A DNA stretch of 64,000 nucleotides from Buchnera aphidicola (Brachycaudus tragopogonis) (GTDB taxonomy: Bacteria > Pseudomonadota > Gammaproteobacteria > Enterobacterales > Enterobacteriaceae). The notes beneath the pieces were generated by a model. It was not told where the DNA came from, did no database searches, and saw nothing but the letters and a program-made list of their open reading frames with translations. The stretch spans positions 434,001-498,000 of the forward strand of contig NZ_OZ060418.1 of NCBI RefSeq assembly GCF_964059175.1, given 5' to 3'. Within the stretch, counting starts at the first letter, position 1. Every line of letters starts with the position of its first letter. Made by a program: the position numbers and the translations under genes. Shown one piece after another: positions 1 through 64,000 of the stretch.

Positions 1-1188
1 AAAAAAGCAATTGGTCATGAAATAAATAAAAGTTTAACTCCTGGTCAAGAATTTATAAAAATAGTTAAAAACGAGTTAATATTTGCAATGGGTGAAAAAA
101 ATAATATTTTAAATTTATCTATTGCACCACCAGCTGTTATATTAGTCATAGGTTTGCAAGGAGTAGGAAAAACTACTAGTTTAGCAAAAATAGGAAAGTG
201 GATACAAAATAAACATAAGAAAAAAATATTAATTGTATCAACTGATATTTATCGTGCGGCAGCTATTAAACAACTACAAATATTATCTCATCAAATTAAA
301 GTAGATTTTTTTGAATCCAATCAAGATGAAACACCAATACAAATTACTCAAAAAGCATTAAAACATGCACAAAAAAAATTATATGACGTTTTATTGATTG
401 ATACAGCAGGAAGATTACATATTGATCAAAAAATGATGGATGAAATTCATGAAATACAAAACTTATCAAATCCGATCGAAACATTGTTAATAGTAGATTC
501 AATGATGGGTCAAGATGCAGTAAATATGGCAAAAATATTTAATAATAAATTGTTTATATCTGGTATAGTATTAACTAAAACAGATGGTGATTCTAGAAGT
601 GGAATTGCTTTATCTATGCGTCATATTACTGGAAAACCCATTAAATTTATAGGCACTGGAGAAAAAATCACAGAGCTAGAAACATTTTATCCGGAAAAAA
701 TTGCCAATAGAATCTTAGGAATGCATGATGTTACGACTTTAATTGAAGATATAGAAGACACTGTTGATCAATCTCAAGTGCAAAAACTTACAAAAAAATT
801 AAAAACAGGTGAAAATTTCAATTTAAATGATTTTTTAATCCAAATTAAGCAAATGCAAAAAATTGGAGGATTAAATTTTTTCATCAATAAATTTTTTAAA
901 AATAATTCCTTATCTAATAATATATCATTATTAAATATGGATAAGAACGCATTGAATAAAGTTGAAGCAATGATATCTTCAATGACACCTAAAGAACGAT
1001 TAACGCCAAGTATCATTAAAGGATCAAGAAAACGTAGAATTGCTTTAGGATCCGGAACGAACGTACAAGATGTTAATAAATTATTAAAAAATTTTGATGT
1101 TATACAAAGAATTATGAAAAAAATAAAAACTAGTGGAATATCTAAAGTAATGAGAGGAATAAAAAACATAATACCTAAAAATTTTTAA
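1..1188 (+). CDS. ffh: Signal recognition particle GTPase Ffh (5'-truncated by window edge)
   Basis: Protein subunit of the signal recognition particle, which binds 4.5S RNA and targets nascent inner-membrane proteins to FtsY. The frame is open from base 1; an internal ATG at 88 is not the start, because the upstream codons read as the conserved N-domain stretch GHEINKSLTPGQEF. About 395 residues are visible, so roughly 55-60 N-terminal residues are missing. The P-loop GLQGVGKTT lies near visible residues 51-59, followed by DTAGR and TKTDGD motifs of the SRP GTPase G domain. The methionine-containing M domain with the RNA-binding block MTPKERLTPSIIKGSRKRR is present and the protein ends soon after. 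It lies upstream of rpsP, as in enterobacteria. Identification is secure. Confidence 0.97.
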   Translation, partial: KKAIGHEINKSLTPGQEFIKIVKNELIFAMGEKNNILNLSIAPPAVILVIGLQGVGKTTSLAKIGKWIQNKHKKKILIVSTDIYRAAAIKQLQILSHQIKVDFFESNQDETPIQITQKALKHAQKKLYDVLLIDTAGRLHIDQKMMDEIHEIQNLSNPIETLLIVDSMMGQDAVNMAKIFNNKLFISGIVLTKTDGDSRSGIALSMRHITGKPIKFIGTGEKITELETFYPEKIANRILGMHDVTTLIEDIEDTVDQSQVQKLTKKLKTGENFNLNDFLIQIKQMQKIGGLNFFINKFFKNNSLSNNISLLNMDKNALNKVEAMISSMTPKERLTPSIIKGSRKRRIALGSGTNVQDVNKLLKNFDVIQRIMKKIKTSGISKVMRGIKNIIPKNF

Positions 1189-1282
1189 CAAATCAAATAA
1201 TAAAAATATAATATAGTAGATATTTTCTAATTAATTCGAAATTTATCTTTCCAAAATATATAAATTCAAAGAAGAATAGAAC

Positions 1283-1540
1283 ATGGTAAAAATTCGCTTA
1301 GCTCGATATGGAACAAACAAACGTCCATTTTATAAAATGGTAGTAGCTGACAGTCGTTTTTCTAGAGATGGTCGTTTTATTGAACGTGTAGGATACTTTA
1401 ATCCTATTGCTCGAGGAAAATCTCGTTTAATACAAGTAAATTTAGATCGTATTCGATATTGGAAAAGCCAAGGAGCGCAAATATCAAAAAGAACTGAAAA
1501 AATTATTAAATTATATAATAAAAAAGAGGTATTCTCATAA
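1283..1540 (+). CDS. rpsP: 30S ribosomal protein S16
   Basis: Small-subunit ribosomal protein S16, needed for 30S assembly. The 85-residue product begins [20 protein letters not shown], the family signature, and is about three residues longer than in E. coli. It is first in the rpsP-rimM-trmD-rplS operon that is conserved across gammaproteobacteria. Its stop codon TAA at 1538-1540 overlaps the proposed AUA start of rimM at 1537, so translation of the two genes is probably coupled. A GAAGA ribosome-binding element precedes the ATG. Confidence 0.98.
1525..1539 (+). promoter_or_regulatory. Ribosome binding site and AUA start that decide the rimM start
   Basis: The bases AGAGG at 1525-1529 form a good Shine-Dalgarno element, followed by seven bases and then ATA at 1537-1539 in the rimM frame. 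No ATG, GTG or TTG exists in this frame between the end of rpsP and the conserved RimM N-terminus. ATA 1537 is the only in-frame codon with normal spacing to a Shine-Dalgarno sequence. An ATA at 1546 would be too far away and an ATT at 1531 too close. This is inference from spacing. Confidence 0.6.
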
Positions 1541-2076
1541 ATAATATAAATATACCAGTTCAACCATTATTAATAGGAAAATTTGGCAAATCTTATGGAA
1601 TATTAGGATGGATAACTATTTTTTCTTTTACAGAAGAAAAAGAAAAAATATTTGATTATTTTCCATGGTTTTTTTTTAAAAAAAAATGGACAAAAGTTCA
1701 AGTTAAAAACTGGAAAAAATATAAAAATCATTTTATTGTTTATATAAAAGGTATTTCTAATCGTTCAGATGCTAGAGAACTAACTAATTTAAATATTGTT
1801 ATTAGTAAACACACATTGCCTAAATTAAAAAAAAATGAATATTATTGGAACGATATTATTAACTACAAGGTAGTGAATACATATCAGCATTACTTAGGTA
1901 AAGTAATAGATTTAATACGTACAAAAAATAACGATATCTTAATAGTAAGCAATACATTAGCAATATCTAAAAAAAACATCTTTATTCCATTCATTGAAAA
2001 AAAAATAATAAAAGAAATAAATTCCAACTATAAACTTATAACAGTTCAATGGAACTCAATTACACCTTATAAATGA
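1537..2076 (+). CDS. rimM: Ribosome maturation factor RimM (non-ATG start)
   Basis: RimM binds S19 and helps mature the 3' domain of 16S rRNA in the 30S subunit. From 1537 the frame reads about 179 residues, matching the family length. The conserved N-terminal RimM motif [14 protein letters not shown] is near residues 10-24, followed by FDYFPWFF, and the C-terminal PRC-barrel part contains YYWNDII and LGKVIDL. A TTG at 1816 would drop the whole conserved N-terminal domain, so it is not the start. No ATG is available upstream, and an AUA start is proposed. The stop overlaps the trmD start as ATGA. A T9A9 run near 1669-1686 is in frame. Confidence 0.88.
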
Positions 2077-2846
2077 AAAACAAATATGATAATACTTTAA
2101 TATGGTTTAAAATCATTACTATTTTCCCAGAAATGTTTAATGCAATTACTAATTATGGTATTACTAGTAGAGCAATTAAAAAACGAATAATTAATATTGA
2201 TTTTTTAAATCCAAGAAATTTTACTAAAAATAAATATAAGTCTATAGATGATCGTCCTTATGGAGGAGGACCTGGTATGATAATGAGTGCTGAACCATTG
2301 TATCAATCCATTCAGCATGCAAAATCTGAACTAAAAAATGCTACTGTAATCTATTTATCTCCTCAAGGAAAATTGTTAAAACAAAATTGCATAGAACAAC
2401 TTATTAAGAAAAAACAAATTATTTTTATATGTGGTCGATATGAAGGAATAGACCAAAGAATTATTGATTCTCAGGTAAATGAAGAATGGTCAATTGGAAA
2501 TTACATACTTACTGGAGGAGAATTGGCAGCTATGATTATGATTGATTCTATATCTAGATTCATTCCAGGAGTGATAAAAAAAAAACAATCTATAGAAAAC
2601 GAATCTTTTTCTAAAAATTTACTTGATCATCCTCATTACACTCGACCAAAAAAAATTCACAATATGTCAGTTCCAGAAGTATTATTATCTGGAAATCATA
2701 GTGAAATTCGTCTTTGGCGATTAAAACAATCATTAGGAAAAACTTGGACGAAACGCCCCGATCTTTTAAAAAAACATATTTTAAATAAAGAAGAAATAAT
2801 TTTATTAAACAAATTTAAAAAATACAAAAATAAAAAAGTTATTTAA
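2073..2846 (+). CDS. trmD: tRNA (guanine-N1)-methyltransferase TrmD
   Basis: Methylates G37 of tRNAs that read codons beginning with C (Leu, Pro and Arg), preventing +1 frameshifting, with S-adenosylmethionine as donor. The 257-residue protein shows the SPOUT-class trefoil-knot motifs: the GGGPGM loop near residues 67-72, [12 protein letters not shown], and [15 protein letters not shown]. It overlaps rimM by four bases (ATGA), which suggests translational coupling. An A10 run at 2576-2585 lies within the gene but keeps the frame. The product acts in the cytosol, and its methyl donor comes from MetK, also encoded in this window. Confidence 0.97.
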
Positions 2847-2872
2847 GTTATCTTGTTGTAAAGGAAAAATCC

Positions 2873-3220
2873 ATGAGAAATGTGATTAAAGAGATAGAAA
2901 AAAAACAATTAAAAAAAAATATACCTATTTTTAGACCTGGAGATACTATAGAAGTTAAAGTATGGGTGATTGAAGGTTCTAAGAAACGCATACAATCTTT
3001 TGAAGGAATAGTAATTGGAATAAGAAATCGTAATTTAAATTCATCTTTTACTATACGTAAAATATCTAATGGAGAAGGTGTTGAACGTGTTTTTCAAACA
3101 CATTCTCATAGCATTGATGAAATTATTATGAAAAGAAAAGGTTTAGTGAGAAAAGCAAAATTATATTATTTAAGAACTCGAACTGGTAAAGCTGCACGTA
3201 TTAAAGAAAGACTTAATTAA
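2873..3220 (+). CDS. rplS: 50S ribosomal protein L19
   Basis: Large-subunit protein L19, located at the 30S-50S interface. The 115-residue protein matches the family length and contains [20 protein letters not shown] and the conserved tail [16 protein letters not shown]. It is the last gene of the rpsP operon, follows trmD by 26 bases with a clear AAGGA ribosome-binding site, and is followed by a stem-loop terminator. Confidence 0.98.
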
Positions 3221-3242
3221 TATTGATCAAAATAACTTTAAT

Positions 3243-3279
3243 ATGCAGTCATGACATAATTCTTGACTGCATTATTTTA
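3243..3279 (+). terminator. Rho-independent terminator of the rpsP-rplS operon
   Basis: A perfect nine-base-pair stem, ATGCAGTCA (3243-3251) pairing with TGACTGCAT (3264-3272), has a 12-base loop and is followed by TATTTTAT. It sits just after rplS and before the convergent tldD. Confidence 0.8.
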
Positions 3280-3315
3280 TATAACACATAAATCATGAAT
3301 ATTTTTTATAGTAAA

Positions 3316-4767
3316 CTAAACTGTTCCACCTATAGTTAAATGTTCTAATTTAATAGATGGTTGTCCTATTCCTACTGGAATATTTTGTCCATCTTTTCCA
3401 CAAATACCCATTCCTTGATCCATTTTTAAATCATTACCGACCATTGATATTTTTTGCATTACTTCTAAACCAGAGCCTATTAATGTAGTGTTTTTAATCG
3501 GTGAAGAAATTTTTCCTTTTTTTATTAAATAAGCTTCTGAAGTAGAAAAAACAAATTTTCCAGAAGTGATGTCAACTTGACCCCCAGAAAAATTTACAGC
3601 ATATATTCCATATTCAATACTTTGAATTATATCTTCTATTTTAGATGTACCAGATAACATATAAGTATTAGTCATACGTGGCATTGGTAAATATGAATAT
3701 GATTCGCGACGTCCATTTCCAGTAGACTGTGTTCCCATTAAGCGCGCGTTAAGTTTATCTTGCATATATTTTTTTAATATTCCATTCTGTATTAAAACGT
3801 TATATTGTCCAGGAGTTCCTTCATCATCGATACTTAATGAACCACGTTGATCTTTTATTGTACCATCATCAATAATAGTACATAGTTCTGATGCAACTTT
3901 TTTTCCAATCATATTAGTAAAGACTGATGTCCCTTTTCTATTAAAATCACCTTCTAAACCATGGCCTATAGCTTCATGTAATAAAACACCTGGCCATCCA
4001 GAACCTAAAACTACAGGAAAAGTTCCTGAAGGCGCTTCTTTTGAAGATAAATTTAATAAAGCTATACGAACAGCTTCTCTAGACCAATGATCAATTCTAT
4101 TTTCTTTTGATAAATCATCTTTATTTATAAAAAAATTATAATCAGCACGACTGCCACCCCCACTTCGACCTCGTTCTCTTTTTCCGTGATCTTCAACTAA
4201 AACACTAATGGAAAATTGTACTAAAGGTCTTATATCTGTTGCTAAATCTCCATCAGTAGAAGCTATTAATATTTGCTCATATGAACCTGTTAAAGTAGCA
4301 TTCACTTCTATAACACGATTATCGACACTACGTGCTATATGATCTGCTCTATAAAGCAAGTCGCTTTTCTCTCTAGAAGAAAACATTTGCAAAGGATTAA
4401 TAACATTATAAAATGGTTTTACTTTTTTTTGTGAAAACGTTTTTGTTTTTCCTAGACCTTTAACAAAAATAATACTACGTGCCATATTAGTGCTTTTTCT
4501 TAAAGAATCTATGGATATTTGGTCGGCATATGCAAATCCTGTAGTCTCTCCTCGAATAGCTCTAACTCCAACTCCTTGATCTGAATGATATCTGCCTTCT
4601 TTTATAATTCTGTTTTCTAACGACCAAGATTCATAAAGATGAGATTGAAAATAAAGATCTCCGTAATCTAATTTACGCATACATAGTTCTTCTAAACACA
4701 CTGAAAGATCTTGTTGAGTTATTTTATTAGCAATTAATAAAGATTCAGAAACTAATTCAAATGTCAT
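3316..4767 (-). CDS. tldD: Metalloprotease TldD
   Basis: TldD forms a zinc metalloprotease with TldE (PmbA); in E. coli the pair processes microcin B17 and degrades CcdA. The 483-residue protein has the normal length and carries the zinc-binding HEAIGH motif at residues 264-269, followed by glycine-rich GLEGD. The C-terminal half shows PRMTNTYM and the conserved block [18 protein letters not shown]. It is convergent with rplS and divergent from aroQ. No TldE gene is in this window. The substrate in an endosymbiont without known microcins is unknown. Confidence 0.95.
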
Positions 4768-4928
4768 TTAAACTCACTTAATTTATAATAATTTGATAAA
4801 AACTTATTATAAAAGATAAAAGATAAAATAAAAAATATTTTTTAATACAAAATATTATATAATAAGTTTCTTTTTTTTTAAAAATTAATTATTTAAATTT
4901 AAAATACTATCTTTAACAGAGATGAAAT

Positions 4929-5378
4929 ATGAAAAATATATTATTAATTAATGGACCGAATTTAAATCTTCTCGGAACACGAGAAACTGAAATTTATGGT
5001 GAATGTACTCTAACTGATTTATTAAATAATTTAAAAACAAAAGCTAAAAAACTCAATCTTTCTTTGGATCATATACAATCTAATGCAGAACATGTATTAA
5101 TTAATAAAATTCATTCTTCAAGAAATAATGTCCATTATATTATTATTAATGCTGCAGCCTTTACGCACACTAGTATAGCTATAAGAGATGCTTTAATAGC
5201 AGTAAGCATTCCTTTCATTGAAGTTCATATTTCAAATATTTATTCTAGAGAAGATTTTCGCACTCACTCGTGGTTATCTGATATTTCTCAAGGTGTAATT
5301 TGTGGACTCGGTCTTGATGGTTATTATTGGGCATTAAAAACAATATCTAATAGGCTTTTAAAATTAAATAAAAATTAA
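4929..5378 (+). CDS. aroQ: Type II 3-dehydroquinate dehydratase
   Basis: Third step of the shikimate pathway: dehydration of 3-dehydroquinate to 3-dehydroshikimate, leading to chorismate and the aromatic amino acids supplied to the host. The 149-residue protein has the [12 protein letters not shown] motif at residues 8-19, the catalytic tyrosine in [14 protein letters not shown], and the [11 protein letters not shown] block of type II enzymes. It is divergent from tldD and convergent with fis. Confidence 0.97.
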
Positions 5379-5461
5379 AAAAATTTTATATAAATACTTT
5401 TATACATTTATATAAACTGTATTTTTTAATAAAAATATGAAAAAATAAAAAAATATATTTT

Positions 5462-5499
5462 TTGCACTCTCTTAATTTTCATTAAAATAGAAAGTGCAA
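5462..5499 (-). terminator. Stem-loop between convergent aroQ and fis
   Basis: Outer arms TTGCACT (5462-5468) and AGTGCAA (5493-5499) pair over seven bases; an inner helix of TCT/AGA and ATTTT/AAAAT closes a CATT loop. On the minus strand it is followed after a short A-rich stretch by a long T-rich tract, consistent with termination of fis; it could also serve aroQ. Confidence 0.6.
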
Positions 5500-5508
5500 T
5501 AGAAAAAA

Positions 5509-5805
5509 TTAATTCATACCATATTTTTTTAATTTTTTCCGTAATGTACTACGATTTATACCCATCATTAAAGCTGCACGAGTTTGATTTCCTCTAGTAT
5601 GCTGCATAACCATATCTAATAATGGTTTTTCTAATTCAGCTAATGCTAATTCATATAAATTATTGACATATTTACCATTCAAGTTTAATAAATAGTATTT
5701 CAAAGCTTGTTTTACTAATTCACGTAAAGGTTTTTTTACGATACGATCCTGAGAATCTGCACTAGATAAAACAAAAAATTCATTTTTTATTAGTTCTTCT
5801 AACAT
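5509..5805 (-). CDS. fis: DNA-binding protein Fis
   Basis: Nucleoid-associated protein that bends DNA, activates rRNA and tRNA promoters and affects supercoiling. The 98-residue length equals that of the enterobacterial protein. The C-terminal helix-turn-helix (about residues 72-95) includes [20 protein letters not shown] and ends KKLKKYGMN. In E. coli fis is co-transcribed with dusB, but no dusB gene lies upstream here, so fis stands as a single gene with its own upstream region. It is one of the few global DNA-binding regulators visible in this window. Confidence 0.96.
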
Positions 5806-5939
5806 AATACTATCAGCTCTTTATTTTTTAAATTTATATAGTTTTTAAAAAATTAAAAAATATATTTTTTTTGAACTTTTTTTCATACTATGAATAATAT
5901 GTTTTATTAAAAACAAATACAATAAATAAAATTTATTTG

Positions 5940-6905
5940 TTATAGATTTTGCAAACATACAAGAAGTTTTTTCATATCTTCAGGAAGAGAAACAGTCCAA
6001 GACATTAAATTTTGAGTAATAGGATGTTGAAAAGAAATATGACTAGCATGTAATGCTTGACGAGGAAATTCATATATTTTATTTGTATTTTCATTAGTTT
6101 TGTAATTTATACCCCGAATAATACCTTTGTAAACACGGTCACCAACTAATGGATGTTTTATATATAACATATGAACACGAATTTGATGTGTACGTCCTGT
6201 GCCTAATCGTATTAATATATGCGTATGAAATTTAAAACGATTAATAATTTTATAATAAGTAATTGCTTGTTTACCTAAGTGATGTACTGTCATAGATATT
6301 CTTTTAATATGATGACGCATTATAGGAGCATTTATTGTTCCTCCTGAAATCATATTACCTATAACTATTCCTTGATATTCTCGAATAATTTTTCTTTTTT
6401 TTAATAATTTTACTAAATAACTATACGATTGAATAGTTTTAGCAATTACCATTAATCCAGTAGTATCTTTATCTAAACGATGTACAATACCAGCACGAGG
6501 TAAATATTTAATATTTTTATAATGATACAATAATGCGTTTAAAACAGTTCCTGTATTATTACCAGCACCTGGATGAACAACTAAACCGGCAGGTTTATTA
6601 ATCACTAATATCTCATTATCTTCATAAATAATATTTAAAGTAATATTTTCAGGAATATTCAATCTTATATCTTGAAGAGTAGGATAAATGGTGATGGTTT
6701 CTCCTCCCAATATTTTTTGATCAGGTTGATTAACAACAATTTTATCAACAAGTACTTGATTCATAATAATTAATTGTTTTAAATAAGAACGAGAATATTT
6801 TTTAAATAATTGAGCTAATACTTGATCTAATCTTTTTCCTGATAAAGAAATACAAGATACCATTTCACTTAATTCTATTTTTTTCAATAAAATGTTCCTT
6901 ATCAT
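5940..6905 (-). CDS. rluD: 23S rRNA pseudouridine synthase RluD
   Basis: Makes pseudouridines 1911, 1915 and 1917 in helix 69 of 23S rRNA. An S4-like RNA-binding domain occupies about residues 20-70 (LDQVLAQLF, SRSYLKQLI). The catalytic motif HRLDKDTTG carries the catalytic aspartate at residue 145, and GRTHQIRVHM follows. Length is 321 residues, near the 326 of E. coli. It is divergent from bamD, as rluD and bamD are in E. coli. The first residues differ from E. coli, so an in-frame internal start cannot be fully excluded. Confidence 0.95.
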   Translation of the reverse strand: MIRNILLKKIELSEMVSCISLSGKRLDQVLAQLFKKYSRSYLKQLIIMNQVLVDKIVVNQPDQKILGGETITIYPTLQDIRLNIPENITLNIIYEDNEILVINKPAGLVVHPGAGNNTGTVLNALLYHYKNIKYLPRAGIVHRLDKDTTGLMVIAKTIQSYSYLVKLLKKRKIIREYQGIVIGNMISGGTINAPIMRHHIKRISMTVHHLGKQAITYYKIINRFKFHTHILIRLGTGRTHQIRVHMLYIKHPLVGDRVYKGIIRGINYKTNENTNKIYEFPRQALHASHISFQHPITQNLMSWTVSLPEDMKKLLVCLQNL

Positions 6906-7023
6906 AATAAATATTTTTTATACGTCTAAAACGAAATCTTGAATTCTTATAAAATATGATATTCTATATTTTATTAAATAAAATATTGTAAAAAAATATT
7001 AATTTACTTTTTAAAATACCATA

Positions 7024-7758
7024 ATGAAAAAACAAAATAACATTACATGCATTTTTTTAATTGTATGTTTAAACTTAATGACACAATGTGAATCATCTAA
7101 TAATAAAATTTTTAAAGAAACATATTCTTTTTATGAAAACGCTAGAAGAGAATTAAGAGAAAAAAACTTTAACAATGCAATATACATATTAGAAAAAATT
7201 AAAAAAAATAATATGTATAACTTTATTAATGATAAAATTCAGATTAATTTAATTTATTCTTACTATAAAAATTTAAATTTAAATACAGCAAAAAAAAATA
7301 TCAAACAATTTATAAAAATTTATCCAAATCATCCAAATATGGATTATATTATATATATTCAATGTTTAATTGATATATCTATGGATAAAAATATATTTTT
7401 TAAAAATTTACCTATCAATTATCATAAAAATGATCCTCATTACGCAATAAATGCATTTTTTAAATTAAAACATTTCATTTATCAGTATCCTAAAAGCCCT
7501 TACGTAATAAATGCTAAAAAAAATTTAATATATTTAAAATATCGTTTATCCGAACATGATTTAAAAATATTAGAATATTATTTTTTGCATAAAAAATATA
7601 TAGCTGTTGTGAATAGAGGAGAGGAAATGATACAAAAATATCCAGAAATGCCAGCTACACGAAAAGCACTTATATACATGAAGAAAGCTTATATCGAATT
7701 AAACATTTTTAAAACAGCTGAAAAAATATCAAAAATAATTTCATTAAATAAAATTTAA
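7024..7758 (+). CDS. bamD: Outer membrane assembly lipoprotein BamD
   Basis: Essential lipoprotein of the BAM complex that folds beta-barrel proteins into the outer membrane. The 244 residues match BamD end to end: tetratricopeptide-like repeats, LIYSYYKN, HPNMDYIIYIQ, a central YPKSPY and a C-terminal block with AVVNRGEEM and ATRKAL. The N-terminus is a hydrophobic signal (residues 8-20) ending in LMTQC with a candidate lipidated cysteine at 22. The lipobox is atypical because glutamine precedes the cysteine, where glycine or alanine is usual. Lgt, which would lipidate it, is encoded at 48189. It is divergent from rluD. Confidence 0.95.
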   Translation: MKKQNNITCIFLIVCLNLMTQCESSNNKIFKETYSFYENARRELREKNFNNAIYILEKIKKNNMYNFINDKIQINLIYSYYKNLNLNTAKKNIKQFIKIYPNHPNMDYIIYIQCLIDISMDKNIFFKNLPINYHKNDPHYAINAFFKLKHFIYQYPKSPYVINAKKNLIYLKYRLSEHDLKILEYYFLHKKYIAVVNRGEEMIQKYPEMPATRKALIYMKKAYIELNIFKTAEKISKIISLNKI

Positions 7759-7878
7759 AAATTTTTAAAAAAATATAAAACACTTTATTATAATGTTGAA
7801 AATATACATTAATAAAAAAATTTAATAAATCTCTTTATGTAATTAACATATTTTTTATTTCAATTAATAAGAATAATT

Positions 7879-10512
7879 ATGAACACAACAACCAATAAAA
7901 TACGTCAAGATTTTTTAAATTTTTTTGAAAAAAAAGGACATGTAATTATTCCTAGTAGTTCTTTAATTCCATATAATGATTCTACATTATTATTTACCAA
8001 CGCAGGTATGAATCAGTTTAAAGAGATTTTTTTAGGTCAAAAAAAAAGTCATAACCCTTGCGTAGCTACTGTGCAGCGCTGCTTGAGAACTGGAGGAAAG
8101 CATAACGATTTAGAAAATGTAGGATATACTTCAAAACATCATACATTTTTTGAAATGCTTGGAAACTTTAGTTTTGGTGATTATTTTAAGAAAGAAGCTA
8201 TTGAATACGCTTGGGAATTACTAACATCAAAAAAATGGTTTAATATACCAAAAAATAAATTATGGGTTTCTGTATATCAAGATGATGATGAAACATATCA
8301 AATATGGAAAAATATTATTCAAATACCTTCTCAACGTATCATTAAAATTGGCGATAAAAAAAATTTAAAATATAATTCAGAAAACTTCTGGCAAATGGGT
8401 GATACTGGACCGTGTGGTCCTTGTACTGAAATATTTTATGATTATTATAGTAACAATGCAAGTAATTCTTTCGAATTTTTAGAAAATAAAAATGATCGTT
8501 TTATTGAAATCTGGAATATTGTTTTTATAGAATTTAATCGTATTTCAAAAACAAAAATTATCTCTTTACCAAATAAATGTATTGATACAGGTATGGGATT
8601 AGAAAGAATATCTGCTGTTTTACAGAATGTTTCTTCTAATTATGATATTGATATATTTCAAACATTAATAAAAACTATAGCTACATTTTCTAATGTAAAA
8701 GATTTAAATCATATTTCTCTAAAAATCATAGCAGATCATATTCGATCTTGTACATATATTATAGCAGACAATATTGTACCATCAAATGAACATCGAGGTT
8801 ATGTTTTAAGAAGAATTATTAGAAGAGCATTAAGACATGGTCATAAAATTGGCATAAAAGAAAATTTTTTTTACAAACTTGTTTCTAGTGTTATTAAAGT
8901 TATGGGTGATAGTAGTAATATTTTAAAACAAAAAAAGAAAAAAATAGAAGAAATATTAAAAACAGAAGAAATACAATTTTCTCATACTCTTGATAAAGGT
9001 CTTAAAATATTAAATAATGAAATAAAAAAAACACATAATAATATTCTCTCTGGAAAAACTGTATTTTATCTGTATGATACTTTTGGATTTCCAGTTGATT
9101 TAACAGCTGACATATGCCGCGAAAAAAATATTAAAATAGACTACACAAGCTATGAGTTGTCTAAAGAAAATCAAAAACAACAATCTAATGTTAATAAAAA
9201 ATTTTATAAAAACTATAATGACTATATTGTAATCAGTGACAAATGTATCTTTCAAGGTTATCGCAAAAACACAGTAAAATCGTTAGTAAAATATATTTTT
9301 GTTAAAAATAATCCGGTTTTAGAACTTAACACCAATGAAGATGGAATAATTTTTCTTGACACAACATCTTTTTATGCAGAATCAGGAGGGCAAATTGGTG
9401 ATATAGGTAGAATATATAATGAAAAATCATGTTTTGTAGTAAAAAATACGAAAAAATATGGAAAAACAATAGGACATATTGGAAAATTAATTTCAGGAAA
9501 AATTATAGTAAATGATTATATCTACAGTCAAATTGATCAAGATCATAGACATTCTATTGAATTAAACCATTCAGCAACACATTTGCTACATGCTGCGTTA
9601 AAAAAAATTTTAGGAGAACATGTTAGCCAAAAAGGATCTTTAGTTACTAATACACATTTAAGATTTGATTTTTCGTATTCTAAAACCATATCACTCATTC
9701 AAATACAACAAATTGAATATATTATCAATCTTAAAATTCGTAATAATATTATTATTACAACAAAAGAATTAAGCTTAGAAGAAGCAAAAAAAAATCAAGC
9801 CATTGCTTTGTTTGAACATCAATATAAATCTATAGTTCGAGTAGTATTTATAAATAATTTTTCCAGAGAACTTTGTGGTGGAACACACACTAAAAGAACT
9901 GGAAACATTGGACTTTTTAAAATTATTAATCAATCAAGTATAGCATCAGGAATTAAAAGAATTGAAGCTGTTACTGGACAAAAAGCAATAGATTATTTAC
10001 ACAAAAAAGATAAGTATATACAAGATATATCTCTTTTTTTAAATTGTAATTATTCTCATATTAAAGAAAAAATAAAAAAGATAATGGTTACTATAACAGA
10101 TTTAGAAAACAAAATTATTGAATTTCAAAAAAAAGAAAATACATATTATATAAAAAAATTAATACAAAATATTGTATATATAGAAGAAATAAAATTTATT
10201 GAAAATATATTTTATAACTACGAACATAAATTAATGAGAGAAATAGTTGATCAATTAAAAAAAGAATTAAAAACCACAATTATTGTATTAACAAATATTA
10301 AAAATAATTGTTTTACAATCATTGTAGGAATTACAAAAAATTTAATTAACAATATAACAGCAATAGAAATCATGGACATTATTATGAAACAAACAAATGG
10401 AAAGGGAGGAGGTAAAAAAGAGACTGCTGAAGGAGGCGGTGTTAATATAGAAAACTTACCTATAGTTTTAAAAAATATTAAAATATGGATTCGTAAAAAA
10501 TTTAAAAAATAA
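7879..10512 (+). CDS. alaS: Alanyl-tRNA synthetase
   Basis: Class II synthetase charging tRNA-Ala; 877 residues, the usual full length (876 in E. coli). The catalytic domain contains FTNAGMNQFK and MLGNFSFGDYFK. The editing domain is intact: HSATH near residues 564-568 and CGGTH near 665-669 supply the zinc ligands that hydrolyse Ser- and Gly-tRNA-Ala. The C-terminal domain ends with GGKGGGKKETAEGGG. The intact editing site contrasts with the decayed one in LeuRS in this window. It lies upstream of csrA, the same order as in E. coli. Confidence 0.98.
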   Translation: MNTTTNKIRQDFLNFFEKKGHVIIPSSSLIPYNDSTLLFTNAGMNQFKEIFLGQKKSHNPCVATVQRCLRTGGKHNDLENVGYTSKHHTFFEMLGNFSFGDYFKKEAIEYAWELLTSKKWFNIPKNKLWVSVYQDDDETYQIWKNIIQIPSQRIIKIGDKKNLKYNSENFWQMGDTGPCGPCTEIFYDYYSNNASNSFEFLENKNDRFIEIWNIVFIEFNRISKTKIISLPNKCIDTGMGLERISAVLQNVSSNYDIDIFQTLIKTIATFSNVKDLNHISLKIIADHIRSCTYIIADNIVPSNEHRGYVLRRIIRRALRHGHKIGIKENFFYKLVSSVIKVMGDSSNILKQKKKKIEEILKTEEIQFSHTLDKGLKILNNEIKKTHNNILSGKTVFYLYDTFGFPVDLTADICREKNIKIDYTSYELSKENQKQQSNVNKKFYKNYNDYIVISDKCIFQGYRKNTVKSLVKYIFVKNNPVLELNTNEDGIIFLDTTSFYAESGGQIGDIGRIYNEKSCFVVKNTKKYGKTIGHIGKLISGKIIVNDYIYSQIDQDHRHSIELNHSATHLLHAALKKILGEHVSQKGSLVTNTHLRFDFSYSKTISLIQIQQIEYIINLKIRNNIIITTKELSLEEAKKNQAIALFEHQYKSIVRVVFINNFSRELCGGTHTKRTGNIGLFKIINQSSIASGIKRIEAVTGQKAIDYLHKKDKYIQDISLFLNCNYSHIKEKIKKIMVTITDLENKIIEFQKKENTYYIKKLIQNIVYIEEIKFIENIFYNYEHKLMREIVDQLKKELKTTIIVLTNIKNNCFTIIVGITKNLINNITAIEIMDIIMKQTNGKGGGKKETAEGGGVNIENLPIVLKNIKIWIRKKFKK

Positions 10513-10518
10513 TAAATA

Positions 10519-10540
10519 TTTATAATCTATAGATTATAAA
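10519..10540 (+). repeat. Perfect 22-base palindrome after alaS
   Basis: TTTATAATC, TATA, GATTATAAA form an exactly self-complementary 22-base sequence seven bases past the alaS stop codon. It could fold as a nine-pair hairpin and help end alaS transcription, or act as a protein-binding site. No T run follows, so terminator function is uncertain. Confidence 0.4.
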
Positions 10541-10589
10541 GTAAAATATTCATTTAAAATATATAATGTATAGTTAAAAAAATTTTTAT

Positions 10590-10669
10590 GGTCTACGTTT
10601 AACCCTGTATTATTCATAACGCCAGGAACTGGAAAGGCCGAACTCTTTTAATATTTCAAGGAAAAAAGA
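10590..10669 (+). promoter_or_regulatory. csrA leader with GGA motifs
   Basis: Between alaS and csrA lies a patch richer in G+C than its surroundings. The segment AACTCTTTTAATATTTCAAGGA just before csrA closely resembles my recollection of the E. coli csrA leader. GGA triplets occur at 10625-10627, 10631-10633 and 10660-10662, the last inside the Shine-Dalgarno sequence. In E. coli CsrA represses its own translation by binding GGA elements in this leader. Conserved autoregulation is inferred. Confidence 0.55.
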
Positions 10670-10855
10670 ATGCTTATTCTAACTCGTCGAGTTGGTGAAA
10701 CGTTAATAATTGGCGACGAAATAACTGTAACAGTACTAGGAGTTAAAGGTAACCAAGTTCGTATTGGTGTAAATGCCCCTAAAGAAGTTTCGGTACATCG
10801 TGAAGAAATATATCAACGTATTCAAGCTGAAAAACAACAACAAAAAATTTGCTAA
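10670..10855 (+). CDS. csrA: Carbon storage regulator CsrA
   Basis: Small homodimeric RNA-binding protein that controls translation and stability of mRNAs by binding GGA motifs near ribosome-binding sites. The 61-residue length is identical to E. coli and the start [20 protein letters not shown] is the family signature, with the RNA-contacting region around residues 40-47 ([10 protein letters not shown]). The gene sits between alaS and serV/argV-like tRNAs exactly as in E. coli. No CsrB- or CsrC-type antagonist RNA was seen in this window. Confidence 0.98.
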
Positions 10856-10860
10856 TCAAC

Positions 10861-10900
10861 ACTGCATCTTGCTAATATCAAGTAAGATGCAGTTTTTATA
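10861..10900 (+). terminator. Rho-independent terminator of csrA
   Basis: Ten-base-pair stem ACTGCATCTT (10861-10870) with AAGATGCAGT (10884-10893), a 13-base loop and a T run beginning inside the stem end. It lies just after csrA and before the tRNA genes. Confidence 0.85.
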
Positions 10901-11008
10901 TTTATCTGATTTAAAAAATAACAAATATCTTATATAAAATATATTTGACTTATATAGAAAAAAAAGTAAAATAAAAATACAAAAAATTTTTTTATAAAAT
11001 TGTAATCA

Positions 11009-11101
11009 GGTGAGATGGCCGAGAGGTTAAAGGCGCTCCCCTGCTAAGGGAGTATGTAGAAAATATCTGCATCGAGGGTTCGAATCCCTCTCTCACCGCC
11101 A
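11009..11101 (+). tRNA. serV: tRNA-Ser (GCU)
   Basis: A 93-base class II tRNA with acceptor GGTGAGA/TCTCACC, D arm GGCCGAGAGG, anticodon loop CTGCTAA giving anticodon GCU, a long variable arm and TTCGAAT in the T loop. The discriminator G and the 3' CCA are encoded. It is downstream of csrA, matching E. coli serV. Confidence 0.97.
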
Positions 11102-11120
11102 TCATTTAATTTTTAAAATT

Positions 11121-11194
11121 GCATCCGTAGCTCAGTTGGATAGAGTACTCGGCTACGAACCGAGCGGTCGGAGGTTCGAATCCTTCCGGATGCA
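11121..11194 (+). tRNA. argV: tRNA-Arg (ACG), CCA not encoded
   Basis: A 74-base tRNA closely matching E. coli argV: acceptor GCATCCG/CGGATGC, anticodon loop CTACGAA giving anticodon ACG (A34 normally deaminated to inosine), T arm GGAGG-TTCGAAT-CCTTC with one G-U pair. The 3' end continues into AAAATAA after discriminator A, so the CCA tail must be added after transcription. Confidence 0.97.
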
Positions 11195-11299
11195 AAATAA
11201 AAAACCAAAACATCCTTATTTAAAAAACACGCAAAATATATATTATATATTCAAAAAAATTATATAAAATCATTTAATATTTTATATCAGGAGACAAAA

Positions 11300-12880
11300 T
11301 TGATACAAGATATCTCCAAAAAAATCAATTTTTTAAAAGAAAATCCAAAAATATTAGAAGGCATTTTAAGAGGAATTGAACGTGAAACTTTAAGAATTCA
11401 AAAAAATGGAAATTTTTCTGAAAATAAACATCCATGTTCAATTGGATCACCGCTAACTCACAAATGGATTACAACTGACTTTTCAGAAAACTTATTAGAA
11501 TTTATTACACCTACAAGTAATAATATAGATTATTTATTATCTTTTTTAAAAGATCTCCATTCCTTTGTAGCATCAAAAACACAGCATGAACGTATGTGGC
11601 CTTTTAGCATACCATATTCTTATAATAAAAAAACAAATATCAAAATAGCCGATTATGGAACTTCTAATATAGGAAAAATAAAATCTATTTATCGAACAGG
11701 TTTAAAAAATCGTTATGGTAAACTTGTTAACACAATCTCTGGTGTACATTATAATTTTTCATTGCCTTTAAAATTTTGGCAACATTGGAAAAATTGGCAA
11801 GAAAAAAAAGATGAAAAAAGTAATAAAGATTACATTTCATCAGGTTATTTAAATTTAATTAGAAATTATTATAGATTTGGATGGATAATTCCTTATTTGT
11901 TTGGATCATCACCAGCAGTATCATCATATTTTTTAAAAAATACAGATAAAAAATATCAATTTCAAAAAAATCAAGAAAATATATTTTATTTGCCATGGTC
12001 AACTTCATTAAGAATTAGTGATTTTGGATACACTAATACTAAAATTATAGATTTAAACATTTTATTTAACGATTTACATTCTTATGTAAAGTCATTAAAA
12101 AATGCCCTCGAAACACCTTCAAAAAAATTTGTTCATATAGGACTAAAAAATATAAAAGGCGATTTTAAACAATTAAATACTAACATTTTACAAATGGAAA
12201 ATGAACTCTACACACAAATTAGACCAAAAAGAAAAACAAAAAATGGAGAATCACTTATAGAAGCGATCGAAAAAAGAGGCATTGAATATGTAGAAATACG
12301 TTCTTTAGACATTAATCCTTTTTCTTCTATCGGTATAAGTAAAAATCAAATATTGTTTTTAGATTTATTTTTAATTTGGTGTGCTTTAATTGATGCACCT
12401 ATCATGAAAAAAAAAGATTTTTTACTAACTACTAAAAACTGGGAAAAAATAATTTTTGAAGGAAGAAAACCCAATCAAACTATTTATATTAAAAATAAAA
12501 AAGAAAAAACTTTATTTGAAATTAGTGAAATAATGTTTCAAGATTTAAATCAAATTGCATTAATATTAGATTATAATGAAAATAATGCATTATATCAAAA
12601 AGCTTGTAAAAAAATAATGTTATATTTTAAAAACCCAGAATTAACTTATTCCGCTAAGTTTTTAAAAAATATAATTAATATAGGTATCAAAAAAACAGGA
12701 ATAAACTTAGCTAATAAATATCATAAAAAATTTATTGATAGATCTCATATAAATTACCATAAAAAATTTTTAGAAAAAGAAGTTTTACTTTCTCATCAAA
12801 AACAAAAAAAAATAGAACAAGAAGATACATTATCTTTTGAAGAATATATAAAACATAAAAAAATTCTCCCATGCCAGTAA
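11300..12880 (+). CDS. gshA: Glutamate-cysteine ligase
   Basis: First and rate-limiting step of glutathione synthesis: ATP-dependent ligation of glutamate and cysteine. The 526-residue protein matches the proteobacterial family (E. coli 518), with [10 protein letters not shown] near residues 25-34, [10 protein letters not shown], and [13 protein letters not shown]. The start is TTG, preceded by CAGGAGA at good spacing; E. coli gshA also uses TTG, so the start is conserved. It lies after the Ser and Arg tRNA genes as in E. coli. Its cysteine substrate depends on sulfide from the cys cluster. Confidence 0.96.
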
Positions 12881-12888
12881 ACATGGGA
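12867..12888 (+). terminator. Stem-loop overlapping the gshA stop codon
   Basis: TCCCATG (12867-12873) pairs perfectly with CATGGGA (12882-12888) around an eight-base loop that contains the gshA stop codon. No long T run follows, so this is a probable but weak terminator between convergent gshA and metK. Confidence 0.5.
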
Positions 12889-12993
12889 CATATAAAAATA
12901 TAAAAATATCAATATATTCATATTCAATATTCTTAATTATATTAAAAAAAGTATTTTTAAAATTTTTAATAAATAGTAAAAAAATAAATAATT

Positions 12994-14133
12994 TTATTCA
13001 GACAATGCATTTACTTTATCAGTTTTTTCCCATGGAAATTCTTCTCTACCAAAATGACCATAAACTGCTGTATTCAAATAAATCGGTTGTAGAAGATTAA
13101 GCATTTTAATTATTCCGTATGGACGTAAATCAAAAATTTCACGAATTAAAGAAATTAAAGAAGCATTACTGATTTTTCCAGTTTTAAAAGTATCAACCAT
13201 AATAGAAGTTGGCTCTGCTATTCCAATTGCATAAGAGAGTTGAATTTCGCAGCGATCAGCTAAACCTGAAGCAACAATATTTTTAGCTACATATCTCGCT
13301 GCATATGCTGCAGAACGATCTACTTTTGAAGGATCTTTTCCAGAAAAAGCACCTCCTCCGTGTCTAGACATGCCACCATAAGTATCAACAATGATTTTAC
13401 GACCAGTTAAACCACAGTCTCCCATAGGTCCACCTATAACAAATCTTCCGGTAGGATTAATAAAAAATTTTGTATTTTTTGTTAGCCATTTTTTCGGCAA
13501 TACCGGTTTTATAATTTCTTCCATAATTGCTTCCTGTAAAACATTTTGACTAATGCTTGCTTGATGCTGTGTCGAAAAAACTACAGTATCAATTCCTACT
13601 ATAGTCCCATTTTTATATTGAAATGTCACCTGACTTTTAGCATCAGGTCTGAGCCACGATAAAATATTCTTTTTTCTTAATTCAGATTGTTGCTTCATTA
13701 AAAGATGAGCATAAGTAATAGGTGCTGGCATTAACACTTCTGTTTCGTTTGTAGCATAACCAAATATAATTCCCTGATCTCCAGCTCCTTGTTCTAAAAA
13801 ATTAACATTCTCTATACCTTGATTAATGTCTGGTGATTGTTTTCCTATCGCACTTAAGACTGCACAAGAATTAGCATCAAATCCTGCATCAGAATTAACA
13901 TAACCAATATTATTAATAGTATTTCTAGTAATTTCTTCAACATCAACCCATGCAGTTGTTGTAATTTCACCTCCAATTAACACCATACCTGTTTTTACAT
14001 AAGTTTCACAAGCAACACGTGCTTTTAGATCTTGCTTAAGTATTGCGTCTAGCAACGCATCAGAAATTTGATCAGCAATCTTATCTGGATGACCTTCTGA
14101 AACTGATTCAGATGTAAAAAAATATTCAGCCAT
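12994..14133 (-). CDS. metK: S-adenosylmethionine synthetase
   Basis: Forms S-adenosylmethionine from methionine and ATP, the methyl donor used by TrmD, RsmE and MiaB in this window. The 379-residue protein (E. coli 384) has the ATP-binding [15 protein letters not shown] near residues 12-26, GAGDQG, and the P-loop-like [19 protein letters not shown]. The C-terminus is a few residues short of E. coli. It is convergent with gshA and divergent from endA. E. coli has metK-galP-sprT-endA-rsmE; galP and sprT are gone. Confidence 0.98.
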
Positions 14134-14407
14134 TTTATATCTACCTTACTCAAATAATTTTATTTTAATTATTTTTAAAAAAATATTTTTTATATAAAAA
14201 TCTTTAATATTAAATATTGTTAATATTTTTATCTTGTTTAAAATATATTAAAATGTTAATTAGAATATCTTTATTAAAAATAATAATAAATTATTATTCA
14301 TTTCTAATAAAATTTATGTTTTAAATTTTTAAAAAAATAGATATATTTATTATATCCAAATAAAATATATCATATAAAAAATAATTTTTTAAAATAGATA
14401 AAATAAA

Positions 14408-15126
14408 ATGATAAAAAAAATATTTATCTTAATTAGTATGTTTTTTTTTTGTTCTTAAATAAAAAAAACCATTTTTATAAACATCACGTACAAAATTTTT
14501 ACCAATCAAAACTTATAGCAATTAAAATTCATAAAAATGCACCAGGATCTTTTTATTGTGGATGTACAATTATTTGGAAACAAAAAAAAGGCATTCCTAA
14601 TTTATCATCTTGTGGATATAAAATTCGAAAAAATAAAATTCGTGCAACAAGAATTGAATGGGAACATATAGTACCAGCATGGCAATTTGGCCATCAAAAA
14701 AAATGTTGGAAACAAGGAGGGCGTAAAAAATGTATTAAAATAGATCCAGTATATAAAAACATTGAATCTGATATTCATAATTTACAACCAGCTATTGGAG
14801 AAATCAATGGAGATCGTTCTAATTTTATGTATGGTCAATTAAATGATACAGTTTCTCAATACGGAAAATGTAATATAAAAATAGATTTTAAAAAAAAAAT
14901 AGTTGAACCACCTGAAAGATCTCGAGGAGCTATAGCACGAACTTATTTTTATATGAATAAAAAATATAAAATAGTTTTATCTCATAAACAAAAAAAATTA
15001 TTTATCTTATGGGATAAACAATTTCCTGTAACAAAATGGGAATGTGAAAGAGAACAATTAATATTTCATATACAAGGTTATCATAATAATTATATTTATA
15101 AAAAATGTATAAAAAATAACAAATGA
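14408..15126 (+). CDS. endA: Endonuclease I, split by a T10 frameshift at the signal peptide
   Basis: Periplasmic, sequence-nonspecific DNA endonuclease. The mature part is clear from about 14449: [13 protein letters not shown], the catalytic region [22 protein letters not shown] and [10 protein letters not shown], plus conserved cysteines. A signal peptide ([14 protein letters not shown]) starts at ATG 14408 in a different frame and stops at 14456-14458. One extra T in the T10 run at 14441-14450 would join the two parts into about 239 residues with a normal export signal. TTG 14449 is an alternative start without a signal peptide. An in-frame A10 run lies at 14890-14899. The gene overlaps rsmE by four bases. 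Confidence 0.85.
14441..14450 (+). other. T10 slippage tract in endA
   Basis: Ten consecutive T residues mark the exact point where the endA signal-peptide frame and the mature-enzyme frame part. Adding one T, or losing two, restores one continuous frame. Slippage by RNA polymerase is inferred; a sequencing or assembly error in a homopolymer is the main alternative. Confidence 0.7.
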
Positions 15127-15878
15127 AAAAAAATAAAAAAAAAATTCCACGCATTTATATTCAAGATAATTTTAAAATTCATCAAGTCTTATTTTTATCA
15201 AAAGATCATATTCATTACGTTAAAAATGTTTTAAGAATGAAAATAAAAGATGTATTAGAAATATTTAACAACACTAATCATATTTTTTTCGCTGAAATCA
15301 TAAATATTTCTAAAAAAATAATTCAAGTAAAAATTTTTAAGAATAAATTTAAAAATGTTGAATCACCGCTGCATATTCATTTAGGACAAGTAATTTCTGC
15401 AAATGAAAAAATGGATTTCACTATTCAAAAATCAATTGAAATGGGTGTAAATATTATTACACCATTATTTTCTCAATATTCTGATACTCAAACAAAAAAT
15501 ATAAATATTCCTAACAAGATGAAACGCTGGGAAAAAATAATTATTTCTGCATGTCAACAATGTAATCGAAATATTATTCCAATTATTAAAGATCCAAAAG
15601 ATATTTTATCTTGGTGCAAAAATGATAAAAATAATAGCATAAAGGTTATTTTTCATCCAAAAGCTATATTAACTATTAATGATTTACCAAAATCTATAAA
15701 ATACATTCGAATAATTATTGGCGCTGAAAAAGGTTTTTCAAATAACGAAATCCTGAAAATTATTAAATATGGTTTTCTTGCAATAAAATTAGGCTCAAGA
15801 ATTTTAAGAACAGAAACTGCGTCTGTTGCCGCTATAACTGCATTACAAATAAAATTTGGTGATTTAACAACAATTTAA
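15123..15878 (+). CDS. rsmE: 16S rRNA m3U1498 methyltransferase RsmE
   Basis: Methylates U1498 of 16S rRNA using S-adenosylmethionine; a SPOUT-family enzyme. The 251-residue protein (E. coli 243) includes [10 protein letters not shown] near residues 32-41, the [14 protein letters not shown] block, and the C-terminal knot IIGAEKGFS and [11 protein letters not shown]. It overlaps the endA stop as ATGA, so the two are translationally coupled, as expected from the endA-rsmE order in E. coli. It is convergent with fau, only 14 bases away. Confidence 0.95.
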
Positions 15879-15892
15879 ATATTTTTATATTT

Positions 15893-16486
15893 TTATTTAA
15901 AAATCCATATCTTATTAGGTGTTAAAACAATAGGCAATGAAACATCCCAGGACTGTTTAGGTATATTATCGACCAATTGAAAATTATAAGAAAAACCTAC
16001 TGGTAGAAAATTTTTTTTTCTCCAGTGATTTAAACAGACATCATAAAAACCTCCACCCATACCTAATCTATTTCCCTGCGAATCAAAAGCAACTAATGGT
16101 ACTATAACTACATCTAAATTAGATATTGAAATAATATCTTCAATATGAAAAAAAGGCTCAAATATGTTATATGGATTACGATGTAACAGAGAATGAGAAG
16201 TAAAGTGAACAAATAATAATTTTTTATCATAAATAGAATTTATAACAGGAAGAAAAACTGTTTTTTTATTTAACCACAACTGAAAAATAAAAGGATATGT
16301 ATTTATTTCTCCATCAAAAGGCAAAAAAACAGCAATATTTTTAGCTTTACAAATAAAGCTAAAATTAAAAGCAAATTTAGCAATTTCTATAGATGCTTTG
16401 TACTTTTGTGTGATATTTAATGATTGACGCATAAAACGCATATGTTGACGAATTTTTTTGCGATCTTGTAAAAATTTTGTTAACAT
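15893..16486 (-). CDS. fau: 5-formyltetrahydrofolate cyclo-ligase
   Basis: Converts 5-formyltetrahydrofolate to 5,10-methenyltetrahydrofolate with ATP (also called ygfA). The 197-residue protein shows the family C-terminal motif VIVPLVAFDSQGNRLGMGGGFYD. An N-terminal helix rich in arginine and lysine (KKIRQHMRFMRQSLN) aligns with the family start. It follows rpiA by 16 bases on the same strand. In E. coli the 6S RNA gene lies upstream of this gene; here the upstream neighbour is rpiA and no 6S-like sequence is visible. Confidence 0.93.
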   Translation of the reverse strand: MLTKFLQDRKKIRQHMRFMRQSLNITQKYKASIEIAKFAFNFSFICKAKNIAVFLPFDGEINTYPFIFQLWLNKKTVFLPVINSIYDKKLLFVHFTSHSLLHRNPYNIFEPFFHIEDIISISNLDVVIVPLVAFDSQGNRLGMGGGFYDVCLNHWRKKNFLPVGFSYNFQLVDNIPKQSWDVSLPIVLTPNKIWIFK

Positions 16487-16502
16487 AGATTCTTATTAAA
16501 AA

Positions 16503-17171
16503 TTATTTTTGTTTTTTTGTAATGGTTTTTATTCCTGTTTTTGTACCAATTAAAACAATATCAGCACTTCTAGAAGCAAATAAACCAACTGTTACTACTC
16601 CAGGTAAAGCATTGATTTTTTTTTCCATTGATATAGGATCTTTAATACGTAGATTATACACATCTATAATGACATTTCCGTTGTCTGTAATTACATCTTT
16701 TCGATATTTTGGCTTTCCTCCAATTTTTATTATTTCTTTTGAAATATAAGATATTGCCATAGGGATAATTTCAATAGGTAATGGAAAATTTCCTAAAATA
16801 TCTACTTTTTTTGATTTATCAACAATACAAATAAAGCTCTTTGCCATCGCAGCAATAATTTTTTCTCTAGTTAAAGCGGCCCCCCCGCCTTTAATCATCT
16901 GTAAATGATGATTTATTTCATCAGCACTATCAACATAAAGAGCTACAGAACTAAAATTTTTTAAGTTAAAAACTTGTATTCCTTGTTCTTTTAACAAAGC
17001 AGTAGAACTGTTAGAACTAGATACTGTTCCATATATTAAATTCTTTTTTGTACTTAAAGCTTTGATAAAGTAAAAAATGGTTGTACCAGTTCCAACTCCT
17101 ATAACAGAGCCAGGATAAATATAATCTAATGCAGCCCATGCTGCTTGTTTTTTTAATTTATTTAAATCCAT
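16503..17171 (-). CDS. rpiA: Ribose-5-phosphate isomerase A
   Basis: Interconverts ribose 5-phosphate and ribulose 5-phosphate in the pentose phosphate pathway, supplying ribose for nucleotides. The 222-residue protein has the phosphate-binding GVGTGTT near residues 25-31, [17 protein letters not shown] and a C-terminal [13 protein letters not shown]. Length and motifs match RpiA (E. coli 219). It is upstream of fau and downstream of the tRNA cluster on the same strand. Confidence 0.97.
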
Positions 17172-17357
17172 AATGTAAAAAAATTATTGTTTATTTTCAA
17201 ATTTTGGTTTTTTTAACAGAAAAAAATAATATATTTTTGATCTTCTTTAGGTAAAGATTTAGTATATGAAATTAGTATTTTTAAATAACAAATTTAAATT
17301 TTTGATTTAATAAATATTATTTATACTAGACAGTAAAAAAAAGATATTTTTTCAGAA

Positions 17358-17432
17358 TGGCTGGGGTACCTGGATTCGAACCAGGGATGCCGGTATCAAA
17401 AACCGGTGCCTTAACCGCTTGGCTATACCCCA
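17358..17432 (-). tRNA. glnU: tRNA-Gln (UUG)
   Basis: A 75-base tRNA with acceptor TGGGGTA/TACCCCA, anticodon loop TTTTGAT giving UUG, T loop TTCGAAT, discriminator G and encoded CCA. It is the last of three minus-strand tRNAs, in the same order (Met, Leu, Gln) as the E. coli metT-leuW-glnU operon. Confidence 0.97.
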
Positions 17433-17469
17433 AAATTTTAATAATATATTTTAAAGAATTTTTAGATTA

Positions 17470-17551
17470 TACGGGAGGCGAGATTTGAACTCGCATACCT
17501 TTCGGCGCCAGAACCTAAATCTGGTGCGTCTACCAATTTCGCCACTCCCGC
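17470..17551 (-). tRNA. leuW: tRNA-Leu (UAG), CCA not encoded
   Basis: An 82-base class II tRNA with acceptor GCGGGAG/CTCCCGT, anticodon loop TTTAGGT giving UAG, and a long variable arm. It closely follows E. coli leuW, but position 72 is T, making a G1-U72 wobble, and the bases after discriminator A are TAA instead of CCA. CCA must be added enzymatically. Confidence 0.96.
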
Positions 17552-17556
17552 TAAAA

Positions 17557-17633
17557 TGGTAGCTACGACGGGAATCGAACCCATGACCCCAGCGTTATGA
17601 GTGCTGTGCTCTAACCGACTGAGCTACGTAGCC
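17557..17633 (-). tRNA. metT: tRNA-Met (CAU), elongator
   Basis: A 77-base tRNA resembling E. coli metT (elongator type), with anticodon loop CTCATAA giving CAU and an encoded CCA. The acceptor GGCTACG/CGTAGCT ends with a G1-U72 wobble, and the anticodon stem CAGCA/CGCTG has an A31-C39 mismatch. It is the first gene of the three-tRNA cluster. Confidence 0.95.
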
Positions 17634-17767
17634 TATTAAAAAATTTATTAATTTACTTATTATATTTTATAATATATCAATTAAATAATCAATAAAATTA
17701 TATTAAAAATATACAACACATTTTATACATTTATAAAATATATGTATATATTAACAAGAGAAATAAA

Positions 17768-19453
17768 ATGAATAAAGAAATCAAGAAATATAACAATTTT
17801 ATTTGTCAAATTATCAATGAAGATTTTATACAAAATAAAGATTTATCATTTCATACTCGATTTCCACCTGAACCAAATGGATATCTTCATATTGGTCATG
17901 CAAAATCAATATGTTTAAATTTTGAATTAGCAAAAATATATAAAGGAAAATGTAATCTTAGATTCGATGATACTAATCCATTAAAAGAAAATATCAAATA
18001 TATTAATGCTATTCAATATGACATTCACTGGTTAGGTTACAAATGGAATAAAAACCCATTTTATTCTTCACAATATTTTTCAAAACTATATAAATATGCA
18101 CAAGAATTAATTCAAAAAGGTTTAGCTTATGTAGATCAATTAACAAAAGAACAAATACGTGAATATAGAGGCGATCTCAAAAATCCAGGAATAAATAGTC
18201 CATATAGAAATAGAACAGTTCAGGAAAATATAGAACTTTTTGAAAAAATGAGAAATGGTGAATTTAAAGAAGGAGAAGTATGTTTACGAGCTAAAATTAA
18301 TATGAATTCTTCTTTTCTCATTATGCGTGATCCTGTTTTATATCGTATTATTTTTTCCGAACATCATCAAACTAAAAAACAATGGTGCATATATCCTATG
18401 TATGATTTTGCTCATTGTCTATCTGATTCTATTGAAGGAATTACTCATTCTTTATGCACATTAGAGTTTCAAGATAATAAACGTTTATATAACTGGATTT
18501 TAAAAAATACAAGTGTTACAAAATATCCTAAACAATATGAGTTTTCTCGACTCAATCTAGAATTTTCACTCTTATCTAAAAGAAAGATAAAAATACTAAT
18601 TGACAAAAATATTATCAAAGGATGGAACGATCCTCGTATATCTACACTTTCTGGATTAAGAAGAAAAGGATATACACCATCTTCTATCAAAGAATTTTGT
18701 CGAAAAATTGGAGTCACTAAACAAAATAATTTAATAGAATTTTCTATGCTAGAACACTGTATTAGAACAGAAATGAATAAGACTGCTATACGCACTATGG
18801 CTATATTAGAACCAATTAAAATATTTTTATATAATTTAAATGAAAATCATGAAGAAAAATTGATAGTTCCAAATCACCCAAATAATCCAGAATTAGGCAC
18901 TCATGAAATTATTTTTACTAACATTATATATATTGAACGTTCAGATTTTAAAGAAAAATATGATAAAAAATATAAAAGATTAAAAATTGGAGAAGAAATA
19001 CGATTAAGACATGCTTATGTGATAAAAGCAGAAAAAATAGATAAAGATGAACATGATAATATTATTAGTATAATATGTTATTGTGATACAAAAACTTTAG
19101 GGAAAAAACCAAAAAATAAAAAAAATCCTTCAGTAATACATTGGATTGCAATAAAAAATTCATTTCCAGCAGAATTTAGATTATATAACCAATTATTTAA
19201 AATAAAAAATCCAGAACAAGAAGAAAATTTTTTATCATATATCAATCCAGAATCATTAATAATTAAAAAAGGATTTATTGAAAATAATCTAGCAAAAAAA
19301 ATTCAAAAAGAAATACACATAAAAAATCAAATAATATTTTTTCAATTTGAAAGGATTGGATATTTCTGTATAGATAATATCGATTCTAAAAAAAACAAAT
19401 TAATATTTAATCGTACTGTTAGTTTGCGTGATTCGTCGAAATTAAAAAAATAA
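17768..19453 (+). CDS. glnS: Glutaminyl-tRNA synthetase
   Basis: Class I synthetase that charges tRNA-Gln, whose gene lies just upstream on the other strand. The 561-residue protein (E. coli 554) has the class I signature FPPEPNGYLHIGHAKS near residues 35-50 and the second motif LLSKRK (KMSKS equivalent). RFDDTNP and the two C-terminal beta-barrels that read the anticodon are present. It stands alone between AT-rich spacers. Confidence 0.97.
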   Translation: MNKEIKKYNNFICQIINEDFIQNKDLSFHTRFPPEPNGYLHIGHAKSICLNFELAKIYKGKCNLRFDDTNPLKENIKYINAIQYDIHWLGYKWNKNPFYSSQYFSKLYKYAQELIQKGLAYVDQLTKEQIREYRGDLKNPGINSPYRNRTVQENIELFEKMRNGEFKEGEVCLRAKINMNSSFLIMRDPVLYRIIFSEHHQTKKQWCIYPMYDFAHCLSDSIEGITHSLCTLEFQDNKRLYNWILKNTSVTKYPKQYEFSRLNLEFSLLSKRKIKILIDKNIIKGWNDPRISTLSGLRRKGYTPSSIKEFCRKIGVTKQNNLIEFSMLEHCIRTEMNKTAIRTMAILEPIKIFLYNLNENHEEKLIVPNHPNNPELGTHEIIFTNIIYIERSDFKEKYDKKYKRLKIGEEIRLRHAYVIKAEKIDKDEHDNIISIICYCDTKTLGKKPKNKKNPSVIHWIAIKNSFPAEFRLYNQLFKIKNPEQEENFLSYINPESLIIKKGFIENNLAKKIQKEIHIKNQIIFFQFERIGYFCIDNIDSKKNKLIFNRTVSLRDSSKLKK

Positions 19454-19618
19454 ATTAAAATAAAAAACATTAATAATTAGTATCAGTATATAATCTTAAT
19501 TATATTTCATAAAAAAAATCAAGTAATCAAATGCTTATAAAAAAATTATTTTAAATTAATTTATTTCAATATGTTTTAAATTATATTAATTTTAATAATA
19601 TAAAAATTTTTTTATTAA

Positions 19619-21313
<1,695 letters not shown>

Positions 21314-21366
21314 TATAAAATATTTTTATATTAAAAACATTTACAATATGTATTAAGGTAAAAACC

Positions 21367-22671
21367 ATGTCTAAAATTATTAAAGTTATCGCTCGTGAAA
21401 TAATAGATTCTCGAGGCAATCCTACTATAGAATCTGAAGTACATTTAGAAGGCGGATTTTTTGGATGTGCTTCTTCTCCCTCTGGAGCTTCAACAGGCTC
21501 TTTAGAAGCATTAGAATTACGAGATGAAGATAAAAATAGATTTATGGGAAAAGGAGTAAAAAAAGCAGTTACATTAATTAATGAAAAATTATCGAATGCG
21601 TTAAAAAATAAAAATGCTCAAAATCAAAAAAATATTGATCAAATTATGATTGATTTAGATGGTACGATCAATAAGTCTAAATTTGGTGCAAATGCTATTT
21701 TATCTGTATCTTTAGCGGTTGCAAAAGCAGCTGCTTCATCTAAAAGAATGCCTTTGTATGAACATATTGCAGAAATTAATAATACAAAAGGTATGTTTTC
21801 TATGCCTCTTCCTATGATTAACATTATTAATGGTGGAAAACACGCTAGTAATAATATTGATATTCAAGAATTCATGATTCAACCAATTAGCGCAAAAACA
21901 ATAAAAGATGCTATACGTATGGGATGTGAGATATTTCATGCGTTAGGTCAACTACTAAAAGAAAAAAGAATGAGTACAACAGTAGGAGATGAAGGTGGAT
22001 ATGCCCCCAACTTAAAAACTAATGAAGAAGCTTTCAGCATTATTCAAGATGCTATACACAAAAAAACTAAATATAAATTAGGTGAAGATATACGATTTGC
22101 TATAGACTGTGCTGCATCTGAATTATATAATAAAAAGAACAAAAAATACGAATTGAAAGGAGAAAAAAGTGATTTTTCTTCGAAGGAATTTACTCATTAT
22201 CTAGAACAAATATCTAATAAATATCCTATTGTATCTATTGAAGATGGACAAGATGAATCTGATTGGGAGGGTTTTTTATATCAAACAAATCTCTTAGGAA
22301 AAAAAATACAACTAGTAGGAGATGATCTATTTGTTACTAATACAAAAATTTTAAAAAAAGGCATTAAAAAAGGTATTGCAAATTCTATATTAATTAAATT
22401 AAACCAAATTGGTACACTAACAGAAACTCTTGAAGCTATAAATATGGCAAAACAAGCAAATTATAATGTAATTATCTCTCATCGATCAGGTGAAACAGAA
22501 GACACATATATAGCTGATTTATCTGTCGGAACATCATCAGGACAAATTAAAACTGGTTCTATGAGTCGCTCAGATAGAACAGCTAAATATAACCAATTAA
22601 TTAGAATAGAAGAAAGATTAGGTAAAAACGCACCTTTTCAAGGATTAAATGGAATTAAACTTACATTTTAA
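21367..22671 (+). CDS. eno: Enolase
   Basis: Converts 2-phosphoglycerate to phosphoenolpyruvate in glycolysis; in E. coli it is also part of the RNA degradosome. The 434-residue protein contains [19 protein letters not shown] at the N-terminus, GDEGGYAPN, the magnesium site region SIEDGQDE, catalytic KLNQIGT and [18 protein letters not shown]. It follows pyrG. An AAGGT ribosome-binding site precedes the ATG. Confidence 0.98.
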
Positions 22672-22695
22672 TTATTATCAAGTAAAATACAAAAA

Positions 22696-22731
22696 AAGAA
22701 TCAGGTATTTTATAATATATGCCTGTTTCTT
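22696..22731 (+). terminator. Stem-loop after eno
   Basis: AAGAA/TTCTT and CAGGTAT/ATGCCTG form a 12-pair helix interrupted by one T-T mismatch, 25 bases past the eno stop. The 3' arm is T-rich, but no separate T run follows, so it is a moderate terminator candidate. Confidence 0.5.
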
Positions 22732-22772
22732 ACCTTGAAAAACATTCTAACTAAAATGAAAAATAGAAAAAT

Positions 22773-23429
22773 ATGAATTATCCAATTAACGAAATGTTTC
22801 AAACAATACAAGGTGAAGGTTATTATACTGGAACTCCAGCAATCTTTATTCGATTACAAGGCTGTCCAATTCATTGCAAATGGTGTGATACTAAATATAC
22901 ATGGAAATGTTTAAGTGAAAATAAAATTTCTTATGAAGAATTAATTAAAAAAACAACATCGAACCAAAAATGGAGTTATATTAACATAACAAAAATTCTT
23001 AAAAATATTCAAATAAAAGAATGGACCGCTAAACATGTAGTAATCACTGGTGGAGAACCATGTATATATAATTTGTTAGATCTTACTGAAAAATTAGAAG
23101 AAAAAGGATTTAAATGTCAAATAGAAACTAGTGGAACTAAAAAAATTAAATGTTCTGAAAATACTTGGGTAACAGTGTCACCTAAAAAAGACCAAAAAAC
23201 ATTACACACATCCATATTACGTTCTAATGAGATTAAATATCCTATTTTAAAAGAAGAAGATTTGTTGTATTTAGAAAAAATTTTATTAATAGTCCAGAAC
23301 AAAAAATATCGAGTTTTTTTACAACCAATTAGTCAAAATCAACAAGCATTAGAAATCTGTATAAAATATTGTACAATAAAAAATTGGCGACTTTCTATAC
23401 AATTACATAAATATCTTTTAATCAGATAA
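22773..23429 (+). CDS. queE: 7-carboxy-7-deazaguanine synthase QueE
   Basis: Radical SAM enzyme of the queuosine (preQ0) pathway, acting after QueD. The 218-residue protein has the CxxxCxxC iron-sulfur motif at C31, C35 and C38 (GCPIHCKWCDTK), preceded by MFQTIQGEGYYTGTPAIF, and the GGEP motif (ITGGEPC) that helps bind SAM. It is convergent with queD, 11 bases away. Having queE and queD side by side shows that the queuosine route is kept in part or in full. Confidence 0.95.
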   Translation: MNYPINEMFQTIQGEGYYTGTPAIFIRLQGCPIHCKWCDTKYTWKCLSENKISYEELIKKTTSNQKWSYINITKILKNIQIKEWTAKHVVITGGEPCIYNLLDLTEKLEEKGFKCQIETSGTKKIKCSENTWVTVSPKKDQKTLHTSILRSNEIKYPILKEEDLLYLEKILLIVQNKKYRVFLQPISQNQQALEICIKYCTIKNWRLSIQLHKYLLIR

Positions 23430-23440
23430 AGATCTTATGC

Positions 23441-23818
23441 TTATTTTTTAATTTTATTATCACCTTTATAAATACAACCTGATGTACAAGTTTCTTGAAT
23501 GATTATAGTACTTAAAAGAGGTAAATTTGGCTTTAAACGAATCCAAATCCATTTGGCTAAGTTTTCACTAGTAGGATTTTCTAAACCAGGTATACGATTT
23601 AAAAAATGATGATCTAATTGTTTATAAATAGGTTGAAAGATTGTTTTTAAATCAGAAAAATCTATTATCCAACCAGTTCTTTTTTCAATCTCACCTTCTA
23701 TTTCTATACGAATTAAAAAAGAATGACCATGTAATCTTCTACATTTGTGCTCTCTAGGAACATAGGGCAAGTAATGTGCGGCTTCTAAATAAAAATTTTT
23801 AAATATAGTAGTTTTCAT
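23441..23818 (-). CDS. queD: 6-carboxy-5,6,7,8-tetrahydropterin synthase QueD
   Basis: Converts dihydroneopterin triphosphate to 6-carboxytetrahydropterin in queuosine synthesis. The 125-residue protein (E. coli 121) has zinc-ligand histidines at residues 15, 30 and 32 ([10 protein letters not shown] and RRLHGHSF), a catalytic cysteine at 26, and a C-terminal [12 protein letters not shown]. It is convergent with queE and upstream of the nlpD block on the minus strand. In E. coli queD lies near cysJIH, consistent with the local synteny. Confidence 0.95.
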
Positions 23819-23855
23819 TTATAATAAATATTTAATTTTATTAAAATTACAATAA

Positions 23856-24846
23856 TCATTCTTTTATATCATTTTTAGATAAAACATTCAATGGATTTAT
23901 AGATTTTCCTTTGTAACGTATTTCAAAATACAATTGTGCTGTTTTCTTCTGAGATAATCCCATTGTCGAAATTTGTTGATTTATACTTACTTTCTCTTCT
24001 TGTTTTACTAAAATCATATCATTAAAAGCATAAATACTATGATAATTTTGATTATGTTTTAAAATAATTAATCGACCATATTTTTTAAACATGTCAGTAA
24101 TAAATACTACTTTTCCTGAAGCTGCAGCAAAAACAGGTTGCCCTTTAAAGCCAAAAAATTCTATTTCTTTATTAGTTGATTTATCATCATATTCATATCG
24201 AATATGTTTACTTTTAATAGGCCAGTCCCATTTTTTATCTGAGTTAAAATATTTTTTGTTATTAACTATTTTGTTACAAAACAAACATATTTTACTTGTT
24301 TTATATTGTATATATTTTTTAAAAAAACTTGAAGCTTCAAATTTTTTGTTAAATATTGTTTGGCAAGCAGTATATTTTTTTTTATCATTTTTATTTAAAT
24401 TTATAATAAAGCAATTATTCTTAATTTCATTTATTAAAAAATCTCCTATCCATATTTTTTGACCTATCATGATTTTATAAGGTTTTTTAATAAAATTTAC
24501 TTTAGACAATTCATAATAACTATGGCCAGATTTTTTAGCAATGGAATAAAGAGTGTCTTTTGGTTTAACAACATAAAACATTTTAAATCGATCTTCTTGA
24601 AAAATACCAAAAAAATTTTTATTACTAATATTCAATATATCTTGTTTTATAAAGTTTTTTTTTTAATTTAAACAATGAAAAACATTCATTTTTATTTAAA
24701 AAATTTAACTTTTTTTTATTTAAGTAAATATTTGAATAATTTTGATTCTTAATTAATAATGTCTTATTACCTTTCTGAAGAGACATACTTAAAGAAATAT
24801 TGCAATAAATCAATGATAAACACATAAAAAAAAATTTTAATAACAT
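23856..24846 (-). CDS. nlpD: Murein hydrolase activator NlpD, split by an A10 frameshift
   Basis: NlpD is an outer-membrane lipoprotein that activates amidase AmiC during septum splitting in E. coli. The C-terminal part (23856-24635) carries a LysM domain (FYVVKPKDTLYSIAKKSG) and a degenerate LytM domain (AAASGKVVFI, GRLIILKHNQNYHSIYAFND, LYFEIRYKGKSINPL). A 73-residue upstream frame (24625-24846) begins with a hydrophobic signal and candidate lipobox LIYC. The frames meet at an A10 run (24655-24664, minus strand). Losing one A, or gaining two, joins them into about 329 residues. In E. coli nlpD is followed by rpoS, which is absent. The downstream part alone would lack an export signal. Confidence 0.8.
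24655..24664 (-). other. A10 slippage tract in nlpD
   Basis: Ten A residues on the coding strand lie at the transition between the signal-peptide frame and the LysM/LytM frame of nlpD. A nine-A transcript would encode one continuous lipoprotein. Slippage rescue is inferred; true inactivation or a sequencing error remain possible. Confidence 0.7.
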
Positions 24847-24879
24847 TATTTATGCCATTTTGATTGTATAAAAGTAAAT

Positions 24880-25359
24880 TTATTTTTTATTCTTTATAAG
24901 AATTATAGCAGCGTGACAAGCAATCCCTTCTGCTCTTCCAATACATCCTATCATTTTAGACGTTGTAGTTTTAACACTAATATTATCTATTTTAGTATTT
25001 AGATCCAGTGATAAATTAGATCTCATAAAAAATATATAAGAAGACAATTTTGGATATTCTGCAATAATCGTAGTATCAATATTACATATATCATAATTTT
25101 TTAATTGAATTCTTTTCCAAATATTTTTTAGTAGTATTCTACTATCAATATTTTTATATTTTTGATTGCTACTAGGAAAAAAAGTTCCAATATCACCCAT
25201 GGCAGTAGCACCTAATAATGCATCAATTATAGAATGTATCAACACATCACCGTTAGAATGAGCAATAAGACCTTGTTTAAAAGGAATTAAAACGCCACCA
25301 ATAATCAATGGTTTTTTACTTCCAAAAGCATGTAGATCAAAACCATATCCAATTCTCAT
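24880..25359 (-). CDS. ispF: 2-C-methyl-D-erythritol 2,4-cyclodiphosphate synthase
   Basis: Fifth step of the non-mevalonate isoprenoid pathway, cyclising the CDP-methylerythritol phosphate intermediate with loss of CMP. The 159-residue protein matches E. coli in length and has the metal-binding DLHAF near residues 8-12, [18 protein letters not shown], and C-terminal [13 protein letters not shown]. It directly follows ispD (14-base gap). truD, surE and pcm, which separate ispF from nlpD in E. coli, are missing. Confidence 0.97.
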
Positions 25360-25373
25360 GAATATATCCTTTA

Positions 25374-26087
25374 TTATTCATTTTTCATGCATGTTTTTAA
25401 ATAAAACTCTGCAAAAACTAAGTCTTCTGGAGAAGTAATTTTAATATTATTACAACTCCCTGAGACTAACAATGGATGATACCCACAATATTCTAGTGCT
25501 GATGCTTCATCTGTAATAGAAATTTTATCTTTAATAATTTTTCTTAAACAGTATTTTAATATATTGATTTGAAATAATTGAGGAGTTAATGCATGCCATA
25601 AATTTTCTCTATGTACAGTATATAAAGATTTATTTTTTTTAAAATTACTATATTTAATGGTATCAGATACAGGTTTTGCTAAAAAGCCACCTACTGGATT
25701 ATTCTTAATAATAGATATTAATTTTTTTAAATCGTGATAACTTAAACAAGGACGAACAGCATCATGTACTATAATCCAATTAGCATGTTTTGCTATTTTT
25801 AATCCTGATAAAACTGAATTTATTCTTTTTTTTCCACCTACAACAGAAGTGACACGACAATGCGATGATATAGACAACTTATGAAAATAATCATCTTTCT
25901 GATTTAAACTAACAACAATACGAATTATGTTAGGATGTAATAATAATGTTTTTAAAGTATGTTCAAGTATAGTACGATTGTGAATTTTTATATATTGTTT
26001 TGGTAAATCTAATTTCATTCTACTACCTATGCCTGCAGCTGGAACTATAGCTATAATTTTGGGTCTTAATGAGCTCACTAATATCAT
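25374..26087 (-). CDS. ispD: 2-C-methyl-D-erythritol 4-phosphate cytidylyltransferase
   Basis: Third step of the non-mevalonate isoprenoid pathway: transfers CMP from CTP to methylerythritol phosphate. The 237-residue protein shows the nucleotide-binding [18 protein letters not shown] near residues 15-32 and VHDAVRPC (IspD signature) around residues 105-112. The CTP substrate comes from PyrG in this window. It is between ftsB and ispF as in E. coli. Confidence 0.97.
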
Positions 26088-26143
26088 TTTATATCCAAAA
26101 TAATATTATCAAAAAATTTTTAATGAATTTAAAAAAATTTTTT

Positions 26144-26353
26144 CTAAACATTATTGTTTTTAAGACTATTATTTAAATTTTCAATTTCTAATATTATTTG
26201 ATTATTACGAATATCAAGATCTGCGTTATTTTTTTTTTCTTTTATAACTTTTTTATAGATTTTTACATAATCTAAAACACCGTTTTTTCCTAACCAAAGA
26301 GAATATTGGAACCAAATAAGTAAAAATAATAAAAATATCTTTAATATTCTCAT
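26144..26353 (-). CDS. ftsB: Cell division protein FtsB, C-terminally shortened
   Basis: Inner-membrane divisome protein that forms the FtsQLB complex. Residues 1-24 match the E. coli membrane segment and the motif WFQYSLWLGKNG closely, followed by a coiled coil (RNNQIILEIENL). The product stops at 69 residues, while E. coli FtsB has 103, so the periplasmic tail including the known FtsQ-binding region (about residues 64-87) is mostly absent. No matching sequence was found in any frame in the 56-base spacer before ispD. It may still pair with FtsL through its coiled coil. Confidence 0.88.
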   Translation of the reverse strand: MRILKIFLLFLLIWFQYSLWLGKNGVLDYVKIYKKVIKEKKNNADLDIRNNQIILEIENLNNSLKNNNV

Positions 26354-26395
26354 ATAATTTTCTAAAAAACCATTTTTTATTCTTATAAAAAAAAT

Positions 26396-27016
26396 TTAAT
26401 CTATTTCAATGGAAGATGTTATACTATTATCATACAATATTTTAATTATTTTTTTAGAATTTTTTTTTAAAGAATCTGTGCCATCTAAAGTCAAATCAGG
26501 ATTTTCTGGAATTTCATATACATCATTAATACCAGTGAAATTAGATATAATTCCAGCACGAACTTTTTTATATAATTTTTTAGGATCACGATCCTCGCAT
26601 ATATTAATTGGAGTATTTACAAATATTTCTAAAATATTTTGTTTTCCTAACATATTACTAATCATATTTCTTTGGTGTCTATATGGAGAAATAACTGATA
26701 CTAATGTTATAATACCAATCTCTAACATTATTTTTGCCACTTCACCAATACGTCTAATATTTTCTATGCGATCAATCATTTTAAAACTCAAATCTGAACA
26801 CAATCCAGATCTAATATTATCGCCATCGAGTACACAAGTATGAAAATTATTGTTAAATAATATTTTTTCTAAATAATTAGCAATACTAGATTTCCCAGAA
26901 CCCGATAATCCAGTAAACCATATTACAATTGATTTATGACCATATTTTTGTTCACGTTTAACACGCGTAATTAAATTTTTCTGCCAAAAAATATTACTTT
27001 GATAGTTACTATTCAT
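26396..27016 (-). CDS. cysC: Adenylylsulfate kinase CysC
   Basis: Phosphorylates adenosine 5'-phosphosulfate (APS) to PAPS, the substrate of CysH. The 206-residue protein has the P-loop GLSGSGKSS at residues 35-43, DGDNIR and a conserved SVISPYRHQR. It starts one base after cysN ends, in the conserved cysD-cysN-cysC order. ftsB follows, with E. coli ygbE missing between them. Confidence 0.97.
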   Translation of the reverse strand: MNSNYQSNIFWQKNLITRVKREQKYGHKSIVIWFTGLSGSGKSSIANYLEKILFNNNFHTCVLDGDNIRSGLCSDLSFKMIDRIENIRRIGEVAKIMLEIGIITLVSVISPYRHQRNMISNMLGKQNILEIFVNTPINICEDRDPKKLYKKVRAGIISNFTGINDVYEIPENPDLTLDGTDSLKKNSKKIIKILYDNSITSSIEID

Positions 27017-27017
27017 T

Positions 27018-28439
27018 TTAACTAGAAACCTTTTTTACTACCAATTCTGGTATATTCCAATGAGGAAAATGTTTAGAAATAAAAGCATGAAAATCTATTT
27101 CGAAATCTTTTTCATTATTATATAATATGCTTTTTTTTATTGCTAAATTACTTTTTATCATTCCTGCACCTACTGTGATGTTTGATAACAAATCGATAAA
27201 AATTATGTTACCTGTCATACGATTATTATCATAATTATCAAAAATCATAGGCTCGCTAAATACTATTTTTATTCGTCCAATACTATTTAGAGAAAGAGAG
27301 TTGGTTTTTGTTTTTATTAAAGTATTAACATCTCTTTTAAATAAAATTTCTTTTATATAAACACGTGTTTTTTTTCCAGACATCTTGACATTATATGATT
27401 CTCCTATTAATAATAGATTGTCTGTCATCCAAACTATATCAATAATAGCTTCTTGAGATGGACATAAAGAAGAATCAATATTTACAAAAAAATCTCCTCG
27501 ATTAACGTCTATTTCATCTTTTAAAACTATTGTAATGGGTTCACCAATTTCAGCTTTATCTAAATTTTTATCAAAAGTAACGATTCTAGAAATAGAAGAA
27601 TTTATATTAATAGGTAATATTTTAATGAATTGTCCAACATAAATTGTACCAGATAATAGCATCCCAGAATATCCCCGAAATTCTGAATTAGGACGATTGA
27701 TATATTGAACTGGAAACCTTATTTCTTCTGAATTGTTTTTACGTTCAATTTTTATTGTTTCTAAAATTTTTAATAATGTTAAGCCATTATACCAAGGCAA
27801 CAAATTATTTTTAAAAACAATATTTTCACCAACTAAAGCAGATATAGGAATAAAAAAAATATTTAAATCATCTGGAAGTTTTTTAGAAAAGAGAAGAAAT
27901 TTTTTTTTTATATTAATAAATACTTCTTCTTTGTAGTTTACTAAATCCATTTTATTAATAGCAATAATTAAATATTTAATTCCCAGTAAAGTAGAAATAA
28001 AACTATGTCGGTAAGTTTGTTCTGATAAACCTTTTCTAGCATCAACTAACACAATAGATAAATCACAAGTAGACGCTCCAGTTACCATGTTACGAGTATA
28101 TTGTTCATGACCAGGAGTATCTGCAATTATAAATTTTCTTTTGTTAGTAGAAAAATAGCGATAAGCTACATCAATTGTTATCCCTTGTTCTCGCTCAGAT
28201 TGTAATCCATCAACTATAAGTGCTAAATCAATTTTATTTCCTTGTGTTCCATGACGTTTACTATCGCTCTTTAACGAAGATAATTGATCATCATAAATTT
28301 GTTGCGTATCATGTAATAAACGACCAATTAATGTACTTTTGCCATCATCTACACTTCCACATGTTAAGAATTTTAATAAAGTTTTCTTTTGATGCAAATC
28401 TAACCATTCTTGAAAATTATTTTTTTTGTTAATATTCAT
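27018..28439 (-). CDS. cysN: Sulfate adenylyltransferase subunit 1 (GTPase) CysN
   Basis: GTPase subunit of ATP sulfurylase, coupling GTP hydrolysis to APS formation by CysD. The 473-residue protein (E. coli 475) has an EF-Tu-like GTPase domain: GSVDDGKSTLIGRLL near residues 28-42, DTPGHEQYTRNM, and NKMD, followed by beta-barrel domains. An A10 run at 27900-27909 (coding strand A) lies in the gene but keeps the frame. It sits 21 bases after cysD. Confidence 0.97.
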   Translation of the reverse strand: MNINKKNNFQEWLDLHQKKTLLKFLTCGSVDDGKSTLIGRLLHDTQQIYDDQLSSLKSDSKRHGTQGNKIDLALIVDGLQSEREQGITIDVAYRYFSTNKRKFIIADTPGHEQYTRNMVTGASTCDLSIVLVDARKGLSEQTYRHSFISTLLGIKYLIIAINKMDLVNYKEEVFINIKKKFLLFSKKLPDDLNIFFIPISALVGENIVFKNNLLPWYNGLTLLKILETIKIERKNNSEEIRFPVQYINRPNSEFRGYSGMLLSGTIYVGQFIKILPININSSISRIVTFDKNLDKAEIGEPITIVLKDEIDVNRGDFFVNIDSSLCPSQEAIIDIVWMTDNLLLIGESYNVKMSGKKTRVYIKEILFKRDVNTLIKTKTNSLSLNSIGRIKIVFSEPMIFDNYDNNRMTGNIIFIDLLSNITVGAGMIKSNLAIKKSILYNNEKDFEIDFHAFISKHFPHWNIPELVVKKVSS

Positions 28440-28460
28440 TTTTTAAATATATCCTCTTAT

Positions 28461-29372
28461 TTAAAAATAACCTTGTCTTTTTTTAAATTCCATTGAACTT
28501 TTTTGATCATGATCAATAGCTCGTCCTGTTCTTTCACTAGTTTTAACTGTTAGAGTCTCTTTAATTACTTCTTCAAGAGTTTTAGCTTCTGATTCAATCG
28601 CACTAGTTAAAGGCCAACACCCTAAAGTACGAAATCTAACTAATTTTTCTTTTATTACTTCATTAGGAAGAATATTAATACGTTTATCGTCAACCATTAT
28701 TAATGCCCCATTTCTTTCTAAAACTGAACGGATAGCAGCAAAATAAAGAGGAACAATTTCGATCTTCTCTATAAAAATATATTGCCAAATATCTAATTCA
28801 GTCCAATTAGAAAGTGGAAAAACACGAATATTTTCTCCTTTATTTATTTGACCATTATAATTCCACCATAACTCAGGACGTTGTTTTTTTGGATCCCATT
28901 GATGAAATGAATCACGAAAAGAATAAATTCGTTCCTTCGATCTTGATTTTTCTTCATCTCGTCTTGCTCCACCAAAAGCAGCATCAAAATTATATTTATT
29001 TATAGCTTCTTTTAAACTTTCTGTTTTCATGACATCAGTATATTTACTACCACCGTGTTCAAAAGGATTCAAACCTAATAATTTTCCTTTTAAATTACAA
29101 TGTACTATTAATTCTACATTTGAAGTATTAGCAATATGATCTCTAAAAGTATACATCTCTTTAAACTTCCATCCAGTATCTATATGCAATAAAGGAAAAG
29201 GTACAGATCCAGGATAAAAAGCTTTTTTTGCAAGATGTAACATAACTGAAGAATCTTTTCCAATTGAATATAACATGACAGGATTTTGAAAATCTGCCAT
29301 TACTTCTCGCATAATATAAATACTTTCTGATTCTAATTGACGTAAATGAGTAGTATTTTTTGTAAACATCAA
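28461..29372 (-). CDS. cysD: Sulfate adenylyltransferase subunit 2 CysD
   Basis: Catalytic subunit of ATP sulfurylase, activating sulfate to APS. The 303-residue protein (E. coli 302) shows the PP-loop [18 protein letters not shown] near residues 36-53, HIDTGWKF, and [13 protein letters not shown]. The C-terminus [10 protein letters not shown] matches the family. It follows cysG on the same strand, with a 58-base gap. Confidence 0.98.
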
Positions 29373-29430
29373 TTTTCCTTAAATAAATTTTATTATTATA
29401 AGATCTATTACACATATTTTTAAATACATT

Positions 29431-30807
29431 TTAATTTTGAAACCATGCAAATTTTTTATGTAAAAGTACGACCTCTCCAATAATTAAAAGAGACGGAGTT
29501 ACACTGGGTGTAATCATTTTTTCAATATTATCTAAACGTCCTATCACAATTTTTTGATTAATTGTTGTACCTTCACTAATAATAGCTATTGGTGTTGATT
29601 TTAATCTCCCAAATTTAATAAGAGTTTTAGAAATTTCATTAGTTTGAAAGGTTCCCATATATATTACTAAAGTATAAGAAGCATCGCATAATATTTTCCA
29701 GTTATTTAAAAAACCATTAGTAGATTTATGACCTGTAATAAATATTACGCCCTGTGCATATTTACGATGTGTTAATGGTATTCCAGTATATGCTGCTATA
29801 CCAATAGCAGAAGTAATACCTGGAACAATTTGAAAATCAATATTTGCATTCTTTACTGCTTCTATTTCTTCACCACCACGTCCAAAAATAAAAGGATCTC
29901 CACCTTTTAAACGTACTACTTTTTTGCCTTTTTGCGCTAAAGATATTAATAGTTTATTAATTTTATCTTGAGTAATATTTTTTAAACCAGCGCGTTTTCC
30001 AACACAAATACGTTTTGCATCACGACGAATTAAATCTAAAACTTCTTGGGAAATTAAATAATCGTATAAAACAACATCTGCTTGCTGTAATACTTGAAGA
30101 CCTCTTAAAGTTAATAAACCACTATCTCCTGGACCAGCACCTACTAAGATAATTTCACCTTTTCGTGATGAAATGTCAATTTCATTTATACTTTTTTTTA
30201 AAACACTAATTGCTTGACTTTTTTTTCCGTTAAGTATATGTTCAACAAAAATACTCTTAAATAATTTTTCCCAAAAACGACGTCTATCTAAAAAATTAGT
30301 AAAATGTTTTTTAATTCTTTCTCTCCATTTACCTGCAATTTTAGCTACTTCTCCAATTCTTATTGGTAACATCGCTTCAATTTTTTCACGTAAGAAACGT
30401 AATAAAACAGGAGCTGTGCCTCCAGAAGAAATAGCTATAATTATTGGAGAACGATCAATAATAGAAGGAAAAATAAAAGAACATCTTATTTTTTCATCAA
30501 CTACGTTTACTAATATAGAGGAATCATTACATACATTAAATATGTACTCATTTAATTGAATATTATTTGTAGCTGCAATGACTAAAAATATTTTATTTAA
30601 AAACAATGGTTTGAACTCTTTAGAGAGCCAAACTATTTTTTTTTGATCTAGAAGATGTTGTACTTCAGAAGACAATTCTTTTGCAATAACATTAACTATC
30701 GCTTTTGCTCGAAGCAATAGTGTAATCTTATTAAATGCCACTTCTCCAGCGCCAATAACTAAGATATTTTTATTTTTTAAATCTACAAAAATAGGAAGAT
30801 AATTCAC
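29431..30807 (-). CDS. cysG: Siroheme synthase CysG
   Basis: Trifunctional enzyme that makes siroheme, the cofactor of sulfite reductase CysI, from uroporphyrinogen III. The N-terminal dehydrogenase/ferrochelatase half has the NAD-binding ILVIGAGEVAFNK near residues 15-27 and SSGGTAPVL. The C-terminal methyltransferase half has VGAGPGDSGLLTLRG and KGGDPFIFGRGGEE. Length 458 (E. coli 457). In E. coli cysG is in the nirBDC operon; here it is inside the sulfur cluster, between cysH and cysD, which makes functional sense. Confidence 0.98.
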   Translation of the reverse strand: MNYLPIFVDLKNKNILVIGAGEVAFNKITLLLRAKAIVNVIAKELSSEVQHLLDQKKIVWLSKEFKPLFLNKIFLVIAATNNIQLNEYIFNVCNDSSILVNVVDEKIRCSFIFPSIIDRSPIIIAISSGGTAPVLLRFLREKIEAMLPIRIGEVAKIAGKWRERIKKHFTNFLDRRRFWEKLFKSIFVEHILNGKKSQAISVLKKSINEIDISSRKGEIILVGAGPGDSGLLTLRGLQVLQQADVVLYDYLISQEVLDLIRRDAKRICVGKRAGLKNITQDKINKLLISLAQKGKKVVRLKGGDPFIFGRGGEEIEAVKNANIDFQIVPGITSAIGIAAYTGIPLTHRKYAQGVIFITGHKSTNGFLNNWKILCDASYTLVIYMGTFQTNEISKTLIKFGRLKSTPIAIISEGTTINQKIVIGRLDNIEKMITPSVTPSLLIIGEVVLLHKKFAWFQN

Positions 30808-31021
30808 ATTTACCTTATTAAAAAAATTTTGATAAATAGAAGGATGTTTAATTTATAAAAAATTTTTGTTATATCTAAAAAAATTGCAAACAAAAAATAT
30901 TTTATTTTAAAACATAAATTAAAAAAATAGATATTTATAAAATATAGAAAAAAGTAAAAAAAAATAATTTAATATTTTAAAAAAATGAAAATATACTTAT
31001 ATTAAGAATTATTTTGAAATA

Positions 31022-31765
31022 TTAAGGTTTATTTTCATGCAAACCACATTCACGTTTTAATCCAAAAAAACGAGTTTCCTCTTCTAGCATCCCAGATATA
31101 TGCTTTGAAGTAGTATGTATATCTCCGAGAGAAGAGTATCCATCTTTTGACAACGGATGAACATCTAAATTTTTTGTTTTAAAATATTGATATATTTTAT
31201 TATTAGACCAATCTAATATAGGTAATATTTTAAAAACTCCTTTTTGAATAGAAAGAAATGGTAACAATTTTCGACTTTTTGATTGATCACGACGTAATCC
31301 AGCAAACCATGTTTGTGCTGACAACTGCTTTAAAGCAAAATTCATTGGTTGTACTTTATTAATATCATTATAAAAATTAATACCTTTTATTCCTTTTGTC
31401 CATAATTTCCCATATCGTGCTTCTTGCCATGCTGGAGATATTGTTGATCTAAAAACTTGTATATTTAAATTAAATTTTTTGGTTAAAAAATCAATAAAAT
31501 TATATGTTTGAGGAAATAAATAACCCGTATCAATTAAAATAATAGGAATATCAGGTTTTTGTGCGATTACTAAATCTAACAAAACTATTGATTGAATACC
31601 GAAACTAGATGACATAATATGTACAGAAGGTAAATTTTTTAATGCCCAAGAAATACGTTCTTCCGCAGAATAATTTGATATTAAACAATTCAATTCAGAT
31701 AACATCTTATTTTTTTTTTGAGAATTTAATAATTCAATATTCTTAATATTCAATTTTGACATCAC
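31022..31765 (-). CDS. cysH: Phosphoadenylylsulfate reductase CysH
   Basis: Reduces PAPS to sulfite using thioredoxin or glutaredoxin. The 247-residue protein (E. coli 244) has the PP-loop-like [14 protein letters not shown] near residues 52-65, [11 protein letters not shown] and the C-terminal ECGLHE carrying the catalytic cysteine. It follows cysI by 12 bases in the order cysJ-cysI-cysH. A 214-base gap with nothing recognisable separates it from cysG. Confidence 0.97.
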
Positions 31766-31777
31766 ATTTTCTCCAAA

Positions 31778-33487
31778 CTAATTCCAAAAATCATAAACGG
31801 GATTAATGATTTCTTTAACAACACCTTTTCTAATAACAAAATCTCCAAATGCTTCTTTTTTTATACGTTCTATAGACCATTCTTTAATTAAAGATTTTAA
31901 ATAAATTAATATTTCTTTTTCAGTAATGTTTTCTTTATAAATTTTTGCAATACGGCTACCAATGCGATTGCCTCCTATATATAAATTATACCGACCCAGA
32001 GATTTTCCAATCAAACCAATTTCAGCCAATAAAGATCTTCCACAACCATTTGGACAGCCAGAAACACGTACAATGATACTTTCTTCTTCTAAACCACACT
32101 TAAACATAATATCTTCTAATTGACTAATAAAATGAGATAACATGCGTTCAGCTTCAGCCATGGCTAAAGGACAAGTAGGAAACGAAACACAAGACATAGA
32201 ATTTTGACGTAAATTACTAATTTTATTAATTAATCCATATGATAAAGCTATTTTTTCAATTTTATCTTTTTTTTGTTCAAGTACTTCAGAAATAATAATA
32301 TTTTGATTAGATGTGATTCTAAAATTACCGTCATGAATCTCTGCTATTTTAGATAATCCCGATTTTAATAATTGATTATCGTTGTCGTATATTCGTCCAT
32401 TTTGAATAAATAATGTTAAGTTCCAATAATTATGAATATCTTTAATCCATCCAAATCTATCTCCTCTACTTAAAAAATGATAAGGACGAATCGGTTTAAA
32501 ACTGACCTTAGCTCGTTTTTCCACTTCTTTTTTAAAAGATTCTAAACTGAATCTATTTATAGTGTATCTAGTTTTTGCATTAGATCGATCAGTACGATCA
32601 CCCCAATCTCTTTGCGTTGTAACTATAGATTCAGCAAATAATAAAGTATTTTTTACAGATACATAACCCATTTCTGTCGCAAGAAATGGCCATGTGTTTT
32701 TATTCCCATGGATAAAAGACAATCCACCACCTATTAAAATGTTAAATCCTATTATTGTTTGATTTTTGACAATAGCAATAAAATTCATATCATTTGCATA
32801 TAAATCTACATCATTATACGGCGGAACGACAACTGTTGTTTTAAATTTTCTTGGTAAATAAGTTTTTCCTAAAATAGGCTCTTTATCTGTTGTAGAAACT
32901 TTTTTTTTATCTAACCAAATTTCTGCATAAGCTTTAGTATGAGGCAACAATAACTCTGAAATTTTTCTAGCCCATTCATAAGCTTCTTTATGAATTAAAG
33001 ATTCCATTGGATTAGAAGTGCAAAGCACATTTCTATTAACATCATTAGCTGTTGCCAATGAATCTAATTCTATGCGATGCAACATTTTGTGAACATCTTT
33101 TAATTTATTTTTTAAAATTCCATGAAATTGAAAAGTTTGACGATTTGTTAGTCTAATTGTACCATATAATGTATTTTTGCTTGCAAAATAATCAATATCC
33201 AACCATTTTTTTGCTTTAATAACACCTCCAGGTAACCGGCAACGAAGCATCATTGCATATCGGGGTTCTAATTTTTGTTCATGACGTTCTAAACGTAAAT
33301 CTCGATCATCTTGCTGATACATACCATGAAATCGAATAAGAGAAAAATTATCTCCACTAAAACCATTAGTAATCTCATTTTTTAAATCTTCAACAATTGT
33401 CCCTCTAAGATAATTACTATTTTTTTTTATTCTCTCAGCATCAGTAAGTTTTTGAATAGGTTCTATTATTTTATTTTTTTTATTCAT
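31778..33487 (-). CDS. cysI: Sulfite reductase hemoprotein subunit CysI
   Basis: Beta subunit of NADPH-sulfite reductase; reduces sulfite to sulfide at a coupled siroheme and 4Fe-4S centre. The 569-residue protein (E. coli 570) has both cysteine pairs that bind the cluster and siroheme: [16 protein letters not shown] and [15 protein letters not shown]-terminal [12 protein letters not shown] matches the family. Its start overlaps the cysJ stop by one base (TAATG), indicating coupled translation of the holoenzyme subunits. Confidence 0.98.
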
Positions 33488-35328
33488 TAATATACATCTC
33501 TTTTATAACGTTGATTTAAACGTAAATTATTTAAAAATTCATCAGCATACTCAAGATTCATACCTGTATTTTTACTAATAACATCTAATAATGCTTTTTC
33601 CACATCTTTTGCCATTTTAGAAGCATTTCCGCAAACGTATATTTGAGCTCCATCTTGTATCCAAGACCATACTTCTTTACTATTTTCTTTAATTTTATCT
33701 TGTATATATACCTTATATTCTTGATCTTGTGACCAAGCCAAACTCATTTTAGTAAGAAGTCCTTTTTTCATATATTGTTGCCATTCTATTTGATATAAAA
33801 AATCTTCAGTAAAACAAGGATTTCCAAAAAAAATCCAATTTTTACCTTTAGATCCATCATTGTCTCTTTGTTGCATAAAAGCGCGAAACGGAGCAATACC
33901 TGTACCTGAACCAATCATAATAATCGGTGTATTCTGATCTATAGGTAAACGAAAATTATTGTTTTTTTCAATAAAAATTTTTATTGTATCGTCTGGTTTT
34001 AGAGACTGTGAAAGATAACCAGAAGCACCTCCTAAATACACATGACCAGAAATTACTTTTTTTACCACTCCAACTGTAATATGAATTTCTTCATCATTTT
34101 CATCTTGAGACGAAGAAATAGAATATAATCTAGGTGTTAATGGACGTAATAAATCGATTAATTCTTCTGAAGATATTTTGAATGGATGATCATAAAACAT
34201 TTTAGATAAAGGAGTTTCAAGAACATAATTTTGAAAATAAATCTCGTTAGAAATAATATTTTTTAAAAATTTATTTTTTGTAAGAAACGCGTACTTTTTC
34301 ACAATATTTTTAGTATTATTAGTTAATTCAAAATGATTTTTTAAAGCGTCAAAAATAGTGATAGTATTATTACTAATTGTAATTTTATTAAATTCTTTAA
34401 TAGAAGTTAATTCTAGTATTTTCTTCACTAAATTAGTATCATTTTTATACCAAACACCAAGAGCATCACCTGGTTTATAGTGAATATTTAAATTACGGAT
34501 ATCAATTTCGATATGACGAATATCTTTATTAGAATTGCGACCAGTAATTTTTTGATTTATTGATATAATAGCCGTAGCAGGATTGTTTTTATTATAAACA
34601 GAATGTTTAGTTAAAGGATGAATTTCATGTTTTGAAGATGCAAAAGAAACATTATTATTTGAAATATATTTATTAATTGATGCCAGTAATTCTTTAGACC
34701 ATTTAATATAATCATTTTCATATTCAATATCAGAATCAAATCGGTTAAGTAAAGATTTTCCTCCTAACTCTTGTAATCGTTTATCAAAATCTTTACCTGC
34801 TTGACAAAAAAAATTATAAGATGTATCTCCAAGACCAAAAATACTATAATACAAATTTTTTAATTGTGGAGCTTTTTTTGACATTAAAAATTTATATAAA
34901 GAAAATGCTTCTTCCGGAGGTTCACCTTCTCCTTGAGTTGAAATAATTAAAATTAATATTTTTTCATCTTGTATCTTTTTAAATTTATAATCAAGAGCAT
35001 TAATTAAATTAACATTTTTATTGTTATTTTTTAAATATTCATACAGACGTTCAGATAATAACTTTGCATTACCAGTTTGAGAAGCGGATATAATAGTAAT
35101 ACGTTGTTCTGAATTATTTTGATTTATTTGAAGAGAAGGTAAATCAGGTAACTGATTTGCAATTTTCCAAAAATAACCTGACAACCAAGCACATTGAATA
35201 TTTGAACATGTATTTTCAAGTTTTTTTAAATTATTTAATTGTTCTGAACTTAAGGGAAGTAAAATATCAAACATATTTTGATTTTTCATTGTACTAAATA
35301 TCCAAATTTCATTTAATGAAACACTCAA
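33487..35328 (-). CDS. cysJ: Sulfite reductase flavoprotein subunit CysJ
   Basis: Alpha subunit of NADPH-sulfite reductase; passes electrons from NADPH through FAD and FMN to CysI. The 613-residue protein (E. coli 599) has a flavodoxin-like domain ([15 protein letters not shown], then [12 protein letters not shown]), an FAD-binding region with RLYSISSS, and the NADP-binding [18 protein letters not shown]. It is the first gene of the minus-strand cys block and lies 64 bases past mutS on the same strand. Confidence 0.97.
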
Positions 35329-35392
35329 TGTTATTAATAAAATATAATCTTTTAAAAAATATTAAATTATTTATGAATTTTTTAATAAAAAA

Positions 35393-37810
35393 TTACATAT
35401 TTTTTTCCAGATCTATTAATTTTTCTTTTGCATGTTGTATGACAATATCAGGCAATCCAGACAATGAAGCTACAGATATACCATAACTTTTTCTTGATAC
35501 TCCATTTTTAATTTTATATAAAAAAGCTATATGTGAATGATTTTCAAAAGCAGTAAAATGAAAATTTTTTACATATTTATTTGTCAATGACATTTTTGTC
35601 AATTCAAAAAAATGAGTGGACAATAATGTCATAGATTTAATTTTATCGATTAAATATTGCGTACACGACCACGCTAAAGATAATCCTTCATTTGTTGAAG
35701 TACCTCTACCTAGTTCATCTATTAAAACTAGACTATTACATGTTGCATTATGAAGAATGTTCGATATTTCTGTCATTTCCATCATAAATGTTGAATATCC
35801 ATTACTTAAATCATCTGCAGAACCAATTCTCGTAAAAATTTTATCAATAACACCAATTAAAGCAAATTTAGCTGGAACGAAACTACCCATCCATGCCATT
35901 ATTACAATAAGAGCGATTTGACGCATATAAGTACTTTTTCCACCCATATTTGGACCTGTGATCATAATCATTCTTTGATTTTTAGATAAAACAATAGAAT
36001 TACTTATAAAAGGTGTATTTAAAAAACATTCTACAACAGGATGACGACTATCTAATAAAGAAATACCATATTTTTTAGTCATAATAGGACATACATAATT
36101 TAAAGATATAGAACGTTCTGATAAATTTGTTAATACATCTAATTCTGACAATGCTGATGCACTATCTTTTAACCTATCTAAAAACGGAGCTATAATATCA
36201 AAAATTTCTTCATATAATTTTCTTTCTAAAGATAGTGCTTGTGTTTCTGCATTCGCAACTTTTTCTTCATGTTTTTTTAATAATGGAATACTATAACGTT
36301 CTGTGTTTTTTAATGTTTGTATTCTAATATAATGCTTAGGAATTAAATTAATATGACGTTTATGAACTTGAATATAATATCCAATAATGTTATTAAATCT
36401 AATTTTAAACGACTCAATCATTAATTTATTTTTTTCTCGTTGTTCAAATTTTTTTATAAAATCTGCAGAACTTATCTTAATATCTCTTAATTTATCAAGA
36501 TGAATATTATAATTAGAAGCTATTACACCTCCATCACGAATAAATCGAGATGGATTTATACTAATTGCTTTATTCAATAAAATCAAAATTTCGCTGAAAT
36601 ATCCAATAGATAAACGTATATTTTTAATATGCTTAAATTTTATTTTTTTTAAAATAACGTGTAATTTTGGTAAAATTTGCAATGTAGCACGCATGCGTAT
36701 AAAATCATGAGGTGAAGCAGTACGTAAAGCCAAACGAGAATAAATTCTTTCTAAATCATTTACTTGACGCAAAATTGATTGAACTTCTTTGTAAAATAAC
36801 TGTAAAATTTTTACACTTTCATGACGATTTCTTACAATTTTAAAATTTTTCAATGGAGAATGTAACCAACGATTTAACATTCTACTTCCCATAGAAGTCA
36901 CTGTTTTATTTAATATAGAAGAAAGGGTATTTTTAGTTTCACCTGAAATATTTTGAGTAATTTCCAAACTTTTACGTGTACTAATATGCATGAAAATATT
37001 ATCTTCCATGTAATTATTTTTTAAATTTCGAATATGAGGTAAAACATTCATGTGCATGAATTTAACATATTGTAGTAAGCATCCAGCAGGGCGTATGATA
37101 AAGTCACTTTTCTCTATTCCAAAGCCATTTAAACTACAAGTTTTAAACTGTAAGTTGAGTAACTTATATGCAGTTTCTAAATCAAATTCAAATAATGGAC
37201 GTTGACGAATACACTTTCTATTCTTAATCAAAAAAACATCTGAAAAATTTTCAGGATACAGTATTTCTTTAGGATTCGTACGTTCAATTTCTGAAAGTAA
37301 AGAACTGGGATAAAAATGTCGGGATACACCAAAAAAACCCAAAGAAATATCTAAAATAGCATATGCAAATTGATTATTTTCTTTCCAAATCGCAGCTATA
37401 AAATTATCTTCATTTTCTTCTAAAAAAGCTTCATCTGTAATCGTTCCAGGAGTGATGACACGTACTATTTTTCGTGTAATCAATTTTTTTTTAGAAAAAT
37501 CTTCTTTTACTTGATCACATACTGCAATAGATTCACCTAACTTTACAAGTTTTGATAAATAATATTCTGCCGTATGACATGGAATCCCGGCCATTGGTAT
37601 AATATTTTTATTTGAATATCCTTTTTTTGTCAAAGTAATTTTTAATAGCTTAGAAATACGTTCTGCATCTTCATAAAACAATTCATAAAAATCCCCCATT
37701 TGATAAAACAATAACATATCCGGATATTGTGATTTTAAAGATAAATACTGTTTTATCATTGGTGTATGATTATTTAGATTAAGATCAATATTTATTTTTT
37801 TGTGCATCAT
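35393..37810 (-). CDS. mutS: DNA mismatch repair protein MutS
   Basis: Recognises mismatches and small loops. From ATG 37810 it encodes 805 residues, somewhat shorter than E. coli's 853. The mismatch-contact motif GDFYE is present near residue 40, with the ATPase P-loop GPNMGGKSTYMRQ near residue 615 and LIDELGRGTSTNEGL after it. A TTG at 37849 would add 13 lysine-rich residues with no family match, so one of the adjacent ATGs (37810 or 37807) is chosen. The C-terminal tetramerisation tail of E. coli MutS seems shortened. Divergent from dsbA. Confidence 0.95.
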   Translation of the reverse strand: MMHKKINIDLNLNNHTPMIKQYLSLKSQYPDMLLFYQMGDFYELFYEDAERISKLLKITLTKKGYSNKNIIPMAGIPCHTAEYYLSKLVKLGESIAVCDQVKEDFSKKKLITRKIVRVITPGTITDEAFLEENEDNFIAAIWKENNQFAYAILDISLGFFGVSRHFYPSSLLSEIERTNPKEILYPENFSDVFLIKNRKCIRQRPLFEFDLETAYKLLNLQFKTCSLNGFGIEKSDFIIRPAGCLLQYVKFMHMNVLPHIRNLKNNYMEDNIFMHISTRKSLEITQNISGETKNTLSSILNKTVTSMGSRMLNRWLHSPLKNFKIVRNRHESVKILQLFYKEVQSILRQVNDLERIYSRLALRTASPHDFIRMRATLQILPKLHVILKKIKFKHIKNIRLSIGYFSEILILLNKAISINPSRFIRDGGVIASNYNIHLDKLRDIKISSADFIKKFEQREKNKLMIESFKIRFNNIIGYYIQVHKRHINLIPKHYIRIQTLKNTERYSIPLLKKHEEKVANAETQALSLERKLYEEIFDIIAPFLDRLKDSASALSELDVLTNLSERSISLNYVCPIMTKKYGISLLDSRHPVVECFLNTPFISNSIVLSKNQRMIMITGPNMGGKSTYMRQIALIVIMAWMGSFVPAKFALIGVIDKIFTRIGSADDLSNGYSTFMMEMTEISNILHNATCNSLVLIDELGRGTSTNEGLSLAWSCTQYLIDKIKSMTLLSTHFFELTKMSLTNKYVKNFHFTAFENHSHIAFLYKIKNGVSRKSYGISVASLSGLPDIVIQHAKEKLIDLEKNM

Positions 37811-37958
37811 ATGCAATCCATATTTTTTATATGTATGTTTTTTTTTCAAAAAACATATGATATTTTATACAATGTATAAAACTCTATTAGTAATATAATA
37901 TTTTTATTTTTAAAAACTGATAGTATAAAATCAATCAAAATACGCTTAGGTATAAAAT

Positions 37959-38603
37959 ATGAAAAAAATATTTATTATTTTATGGAGTATCTTTTTATCC
38001 TATAATGCTATAGCTCATGAATTTAATAATAGAAAAGAATACACTGTTAAAAATAAAAATATGACTCATGTTCCTTATGTAATGGAATTTTTTTCATTTT
38101 TTTGTCCATATTGCTATGAATTAGAAAAAACATACAACATAAATCAATTAATAAAAAAAAATATCCATCAAAATATTAAAATACAAAAATATCATGTTAA
38201 TTTTTTAGGAGGAAAATTTAGTTATATTTTAACAAAATCTTGGATAATAGCACAACAAATAGGAATTGAAGAAAAAATTGTACTACCTCTTTTTAAAGGT
38301 ATTCAAGAAACTCATACAATTAAAGATATAGATAGTATAAAAAAATTGTTTCAAAAAGAAGCTGGAATTAATCAAAATCAATTCAATAATTTTTGGAATA
38401 GTATAACTATAAATATACTAGTACAAAAAAAAAACCAATGTGTAGCTAAATCTCATTTAGATTATGTTCCCATAATGATTATTAATGGAAAATATGTCAT
38501 TAACTATTCTACATTAGAAAAAAAATTTAAAAAAAATTTTTCTGAAAAATACATTAAACTTATTAAGTTTTTAATTAATAAAGACAGAAATAATAGTATA
38601 TAA
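37959..38603 (+). CDS. dsbA: Thiol:disulfide oxidoreductase DsbA with CPYC active site
   Basis: Periplasmic protein that introduces disulfides. Residues 1-19 are a signal peptide (KKIFIILWSIFLSYNAIA). The thioredoxin-fold active site at residues 49-52 is CPYC (FFSFFCPYCYELE) where E. coli has CPHC. The cis-proline loop YVPIMIINGKYVI matches the family. Length 214 (E. coli 208). An in-frame A10 run lies at 38425-38434. The terminator hairpin begins inside the last codons. Confidence 0.94.
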   Translation: MKKIFIILWSIFLSYNAIAHEFNNRKEYTVKNKNMTHVPYVMEFFSFFCPYCYELEKTYNINQLIKKNIHQNIKIQKYHVNFLGGKFSYILTKSWIIAQQIGIEEKIVLPLFKGIQETHTIKDIDSIKKLFQKEAGINQNQFNNFWNSITINILVQKKNQCVAKSHLDYVPIMIINGKYVINYSTLEKKFKKNFSEKYIKLIKFLINKDRNNSI

Positions 38604-38626
38604 TAATTATTTCTGTTAAATTTTTT
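38584..38626 (+). terminator. Terminator overlapping the end of dsbA
   Basis: Perfect 11-base-pair stem ACAGAAATAAT (38584-38594) with ATTATTTCTGT (38606-38616), an 11-base loop, then TAAATTTTTTT. The 5' arm lies in the last dsbA codons, so the end of the gene doubles as terminator. Confidence 0.75.
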
Positions 38627-38709
38627 TATATATAATCAAAAAAATATCTATAAAAAATTATTTTTAAAAAATACAAATATTAATTATTTTAAATTTCAAG
38701 AGAAAACAT

Positions 38710-39567
38710 GTGCAGAAGAAAAAACATCCAATTATTATAATAGATGGAACTCTATATCTATATTATTATTATTATGGATTACGTCATTTTGATAATAACT
38801 CAGTTACACCATGTAGTGCTATATGGGGTATATTAAAAATGACAAGTAATCTTTTAAAAAAGTATAGTAGTTCAAAAAAAATTATTATTGTGTTTGATTC
38901 TTTTAAAAAAACTTTTAGAAACAAGCTGTTTGAAAAATATAAAAACAATAGACCTCCTATGCCAAATGCACTTTATATTCAAATTCAACCGCTTTTTAAT
39001 ATACTTAAAACGATTGGTATTAAAACACTTGCTATTCCAGGAATAGAAGCAGATGATATTATTGGAAGTTTAGCATATCAACTAGAAGAAAAAGGAGAAA
39101 AAATATTAATTGTTAGTCATGACAAAGATATGATACAACTTGTTACTAATAATATTAATATATTGCATAAAAAAAATAATTGTATTATTACTCCGGAGAC
39201 AATAAAAAAAAAATATGGTATTCAACCTAAAGAATTTATTGATTTTCTAGCTTTAATGGGAGATTCTTCAGATAATATTCCAGGTGTTCCTAAAATTGGT
39301 ATAAAAACTGCACTTTATTTATTAAGTCAATTTTCTAATATTAGAAACATTTATTATAATATTGAAAAAATACCATTTTTAAAATTACGAAATGCTAAAA
39401 ATATTGCTATCCAATTAAAAAATAATAAAGAAATAGCTTTTCTATCATATCAATTAGCTACAATAAAATTAGATATTCCTATTCATATAACTTCAAAAGA
39501 AATGTTTTTAAAAAAATGTTCCATCCAAAATTTATTTAATTTTTTTAAAAACTTTAAACTTATGTAA
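38710..39567 (+). CDS. polA: 5'-3' exonuclease domain of DNA polymerase I (polymerase part absent)
   Basis: Covers only the N-terminal 5'-nuclease of Pol I, which removes RNA primers and flaps. The 285 residues align with the first third of E. coli PolA: IIDGTLYLYYYYYGL, the metal-site motifs GIEADDIIGSLA and SHDKDMIQLV, FLALMGDSSDNIPGVPKIG, and LSYQLATIKLD. No polymerase or proofreading domain follows; engB begins 37 bases later on the other strand. The start is GTG at 38710 with CAAGAGA before it; ATG 38708 is in another frame. An isolated 5'-nuclease is the known state in Buchnera. An in-frame A10 run is at 39204-39213. Confidence 0.95.
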   Translation: MQKKKHPIIIIDGTLYLYYYYYGLRHFDNNSVTPCSAIWGILKMTSNLLKKYSSSKKIIIVFDSFKKTFRNKLFEKYKNNRPPMPNALYIQIQPLFNILKTIGIKTLAIPGIEADDIIGSLAYQLEEKGEKILIVSHDKDMIQLVTNNINILHKKNNCIITPETIKKKYGIQPKEFIDFLALMGDSSDNIPGVPKIGIKTALYLLSQFSNIRNIYYNIEKIPFLKLRNAKNIAIQLKNNKEIAFLSYQLATIKLDIPIHITSKEMFLKKCSIQNLFNFFKNFKLM

Positions 39568-39604
39568 TAGAAGTATTTTTATAAAAAAATCATAATTTTC
39601 TCAA

Positions 39605-40216
39605 CTAATTATTAAAATTTTGATTATACCAATCATTTAATTGCAACTCTAACTTTTTAATGCCTATCTTTTTAGTAGATGAAAATAATTCAATTTGAAA
39701 AAAATCTAATAATGAATCTAGTTGTTTATATACCATATGCAATTGAATTTTTTGCTGATTAACTGTAATTTTATCACATTTAGTTAAAAGAATTAAAATA
39801 GAAATTTTATTATTTTTCGCTATATTAATGATTTTTTGATCAAGTTTTTTTAAAGGATATCTAATATCCATTAATAATACCAAACTTTTTAATTGTATGC
39901 GTTGTTCTAAATAATTGTACACTTTTTTTTCCCATTTTTTTCTCACTAATATAGGTGCTTTAGCATAACCATATCCAGGAAGATCAACTATCCTAAAATC
40001 CGAAACTACTTTAAAGAAATTAATTAATTGTGTTCTACCAGGAGTTTTACTAAAACGAGCTAATTTTTTTTGACCAGTTAATGAATTAATAGCACTAGAT
40101 TTTCCTGAATTAGAATAACCAACAAACGCAACTTCAAAACCATCTTGAGTTTCAATATCATGTATGTTGGAATAACTTTTAAAAAATTTTGTTTTTTTAT
40201 AATCTAATGATTTCAC
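39605..40216 (-). CDS. engB: Ribosome biogenesis GTPase EngB
   Basis: Essential GTPase (YihA/YsxC) acting in late 50S subunit assembly. The 203-residue protein has the P-loop GYSNSGKSS at residues 33-41, the switch region TPGRTQLINFF, DLPGYGYAKAP and TKCDK. In E. coli it lies beside polA with Spot 42 RNA between; here only 37 bases separate the two genes and no Spot 42 is present. It is divergent from typA. Confidence 0.96.
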   Translation of the reverse strand: MKSLDYKKTKFFKSYSNIHDIETQDGFEVAFVGYSNSGKSSAINSLTGQKKLARFSKTPGRTQLINFFKVVSDFRIVDLPGYGYAKAPILVRKKWEKKVYNYLEQRIQLKSLVLLMDIRYPLKKLDQKIINIAKNNKISILILLTKCDKITVNQQKIQLHMVYKQLDSLLDFFQIELFSSTKKIGIKKLELQLNDWYNQNFNN

Positions 40217-40384
40217 AATTAAATCCTGTTTTCTGAATATTTTAAAAACTATTTTAAAAAATAAATTATTTTTTAAATGTAATATATATACTATTTCTTT
40301 AATAATTTATCTTTTTTCTAATTTTTCTATTTGAAAAATTATTTGTTTTATATCTTTTTATCTATAATATTTTAAGAGGAAAAA

Positions 40385-42205
40385 ATGCATCAAAACATAA
40401 GAAATATTGCTATTATAGCACATGTAGATCACGGAAAAACTACATTACTTGATAAACTATTGCAACAATCAGGAACATTCCAAGATCATGAAGAAAAGAC
40501 TGAAAGAGTTATGGACTCGAATGCTTTGGAAAAAGAACGAGGTATTACAATTTTATCTAAAAATACTTCTATAAAATGGGATAATTATAAAATAAATATA
40601 GTCGATACCCCTGGACATGCTGATTTTGGTGGTGAAGTCGAACGTGTAATGTCTATGGTAGATTCAGTGTTACTAGTGGTAGATGCATTAGATGGACCAA
40701 TGCCACAAACACGATTTGTAACTAAAAAAGCATTTAAGTATGGCTTAAATCCTATTGTTGTAATAAATAAAATTGATAGAGTACATGCTCGTCCTGATTG
40801 GGTAGTAGACCAAGTTTTTGATCTTTTTGTTAATCTGGATGCTAATGATCAACAACTTGATTTTCCTATTATATATACTTCTGCTGTTCTTGGTACTTCA
40901 GGAACAGATTATCTTCATATGAAAGATAATATGATTCCATTATATGAAGCCATAATACAACATGCTCCAGCTCCTAATGTTGATCCTAACGAAAAATTTC
41001 AAATGCAAATTTCGCAACTAGATTATAATAATTATTTAGGAGTAATAGGAATTGGTCGTATTAAACAAGGATTTATCAAACCAAACGATCAAATAACTAT
41101 TGTTGATAATAATGGAAAAAAACGTAATGGAAAAATTAGTAAAGTTTTAAATTACTTCGGATTAAAAAGAATAGAAATTGATAAAGGAGAAGCAGGAGAT
41201 ATTATTGCTATTACAGGGATTAATCAATTAAATATTTCTGATACTATTTGTCATCCTGAAAATTTAAAACCCCTGCCAGAATTAAGTATTGATGAACCTA
41301 CTGTTAACATGTTTTTTTCTGTTAATACTTCACCTTTTTCAGGACAAGAAGGTAAATATATCACATCTCGTCAAATTTTAGATCGATTAAAAAAAGAACA
41401 AATTCACAATGTGGCTTTACAAATTAATGAAACAGAAGACGCAAATATTTTTTCTGTATCTGGACGCGGTGAATTACATTTATCTATATTAATTGAAAAT
41501 ATGCGTCGTGAAGGATTTGAATTAGAAGTATCTCGTCCTAAAATAATTTTTCGTGAGACAGATGGAATCAAAAAAGAACCTTTTGAAAACGTCACTTTAG
41601 ATATTGAAGAAAAACATCAAGGAAATGTTATGCAGTTTATAGGAGTAAGAAAAGGTGAATTAAAAAATATGACTATGGACTCAAAGGGAAGAGTTCGTCT
41701 TGATTATATATTATCTAGTAGAGCGTTAATTGGTTTTCGAACAGAATTTATGAGTATTACTTCTGGAACAGGATTATGTTATTCGTCTTTCAATAAGTAT
41801 GATGAAGCTCAAAAGAACGATATTGGACAGAGAAAAAATGGAGTTCTAGTATCTAATAATACGGGTGTAGCAGTTGGTTTTTCTTTATTTAATTTACAAG
41901 AAAGAGGAAAATTATTCATAGGACATGGTACAAAAGTATATGAAGGACAAATAATAGGGCTTCATAATCGAACTAATGACTTAACAGTAAATTGTTTGAC
42001 CGGTAAAAAATTAACAAATATGAGAGCTTCTGGAACTGATGAAGCAATAGTTCTTACGACTCCTATTATTTTAACTCTAGAAGAATCATTAGGATTTATT
42101 AATGATGATGAACTTGTAGAAGTAACACCTTGTTCCATACGTTTACGTAAACGTTATTTGAAAGAAAATGAAAGAAAAAAAGCTAATCGTAATAAAAACA
42201 TTTAA
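40385..42205 (+). CDS. typA: Ribosome-associated GTPase TypA (BipA)
   Basis: Translational GTPase related to EF-G that assists 50S assembly and stress adaptation. The 606-residue protein (E. coli 607) has the P-loop [15 protein letters not shown] near residues 11-25, [21 protein letters not shown] and NKIDR, then EF-G-like domains and the BipA-specific C-terminal domain. It has a strong AAGAGGAAAA ribosome-binding site. It is convergent with gmk. Confidence 0.97.
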
Positions 42206-42228
42206 TTTCAATAAAAAATTATAATATA

Positions 42229-42263
42229 TTATATAATTCTATTTACTCAATAGAATTATATAA
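42229..42263 (+). terminator. Bidirectional stem-loop between convergent typA and gmk
   Basis: A perfect 14-base-pair stem, TTATATAATTCTAT (42229-42242) with ATAGAATTATATAA (42250-42263), encloses a seven-base loop. It is the longest perfect hairpin seen in this window. Its composition is almost only A and T, so stability is modest; its place between two gene ends supports a terminator. Confidence 0.6.
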
Positions 42264-42300
42264 AATATATTTCTTTAATATTCTATATATTTCTAAAAAA

Positions 42301-42924
42301 TTAACGTTCTAATAAATTAGAAATTAATATATGAAATTTATTTTTTTGGTGCATTAGACATAAATGCTCAGCAGAAATAATAGTTTTTAAATGCTTTATC
42401 GATTTTTTAAAATCATCATTAATGATCAAATAATCATATTCTGAATAATGTTGCATTTCATCTACTGCTTTTTCCATTCTTTTTGAAATTACTGTTTCGC
42501 TGTCTTGTCCTCTTGATTTTAACCTTTTATATAACGTATCTTTAGATGGTGGTAACAAAAAAATACTTTTTGATTCAGGCATTTTATATCGAATTTGCTT
42601 GGCCCCTTGCCAGTCAATATCGAGAAAAACATCAATTCCAGAAAATAACATTTTTTCAATAAATTGACGTGAAGTTCCATAATAATTATTAAAAACTTTA
42701 GCATATTCTAAAAAAGAATCTTTTTTGATCATTCTCTGAAACTCTTTTTTTGATATGAAATAATAATCTTTTCCATGTAATTCACCAGGCCGTATCATTC
42801 GAGTAGTATGAGAAATAGATACCTGACTATTATAGACAGACTTTAATTTTAATATTTCTTGAATTAAACTTGATTTTCCTGTTCCACTTGGTGCTGAAAT
42901 AATAAAAAGAATACCTCGAGACAT
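42301..42924 (-). CDS. gmk: Guanylate kinase
   Basis: Phosphorylates GMP to GDP for nucleotide supply. The 207-residue length equals E. coli. The P-loop [12 protein letters not shown] is at residues 9-20; the GMP-binding block with [11 protein letters not shown] and [10 protein letters not shown] and the LID motif [13 protein letters not shown] are present. It is convergent with typA; in E. coli gmk is followed by rpoZ and spoT, neither of which is here. Confidence 0.97.
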
Positions 42925-43071
42925 GATGTTTTAAAAATAATATTAGCTAAAAATTGTATAAAAACAAAAATCTACTTTTATAATTAAAAAAATATTTTAT
43001 ATATATAAAACATAAAATTTTTTTTTTACTTTTTATAAAAATATACACGTAAAAATATAATTTTTCTAAAT

Positions 43072-44031
43072 TTAATTTTTTATTAAAAATATGTTTTCAA
43101 ATCCATATATTCTAAATATATTATTTACATCTATAGATTGAGATAATACTGCTTGTATCCAAATCTCTTCTGATTTGATTTTCACTAAAGATAATAAAAA
43201 ACCAATTTTATACCATTTATGCTCTACCTTAGTTTCAATAATAGAACCTATTTCAGGAGAAATATTACCTGTACCAGTTAAACAACATAAAAAACGTTTA
43301 TTTAAATTTTTAAAAAATATTCGTGCTATAGTTTCTTGTCCATAATAACATCCTTTTTGAAAACTTATAGCTTTAAGCTTATCTAAATTGATTGCTTGAG
43401 GTGTAAATTTCTTAGAAGTGTTTATGTCAATCACAGGAAATCCGGCCTCAATATCTAATAGCAACCACTGTTCGCTATTATTTAAAAAAATTTTTTCATT
43501 AATTTTTTCTTTAAAAAATAAAAAATCTGATAAATTCAAAATTAATAAAAATCTTTCTGATGGTTCTGAAAACCATAATACTACTTTTTTATTTTCATAA
43601 ACTACTGGACAATTTTTATCTGGTATTTTAATGAAAAATTTTAATAAAAACAATCTAGAATTTAATCCTGCAATTCCTATTAAATAAATATTCTTTAATT
43701 CAATTATTTTTATTTTTGAAAAAATAGAATACTTTTTTAATTCTTTGACTTGCATATTAGATATACTTTTTCTTTGAATGTAAGCGTATCCTTTATCATA
43801 ATGAAATAAACGCATAGTACTCCATACCTTTCCATTAAAGTTACAATGAGCACAAAGTGTGTGATGTGCTTGAAACAATAAATTCATATCAATTGTCAAT
43901 TGATTTTGAAGGTATTTTTTACTATCTGGACCCTCTATATAAATAAGAGACCACTCTTCTAATAATATCATTGTTAATGATAGTTCATTTGAAGGATAAA
44001 CAATATTTTGAAACTTTATAAAAGATGACAT
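43072..44031 (-). CDS. ygfZ: tRNA-modifying, folate-binding protein YgfZ
   Basis: Folate-dependent protein related to glycine cleavage T-protein that supports iron-sulfur enzymes such as MiaB. The 319-residue protein (E. coli 326) has the diagnostic motif KGCYYGQETIAR near residue 225 with its conserved cysteine, and an N-terminal segment (LTIDMNLL, HCNFNGKVWSTMRLF) typical of the family. It is divergent from prfB, and MiaB, a known beneficiary, is encoded at 49898. Confidence 0.93.
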   Translation of the reverse strand: MSSFIKFQNIVYPSNELSLTMILLEEWSLIYIEGPDSKKYLQNQLTIDMNLLFQAHHTLCAHCNFNGKVWSTMRLFHYDKGYAYIQRKSISNMQVKELKKYSIFSKIKIIELKNIYLIGIAGLNSRLFLLKFFIKIPDKNCPVVYENKKVVLWFSEPSERFLLILNLSDFLFFKEKINEKIFLNNSEQWLLLDIEAGFPVIDINTSKKFTPQAINLDKLKAISFQKGCYYGQETIARIFFKNLNKRFLCCLTGTGNISPEIGSIIETKVEHKWYKIGFLLSLVKIKSEEIWIQAVLSQSIDVNNIFRIYGFENIFLIKN

Positions 44032-44195
44032 TTTTTTTTCCTAAATTCTATTTAAAAATAATTTTTTATAAAACCAAAATAAATGCATCTAGGCAATATA
44101 AATATATATATAATAAAAAAATATATTTCATATATATCAAATATAAATCAAAATTATTATATTTTATATTAAATTAATAGAAGAATTATAAAGCT

Positions 44196-45294
44196 ATGAT
44201 AGAAAAAAAAATAATTATGAATCAAGTTAATAATTTAAAAAAACGAACACAATATCTTAAGAGGTATCTTTGACTATACTCAAAAAAAAATACGTCTTGC
44301 AGAAATTGATTTAGAATTATCATCACCTGAAATATGGAATAAAAAAATATTTTTAAAAAAACTAAACAAAGAAAAATATTTTTTAAATTCAATCGTTCAA
44401 AAAATTAACGACATAGAAAAAAATATTCAAGAAGTCATTATATTCTTTAAATTAGCGATAGAAACCTCAGATAAGGTAGTAATAAAAGATATTATTACAG
44501 ATATAAAAAAAATAGAACAAGAAGTTAAAAAACTCGAATTTTATCGTATGTTTGCAAAAAAAAATGACCACTGTAATTGTTATATTGATATACAATCTGG
44601 ATCAGGAGGAACAGAAGCACAAGATTGGGCTCAAATATTACTTAGAATGTATTTAAAATGGGCAGATAAAAAAGGTTTTAAAACAGAAATTATTCATGAA
44701 TCAGTTGGAGATATAGTTGGAATTAAATCTTCTACTATAAAAGTATATGGTGAATATGCTTTCGGTTGGCTAAGAACAGAAACAGGGATACATCGTTTGA
44801 TTAGAAAAAGTCCTTTTGATTCAGGAAAAAGAAGACATACTTCTTTTAGTTCAATTTTTATATATCCAGATATAGATGATAAAATTTGCATAGATATTAA
44901 TCCTTCTGATTTAAGAATAGATGTTTATAGAGCTTCAGGTGCTGGAGGACAGCATGTAAATAGAACTGAATCAGCTGTTCGTATTACGCATTTACCTACT
45001 AAAATCGTCACTCAATGCCAAAATAATCGTTCTCAACACAAAAATAAAGAACAAGCAATACAACAAATGAAATCAAAATTATATGAAATGAAGGTAAGAC
45101 AAAAACAAAAAGAAAAACAAAAACTAGAAAAAAGCAAATCGGATATTACCTGGGGCAATCAAATACGCTCATATATACTAGATAATTCAAAAGTTAAAGA
45201 TTTACGTACTGGAATTGAAAAAAATCATGTGCAATCTGTCCTAGATGGTGACTTAGATGATTTTATTGAACAAAGCTTAATAATTGGATTATAA
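44196..45294 (+). CDS. prfB: Peptide chain release factor RF2 (programmed +1 frameshift)
   Basis: RF2 ends translation at UAA and UGA. The gene starts at ATG 44196 and reads 25 codons to an in-frame TGA at 44271-44273; reading moves +1 at CTT (44268-44270) and continues with GAC at 44272, giving 365 residues, the E. coli length. The motif CTTTGAC, with an AAGAGG Shine-Dalgarno-like element just upstream, is the classical autoregulatory site: low RF2 favours frameshifting. Domain 3 carries GGQ ([16 protein letters not shown]) and the anticodon-like stop-reading motif is expected near RKSPFDSG. lysS follows, as in E. coli. Confidence 0.97.
44259..44274 (+). promoter_or_regulatory. prfB programmed +1 frameshift site
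   Basis: AAGAGG (44259-44264), a three-base spacer TAT, slippery CTT and stop TGA followed by C reproduce the E. coli RF2 element. E. coli has AGGGGG at the internal Shine-Dalgarno position, so the present element is weaker by sequence. Confidence 0.92.
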
Positions 45295-45306
45295 GGAAAA
45301 ATAACA

Positions 45307-46821
45307 TTGGAAACAAAAAATAATTATAAATATCAAAATATAGATCATAATGAATCAAAAATCAGAAAAATCAAACTTAATAATATGAAAAAAACAGGTT
45401 TTTCTTTTCCAAATAATTTTAAAAAAAACATTACTTTAAAAGAAATTCATGAAAAATACAGTAATAAAAATATCAGTGAACTTCAAGAATTAAATATTTC
45501 AGTTTCTATTGCTGGTCGTATGATGCAAAGACGCATTATGGGAAAAGCATCTTTCTTTAATCTACAAGATATAGAAGGAACAATACAAATTTATATACAA
45601 GAAAAAAAAATATCTTCTGATTTTTATAAAAATCATTTTAAAAAATGGGATATTGGAGATATTTTAGGTGTAGTAGGAACATTATTTAAGACTAAAACAG
45701 GAGAATTATCTATTTATTGTCATAATGTAGAAATACTTAATAAATCCTTAAAATCTTTACCGGATAAATTTCATGGATTGTCTAATCAAGAAATACGTTA
45801 TCGACAAAGATATTTAGATTTAATTAGTAATAAAAAACTATATAATATTTTTAAAAATCGTTCTAATATTATTATGAAAATTCGCAATTTTATGGTAGAA
45901 AATCATTTCTTGGAAGTAGAAACTCCAATGTTACAAAACATTCCTGGAGGAGCTGATGCTCGTCCTTTCATTACTTACCATAATGAAATTAACACAGAAA
46001 TGTATTTAAGAATAGCTCCTGAATTATATTTAAAAAAATTAATTATTGGTGGTTTCGAACGTATCTTTGAAATTAATAGAAATTTTCGCAATGAAGGGGT
46101 CTCTACTCGGCATAACCCAGAATTTACTATGATGGAAGCATATATTGCATATTCAAGTTATGAAGATATGATGGAATTAACAGAAAATCTTTTAAAAAAC
46201 ATTACAAAATTACTTTTTCAAGATACTAAAATTATATATGATACATATCATTTTGATTTTAGTAAACCTTTTCATAGAATAACTATGAAGGATGCTATCC
46301 TAAAATTCAATCCCACCGTTACATCATCTGATTTAGAAGATAAAAAAACAATTAAAAGCATTGCAAAGTCTATAGGTATAAAAATAAAAAAAAATTGGGA
46401 AAGTGGTAAAATAAAGACTGAAATTTTTGAAAAAACAGTAGAAAAAAAATTAATTCAACCCACTTTTATTACTGAATATCCAGTAGAAGTATCTCCTTTA
46501 GCCAGACGAAACGATATTAATCCAAACATAACTGATAGATTTGAATTTTTTATTGCCGGATATGAAATAGGAAATGGTTTTTCAGAATTAAATGATGCAA
46601 AAGATCAAAAAAATAGATTTTTAAATCAAATTAACAAAAAAGACAAAGAAAAAAATAAAAATACATTTTATGATGAAGATTATATCGAAGCATTAAAATA
46701 TGGTCTACCACCCACATCAGGATTAGGTATTGGAATAGATCGTTTAGTGATGATATTAACTAATCAAATTAGTATTCGTGATGTGATTTTATTTCCAACA
46801 CTTCGACCACACAAAAAATAA
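45307..46821 (+). CDS. lysS: Lysyl-tRNA synthetase (class II)
   Basis: Charges tRNA-Lys. The 504-residue protein matches E. coli LysS (505). It has an N-terminal OB-fold anticodon domain ([17 protein letters not shown]), class II motif 1 near [10 protein letters not shown], motif 2 [15 protein letters not shown], and motif 3 [11 protein letters not shown]. The start is TTG at 45307, with TAAGGA upstream. It follows prfB by 12 bases, the conserved prfB-lysS pair. Lysine codons are very frequent in this genome. Confidence 0.97.
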
Positions 46822-46875
46822 TTTTTTATAAAAAATATATTTTTACATCGTTTATAATAACTCATAGGAAACACG

Positions 46876-48150
46876 ATGTCACAATCTCAAACTAATACAA
46901 AAAATTTTGATATTAAAACTATCAAATATTTAATTAAAAAATATCAATCACCATTTTGGGTTTATGATTCTAATATTATTTATCAAAAAATAAAATTATT
47001 AAAAAATTTTGACGTCATTAGATTTGCTCAGAAATCTTGTTCAAATATTAATATATTACGTTTAATGAAAAACGAAAATATAAAAATAGATGCAGTTTCG
47101 TTAGGAGAAATTGAACGAGCATTATTATCTGGATTTCAACCTAATACAAATGAAATAATATTTACTGCTGATATTTTAGATAAAGAAACCTTATGTAAAG
47201 TTGTAAATTATAAAATACCAGTTAATGCTGGATCTTTAGATATGTTAAAACAACTAGGAAGCGCTTCTCCAGGTCATCATATTTGGTTACGTATCAATCC
47301 TAGATTCGGATATGGACATAGTCAAAAAACTAACACTGGAGGAGAAAATAGTAAACATGGAATCTGGGAGCCATCACTAGCAATACCTATTATAAAAAAA
47401 TATAAACTCAAATTGATAGGTTTACATATGCATATTGGTTCTGGAGTAAATTATATACATTTAAAAAAAGTTTGTAAATCCATGATAGAAAATGTATATC
47501 AATTAAATCAAAAAATATCGTCCATTTCTGCTGGTGGTGGACTACCTGTACCTTATAAATTTAATGAAAAACCCATAAATATAAAAAAGTATTTTACTTT
47601 ATGGGATGCAGCAAGACAAGAAATTTCTAAATTTTTAGGAAAAAAGATTGAATTAGAAATTGAACCAGGAAGATTTTTAGTTGCAGAATCAGGTATTTTA
47701 ATTTCAAAAGTTTGGGCTGTAAAAAAAACAGGTAATAAAACTTTTGTTTTAATCGATGCTGGGTTTAATGATTTAATGAGACCTGCTATGTATGGTAGTT
47801 ATCATCATATTTCAGTTATTTCTGGAGACAATAGAAATATAAACGAAAAAGAAACAATAGACACTGTGATTGCAGGTCCTTTATGTGAATCAGGAGATGT
47901 TTTTACACAAAAAGAAGGGGGAACAGTACAAACTAGAAAATTACCAATTATTGGTGTAGGAGACTATTTAATTTTCCACAACACAGGAGCTTATGGTGCT
48001 TCCATGTCATCTAACTATAATACGAGACCACTAATTCAAGAAATATTATTATATAAGAATAATTCTTTTATTATCCGAAGACGTCAAAAAATAGAAGAAA
48101 TATTAAATTTAGAAAAACAATATTTTTTTAAAAAAACAATCTTAAATTAA
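46876..48150 (+). CDS. lysA: Diaminopimelate decarboxylase
   Basis: Last step of lysine synthesis: PLP-dependent decarboxylation of meso-diaminopimelate. The 424-residue protein (E. coli 420) keeps the PLP lysine in RFAQKSCSN near residue 58 and conserved HMHIGSGV, SAGGGLPVPY, EPGRFLVAESG, and GPLCESGDVF. It is between lysS and lgt; in E. coli lysA lies near lgt-thyA with other genes between. It completes with asd the supply of lysine to the host. Confidence 0.97.
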   Translation: MSQSQTNTKNFDIKTIKYLIKKYQSPFWVYDSNIIYQKIKLLKNFDVIRFAQKSCSNINILRLMKNENIKIDAVSLGEIERALLSGFQPNTNEIIFTADILDKETLCKVVNYKIPVNAGSLDMLKQLGSASPGHHIWLRINPRFGYGHSQKTNTGGENSKHGIWEPSLAIPIIKKYKLKLIGLHMHIGSGVNYIHLKKVCKSMIENVYQLNQKISSISAGGGLPVPYKFNEKPINIKKYFTLWDAARQEISKFLGKKIELEIEPGRFLVAESGILISKVWAVKKTGNKTFVLIDAGFNDLMRPAMYGSYHHISVISGDNRNINEKETIDTVIAGPLCESGDVFTQKEGGTVQTRKLPIIGVGDYLIFHNTGAYGASMSSNYNTRPLIQEILLYKNNSFIIRRRQKIEEILNLEKQYFFKKTILN

Positions 48151-48188
48151 GATAAAAATATTTTTACTTCACAGGATATGATCTAAAA

Positions 48189-49061
48189 ATGTATATTATT
48201 TCCCCTAATTTTAATCCTATTCTTTTTTCTATTGGCCCCATATCTGCTCATTGGTATGGTCTAATGTATCTTGTTAGTTTTTTATTTGCGGTATGGTACG
48301 GAAAAAAAAATAACATTAAAAAACAAATATGGAATAAAAAAAAACTAGAAACATTATTATATGCGATTTTTATAGGATCTTGTATCGGAGGTAGAATAGG
48401 ATATATCATATTTTATAATCTTTCATATTTTTCTCAAAATATATTATCTTCTTTTTACATATGGGAAGGTGGTATGTCATTTCATGGAGGTTTAATAGGT
48501 GCTATTATTACAATGTTATATTTTTCTTTAAAATATAAAAAAAAAATATTAGAAATATCCGATTTTATAACTCCATTGATACCTTTTGGATTAGGTGCTG
48601 GAAGATTAGGAAATTTTATTAATGGTGAATTATGGGGAAGAATATCAGTAAATTTTAAGTATGCAATGATTTTTCCTAACTCTCAATATCAAGATTTAGA
48701 AATAGTTAAAACAAATCCGCATTTAAAAACTTTATTAGATGAATACGGAGCATTACCACGTCATCCTTCTCAATTATATGAATTTTTCTTAGAGGGAGTT
48801 GTTTTATTTTTTATAATATATTTTTTTAAAAAAAAAGACAGACCAACAGGAAGTATTAGCGGTTTATTTTTAATTTTTTATGGTATTTTTAGAATAATTG
48901 TAGAGTTTTTTCGTGAACCTGATCCTCAAATAGGATTATTTAAAAATACAATTAGCATGGGTCAAATATTATCAATACCAATGATTATAGTTGGATTAAT
49001 TATTATGTTTAAAGCTTTTTACGAAAAATGGATTACTGAAAAAAATGAAACAATATCTTAG
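48189..49061 (+). CDS. lgt: Prolipoprotein diacylglyceryl transferase
   Basis: Inner-membrane enzyme that attaches diacylglycerol to the lipobox cysteine of prolipoproteins (BamD and NlpD are candidate substrates here). The 290-residue protein (E. coli 291) has seven predicted membrane segments, the HGG motif ([12 protein letters not shown], about residues 97-108) and the signature [20 protein letters not shown]. An in-frame A10 run lies at 48537-48546. It overlaps thyA by 17 bases, as the closely linked lgt-thyA pair does in E. coli. Confidence 0.97.
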
Positions 49062-49839
49062 ATTAATTAAAAAAATAATAAAAACCGGAAATTTAAAAAA
49101 AGATCGTACAGGTACAGGTACATTATCTATTTTTGGTTACAATATGAGATTTAATTTAAAAAAAGGGTTTCCACTCCTTACAACAAAAAAATGTCATATT
49201 CCATCTATTATACATGAGCTTTTATGGTTTTTAAAAGGTGATACTAATATTCAATATCTAAAGGAAAATAAAATCTCTATTTGGGATAATTGGGCAGACG
49301 AATTTGGAAATCTTGGTCCAATATACGGGAAACAATGGAGAAGCTGGAGCACATTAGAAAAAAATAATATTGATCAAATTAAAAATATACTAATACAAAT
49401 AAAAACAGATCCAAATTCTCGTAGAATTTTAGTTTCTAGTTGGAACGTTGGAGAAATAGATCAAATGAAGTTACCACCCTGTCATGTTCTTTTTCAATTT
49501 TATGTCTTTAAAAAAACATTAAGTTGTCAACTTTATCAGCGTTCTTGTGATGTATTTCTTGGATTACCTTTCAATATAGCTAGTTATGCAATATTGATAC
49601 ACATGATAGCGCAACAGTGTGATTTAGAAGTTGGAGAATTCTTATGGACAGGAGGTGATGTTCATTTATACAATAATCATATTGAATTAGCAAAAAAACA
49701 AATACTCAGAACACCTAAATCACTTCCTAAATTAATTATAACTCAAAAACCCCAATCACTATTTAAATATTCCTTTCAAGATTTTAAAATTATAGGATAT
49801 CATCCGTATCCCTCTATAAAAGCGCAAATATCTATATAA
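49045..49839 (+). CDS. thyA: Thymidylate synthase
   Basis: Makes dTMP from dUMP with methylenetetrahydrofolate. The 264-residue length and residue numbering equal E. coli, with the catalytic cysteine at residue 146 in [30 protein letters not shown] and the dUMP-binding [20 protein letters not shown] are intact. It is translationally coupled to lgt through a 17-base overlap. Confidence 0.98.
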
Positions 49840-49897
49840 AATTTACATTTAATACAAGATATTTATAAATCAACTCAAATTAATTATTGCTATAAAA

Positions 49898-51217
49898 ATG
49901 AAATATATATATATAAAAACCTGGGGTTGTCAAATGAATGAATATGATTCATCTATGATAGCTACTTTGTTGCAAGAAAAAAATCAATATTTAATGACTA
50001 CAGATCCAGAAAAAGCTGATGTTTTAATATTAAATACCTGTTCTATAAGAGAAAAGGCTCAAGAAAAAGTTTTTCATCAACTTGGAAGATGGAAAAAAAT
50101 AAAAAACAAAAATCCAAAAGCTATTATTGCTGTAGGAGGTTGTGTAGCTACTCAAGAAGGTAAAGAAATTTATAAAAGAGCGAATTATGTAGATATAATA
50201 TTTGGCACTCAAACTTTACATAGATTACCTAAAATGATATCTGAAGTAGAAAAATTTCGCAAATTATCTATAGATATTACTTTTCCTAAATTAGAAAAAT
50301 TCAAACATTCCTTAAAAAATAGAAAAACAAAATGTACTGCAGCAATCTCTATCATGGAAGGATGTAATAAATACTGTTCATTTTGTGTAGTACCATACAC
50401 AAGAGGAAATGAAATTAGTAGACCATGTGATGATGTTATATTTGAAATCTCAACATTAGCAGAACAAGGTGTAAGAGAGATTAATTTATTAGGTCAAAAT
50501 GTCAACGCATATCAAGGTCCAACCTTTAATGGAAAAATTTGCTATTTTTCAGAATTAATAAGATTAGTTGCTGAAATAGATGGTATTGATAGAATTCGAT
50601 TTACTACTAGCAATCCTTTAGAATTTACAGATGATATTATTGAGGTCTATCAAGATACACCGAAACTAGTTAGTTTTCTTCATCTTCCTATACAAAGTGG
50701 TTCTAATCGCATTCTTCAATTAATGAAACGTTCATATACAATAGAAGACTATCAGTCTATTGTCGAAAAACTTATTATTGCCAGACCAAATATTCAAATT
50801 AGTTCTGATTTTATTGTAGGTTTTCCAGGGGAAACAGAAGAAGATTTTCAAAAAACTATGATATTTATTAAAAAGATAAATTTTGATATGAGTTTTAGTT
50901 TTATATACTCAAGCCGACCAGGAACACCTGCATCTGAAATACAAGATAATCTTGATATAAAAGAAAAAAAGAAACGATTGCATATTTTACAAGAACGCAT
51001 CAACATACAAGCTATGTTATGGAGCAGAAAAATGTTTGGAAGCATACAGTCTGTTCTAGTAGAAGGTATATCTAATAAAAACGCAATAGAATTATATGGT
51101 AGAACAGAAAATAATAGAATTGTAACATTTCAAGGACCACTTAATATGATTGGTCAATTTGTTGATTTAAAAATTGAAAAAGTACATACACATTCACTAA
51201 AAGGACGAATAATTTAA
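49898..51217 (+). CDS. miaB: tRNA-2-methylthio-N6-dimethylallyladenosine synthase MiaB
   Basis: Radical SAM methylthiotransferase that adds the 2-methylthio group to i6A37 of tRNAs reading UNN codons. The 439-residue protein (E. coli 474) has three N-terminal cysteines (TWGCQMN, NTCSIRE, VGGCVA) for the auxiliary cluster and the radical SAM motif [15 protein letters not shown] at C156, C160 and C163. The C-terminal TRAM domain is present but the tail is shorter than in E. coli. ybeZ, which sits between miaB and ybeY in E. coli, is missing. Confidence 0.97.
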
Positions 51218-51232
51218 ATAATTTTTAAATAT

Positions 51233-51685
51233 ATGAAAAAAATTATTGTCAATCTTCAAATATGTTGTATAAATAATCAACATATACCTGAGAAATATCT
51301 TTTTAAAAAATGGATTAAAAAAATTTTACACATAAAAACAAATAATATAATAACAATTAGAATTGTAGATAAATCAGAAATTAAACATCTAAATTTAATG
51401 TTTAGAGGACAAAATAAAGCAACAAATGTTTTATCATTTCCTTTTAATCAATATGTAACAATCAATTATAAATTATTAGGAGATTTAGTTTTATGTAAGC
51501 AAATAATAGAAAAAGAGGCTTATACATATAATAAAAAATTAGAATCACATTGGGCTCATATGACAATACATGGAGTTTTACATTTATTAGGATATGATCA
51601 TAAAACTACTAAAGAAACCTACATTATGAAAAAAATAGAAAACAAAATTATGTTATCTTTAAATTATAAAAGACCATATATTTAA
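51233..51685 (+). CDS. ybeY: Endoribonuclease YbeY
   Basis: Zinc-dependent RNase that takes part in 16S rRNA 3'-end maturation and ribosome quality control. The 150-residue protein (E. coli 155) has the HGVLHLLGYDH motif with histidines at 113, 117 and 123, and conserved NVLSFPF upstream. It follows miaB by 15 bases and precedes ybeX. Confidence 0.96.
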   Translation: MKKIIVNLQICCINNQHIPEKYLFKKWIKKILHIKTNNIITIRIVDKSEIKHLNLMFRGQNKATNVLSFPFNQYVTINYKLLGDLVLCKQIIEKEAYTYNKKLESHWAHMTIHGVLHLLGYDHKTTKETYIMKKIENKIMLSLNYKRPYI

Positions 51686-51725
51686 AATTACATTAATCTT
51701 TCATAAAAAATATTTTAACTCGCAC

Positions 51726-51755
51726 TGTTATACCATAGAATAGTATAACATATTT
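51726..51755 (+). terminator. Stem-loop between ybeY and ybeX
   Basis: Perfect eight-base-pair stem TGTTATAC (51726-51733) with GTATAACA (51743-51750), nine-base loop, then TATTTTC. It ends about 27 bases before ybeX. Confidence 0.55.
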
Positions 51756-51777
51756 TCAAAATAGACAATCTAATACC

Positions 51778-52650
51778 ATGAGTGATAATCATTCACAAAA
51801 ATGCGATAAAATAAATAGAAAAGGTTTTTTCTCTATTTTATTAAATCAAATTTTTCATGATGAACCTAAAAACAGAGAAGAACTATTAGTATTAATTCGT
51901 GATTCAGAACAAAATGAACTAATTGATCAAGACACTTGCGATATGCTAGAAGGAGTTATGCATATTGCAAAAAAAAGAATTAAAGAAATTATGATTCCAA
52001 GAACACAAATGATAACATTAAAATTAAATTATAATTTAAACAAGTGTCTAGATATTATTATTGAATCTGCACATTCACGATTTCCAGTAATGAGTAGTGA
52101 TAAAAATTATGTTGAAGGATTTTTAATTGCTAAAGATTTATTACCTTTTATGAAAAATTCTACAAGTGTATTCTGTATAAAAAATATATTACGATCAGCA
52201 GTTGTAGTTCCAGAAAGTAAATATGTAGATAGAATGTTAAAAGAATTTCGATCAAAAAGAAATCATATGGCAATAGTAATAGATGAATTTGGAGCTGTTT
52301 CAGGTTTAGTAACTATAGAAGATATACTTGAATTAATCGTAGGTGAAATTCAAGATGAATATGATGATGAAGAAAAAATCAATATTAGAAAACTACAAAA
52401 ATGTGTATTTTCTGTTAGAGCACTAACAGAAATCAAAGAATTTAATGAAACTTTTAATACTAATTTTAAAGATGATGAAGTAGACACTATAGGAGGATTG
52501 GTAATGAAAGAATTTGGTCATTTACCTAGTCGTGGTGAAAGTATTAATATTCATGATTACTCTTTTAAAATTTCTATGGCAGATAGTAGTAAAGTCATAC
52601 AAATACATGTCACTGTTCCGGAGAATAAAATACCAATTTTAAAAGAATAA
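51778..52650 (+). CDS. ybeX: CBS-domain protein YbeX (CorC)
   Basis: Cytosolic protein linked to magnesium and cobalt efflux, and in E. coli to ribosome function. The 290-residue protein (E. coli 292) has an N-terminal region with VMHIAKKRIKEIMIPRTQM, two CBS repeats (SRFPVMSSDKNYVEGFLIAKDL and a second ending in GLVTIEDILELIVGEI), and a C-terminal CorC/HlyC transporter-associated domain (DTIGGLVMKEFGHLP). In E. coli lnt follows it; here lnt is absent and leuS comes next. Confidence 0.94.
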   Translation: MSDNHSQKCDKINRKGFFSILLNQIFHDEPKNREELLVLIRDSEQNELIDQDTCDMLEGVMHIAKKRIKEIMIPRTQMITLKLNYNLNKCLDIIIESAHSRFPVMSSDKNYVEGFLIAKDLLPFMKNSTSVFCIKNILRSAVVVPESKYVDRMLKEFRSKRNHMAIVIDEFGAVSGLVTIEDILELIVGEIQDEYDDEEKINIRKLQKCVFSVRALTEIKEFNETFNTNFKDDEVDTIGGLVMKEFGHLPSRGESINIHDYSFKISMADSSKVIQIHVTVPENKIPILKE

Positions 52651-52781
52651 TAATATTAATTATTGTCATTTACAATGTTAAAAAATAAAAAAAACATATA
52701 AAAATTAATTTTTAATCTATCATCTAATTAATATTATAAAAAAATTAGATTGATTAAATATTTTATTGTTGAGATAAAACC

Positions 52782-55352
52782 ATGGAAAAAGAATATTTAC
52801 CTGAAAAAATCGAATTTTATGTGCAAGAATTTTGGAAAAAAAACAAAACTTTTCAAGTAAACGAAGATTCTAAAAAAGAAAAATATTATTGCCTTCCAAT
52901 GCTTCCATATCCTTCAGGAAAATTACATATAGGTCATGTTAGAAATTATACTATAAGCGATGTTATTGCACGACATCAAAGAATGTTAGGAAAAAATGTC
53001 TTACAACCTATGGGTTGGGATGCTTTTGGACTACCTGCTGAAGAAGCTGCTATAAAAAATAATACTGTTCCTGTATCTTGGACGAATGAAAATATAAAAC
53101 ACATGAAAAAACAATTGCAATCATTAGGTTTTAGTTATGATTGGAGTCGAGAAATAACAACATGTAAACCAGAATATTATCGATGGGAACAATGGTTTTT
53201 TACAAAATTATATGAAAAAAAACTAGTCTATAGAAAAAATAGTTTAGTGAACTGGTGTTCATACGATAAAACTGTTTTAGCTAATGAACAAGTTATTGAT
53301 GGTTCCTGCTGGAGATGTCAAAACAAAATTAAAATAAAAAAAATACCTCAATGGTTTATAAAGATCAGAAAATATGCTGAATCTTTATATCAAGACTTAA
53401 AAAAATTGACTCATTGGCCTGAAAATGTAAAAAATATGCAACGAAACTGGATTGGAAGAACGAAGGGATATGAAATAACTTTGAATATTGTAAACAATGA
53501 TCAACAATTAAAAGTATTTACGAATAGATTAGATCTTATAATGGGTGCTACATTTATTGTGATATCTCCTTGTCATAAATTATCTATAAATTTATCTAAA
53601 AAAAATATTTTAATTAAAAATTTTATAAAAAAATATAAATATTTCTCACAAGAAGAAATAGAACAAGTAAAGTATCAAGGCATTAATACAAATATGTTTA
53701 CTATTCATCCAATTACAGAAAAAAAAATGCCGATTTGGATCGCTAATTTTACTCTACAAAAATATAGAACAAAATCAATATTATCTATTCCTGGACATAA
53801 TGAAAATGATTGGAACTTTGCAATAAAATATAATTTAAAAATAAAACATGTAGTTATGAACTCTGAGACAAAAGAATACACACCATACACTTCTTTTATA
53901 GATAAAAAAGGAATATTATTTAATTCTAAACAATTTGATGGTTTAAATTTTAAAGATAGCACTGAAAAAATACAAAAAATACTTTTTGAAAAGAAAATAT
54001 TGAAACCCAAAATTAATTATAAATTACAAGATTGGTGTGTATCAAGACAACGATACTGGGGAACACCTATTCCCATGGCAAAGCTCAAAAATGGAAAAAT
54101 TATACCAATCCCTGAAGATAACCTGCCTGTTTGTTTACCAGATATTAATACCTCCAATAAACGTATTGATGCTGATTCTAAATGGGCTCAAATTTTTATT
54201 AACGGTCAGGCTGCTGTTAGAGAAACAGATACATTTGATACTTTTATAGAATCATCTTGGTACTATGCAAGATATACTTGTCCAAATTTTAATAAAGGCA
54301 TGATTGATCCAACAGCATCTAAATATTGGCTACCTGTTGATCAATATGTTGGAGGTATAGAACATGCAACTATGCATTTAATGTATTTTCGTTTCTATCA
54401 CAAACTACTACGTGATTTTAAACTAGTTGACTTTGATGAACCAGTCAAAAATTTATTATGTCAAGGTATGGTGCTTTCAGAAGCTTTTTATGAAATAGGA
54501 CAAAACTCCCAAAGAAATTGGATTCATTCATCAAATGTATTAAAAAAACGTGATTTAAAAGGAAAAATTGTAAAATCCTACAATGCGCAAGGCAAAGAAT
54601 TAATTTATGCAGGAATGATTAAAATGTCTAAATCTAAAAATAATGGAATTGAACCAGAATTAATAATTAAACGTTACGGTGCTGATACAATACGTTTATT
54701 TATCATGTTTGCTGCTCCTGTAGAATCATCTCTAGAATGGAAAGAATCAAGTGTAAAAGGAATTTATCGTTTTTTAAAAAAATTATGGATACTGATATTT
54801 AATTATCTTCAAATAAGCAAAACGCATAAAAATATAAACTTGACGTATTTAAATCATCAACAAACTGAATTACGCTATCAATTACACAAAACTATAAAAA
54901 AAGTTTCTGACGATATAAGTCGTCGAAAATCGTTCAATACTGCTATTTCTGCAATTATGGAACTAGTCAATCAACTGATAAAAGCTCCAATAAAAGAAGA
55001 AAAAGATAAATCTATTTTACGAGAATCTTTAATTTCTGTAATTAAAATGCTATATCCATTTACACCTCACTTTTGTTTTTTTGTTTGGAAATATTTTAAT
55101 AAAAATGTTTCTATCGACAATGAAAAATGGCCTGTTTATGACAAAAAAATATTATTAAAAAAATATAACATTATTATTATTCAAATTGATGGAAAAAAAA
55201 GAAGTACTATAAAAATTTCTAATAACTTAAAAAAAGAAAAAATATTGTTAGATGCACAAAAACAAAATATTATTCAAAAATATTTAAGTAATAAAAAAAT
55301 AAAAAAAACAATATATATTCCAAATAAAATTATAAATTTTGTAATATCATAA
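52782..55352 (+). CDS. leuS: Leucyl-tRNA synthetase with decayed editing site
   Basis: Charges tRNA-Leu. The 856-residue protein (E. coli 860) has HIGH motif PYPSGKLHIGHVRNY near residues 43-57 and the KMSKS motif IKMSKSKNNGI near residue 620. The CP1 editing domain is present but altered: E. coli TTRPDT (247-252) reads TNRLDL at the same positions, GTG before the active-site loop reads RTK, and GHDQRD reads GHNEND. The universally conserved last aspartate is kept. Aminoacylation motifs look sound, so the enzyme should charge leucine but may not edit isoleucine or norvaline. lptE, next in E. coli, is missing before holA. Confidence 0.97.
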   Translation: MEKEYLPEKIEFYVQEFWKKNKTFQVNEDSKKEKYYCLPMLPYPSGKLHIGHVRNYTISDVIARHQRMLGKNVLQPMGWDAFGLPAEEAAIKNNTVPVSWTNENIKHMKKQLQSLGFSYDWSREITTCKPEYYRWEQWFFTKLYEKKLVYRKNSLVNWCSYDKTVLANEQVIDGSCWRCQNKIKIKKIPQWFIKIRKYAESLYQDLKKLTHWPENVKNMQRNWIGRTKGYEITLNIVNNDQQLKVFTNRLDLIMGATFIVISPCHKLSINLSKKNILIKNFIKKYKYFSQEEIEQVKYQGINTNMFTIHPITEKKMPIWIANFTLQKYRTKSILSIPGHNENDWNFAIKYNLKIKHVVMNSETKEYTPYTSFIDKKGILFNSKQFDGLNFKDSTEKIQKILFEKKILKPKINYKLQDWCVSRQRYWGTPIPMAKLKNGKIIPIPEDNLPVCLPDINTSNKRIDADSKWAQIFINGQAAVRETDTFDTFIESSWYYARYTCPNFNKGMIDPTASKYWLPVDQYVGGIEHATMHLMYFRFYHKLLRDFKLVDFDEPVKNLLCQGMVLSEAFYEIGQNSQRNWIHSSNVLKKRDLKGKIVKSYNAQGKELIYAGMIKMSKSKNNGIEPELIIKRYGADTIRLFIMFAAPVESSLEWKESSVKGIYRFLKKLWILIFNYLQISKTHKNINLTYLNHQQTELRYQLHKTIKKVSDDISRRKSFNTAISAIMELVNQLIKAPIKEEKDKSILRESLISVIKMLYPFTPHFCFFVWKYFNKNVSIDNEKWPVYDKKILLKKYNIIIIQIDGKKRSTIKISNNLKKEKILLDAQKQNIIQKYLSNKKIKKTIYIPNKIINFVIS

Positions 55353-55388
55353 TAAAATGATCTCTTTTAAAAAATATGATTATTTTAA

Positions 55389-56411
55389 ATGAAAATTATA
55401 CCCCCAGAACACCTTAAAGAATCTTTAATTAACAACTTAAATTCTTGTTATGTTCTTTTAGGAGAAGATTTATGTTTAATAAATAAAAATCAAAATTTGA
55501 TTTTAAAGTATGCCAATCAAAAAGGATTTACAGAAATAATTATTATTGATATAAAACATGATACAGATTGGAAAAAAGTAATTAATTTTTGCAAAACAAG
55601 AAATTTATTTCTAAAAAAAACAAGTTTAATTGTTAATTTCATTACAAAAACGCTAAATATTAGTTTAGTCAAAAATATTAATAGAATATCTTTTTTATTA
55701 AATGTAGAAATTTTAATACTATTAAAATTAAATCACCTATCAGGTTGTATTCAAACAAAAAAAATACTAGATAAGTTGCAATTTTTTAGCAGTATAATTT
55801 CTTGTTTTACACCTTATAACATAAATTTTAATAGATGGATTAAACATGAAATTTATGAAAAAAATATCAATATAGAAAAACAAGCTTTTTTTTTGTTATG
55901 TAAATACTATGAAGGAGATACTTTATTTATACATAAAGTTTTAGATGTGTTATCAATGACATTTCCTAATACTGATATTACATTAGAAAAAATTAAAAAA
56001 GTGATTCTTGATTGCTTTAATTTTTCAGAATTACATTGGATTAATGCTATTTTTCAAGGACAAACAAAAAAAGCTATTTATATTTTAAATATCTTTCATC
56101 AACAAAAATACAATCCTTTAATTTTAATACGTCAACTGCAAAAAGATTTACTAATATTAATTTATATGAATCGTGATAAAAATATTAATGTCAATATGTT
56201 TTTAAAACAAAACAATGTTTGGAACACACGATATAAATTTTTTATAAATGCTCTTAATAAAATTAATAATCATATTTATTTAAAAGCAATAACAATTTTA
56301 GTCAATATAGAAATTAATATTAAACAAAAATATAACAATTCTGTATGGATTCAATTACAAGAACTAACTTTAATGATAAGTTCACTGATATTTTATAAAT
56401 CAATAAACTAA
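55389..56411 (+). CDS. holA: DNA polymerase III delta subunit
   Basis: Delta subunit of the clamp loader that opens the beta sliding clamp. The 340 residues (E. coli 343) align along the whole length, with low identity typical of fast-evolving symbiont genes: AYVLLGED-like YVLLGEDLCLI near residues 22-32, DTDWKKVINFCKTRNLF, CKYYEGDTLFIHKVLDVLS, LHWINAIFQGQTKKA and SVWIQLQELTLM. It lies between leuS and nadD as in E. coli. Confidence 0.93.
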   Translation: MKIIPPEHLKESLINNLNSCYVLLGEDLCLINKNQNLILKYANQKGFTEIIIIDIKHDTDWKKVINFCKTRNLFLKKTSLIVNFITKTLNISLVKNINRISFLLNVEILILLKLNHLSGCIQTKKILDKLQFFSSIISCFTPYNINFNRWIKHEIYEKNINIEKQAFFLLCKYYEGDTLFIHKVLDVLSMTFPNTDITLEKIKKVILDCFNFSELHWINAIFQGQTKKAIYILNIFHQQKYNPLILIRQLQKDLLILIYMNRDKNINVNMFLKQNNVWNTRYKFFINALNKINNHIYLKAITILVNIEINIKQKYNNSVWIQLQELTLMISSLIFYKSIN

Positions 56412-56414
56412 AAA

Positions 56415-57055
56415 ATGAAAAAATTACATGCAATATTTGGTGGAAATTTTGATCCAATTCATTATGGTCATATTTATTCTGCTGAAAAATTAGCACAAAG
56501 ACTATCTATAGAAAAGATAATATTGTTACCGAATAATAATCCTCCACATCGAGCGCAAACAAAAACATCTATTATAGATAAAATTAATATGATTAAACTT
56601 GCAGTATATGATAATTCTTTATTTGAAGTAAGTTATTTAGAAATAGAAAGAAAACATGTATTTTTCACTGTAGATACATTAAAAAAAATTAGAAAAAAAA
56701 TAGGTTTTTTACAATCTTTATGTTTTATAATAGGTGAAGATAACTTACAAAGTTTTAACTTATGGAAAGATTGGAAAAAAATATTATTATATTCTCACTT
56801 ATTAATTTGTCCTAGAAAATATAAAAAAAAAATTATTCATTAACACAATGGATCAACTCTCATATTACAAGAGATGCTAATATTTTACATCAAAAACCAT
56901 TTGGATATATTTTTTTTTCAGATATAGAAACTATCAACATTTCTTCCAGTCAAATAAGAGAGAACTATTTTTCTGGTAAAAGTTCATATGGACTCTTACC
57001 TCCAATGGTACATAAATATATTATATTAAAAAAATTATACTATAATCAATTATAG
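56415..57055 (+). CDS. nadD: Nicotinate-mononucleotide adenylyltransferase, split by an A10 frameshift
   Basis: Makes deamido-NAD from nicotinate mononucleotide and ATP, an essential NAD step. The first 142 residues carry the nucleotidyltransferase motif GGNFDPIHYGH (residues 9-19) and FIIGEDNLQSF, then stop at TAA 56841-56843. The rest is in another frame: TQWINSHITRDANIL and the C-terminal motif NISSSQIREN with a stop at 57055. One extra A in the A10 run 56823-56832 joins them into about 213 residues, the E. coli length. Without the tail the conserved ISSSxIR motif would be lost, so function depends on slippage or on a sequence error. It starts three bases after holA. Confidence 0.88.
56823..56832 (+). 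other. A10 slippage tract in nadD
   Basis: Ten A residues mark the exact change of frame in nadD. An 11-A transcript restores the full enzyme. Both halves keep family motifs, which argues that selection still acts on both. Confidence 0.75.
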
Positions 57056-57104
57056 TTTTTTTATCTATTAAAAAAATATTTTTAACAATTAATTTTAAAA
57101 TGTA

Positions 57105-57341
57105 ATGAAAAAAAAAAATAATATTATATTAAATTTAATTGGACTTCGATGTCCAGAACCAATTATGATTATTCGGAAAACACTTCGAAATATGAAAAAC
57201 AACGAAAAAATATTAGTATTAGCAGATGACCCTTCTACAAAAAGAGATATTCCATATTTCTGTCATTTTATGGAACATCAATTAATCGAACATAATATTA
57301 AAATTAAACCATATCGTTATTTATTAAAAAAAGGATTATAA
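57105..57341 (+). CDS. tusA: Sulfur carrier protein TusA
   Basis: Accepts sulfur from IscS as a persulfide and passes it to the TusBCD relay for 2-thiouridine formation in tRNA. The 78-residue protein (E. coli 81) has the active-site motif [15 protein letters not shown] with the sulfur-carrying cysteine at residue 16. An A11 run at 57108-57118 forms its second to fifth codons in frame. It stands after nadD with its own upstream spacer. Confidence 0.95.
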
Positions 57342-57496
57342 ATTAAAACATTTAAAACTAAAACATTTTTTCAACACTATGAAAATAGTTACTATTAATT
57401 ATAAAATATTTAATATATACACCTAACATTTAATATATTAAGATATATTAAAATATAGTGTATATATTAGTAAAATATTGTTTAAAAATAAAAATA

Positions 57497-58612
57497 TTAT
57501 AAGTTAATCAATAGATTTAACATTCTTCTTAAAGGTTCTGCAGCACCCCATAATAATTGATCTCCGACAGTAAAAGCAGATAAATATTTTTCACCCATAT
57601 TAAGTTTCCTTAAACGACCTATTGGTATATCTAATGAACCAGTTACAGCAGATGGAGTTAATTTTAATAACGTATCTTCTACATTGTTAGGAACAATATT
57701 CACCCAATCATTGTGATTTTCTATAATTTCTTTAATGTTTTCAAGAGATATATTTTTTGTTAATTTAATTACAAACGATTGACTATGACATCGAAGCGAA
57801 CTAATGCGTACGCATATACCATCAATTAACACTTTATTTTTAAATCCTAAAATCTTGTTTGTTTCAAACTGACCTTTCCATTCTTCACGACTTTGTCCAT
57901 TATCCATTTTTACATCAATCCAAGGTATTAAACTTCCAGCTAACGGTATGGTAAAATTTTTAACAGGAAAATCGGATCGACGAGATATTTGAGTTACTTT
58001 ATGTTCAACATCTAAAACTGATAAAGATGGATTTAATAAATCTTGAGCAACAATATTATACAATGTTCCCATTTGCTGTAACAACTCAATAACGTGACGT
58101 GAACCAGCACCAGATGCTGCTTGATAAGTAGATACAGAAATCCATTCAATTAATTCTTTTTCAAATAAACCACCTAAAGACATAAGCATTAAACTTACTG
58201 TACAGTTTCCGCCTACAAAAGTTTTAATTCCTCTACTTATAGAATCTTGTATAAAATTGTAATTAACTGGATCTAATATAATTATAGAGTCATTTTCCAT
58301 TCGTAAAAGAGAAGCAGCATCAATCCAATAACCTTTCCAGCCACATTTTCTTAATATTGGATATATTGATTTAGTATAAAGACTACCTTGACATGTGATA
58401 ATAATATCCATTTCTTTTAACAAATCAATGTTATAAGCGTCTTGCAAGGTATTAGGTAATACATGTTTTATTCTAGGAGTATTTTGACCACATTGAGATG
58501 TAGAAAAAAAAATAGGATGAATTTTTAAAAAATCATTTTCTTCCTCCATACGTTTTAATAAAACTGATCCTACCATGCCACGCCAACCGATTAATCCAAC
58601 AGATTTCATCAT
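57497..58612 (-). CDS. asd: Aspartate-semialdehyde dehydrogenase
   Basis: Reduces aspartyl phosphate to aspartate semialdehyde, the branch point for lysine, threonine, methionine and diaminopimelate. The 371-residue protein (E. coli 367) has the NADP-binding [14 protein letters not shown] near residues 9-22, the catalytic cysteine at 137 in [15 protein letters not shown], and SQSFVIKL. Two adjacent ATGs (58612 and 58609) are possible starts; the second aligns best with E. coli. It is divergent from yhgN, its neighbour in E. coli too. Confidence 0.97.
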
Positions 58613-58965
58613 TAATACTTACACGGATTCTTTACATTAAAATATTGTTTTTTAATTTTAATAATTCATTTAAAGTAAAATTGTCCGGCTCCCAAAGATA
58701 ATAAGTAAAAGAATATTAATTAAATACAAAATTTTATATCAGAAAAATATATACTCTATATACAAGATTTAAAAAATTTCACTAAAAAAATTCAAACATA
58801 AAATTCTATTTTAATTTTAAATATACTATAAAATTATAATTTTATATTAAAAAAAACATTTATATAATTAAATTTAAAAAAATTAGCAATACATTTATAT
58901 ATTAGTATCTATTTTATAACGTTTTATATAAAAAATTCTACTTTAAAAGGACACAATAAATTAAA
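58613..58965. other. 353-base spacer between divergent asd and yhgN
   Basis: The longest gene-free stretch in the window. It is almost all A and T apart from a G+C-rich patch at 58681-58698 (TTGTCCGGCTCCCAAAG). It must contain the promoters of asd and yhgN, but I cannot point to clear -35 and -10 pairs, and no RNA gene or open frame with family features is visible. Confidence 0.5.
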
Positions 58966-59556
58966 ATGACTGAAATAATTTCTACCACTATATTGTTGAT
59001 TCTAATTATGGACCCTTTAGGGAATCTTCCAATATTTATGACAGTATTAAAACATCTGGAAGCAAAACGACAAAGAATTATAGTTATACGAGAAATGATT
59101 ATAGCGTTAATCGTTATGCTATTGTTCTTGTTTGTTGGAGAAAAAATACTTATTATTTTAAATTTAAAAACTGAAACTGTTTCAATATCTGGTGGTATTA
59201 TTTTATTTTTAATTGCGATTAAAATGATTTTTCCTTCTGAAGACAGTAATGGTGGAGCCGCTTCAAATGAAGAACCTTTTTTAGTACCTTTAGCTATTCC
59301 ATTAGTTGCTGGTCCATCTCTACTGGCAACATTAATGTTATTATCGCATCAATATCTACATCACATGTCTTATTTAGTTATATCATTACTCATAGCATGG
59401 TGTTTCACAATTATAATATTATTATTATCTAGTTTATTTTTAAAATTATTTGGAGCAAAAGGTGTTAACGCTTTAGAACGTCTTATGGGCTTAATTTTAA
59501 TAATGCTTTCAACTCAAATGTTTCTTGACGGAATCAGAGCATGGTTTAAAAATTAA
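58966..59556 (+). CDS. yhgN: MarC-family integral membrane protein YhgN
   Basis: A MarC-family inner-membrane protein of unknown function; the family was once linked to multidrug resistance without firm proof. The 196-residue protein (E. coli 197) has six predicted membrane segments and the family features LIMDPLGNLPIF near residues 14-25, IALIVMLLFLFVG, and PLAIPLVAGPSLLA in the middle. It lies beside asd as in E. coli. Retention in such a small genome suggests a useful transport role that is not known. Confidence 0.92.
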   Translation: MTEIISTTILLILIMDPLGNLPIFMTVLKHLEAKRQRIIVIREMIIALIVMLLFLFVGEKILIILNLKTETVSISGGIILFLIAIKMIFPSEDSNGGAASNEEPFLVPLAIPLVAGPSLLATLMLLSHQYLHHMSYLVISLLIAWCFTIIILLLSSLFLKLFGAKGVNALERLMGLILIMLSTQMFLDGIRAWFKN

Positions 59557-59613
59557 TAATTTTTTATATAAAAATATTTTTAACATAAATGTTTAATTAA
59601 GATTATATTCAAC

Positions 59614-59640
59614 AACCTGTTATTAATGTGATGACAGGTT
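59614..59640 (+). terminator. Stem-loop after yhgN
   Basis: AACCTGT (59614-59620) pairs with ACAGGTT (59634-59640) around a 13-base loop, followed by AAAATATTTTTTATT. It lies between yhgN and pgk. Confidence 0.55.
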
Positions 59641-59729
59641 AAAATATTTTTTATTGAAATAAAAAAAATTATTTCAGTTATTATAAAATAATGATGTAAA
59701 TATCATTGACTATAAAAAAGGTATTATAT

Positions 59730-60908
59730 ATGACTATAAAAAAAATGACTTCTTTAAATATAACAGGAAAAACAGTTTTAATAAGAAGTGATTTAAACGT
59801 TCCTATAAAAAATGGAATTATTCAATCTAAAGCTAGAATACTAGCTGCTCTTCCAACTATTCAACTAGCTATTAAAAACAATGCTAAAGTTATTATTATG
59901 TCTCATTTGGGAAGACCCAAAGAAGGATGCTATACAAAAAAATATTCTTTATTTCCTATCTTTGAATATTTAAAAAAAAAATTGAAACAAACAAATGTAT
60001 ATTTTTCTGACGATTATAAAAAAAGTATTAAAATTAACTCAGGAGAAGTAGTAGTTTTAGAAAATGTTCGTTTTAACAAAGGTGAATTAAGCAATAGTGA
60101 TGAACTATCTAAAAAATATTCTGAGTTATGCGATATATTTATAATGGATGCTTTTGGTAGTGCACATAGAATGCAATCATCCACTTATGGTATTGGAAAA
60201 TTTGTTAAAATTGCATGCGCTGGTCTACTTTTAATAAGTGAAATAAACGCTTTAAAAAAAGTATTAAAAAAACCAAAACGTCCTATGATAGCAATAGTCG
60301 GTGGATCAAAGGTATCTACTAAATTTAATATATTAAACAAATTATGTAAAATTGCAGATACTGTAATAGTTGGAGGTGGTATTGCTAATACTTTTTTAGC
60401 TATCGATTATAAAATTGGAAAATCATTATACGAACCAGATTTTGTATTTGAAGCTAAAAAATTACGTGATCAATACAATATTATTGTACCAATTGATTCC
60501 CGTGTTGGAAAAAATTTTCACAGAAATGAAAAATCTACGATTAAATTACCTATTAATATTCAAGAAGATGAAGAAATCATGGATTTTGGTGATGAATCTA
60601 TTAAAAATGTTATTAAAATTATTAAAAAATCTCAAACAATTATTTGGAATGGTCCAGTTGGAGTATTTGAATTTCCATTTTTTCGACAAGGCACCGAAAT
60701 GATTGCAAAAGAAATTGCAAAAAGTAATGCATTTTCGATAGCTGGAGGAGGCGATACATTGTCCGTTATTGATATGTTTGATATACAAAATAACATCTCT
60801 TACATTTCAACTGGAGGCGGGGCATTTTTAGAATTTATAGAAGGTAAAAAGCTACCTGCTATTGATATGTTAGAAAAAAACTTAAAACTAAATAATAGAA
60901 TTAATTAA
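59730..60908 (+). CDS. pgk: Phosphoglycerate kinase
   Basis: Glycolytic ATP-forming kinase (1,3-bisphosphoglycerate to 3-phosphoglycerate). From ATG 59730 it encodes 392 residues (E. coli 387), with VLIRSDLNVPIKNG near residues 17-30, SHLGRPKEG, VLENVRFNKGE, GGSKVSTK and C-terminal STGGGAFLEFIEGK. AAGG lies eight bases before this ATG. An in-frame TTG at 59706 is 24 bases upstream, in a partial repeat of the same sequence. An in-frame A10 run is at 59972-59981. It is upstream of fbaA in the conserved epd-pgk-fbaA order, with epd absent. Confidence 0.96.
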   Translation: MTIKKMTSLNITGKTVLIRSDLNVPIKNGIIQSKARILAALPTIQLAIKNNAKVIIMSHLGRPKEGCYTKKYSLFPIFEYLKKKLKQTNVYFSDDYKKSIKINSGEVVVLENVRFNKGELSNSDELSKKYSELCDIFIMDAFGSAHRMQSSTYGIGKFVKIACAGLLLISEINALKKVLKKPKRPMIAIVGGSKVSTKFNILNKLCKIADTVIVGGGIANTFLAIDYKIGKSLYEPDFVFEAKKLRDQYNIIVPIDSRVGKNFHRNEKSTIKLPINIQEDEEIMDFGDESIKNVIKIIKKSQTIIWNGPVGVFEFPFFRQGTEMIAKEIAKSNAFSIAGGGDTLSVIDMFDIQNNISYISTGGGAFLEFIEGKKLPAIDMLEKNLKLNNRIN

Positions 60909-60944
60909 TTTCAACTTGATAAATAAATAAAATAGGAAAAAAAA

Positions 60945-62024
60945 TTGAATATTTTAAATATTATGAAATCTGGTGTTGTAACTGGTAACGAAGCTCAAAT
61001 AATATTTCAATTCGCAAAAAAAAAGGGATTTGCAATACCAGCAGTGAATTGTATAGGAACTGATTCTATCAATACTGTATTAGAAACTTCTGCTAGAGTA
61101 AGATCTCCAGTCATAATACAATTTTCTCATGGAGGATCTGCTTTTATTGCAGGAGGCCTTCAAAAAAAATCTTCAATTGATCAAGAGCAATCAATTACAG
61201 GGGCTATATCTGGTGCTCAGCATGTACACTTAATGGCAAAATATTATAATGTCCCAGTAATACTTCATACAGATCACTGTGCAAAAGAAATATTATCATG
61301 GATCAATGGACTGTTAGAATTTGGAGAAAATTTTTATAAGAAAAATAGAAGACCCTTTTTTACTTCTCATATGATTGATTTATCAAAAGAAAGTTTAGAA
61401 GAAAATATATCTACCTGTAAAAAATACTTAAAAAGAATGAAAAAAATTAATATGATGTTAGAAATAGAATTAGGATGCACAGGAGGAGAAGAAGATGGTG
61501 TAGATAATACAAAAATAGATAAAAAATTACTTTATACACAACCAAAGGATGTTAATTATGCATATGAACAATTAAAAGAAATTAGTAATAATTTTAGCAT
61601 TGCTGCTTCATTTGGTAATATACACGGTGTTTATCAACCTGGAAACGTTGATCTTCGACCTATTATTTTAAAAAATTCACAAGAATATGTCCGTGTAAAA
61701 CATAATTTAAAAAAAAATCCATTAAATCTAGTATTTCATGGTGGTTCAGGTTCAAATTTAAAGGAAATAAAAGAATCTATTAAATATGGAATTGTTAAAA
61801 TGAACATTGATACTGATATGCAATGGGCAACATGGCGCGGTGTTTTAAATTTTTATAAAAAAAATAAAGAATTTTTACAGAATCAATTAGGAAATCAAAA
61901 TGATAAACATCAACCAAATAAAAAATATTATGATCCAAGATCATGGATAAGAGAAGCGCAAAAATCAATGTCTATAAGATTAGAACAATCATTTAAAGAA
62001 CTCAATGCTTTTAATATATTATAA
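60945..62024 (+). CDS. fbaA: Fructose-bisphosphate aldolase, class II
   Basis: Zinc-dependent aldolase cleaving fructose 1,6-bisphosphate. The 359-residue length equals E. coli when the TTG at 60945 is used; AGGA lies upstream. Zinc ligands and active-site motifs are present: ILHTDHCAKE near residues 107-116, ELGCTGGEEDGVDN, NIHGVYQPGNV, FHGGSG and MNIDTDMQWATW. It follows pgk by 36 bases. Confidence 0.97.
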   Translation: MNILNIMKSGVVTGNEAQIIFQFAKKKGFAIPAVNCIGTDSINTVLETSARVRSPVIIQFSHGGSAFIAGGLQKKSSIDQEQSITGAISGAQHVHLMAKYYNVPVILHTDHCAKEILSWINGLLEFGENFYKKNRRPFFTSHMIDLSKESLEENISTCKKYLKRMKKINMMLEIELGCTGGEEDGVDNTKIDKKLLYTQPKDVNYAYEQLKEISNNFSIAASFGNIHGVYQPGNVDLRPIILKNSQEYVRVKHNLKKNPLNLVFHGGSGSNLKEIKESIKYGIVKMNIDTDMQWATWRGVLNFYKKNKEFLQNQLGNQNDKHQPNKKYYDPRSWIREAQKSMSIRLEQSFKELNAFNIL

Positions 62025-62058
62025 AAAAATATTTATACCAAACCTTTTTATTATGTTC

Positions 62059-62084
62059 CGGGGAATAGTTAAAAATATTCTCCG
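62059..62084 (+). terminator. Stem-loop after fbaA
   Basis: CGGGGAATA (62059-62067) pairs with TATTCTCCG (62076-62084) over nine positions including one G-U, with an eight-base loop. It is unusually G+C-rich for this genome and sits between fbaA and mscS; no long T run follows. Confidence 0.55.
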
Positions 62085-62165
62085 AAGAATTATTTAATCA
62101 AAAAATATATTTAATACATGAGAATATAAATATATTTTTTAAAAACATTGAAAATAGAGATAATA

Positions 62166-63035
62166 ATGGATGAGTTAAACGTAGTAAATGATATTAATCA
62201 TGCAGGAAACTGGTTAATACGAAACCAAGAATTATTAGTTGGATACATGATAAATCTTACATCTGCAATTGTTATTTTAATTGCCGGAATGTTTATATCT
62301 AAAATAATATCCAATGGCGTAAATCAAGTATTAATTACACGTCGTATTGACGCTACTATTGCTGGATTTCTTTCAGCATTAATGCGATATATTATTATTA
62401 CGTTTACTTTAATTGCTGCATTAGGTAGGATTGGAGTACAAACAACGTCAGTAATTGCTATACTAGGAGCAGCTGGAATGGCAATAGGTTTGGCTTTACA
62501 AGGTTCTTTATCTAACTTCGCAGCTGGCGTTTTATTAGTAACACTAAGACCTTTGAAAACTGGAGAATATGTTGATTTAGGAAATGTATCAGGCACTGTA
62601 TTAAATATTCATATTTTTTATACAACATTACGCACTTTGGATGGAAAAATTGTAGTTGTTCCTAACAATAAAATTATATCTGGTAACATTATCAATTATT
62701 CAAGAGAACCCGCACGACGTAATGAATTTATTATAAGTGTATCATATAATACTGATATTGATTTAGTTATTAAAGTTTTAAGAACAGTAATAGAAAATGA
62801 AGATAGAGTAATTAAAGATCGAGACATTATTGTTGGTTTAAGTGAATTAGCTCCGTCTTCTTTAAATTTTATAGTGCGTTGTTGGAGTAATACTAATGAT
62901 TTAAATCCAGTATACTGGGATCTAATGGCTAGTTTTAAGAAAGCCTTAGATAAAAATAATATTAACATTCCTTATCCTCAAATAGATGTTCATCTTTATA
63001 AAAAAAATGAAAATATTATAAATAAAAATATGTAA
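62166..63035 (+). CDS. mscS: Small-conductance mechanosensitive channel MscS
   Basis: Heptameric inner-membrane channel that releases solutes on hypo-osmotic shock. From ATG 62166 it encodes 289 residues (E. coli 286), beginning [14 protein letters not shown] like E. coli. Three N-terminal membrane segments are followed by the pore helix with [20 protein letters not shown] near residues 98-117, then the beta and alpha/beta cytosolic domains ([25 protein letters not shown]). A TTG at 62148 would add six residues not found in E. coli. pgk-fbaA-mscS is the E. coli order. Confidence 0.96.
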
Positions 63036-63078
63036 TATTTGATTTTTTTATGTTTCTCTTTCATAAAAATAGGTGATT

Positions 63079-64000
63079 ATGTTTATCGTATATAGATCTA
63101 ACAATCTTGATACACTATTATCAATAGCACTTGAAATTATCGAAAAAAAACCACTTCATAGTGTTTTTGAAAAAGAAATTTTTATCCATGATAATAAAAT
63201 ATTATTTCAATATTTAAATATATTTTTTGCTAATAAGACCGGTATTTCTTCTAATTTTAAAATCTTTCATCCTAAGGATTTTATATGGAAATTGTTTGAA
63301 AGTTTTTTATATAAAAAGAAATTAAAAAACACATTTAAAAAATCTATTATAACTTGGAAAATCATGCAAATTATAAATAAAAAAAAATTTTTTGAACATA
63401 TTAATCTAAGAGGAAATAAAATAATAAAATTTAAATTTTCATTTTTAATGGCTAATATATTTGAAAAATATCTTTTTTATCGTCCTAATTGGATTAATTT
63501 ATGGGAAAAAGGAAAAGATGTATCAATGCTTGAACCAAACGATCAATGGCAAATAAAATTATGGAAAGAAATTATGATACATTATCATAAGGATGATAGT
63601 TCATCTAAATATCATTTTTCTAATTTATTTTATTTTTTTCAGTCATTAAAAAATTTTAAAAAAATAAAAAAATATTTTCCTAATCGTTGTTTTATTATTT
63701 CTTCTTTTGCATTAAAACCCGCTTATATTAAAATATTAAAAAAAATTAGTATGTATATAAATATTTATTTTTTATATGTTACACCTTCTAAAAATCAAAC
63801 ATTAAAAAATTCTTTAATGACATTATGGGGACAATATGAATCATATTATAAATTATATATAACTAATCCTAAGAAAACAAAAGTCATTGATTGTTTTAAA
63901 AAAATTAAAAATAATAATAATTTATTAAATAATATTAAAAATAATTTAATTCAAGATAGAATCTCAAAAAAAAAAAAAAAAATAGAAGTAAATGATCAGT
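63079..64000 (+). CDS. recC: Exodeoxyribonuclease V gamma chain RecC (3'-truncated by window edge)
   Basis: Subunit of the RecBCD helicase-nuclease that recognises Chi. About 307 of roughly 1,070-1,120 expected residues are visible. The start VYRSNNLDTLL, FIWKLFESFL, TWKIMQII, FEKYLFYRPNWINLWEKG and WQIKLWKEI align with the N-terminal helicase-like domain of E. coli RecC. The frame stays open to the edge. An A17 run at 63966-63982 lies in it and encodes a lysine stretch; one base more or less would break the frame. AGGTG precedes the ATG. Confidence 0.92.
   Translation, partial: MFIVYRSNNLDTLLSIALEIIEKKPLHSVFEKEIFIHDNKILFQYLNIFFANKTGISSNFKIFHPKDFIWKLFESFLYKKKLKNTFKKSIITWKIMQIINKKKFFEHINLRGNKIIKFKFSFLMANIFEKYLFYRPNWINLWEKGKDVSMLEPNDQWQIKLWKEIMIHYHKDDSSSKYHFSNLFYFFQSLKNFKKIKKYFPNRCFIISSFALKPAYIKILKKISMYINIYFLYVTPSKNQTLKNSLMTLWGQYESYYKLYITNPKKTKVIDCFKKIKNNNNLLNNIKNNLIQDRISKKKKKIEVNDQ
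63966..63982 (+). other. A17 run inside recC
   Basis: Seventeen consecutive A residues, the longest homopolymer in the window, sit in the recC frame near residues 296-302. The frame stays open across it as given. Confidence 0.9.

Follow-up and report, generated by a model that had tools for sequence, protein, structure and literature searches.

Does a gene whose reading frame is lost on the chromosome still make its protein? The question is raised by nadD in the window, by which we mean the whole stretch of 64,000 nucleotides analysed here, part of the 643,003-base chromosome of Buchnera aphidicola (Brachycaudus tragopogonis). In NAD synthesis NadD (nicotinate-mononucleotide adenylyltransferase) acts after PncB and before NadE, and its gene is interrupted here within a run of A (Table 1). 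We consider it probable, at roughly 70%, that nadD still works although the chromosome encodes it one base out of frame from this run onward, its message being repaired by polymerase stutter.

An earlier note, made from the sequence alone, had described nadD as frameshifted at an A10 run, with a GGNFDPIHYGH motif in the first 142 residues and a part with NISSSQIREN in another frame. All of this was borne out: the run at 56823-56832 holds exactly ten A, the first motif lies in the ORF 56415-56843, and the second frame is open to the TAG at 57053-57055. The length of 213 residues that the note gave for an 11-A message was also recovered by count (136 + 77 = 213 codons).

The defining motif of NadD is GGxFDPxHxGH, and a second motif, ISSxxIR, has a role in ATP binding. 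The N-terminal nucleotidyltransferase half with the first motif is present, and the C-terminal part with the second follows in order, but in another frame; a single frame of about 210 codons is absent, the 142 codons being followed by the frame change. The N half matches the profile TIGR00482 at positions 1-132 (E 6e-43) and the C half, in its own frame, at positions 145-194 (E 2.6e-8). The two halves also match NF000839 in order, at positions 5-138 and 148-217, and the two ends of the same solved NadD enzyme, the C half matching the end of 6kg3_A and 1k4k_A (residues 147-212, E 1.6e-7).

Table 1. Positions of nadD, its A run and the adjoining genes in the window.
Feature	Position	Strand	Remarks
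holA	55389..56411	+	Intact here, directly 5' of nadD; named from the syntenic APS copy
nadD, first part	56415..56843	+	142-codon open frame to an out-of-frame TAA at 56841-56843; nucleotide-binding half with GGNFDPIHYGH
A10 run where the frame is lost	56823..56832	+	Exactly 10 A; a message longer by one A (or shorter by two) is back in frame
nadD, second part, next frame	56831..57055	+	74 codons with NISSSQIREN; TAG at 57053-57055
tusA-like gene	57105..57341	+	3' of nadD, in frame here; named from its own sequence

Three bases separate holA from the start of nadD at 56415. The gene at 57105..57341 we take to be tusA-like from its sequence. It has an A11 run of its own at 57108-57118, directly after the start codon and in frame, and slippage there would spoil part of the tusA-like messages. 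This gene was aligned in 35 of the 36 genomes described below, while in G014 it was not found within the stretch searched; the sole frameshift called among its copies is in G024, at the last residues.

Distribution of run-associated frameshifts in the genus

The sample comprised 36 genomes of the genus (the window's own and 35 congeners), which were searched at the DNA level and gave a nadD match in every case, weak in G019. Each copy was aligned to intact proteins with frame changes allowed, the A runs were listed, and the procedure was repeated on longer stretches. Events lying no more than 6 residues from the start, or 14 from the end, were disregarded. In G017 and G004 the aligner placed end events, but the frames are open for 210 codons, and both were counted as intact. 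On this basis nadD is intact in 19 genomes, carries one frameshift in 15, is decayed in G019 (locus L045), where the alignment holds 5 frameshifts and 6 stops, and is unreadable in G014 (L043). In the latter an A12 run at the window's site is followed immediately by N's in the assembly. Since 15 of the 36 genomes are broken, the break is no private accident of this strain, and that explanation was rejected.

All 15 breaks lie at runs of A9-A12, at one of two sites. The window's site is broken in six genomes (the window's own, G000, and G009, G026, G034, G003, and G012), all of which would be put back in frame by one added base (or by the loss of two). The other site lies near residue 80 and is broken in nine (G025, G013, G033, G018, G016, G022, G028, G031, and G005), five of them needing one base more and four one fewer. 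Over both sites one more base is needed in 11 of the 15 breaks and one fewer (or two more) in 4. The downstream frame of the 15 broken copies contains no stop before the natural end and no extra indels; nadD thus has the single indel in a run of 9 or more A/T, with the rest of the gene intact, that characterizes poly(A) frameshifts of endosymbionts.

A species tree was made with FastTree from 18 neighbouring genes and midpoint-rooted for drawing. On it a break at the window's site is seen in the window's genome, in G009 as its nearest relative, and in G026, as well as in both members of the pair G012/G034; the second site is broken in 8 of the 9 members of one clade. Nearest relatives can be unlike in frame class: G018 is -1 and G033 +1, G028 is -1 and G016 +1, and G013 is +1 with G015 intact. 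With G019 and G014 coded as not broken, parsimony requires a minimum of 3 changes per site; treating the frame classes as separate states raises the minimum at the second site to 6. Tree distances are 0.217 within the window trio and 0.337 within the second-site clade, as compared with 0.198 for A. pisum/A. kondoi and 0.345 for A. pisum/U. ambrosiae, pairs whose divergence has been put at 27+/-8 and 41+/-7 My, respectively (PMC3164680). If rates are alike, the broken clades are therefore some tens of millions of years old, an age that applies to the clades and not necessarily to the broken state of each lineage.

The frames of 29 genes in the syntenic 40 kb were compared over the same 36 genomes as a control (31 ORFs were found, and two antisense ones were dropped). 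Of a possible 29 x 36 = 1044 copies, 24 were absent and 8 were excluded as decayed (three or more events), so that 1012 were usable. A single frameshift was present in 61 of these; copies with two events stay in the 1012 and are not among the 61. A/T runs of 9 or more make up 1.1% of the coding bases and account for 54 of the 61 frameshifts, an excess that is more than chance. The frameshifts are concentrated in a few genes: lgt has 16 single frameshifts, nadD 15, recC 12, holA 5, and dsbA 4, with 1 or 2 in each of seven further genes and no single frameshift in the 36 genomes for the other 17 of the 29. The off-run exceptions include one lgt and three recC events. To restore the frame, one added base would be needed at 42 of the 54 run-associated breaks and one removed base at 12. 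The APS strain (G029) has an intact nadD and no run-associated shift in any of the 29 genes. The gene nadD is, then, one of a small set of run-shifted genes and not unique.

Two other members of this set deserve description. The single frameshift of lgt (APS copy, L071:11774-12619), as recurrent as that of nadD, was found in 16 of the 36 genomes near residues 41-52, in both directions and with no stops called; 15 of the 16 breaks are at runs of 9 or more, and no break was called in the window's genome. The recC gene (APS copy, L072:6501-9713) is shifted in 12 of the 36 genomes at several places; a run of 9 or more is involved in 9 of these cases, and the run in G016 consists of 20 A. Over the whole window, an alignment was obtained for 54 of the 61 ORFs in the APS stretch. 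Besides nadD there was one run-associated break, in an NlpD-like gene, and one ORF with an early stop near its end, in which a sister genome is alike; an overlapping antisense ORF that appeared broken was taken as spurious. The NlpD/ActS-like murein hydrolase activator gene (23856-24846, minus strand) is split at an A10 run near 24666, and the same gene is shifted in the sister genome G009, at an A12 run.

The NAD pathway and selection on broken copies

Matches to pncB and nadE above the curated cut-offs were obtained in 35 of the 36 genomes, including all 15 with a broken nadD; the only genome below the cut-offs is G019, where nadD is also decayed. The pncB matches in the 35 genomes contain no stops. 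A stop was present in the aligned stretch of 10 of the 35 nadE matches, and because all 35 genomes have open frames of 269 or more codons these stops were interpreted as the ends of the genes. The pncB gene of G019 is fragmented, with stops in three of its four pieces, and for nadE this genome gave only a weak second match that is also seen in the other genomes. The three genes thus go together, which indicates that the genomes with a broken nadD have not given up the pathway. With nadD and pncB decayed and nadE below the cut-off, G019 presumably gets NAD or a late precursor another way.

A second NMN adenylyltransferase of family PF01467 was considered as a backup in the window's genome and rejected, since the two other PF01467 proteins there are CoaD and RibF. 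The premise of the earlier note that nadD is needed for NAD is supported both by the retention of pncB and nadE and by the lack of any other NMN adenylyltransferase-like PF01467 protein in the genome. In addition, nadDEK have been listed as core essential genes of Enterobacteriaceae (PMC11481867). The gene is probably indispensable.

Codon models gave an omega of 0.172 after the window's site in the broken trio and of 0.155 in all six genomes broken there, a set that joins at least three origins of the break. After the second site omega was 0.138 in the eight broken clade members; G005, the ninth genome broken at this site, stands outside that clade and was left out. Values in three intact groups were 0.101-0.167 after the first site and 0.094-0.186 after the second. 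An omega of 1 (with kappa held at its estimate) was rejected in all sets, the likelihood ratios of the broken ones being 23.9 for the trio, 63.6 for the six, and 156.3 for the eight. The earlier note had named neutral drift after the tract, with stops and dN/dS near one, as the outcome that would overturn its reading; the trio departs clearly from it, and there are no stops. Direct counts were made for eight pairs. The pair G000/G009 gave 0.36 after and 0.35 before the window's site, the intact pair G032/G011 0.42 and 0.41, and the highest value after this site, 0.51, was reached both by broken G018/G033 (with the break at the other site) and by intact G017/G020. The protein end is less constrained than the start in most pairs, broken or intact. 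Broken nadD copies are about as constrained as intact ones, and purifying selection acts on either side of the break, as in poly(A) frameshifts of endosymbionts. If all breaks were very young, the low omega would partly reflect intact ancestors, above all in the six-genome set.

Restoration of the frame

According to the explanation that we prefer, RNA polymerase would stutter on the A10 run and yield messages of mixed length. Those with one extra A (or two fewer) would encode the full 213-residue NadD, and the remaining ones a 142-residue stub. The earlier note had called slippage rescue a strong explanation. The comparative data support that interpretation overall; the slippage step itself, with repair during transcription, its efficiency, and the making of full-length enzyme, is what we infer from them, RNA-polymerase slippage being the most likely restoring step. 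Of 157 transcription insertions reported in Buchnera, 151 were located in homopolymer runs, indel errors becoming exponentially more frequent as runs lengthen (PMC5574713). For other frameshifted genes of endosymbionts, 12-50% of the transcripts were found to be corrected (PMC5009743). The excess of breaks that need one more base fits polymerase slippage; a mutational bias toward one-base loss would give the same excess. Two observations count against the proposal. The 4 of 15 nadD breaks that need one base fewer (or two more) would call for a rarer slip, and in Buchnera LSR1 of the pea aphid no frame-restoring transcription error was detected (PMC5574713). The latter speaks against frequent repair, though nadD is intact in the APS strain of that aphid.

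The full-length protein might also be made by ribosomal -1 frameshifting on A AAA AAA, instead of or together with transcriptional slippage. Any run of 9 or more A, the A10 of the window included, holds this slippery heptamer, and a -1 slip of the ribosome acts like the extra base that most of the breaks need. The other features of programmed -1 frameshifting, a conserved downstream structure and a fixed site and direction, are lacking, however: the breaks are at two sites, 4 of the 15 need the opposite direction as against 11, and the 8 broken genomes that were folded out of the 15 have no consistent structure downstream, with z from -0.41 to 1.48 in 7 and of -2.16 in one. Frameshifting stimulated by such a structure was rejected as the main mechanism because the 8 folded genomes share none. 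Ribosomal slippage is possible for the +1 class, and we regard this route to the protein as improbable.

Buchnera cells are polyploid, and some of their chromosomes could hold an in-frame run, the assembly showing the commonest length only. The unlike frame classes of sister species indicate that the A run mutates often, and single-base indel polymorphisms have been observed within Buchnera samples (PMC3164680). Even so, in 15 of 36 species most copies would be broken and would have to be tolerated, and a mixture of lengths in the DNA is very unlikely to be the explanation.

A sequencing or assembly error in the A10 run has to be weighed in view of where it lies: long A runs are where such errors occur, poor coverage of poly-A regions has been reported (PMC3890641), and in G014 the N gap comes straight after the A12 at the window's site. 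Base-calling error should not choose genes, however, and runs of equal length should suffer equally. At coding runs of A10 or more, a shift was present in 12 of 23 cases for nadD, as against 36 of 335 for the other 28 genes combined (Fisher p 4e-6, a value that is too small, since related genomes are not independent), and this unevenness argues against error. Within the 40 kb of the window's own genome, 39 coding A/T runs reach a length of 9 or more, and the one in nadD is the only shifted one. The three nearest lineages (the window's, G009, and G026) are all broken at one site. Another 14 assemblies have nadD broken at long A runs, five of these breaks being at the window's site, which makes chance error unlikely; taken together these observations leave error in the A10 run with very little probability.

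It is just as hard to believe that nadD is a pseudogene in early decay, recently broken in a strain that no longer needs the enzyme. That the pathway can be lost is evident from G019, but real decay there looks unlike the 15 broken copies, which show omega of 0.14-0.17 after the break and neither extra stops nor extra indels, in genomes that have all kept pncB and nadE. A split protein made from two starts was rejected, since the N part alone is without the C-terminal motif and an ATG or TTG in the downstream frame (residues 142-185 or 83-140) was found in 7 of the 15 broken genomes and in none of the other 8, the window's among them; in the window's genome there is no ATG, GTG, or TTG between the tract and NISSSQIREN.

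If polymerase slippage is the restoring step, the encoded frame of nadD might be nearly neutral to selection. The chromosome would then wander between +1, 0, and -1 over tens of millions of years, at either of the two runs, with selection acting on the restored protein only, and nadD, lgt, recC, holA, and dsbA would be alone in the 40 kb in living so. Slippage at long A runs would supply some in-frame message whatever the length of the run, and the tolerant genes might perhaps be those where little product suffices. We put this forward tentatively, as an idea that may well prove wrong.

The locus offers a natural controlled case, in which a gene that is probably indispensable has lost its frame in 15 of the 36 genomes sampled from one genus. 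Since closely related genomes encode nadD with -1, 0, and +1 runs, run length, slippage rate, and enzyme level could be compared directly. Pseudogene calls based on frame can be wrong in AT-rich symbionts, and genes can be ranked by their tolerance of message-level repair.

Comparison with known systems

Frameshifts in A runs that are rescued by slippage are established in Buchnera and Blochmannia (PMC5009743, PMC3017870, PMC3164680). Neither the main text of PMC3164680 nor PMC5009743, in the portions available, names nadD, and the excerpts of PMC11481867 and PMC3890641 contain nothing on the nadD break. A literature search for nadD frameshifts or slippage in endosymbionts gave no such title among the matches listed; the 2019 Buchnera comparison (Chong et al.), which may list the break, was outside this search. 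No match was found in a plasmid collection, and a scan of genome contigs returned six remote bacteria and no Buchnera.

In Blochmannia the shifted state is reportedly frozen, as Wernegreen et al. are said to have concluded in 2010. The break in nadD is unlike this, in that run length and frame class vary between sister species. It resembles the long-kept frameshifts of Blochmannia, where shifts in A/T runs have persisted across species and the genes show no detectable decay (PMC3017870).

The closest parallels are the poly(A) frameshifts of Buchnera and Blochmannia (Tamas et al., 2008, via PMC5009743 and PMC3164680), where a single indel is likewise found in a long A run of an obligate insect symbiont. 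In those systems messages are partially corrected, which for nadD is proposed here from DNA sequence; unlike them, the nadD break has been traced over 36 genomes and to two alternative runs of one gene. Convergent frameshifts at homopolymers, in which the same gene is shifted independently and its function may persist, have been described by Degnan et al. (2011, PMC3164680), with murF shifted independently in four Buchnera lineages. Whereas eight genomes were tabulated in that study, the nadD analysis determined omega both before and after the break and used the pathway partners of nadD as a test of function. We conclude that nadD is a further, unusually recurrent case of a known phenomenon, and that its unusual feature is the two-site pattern with a wandering frame.
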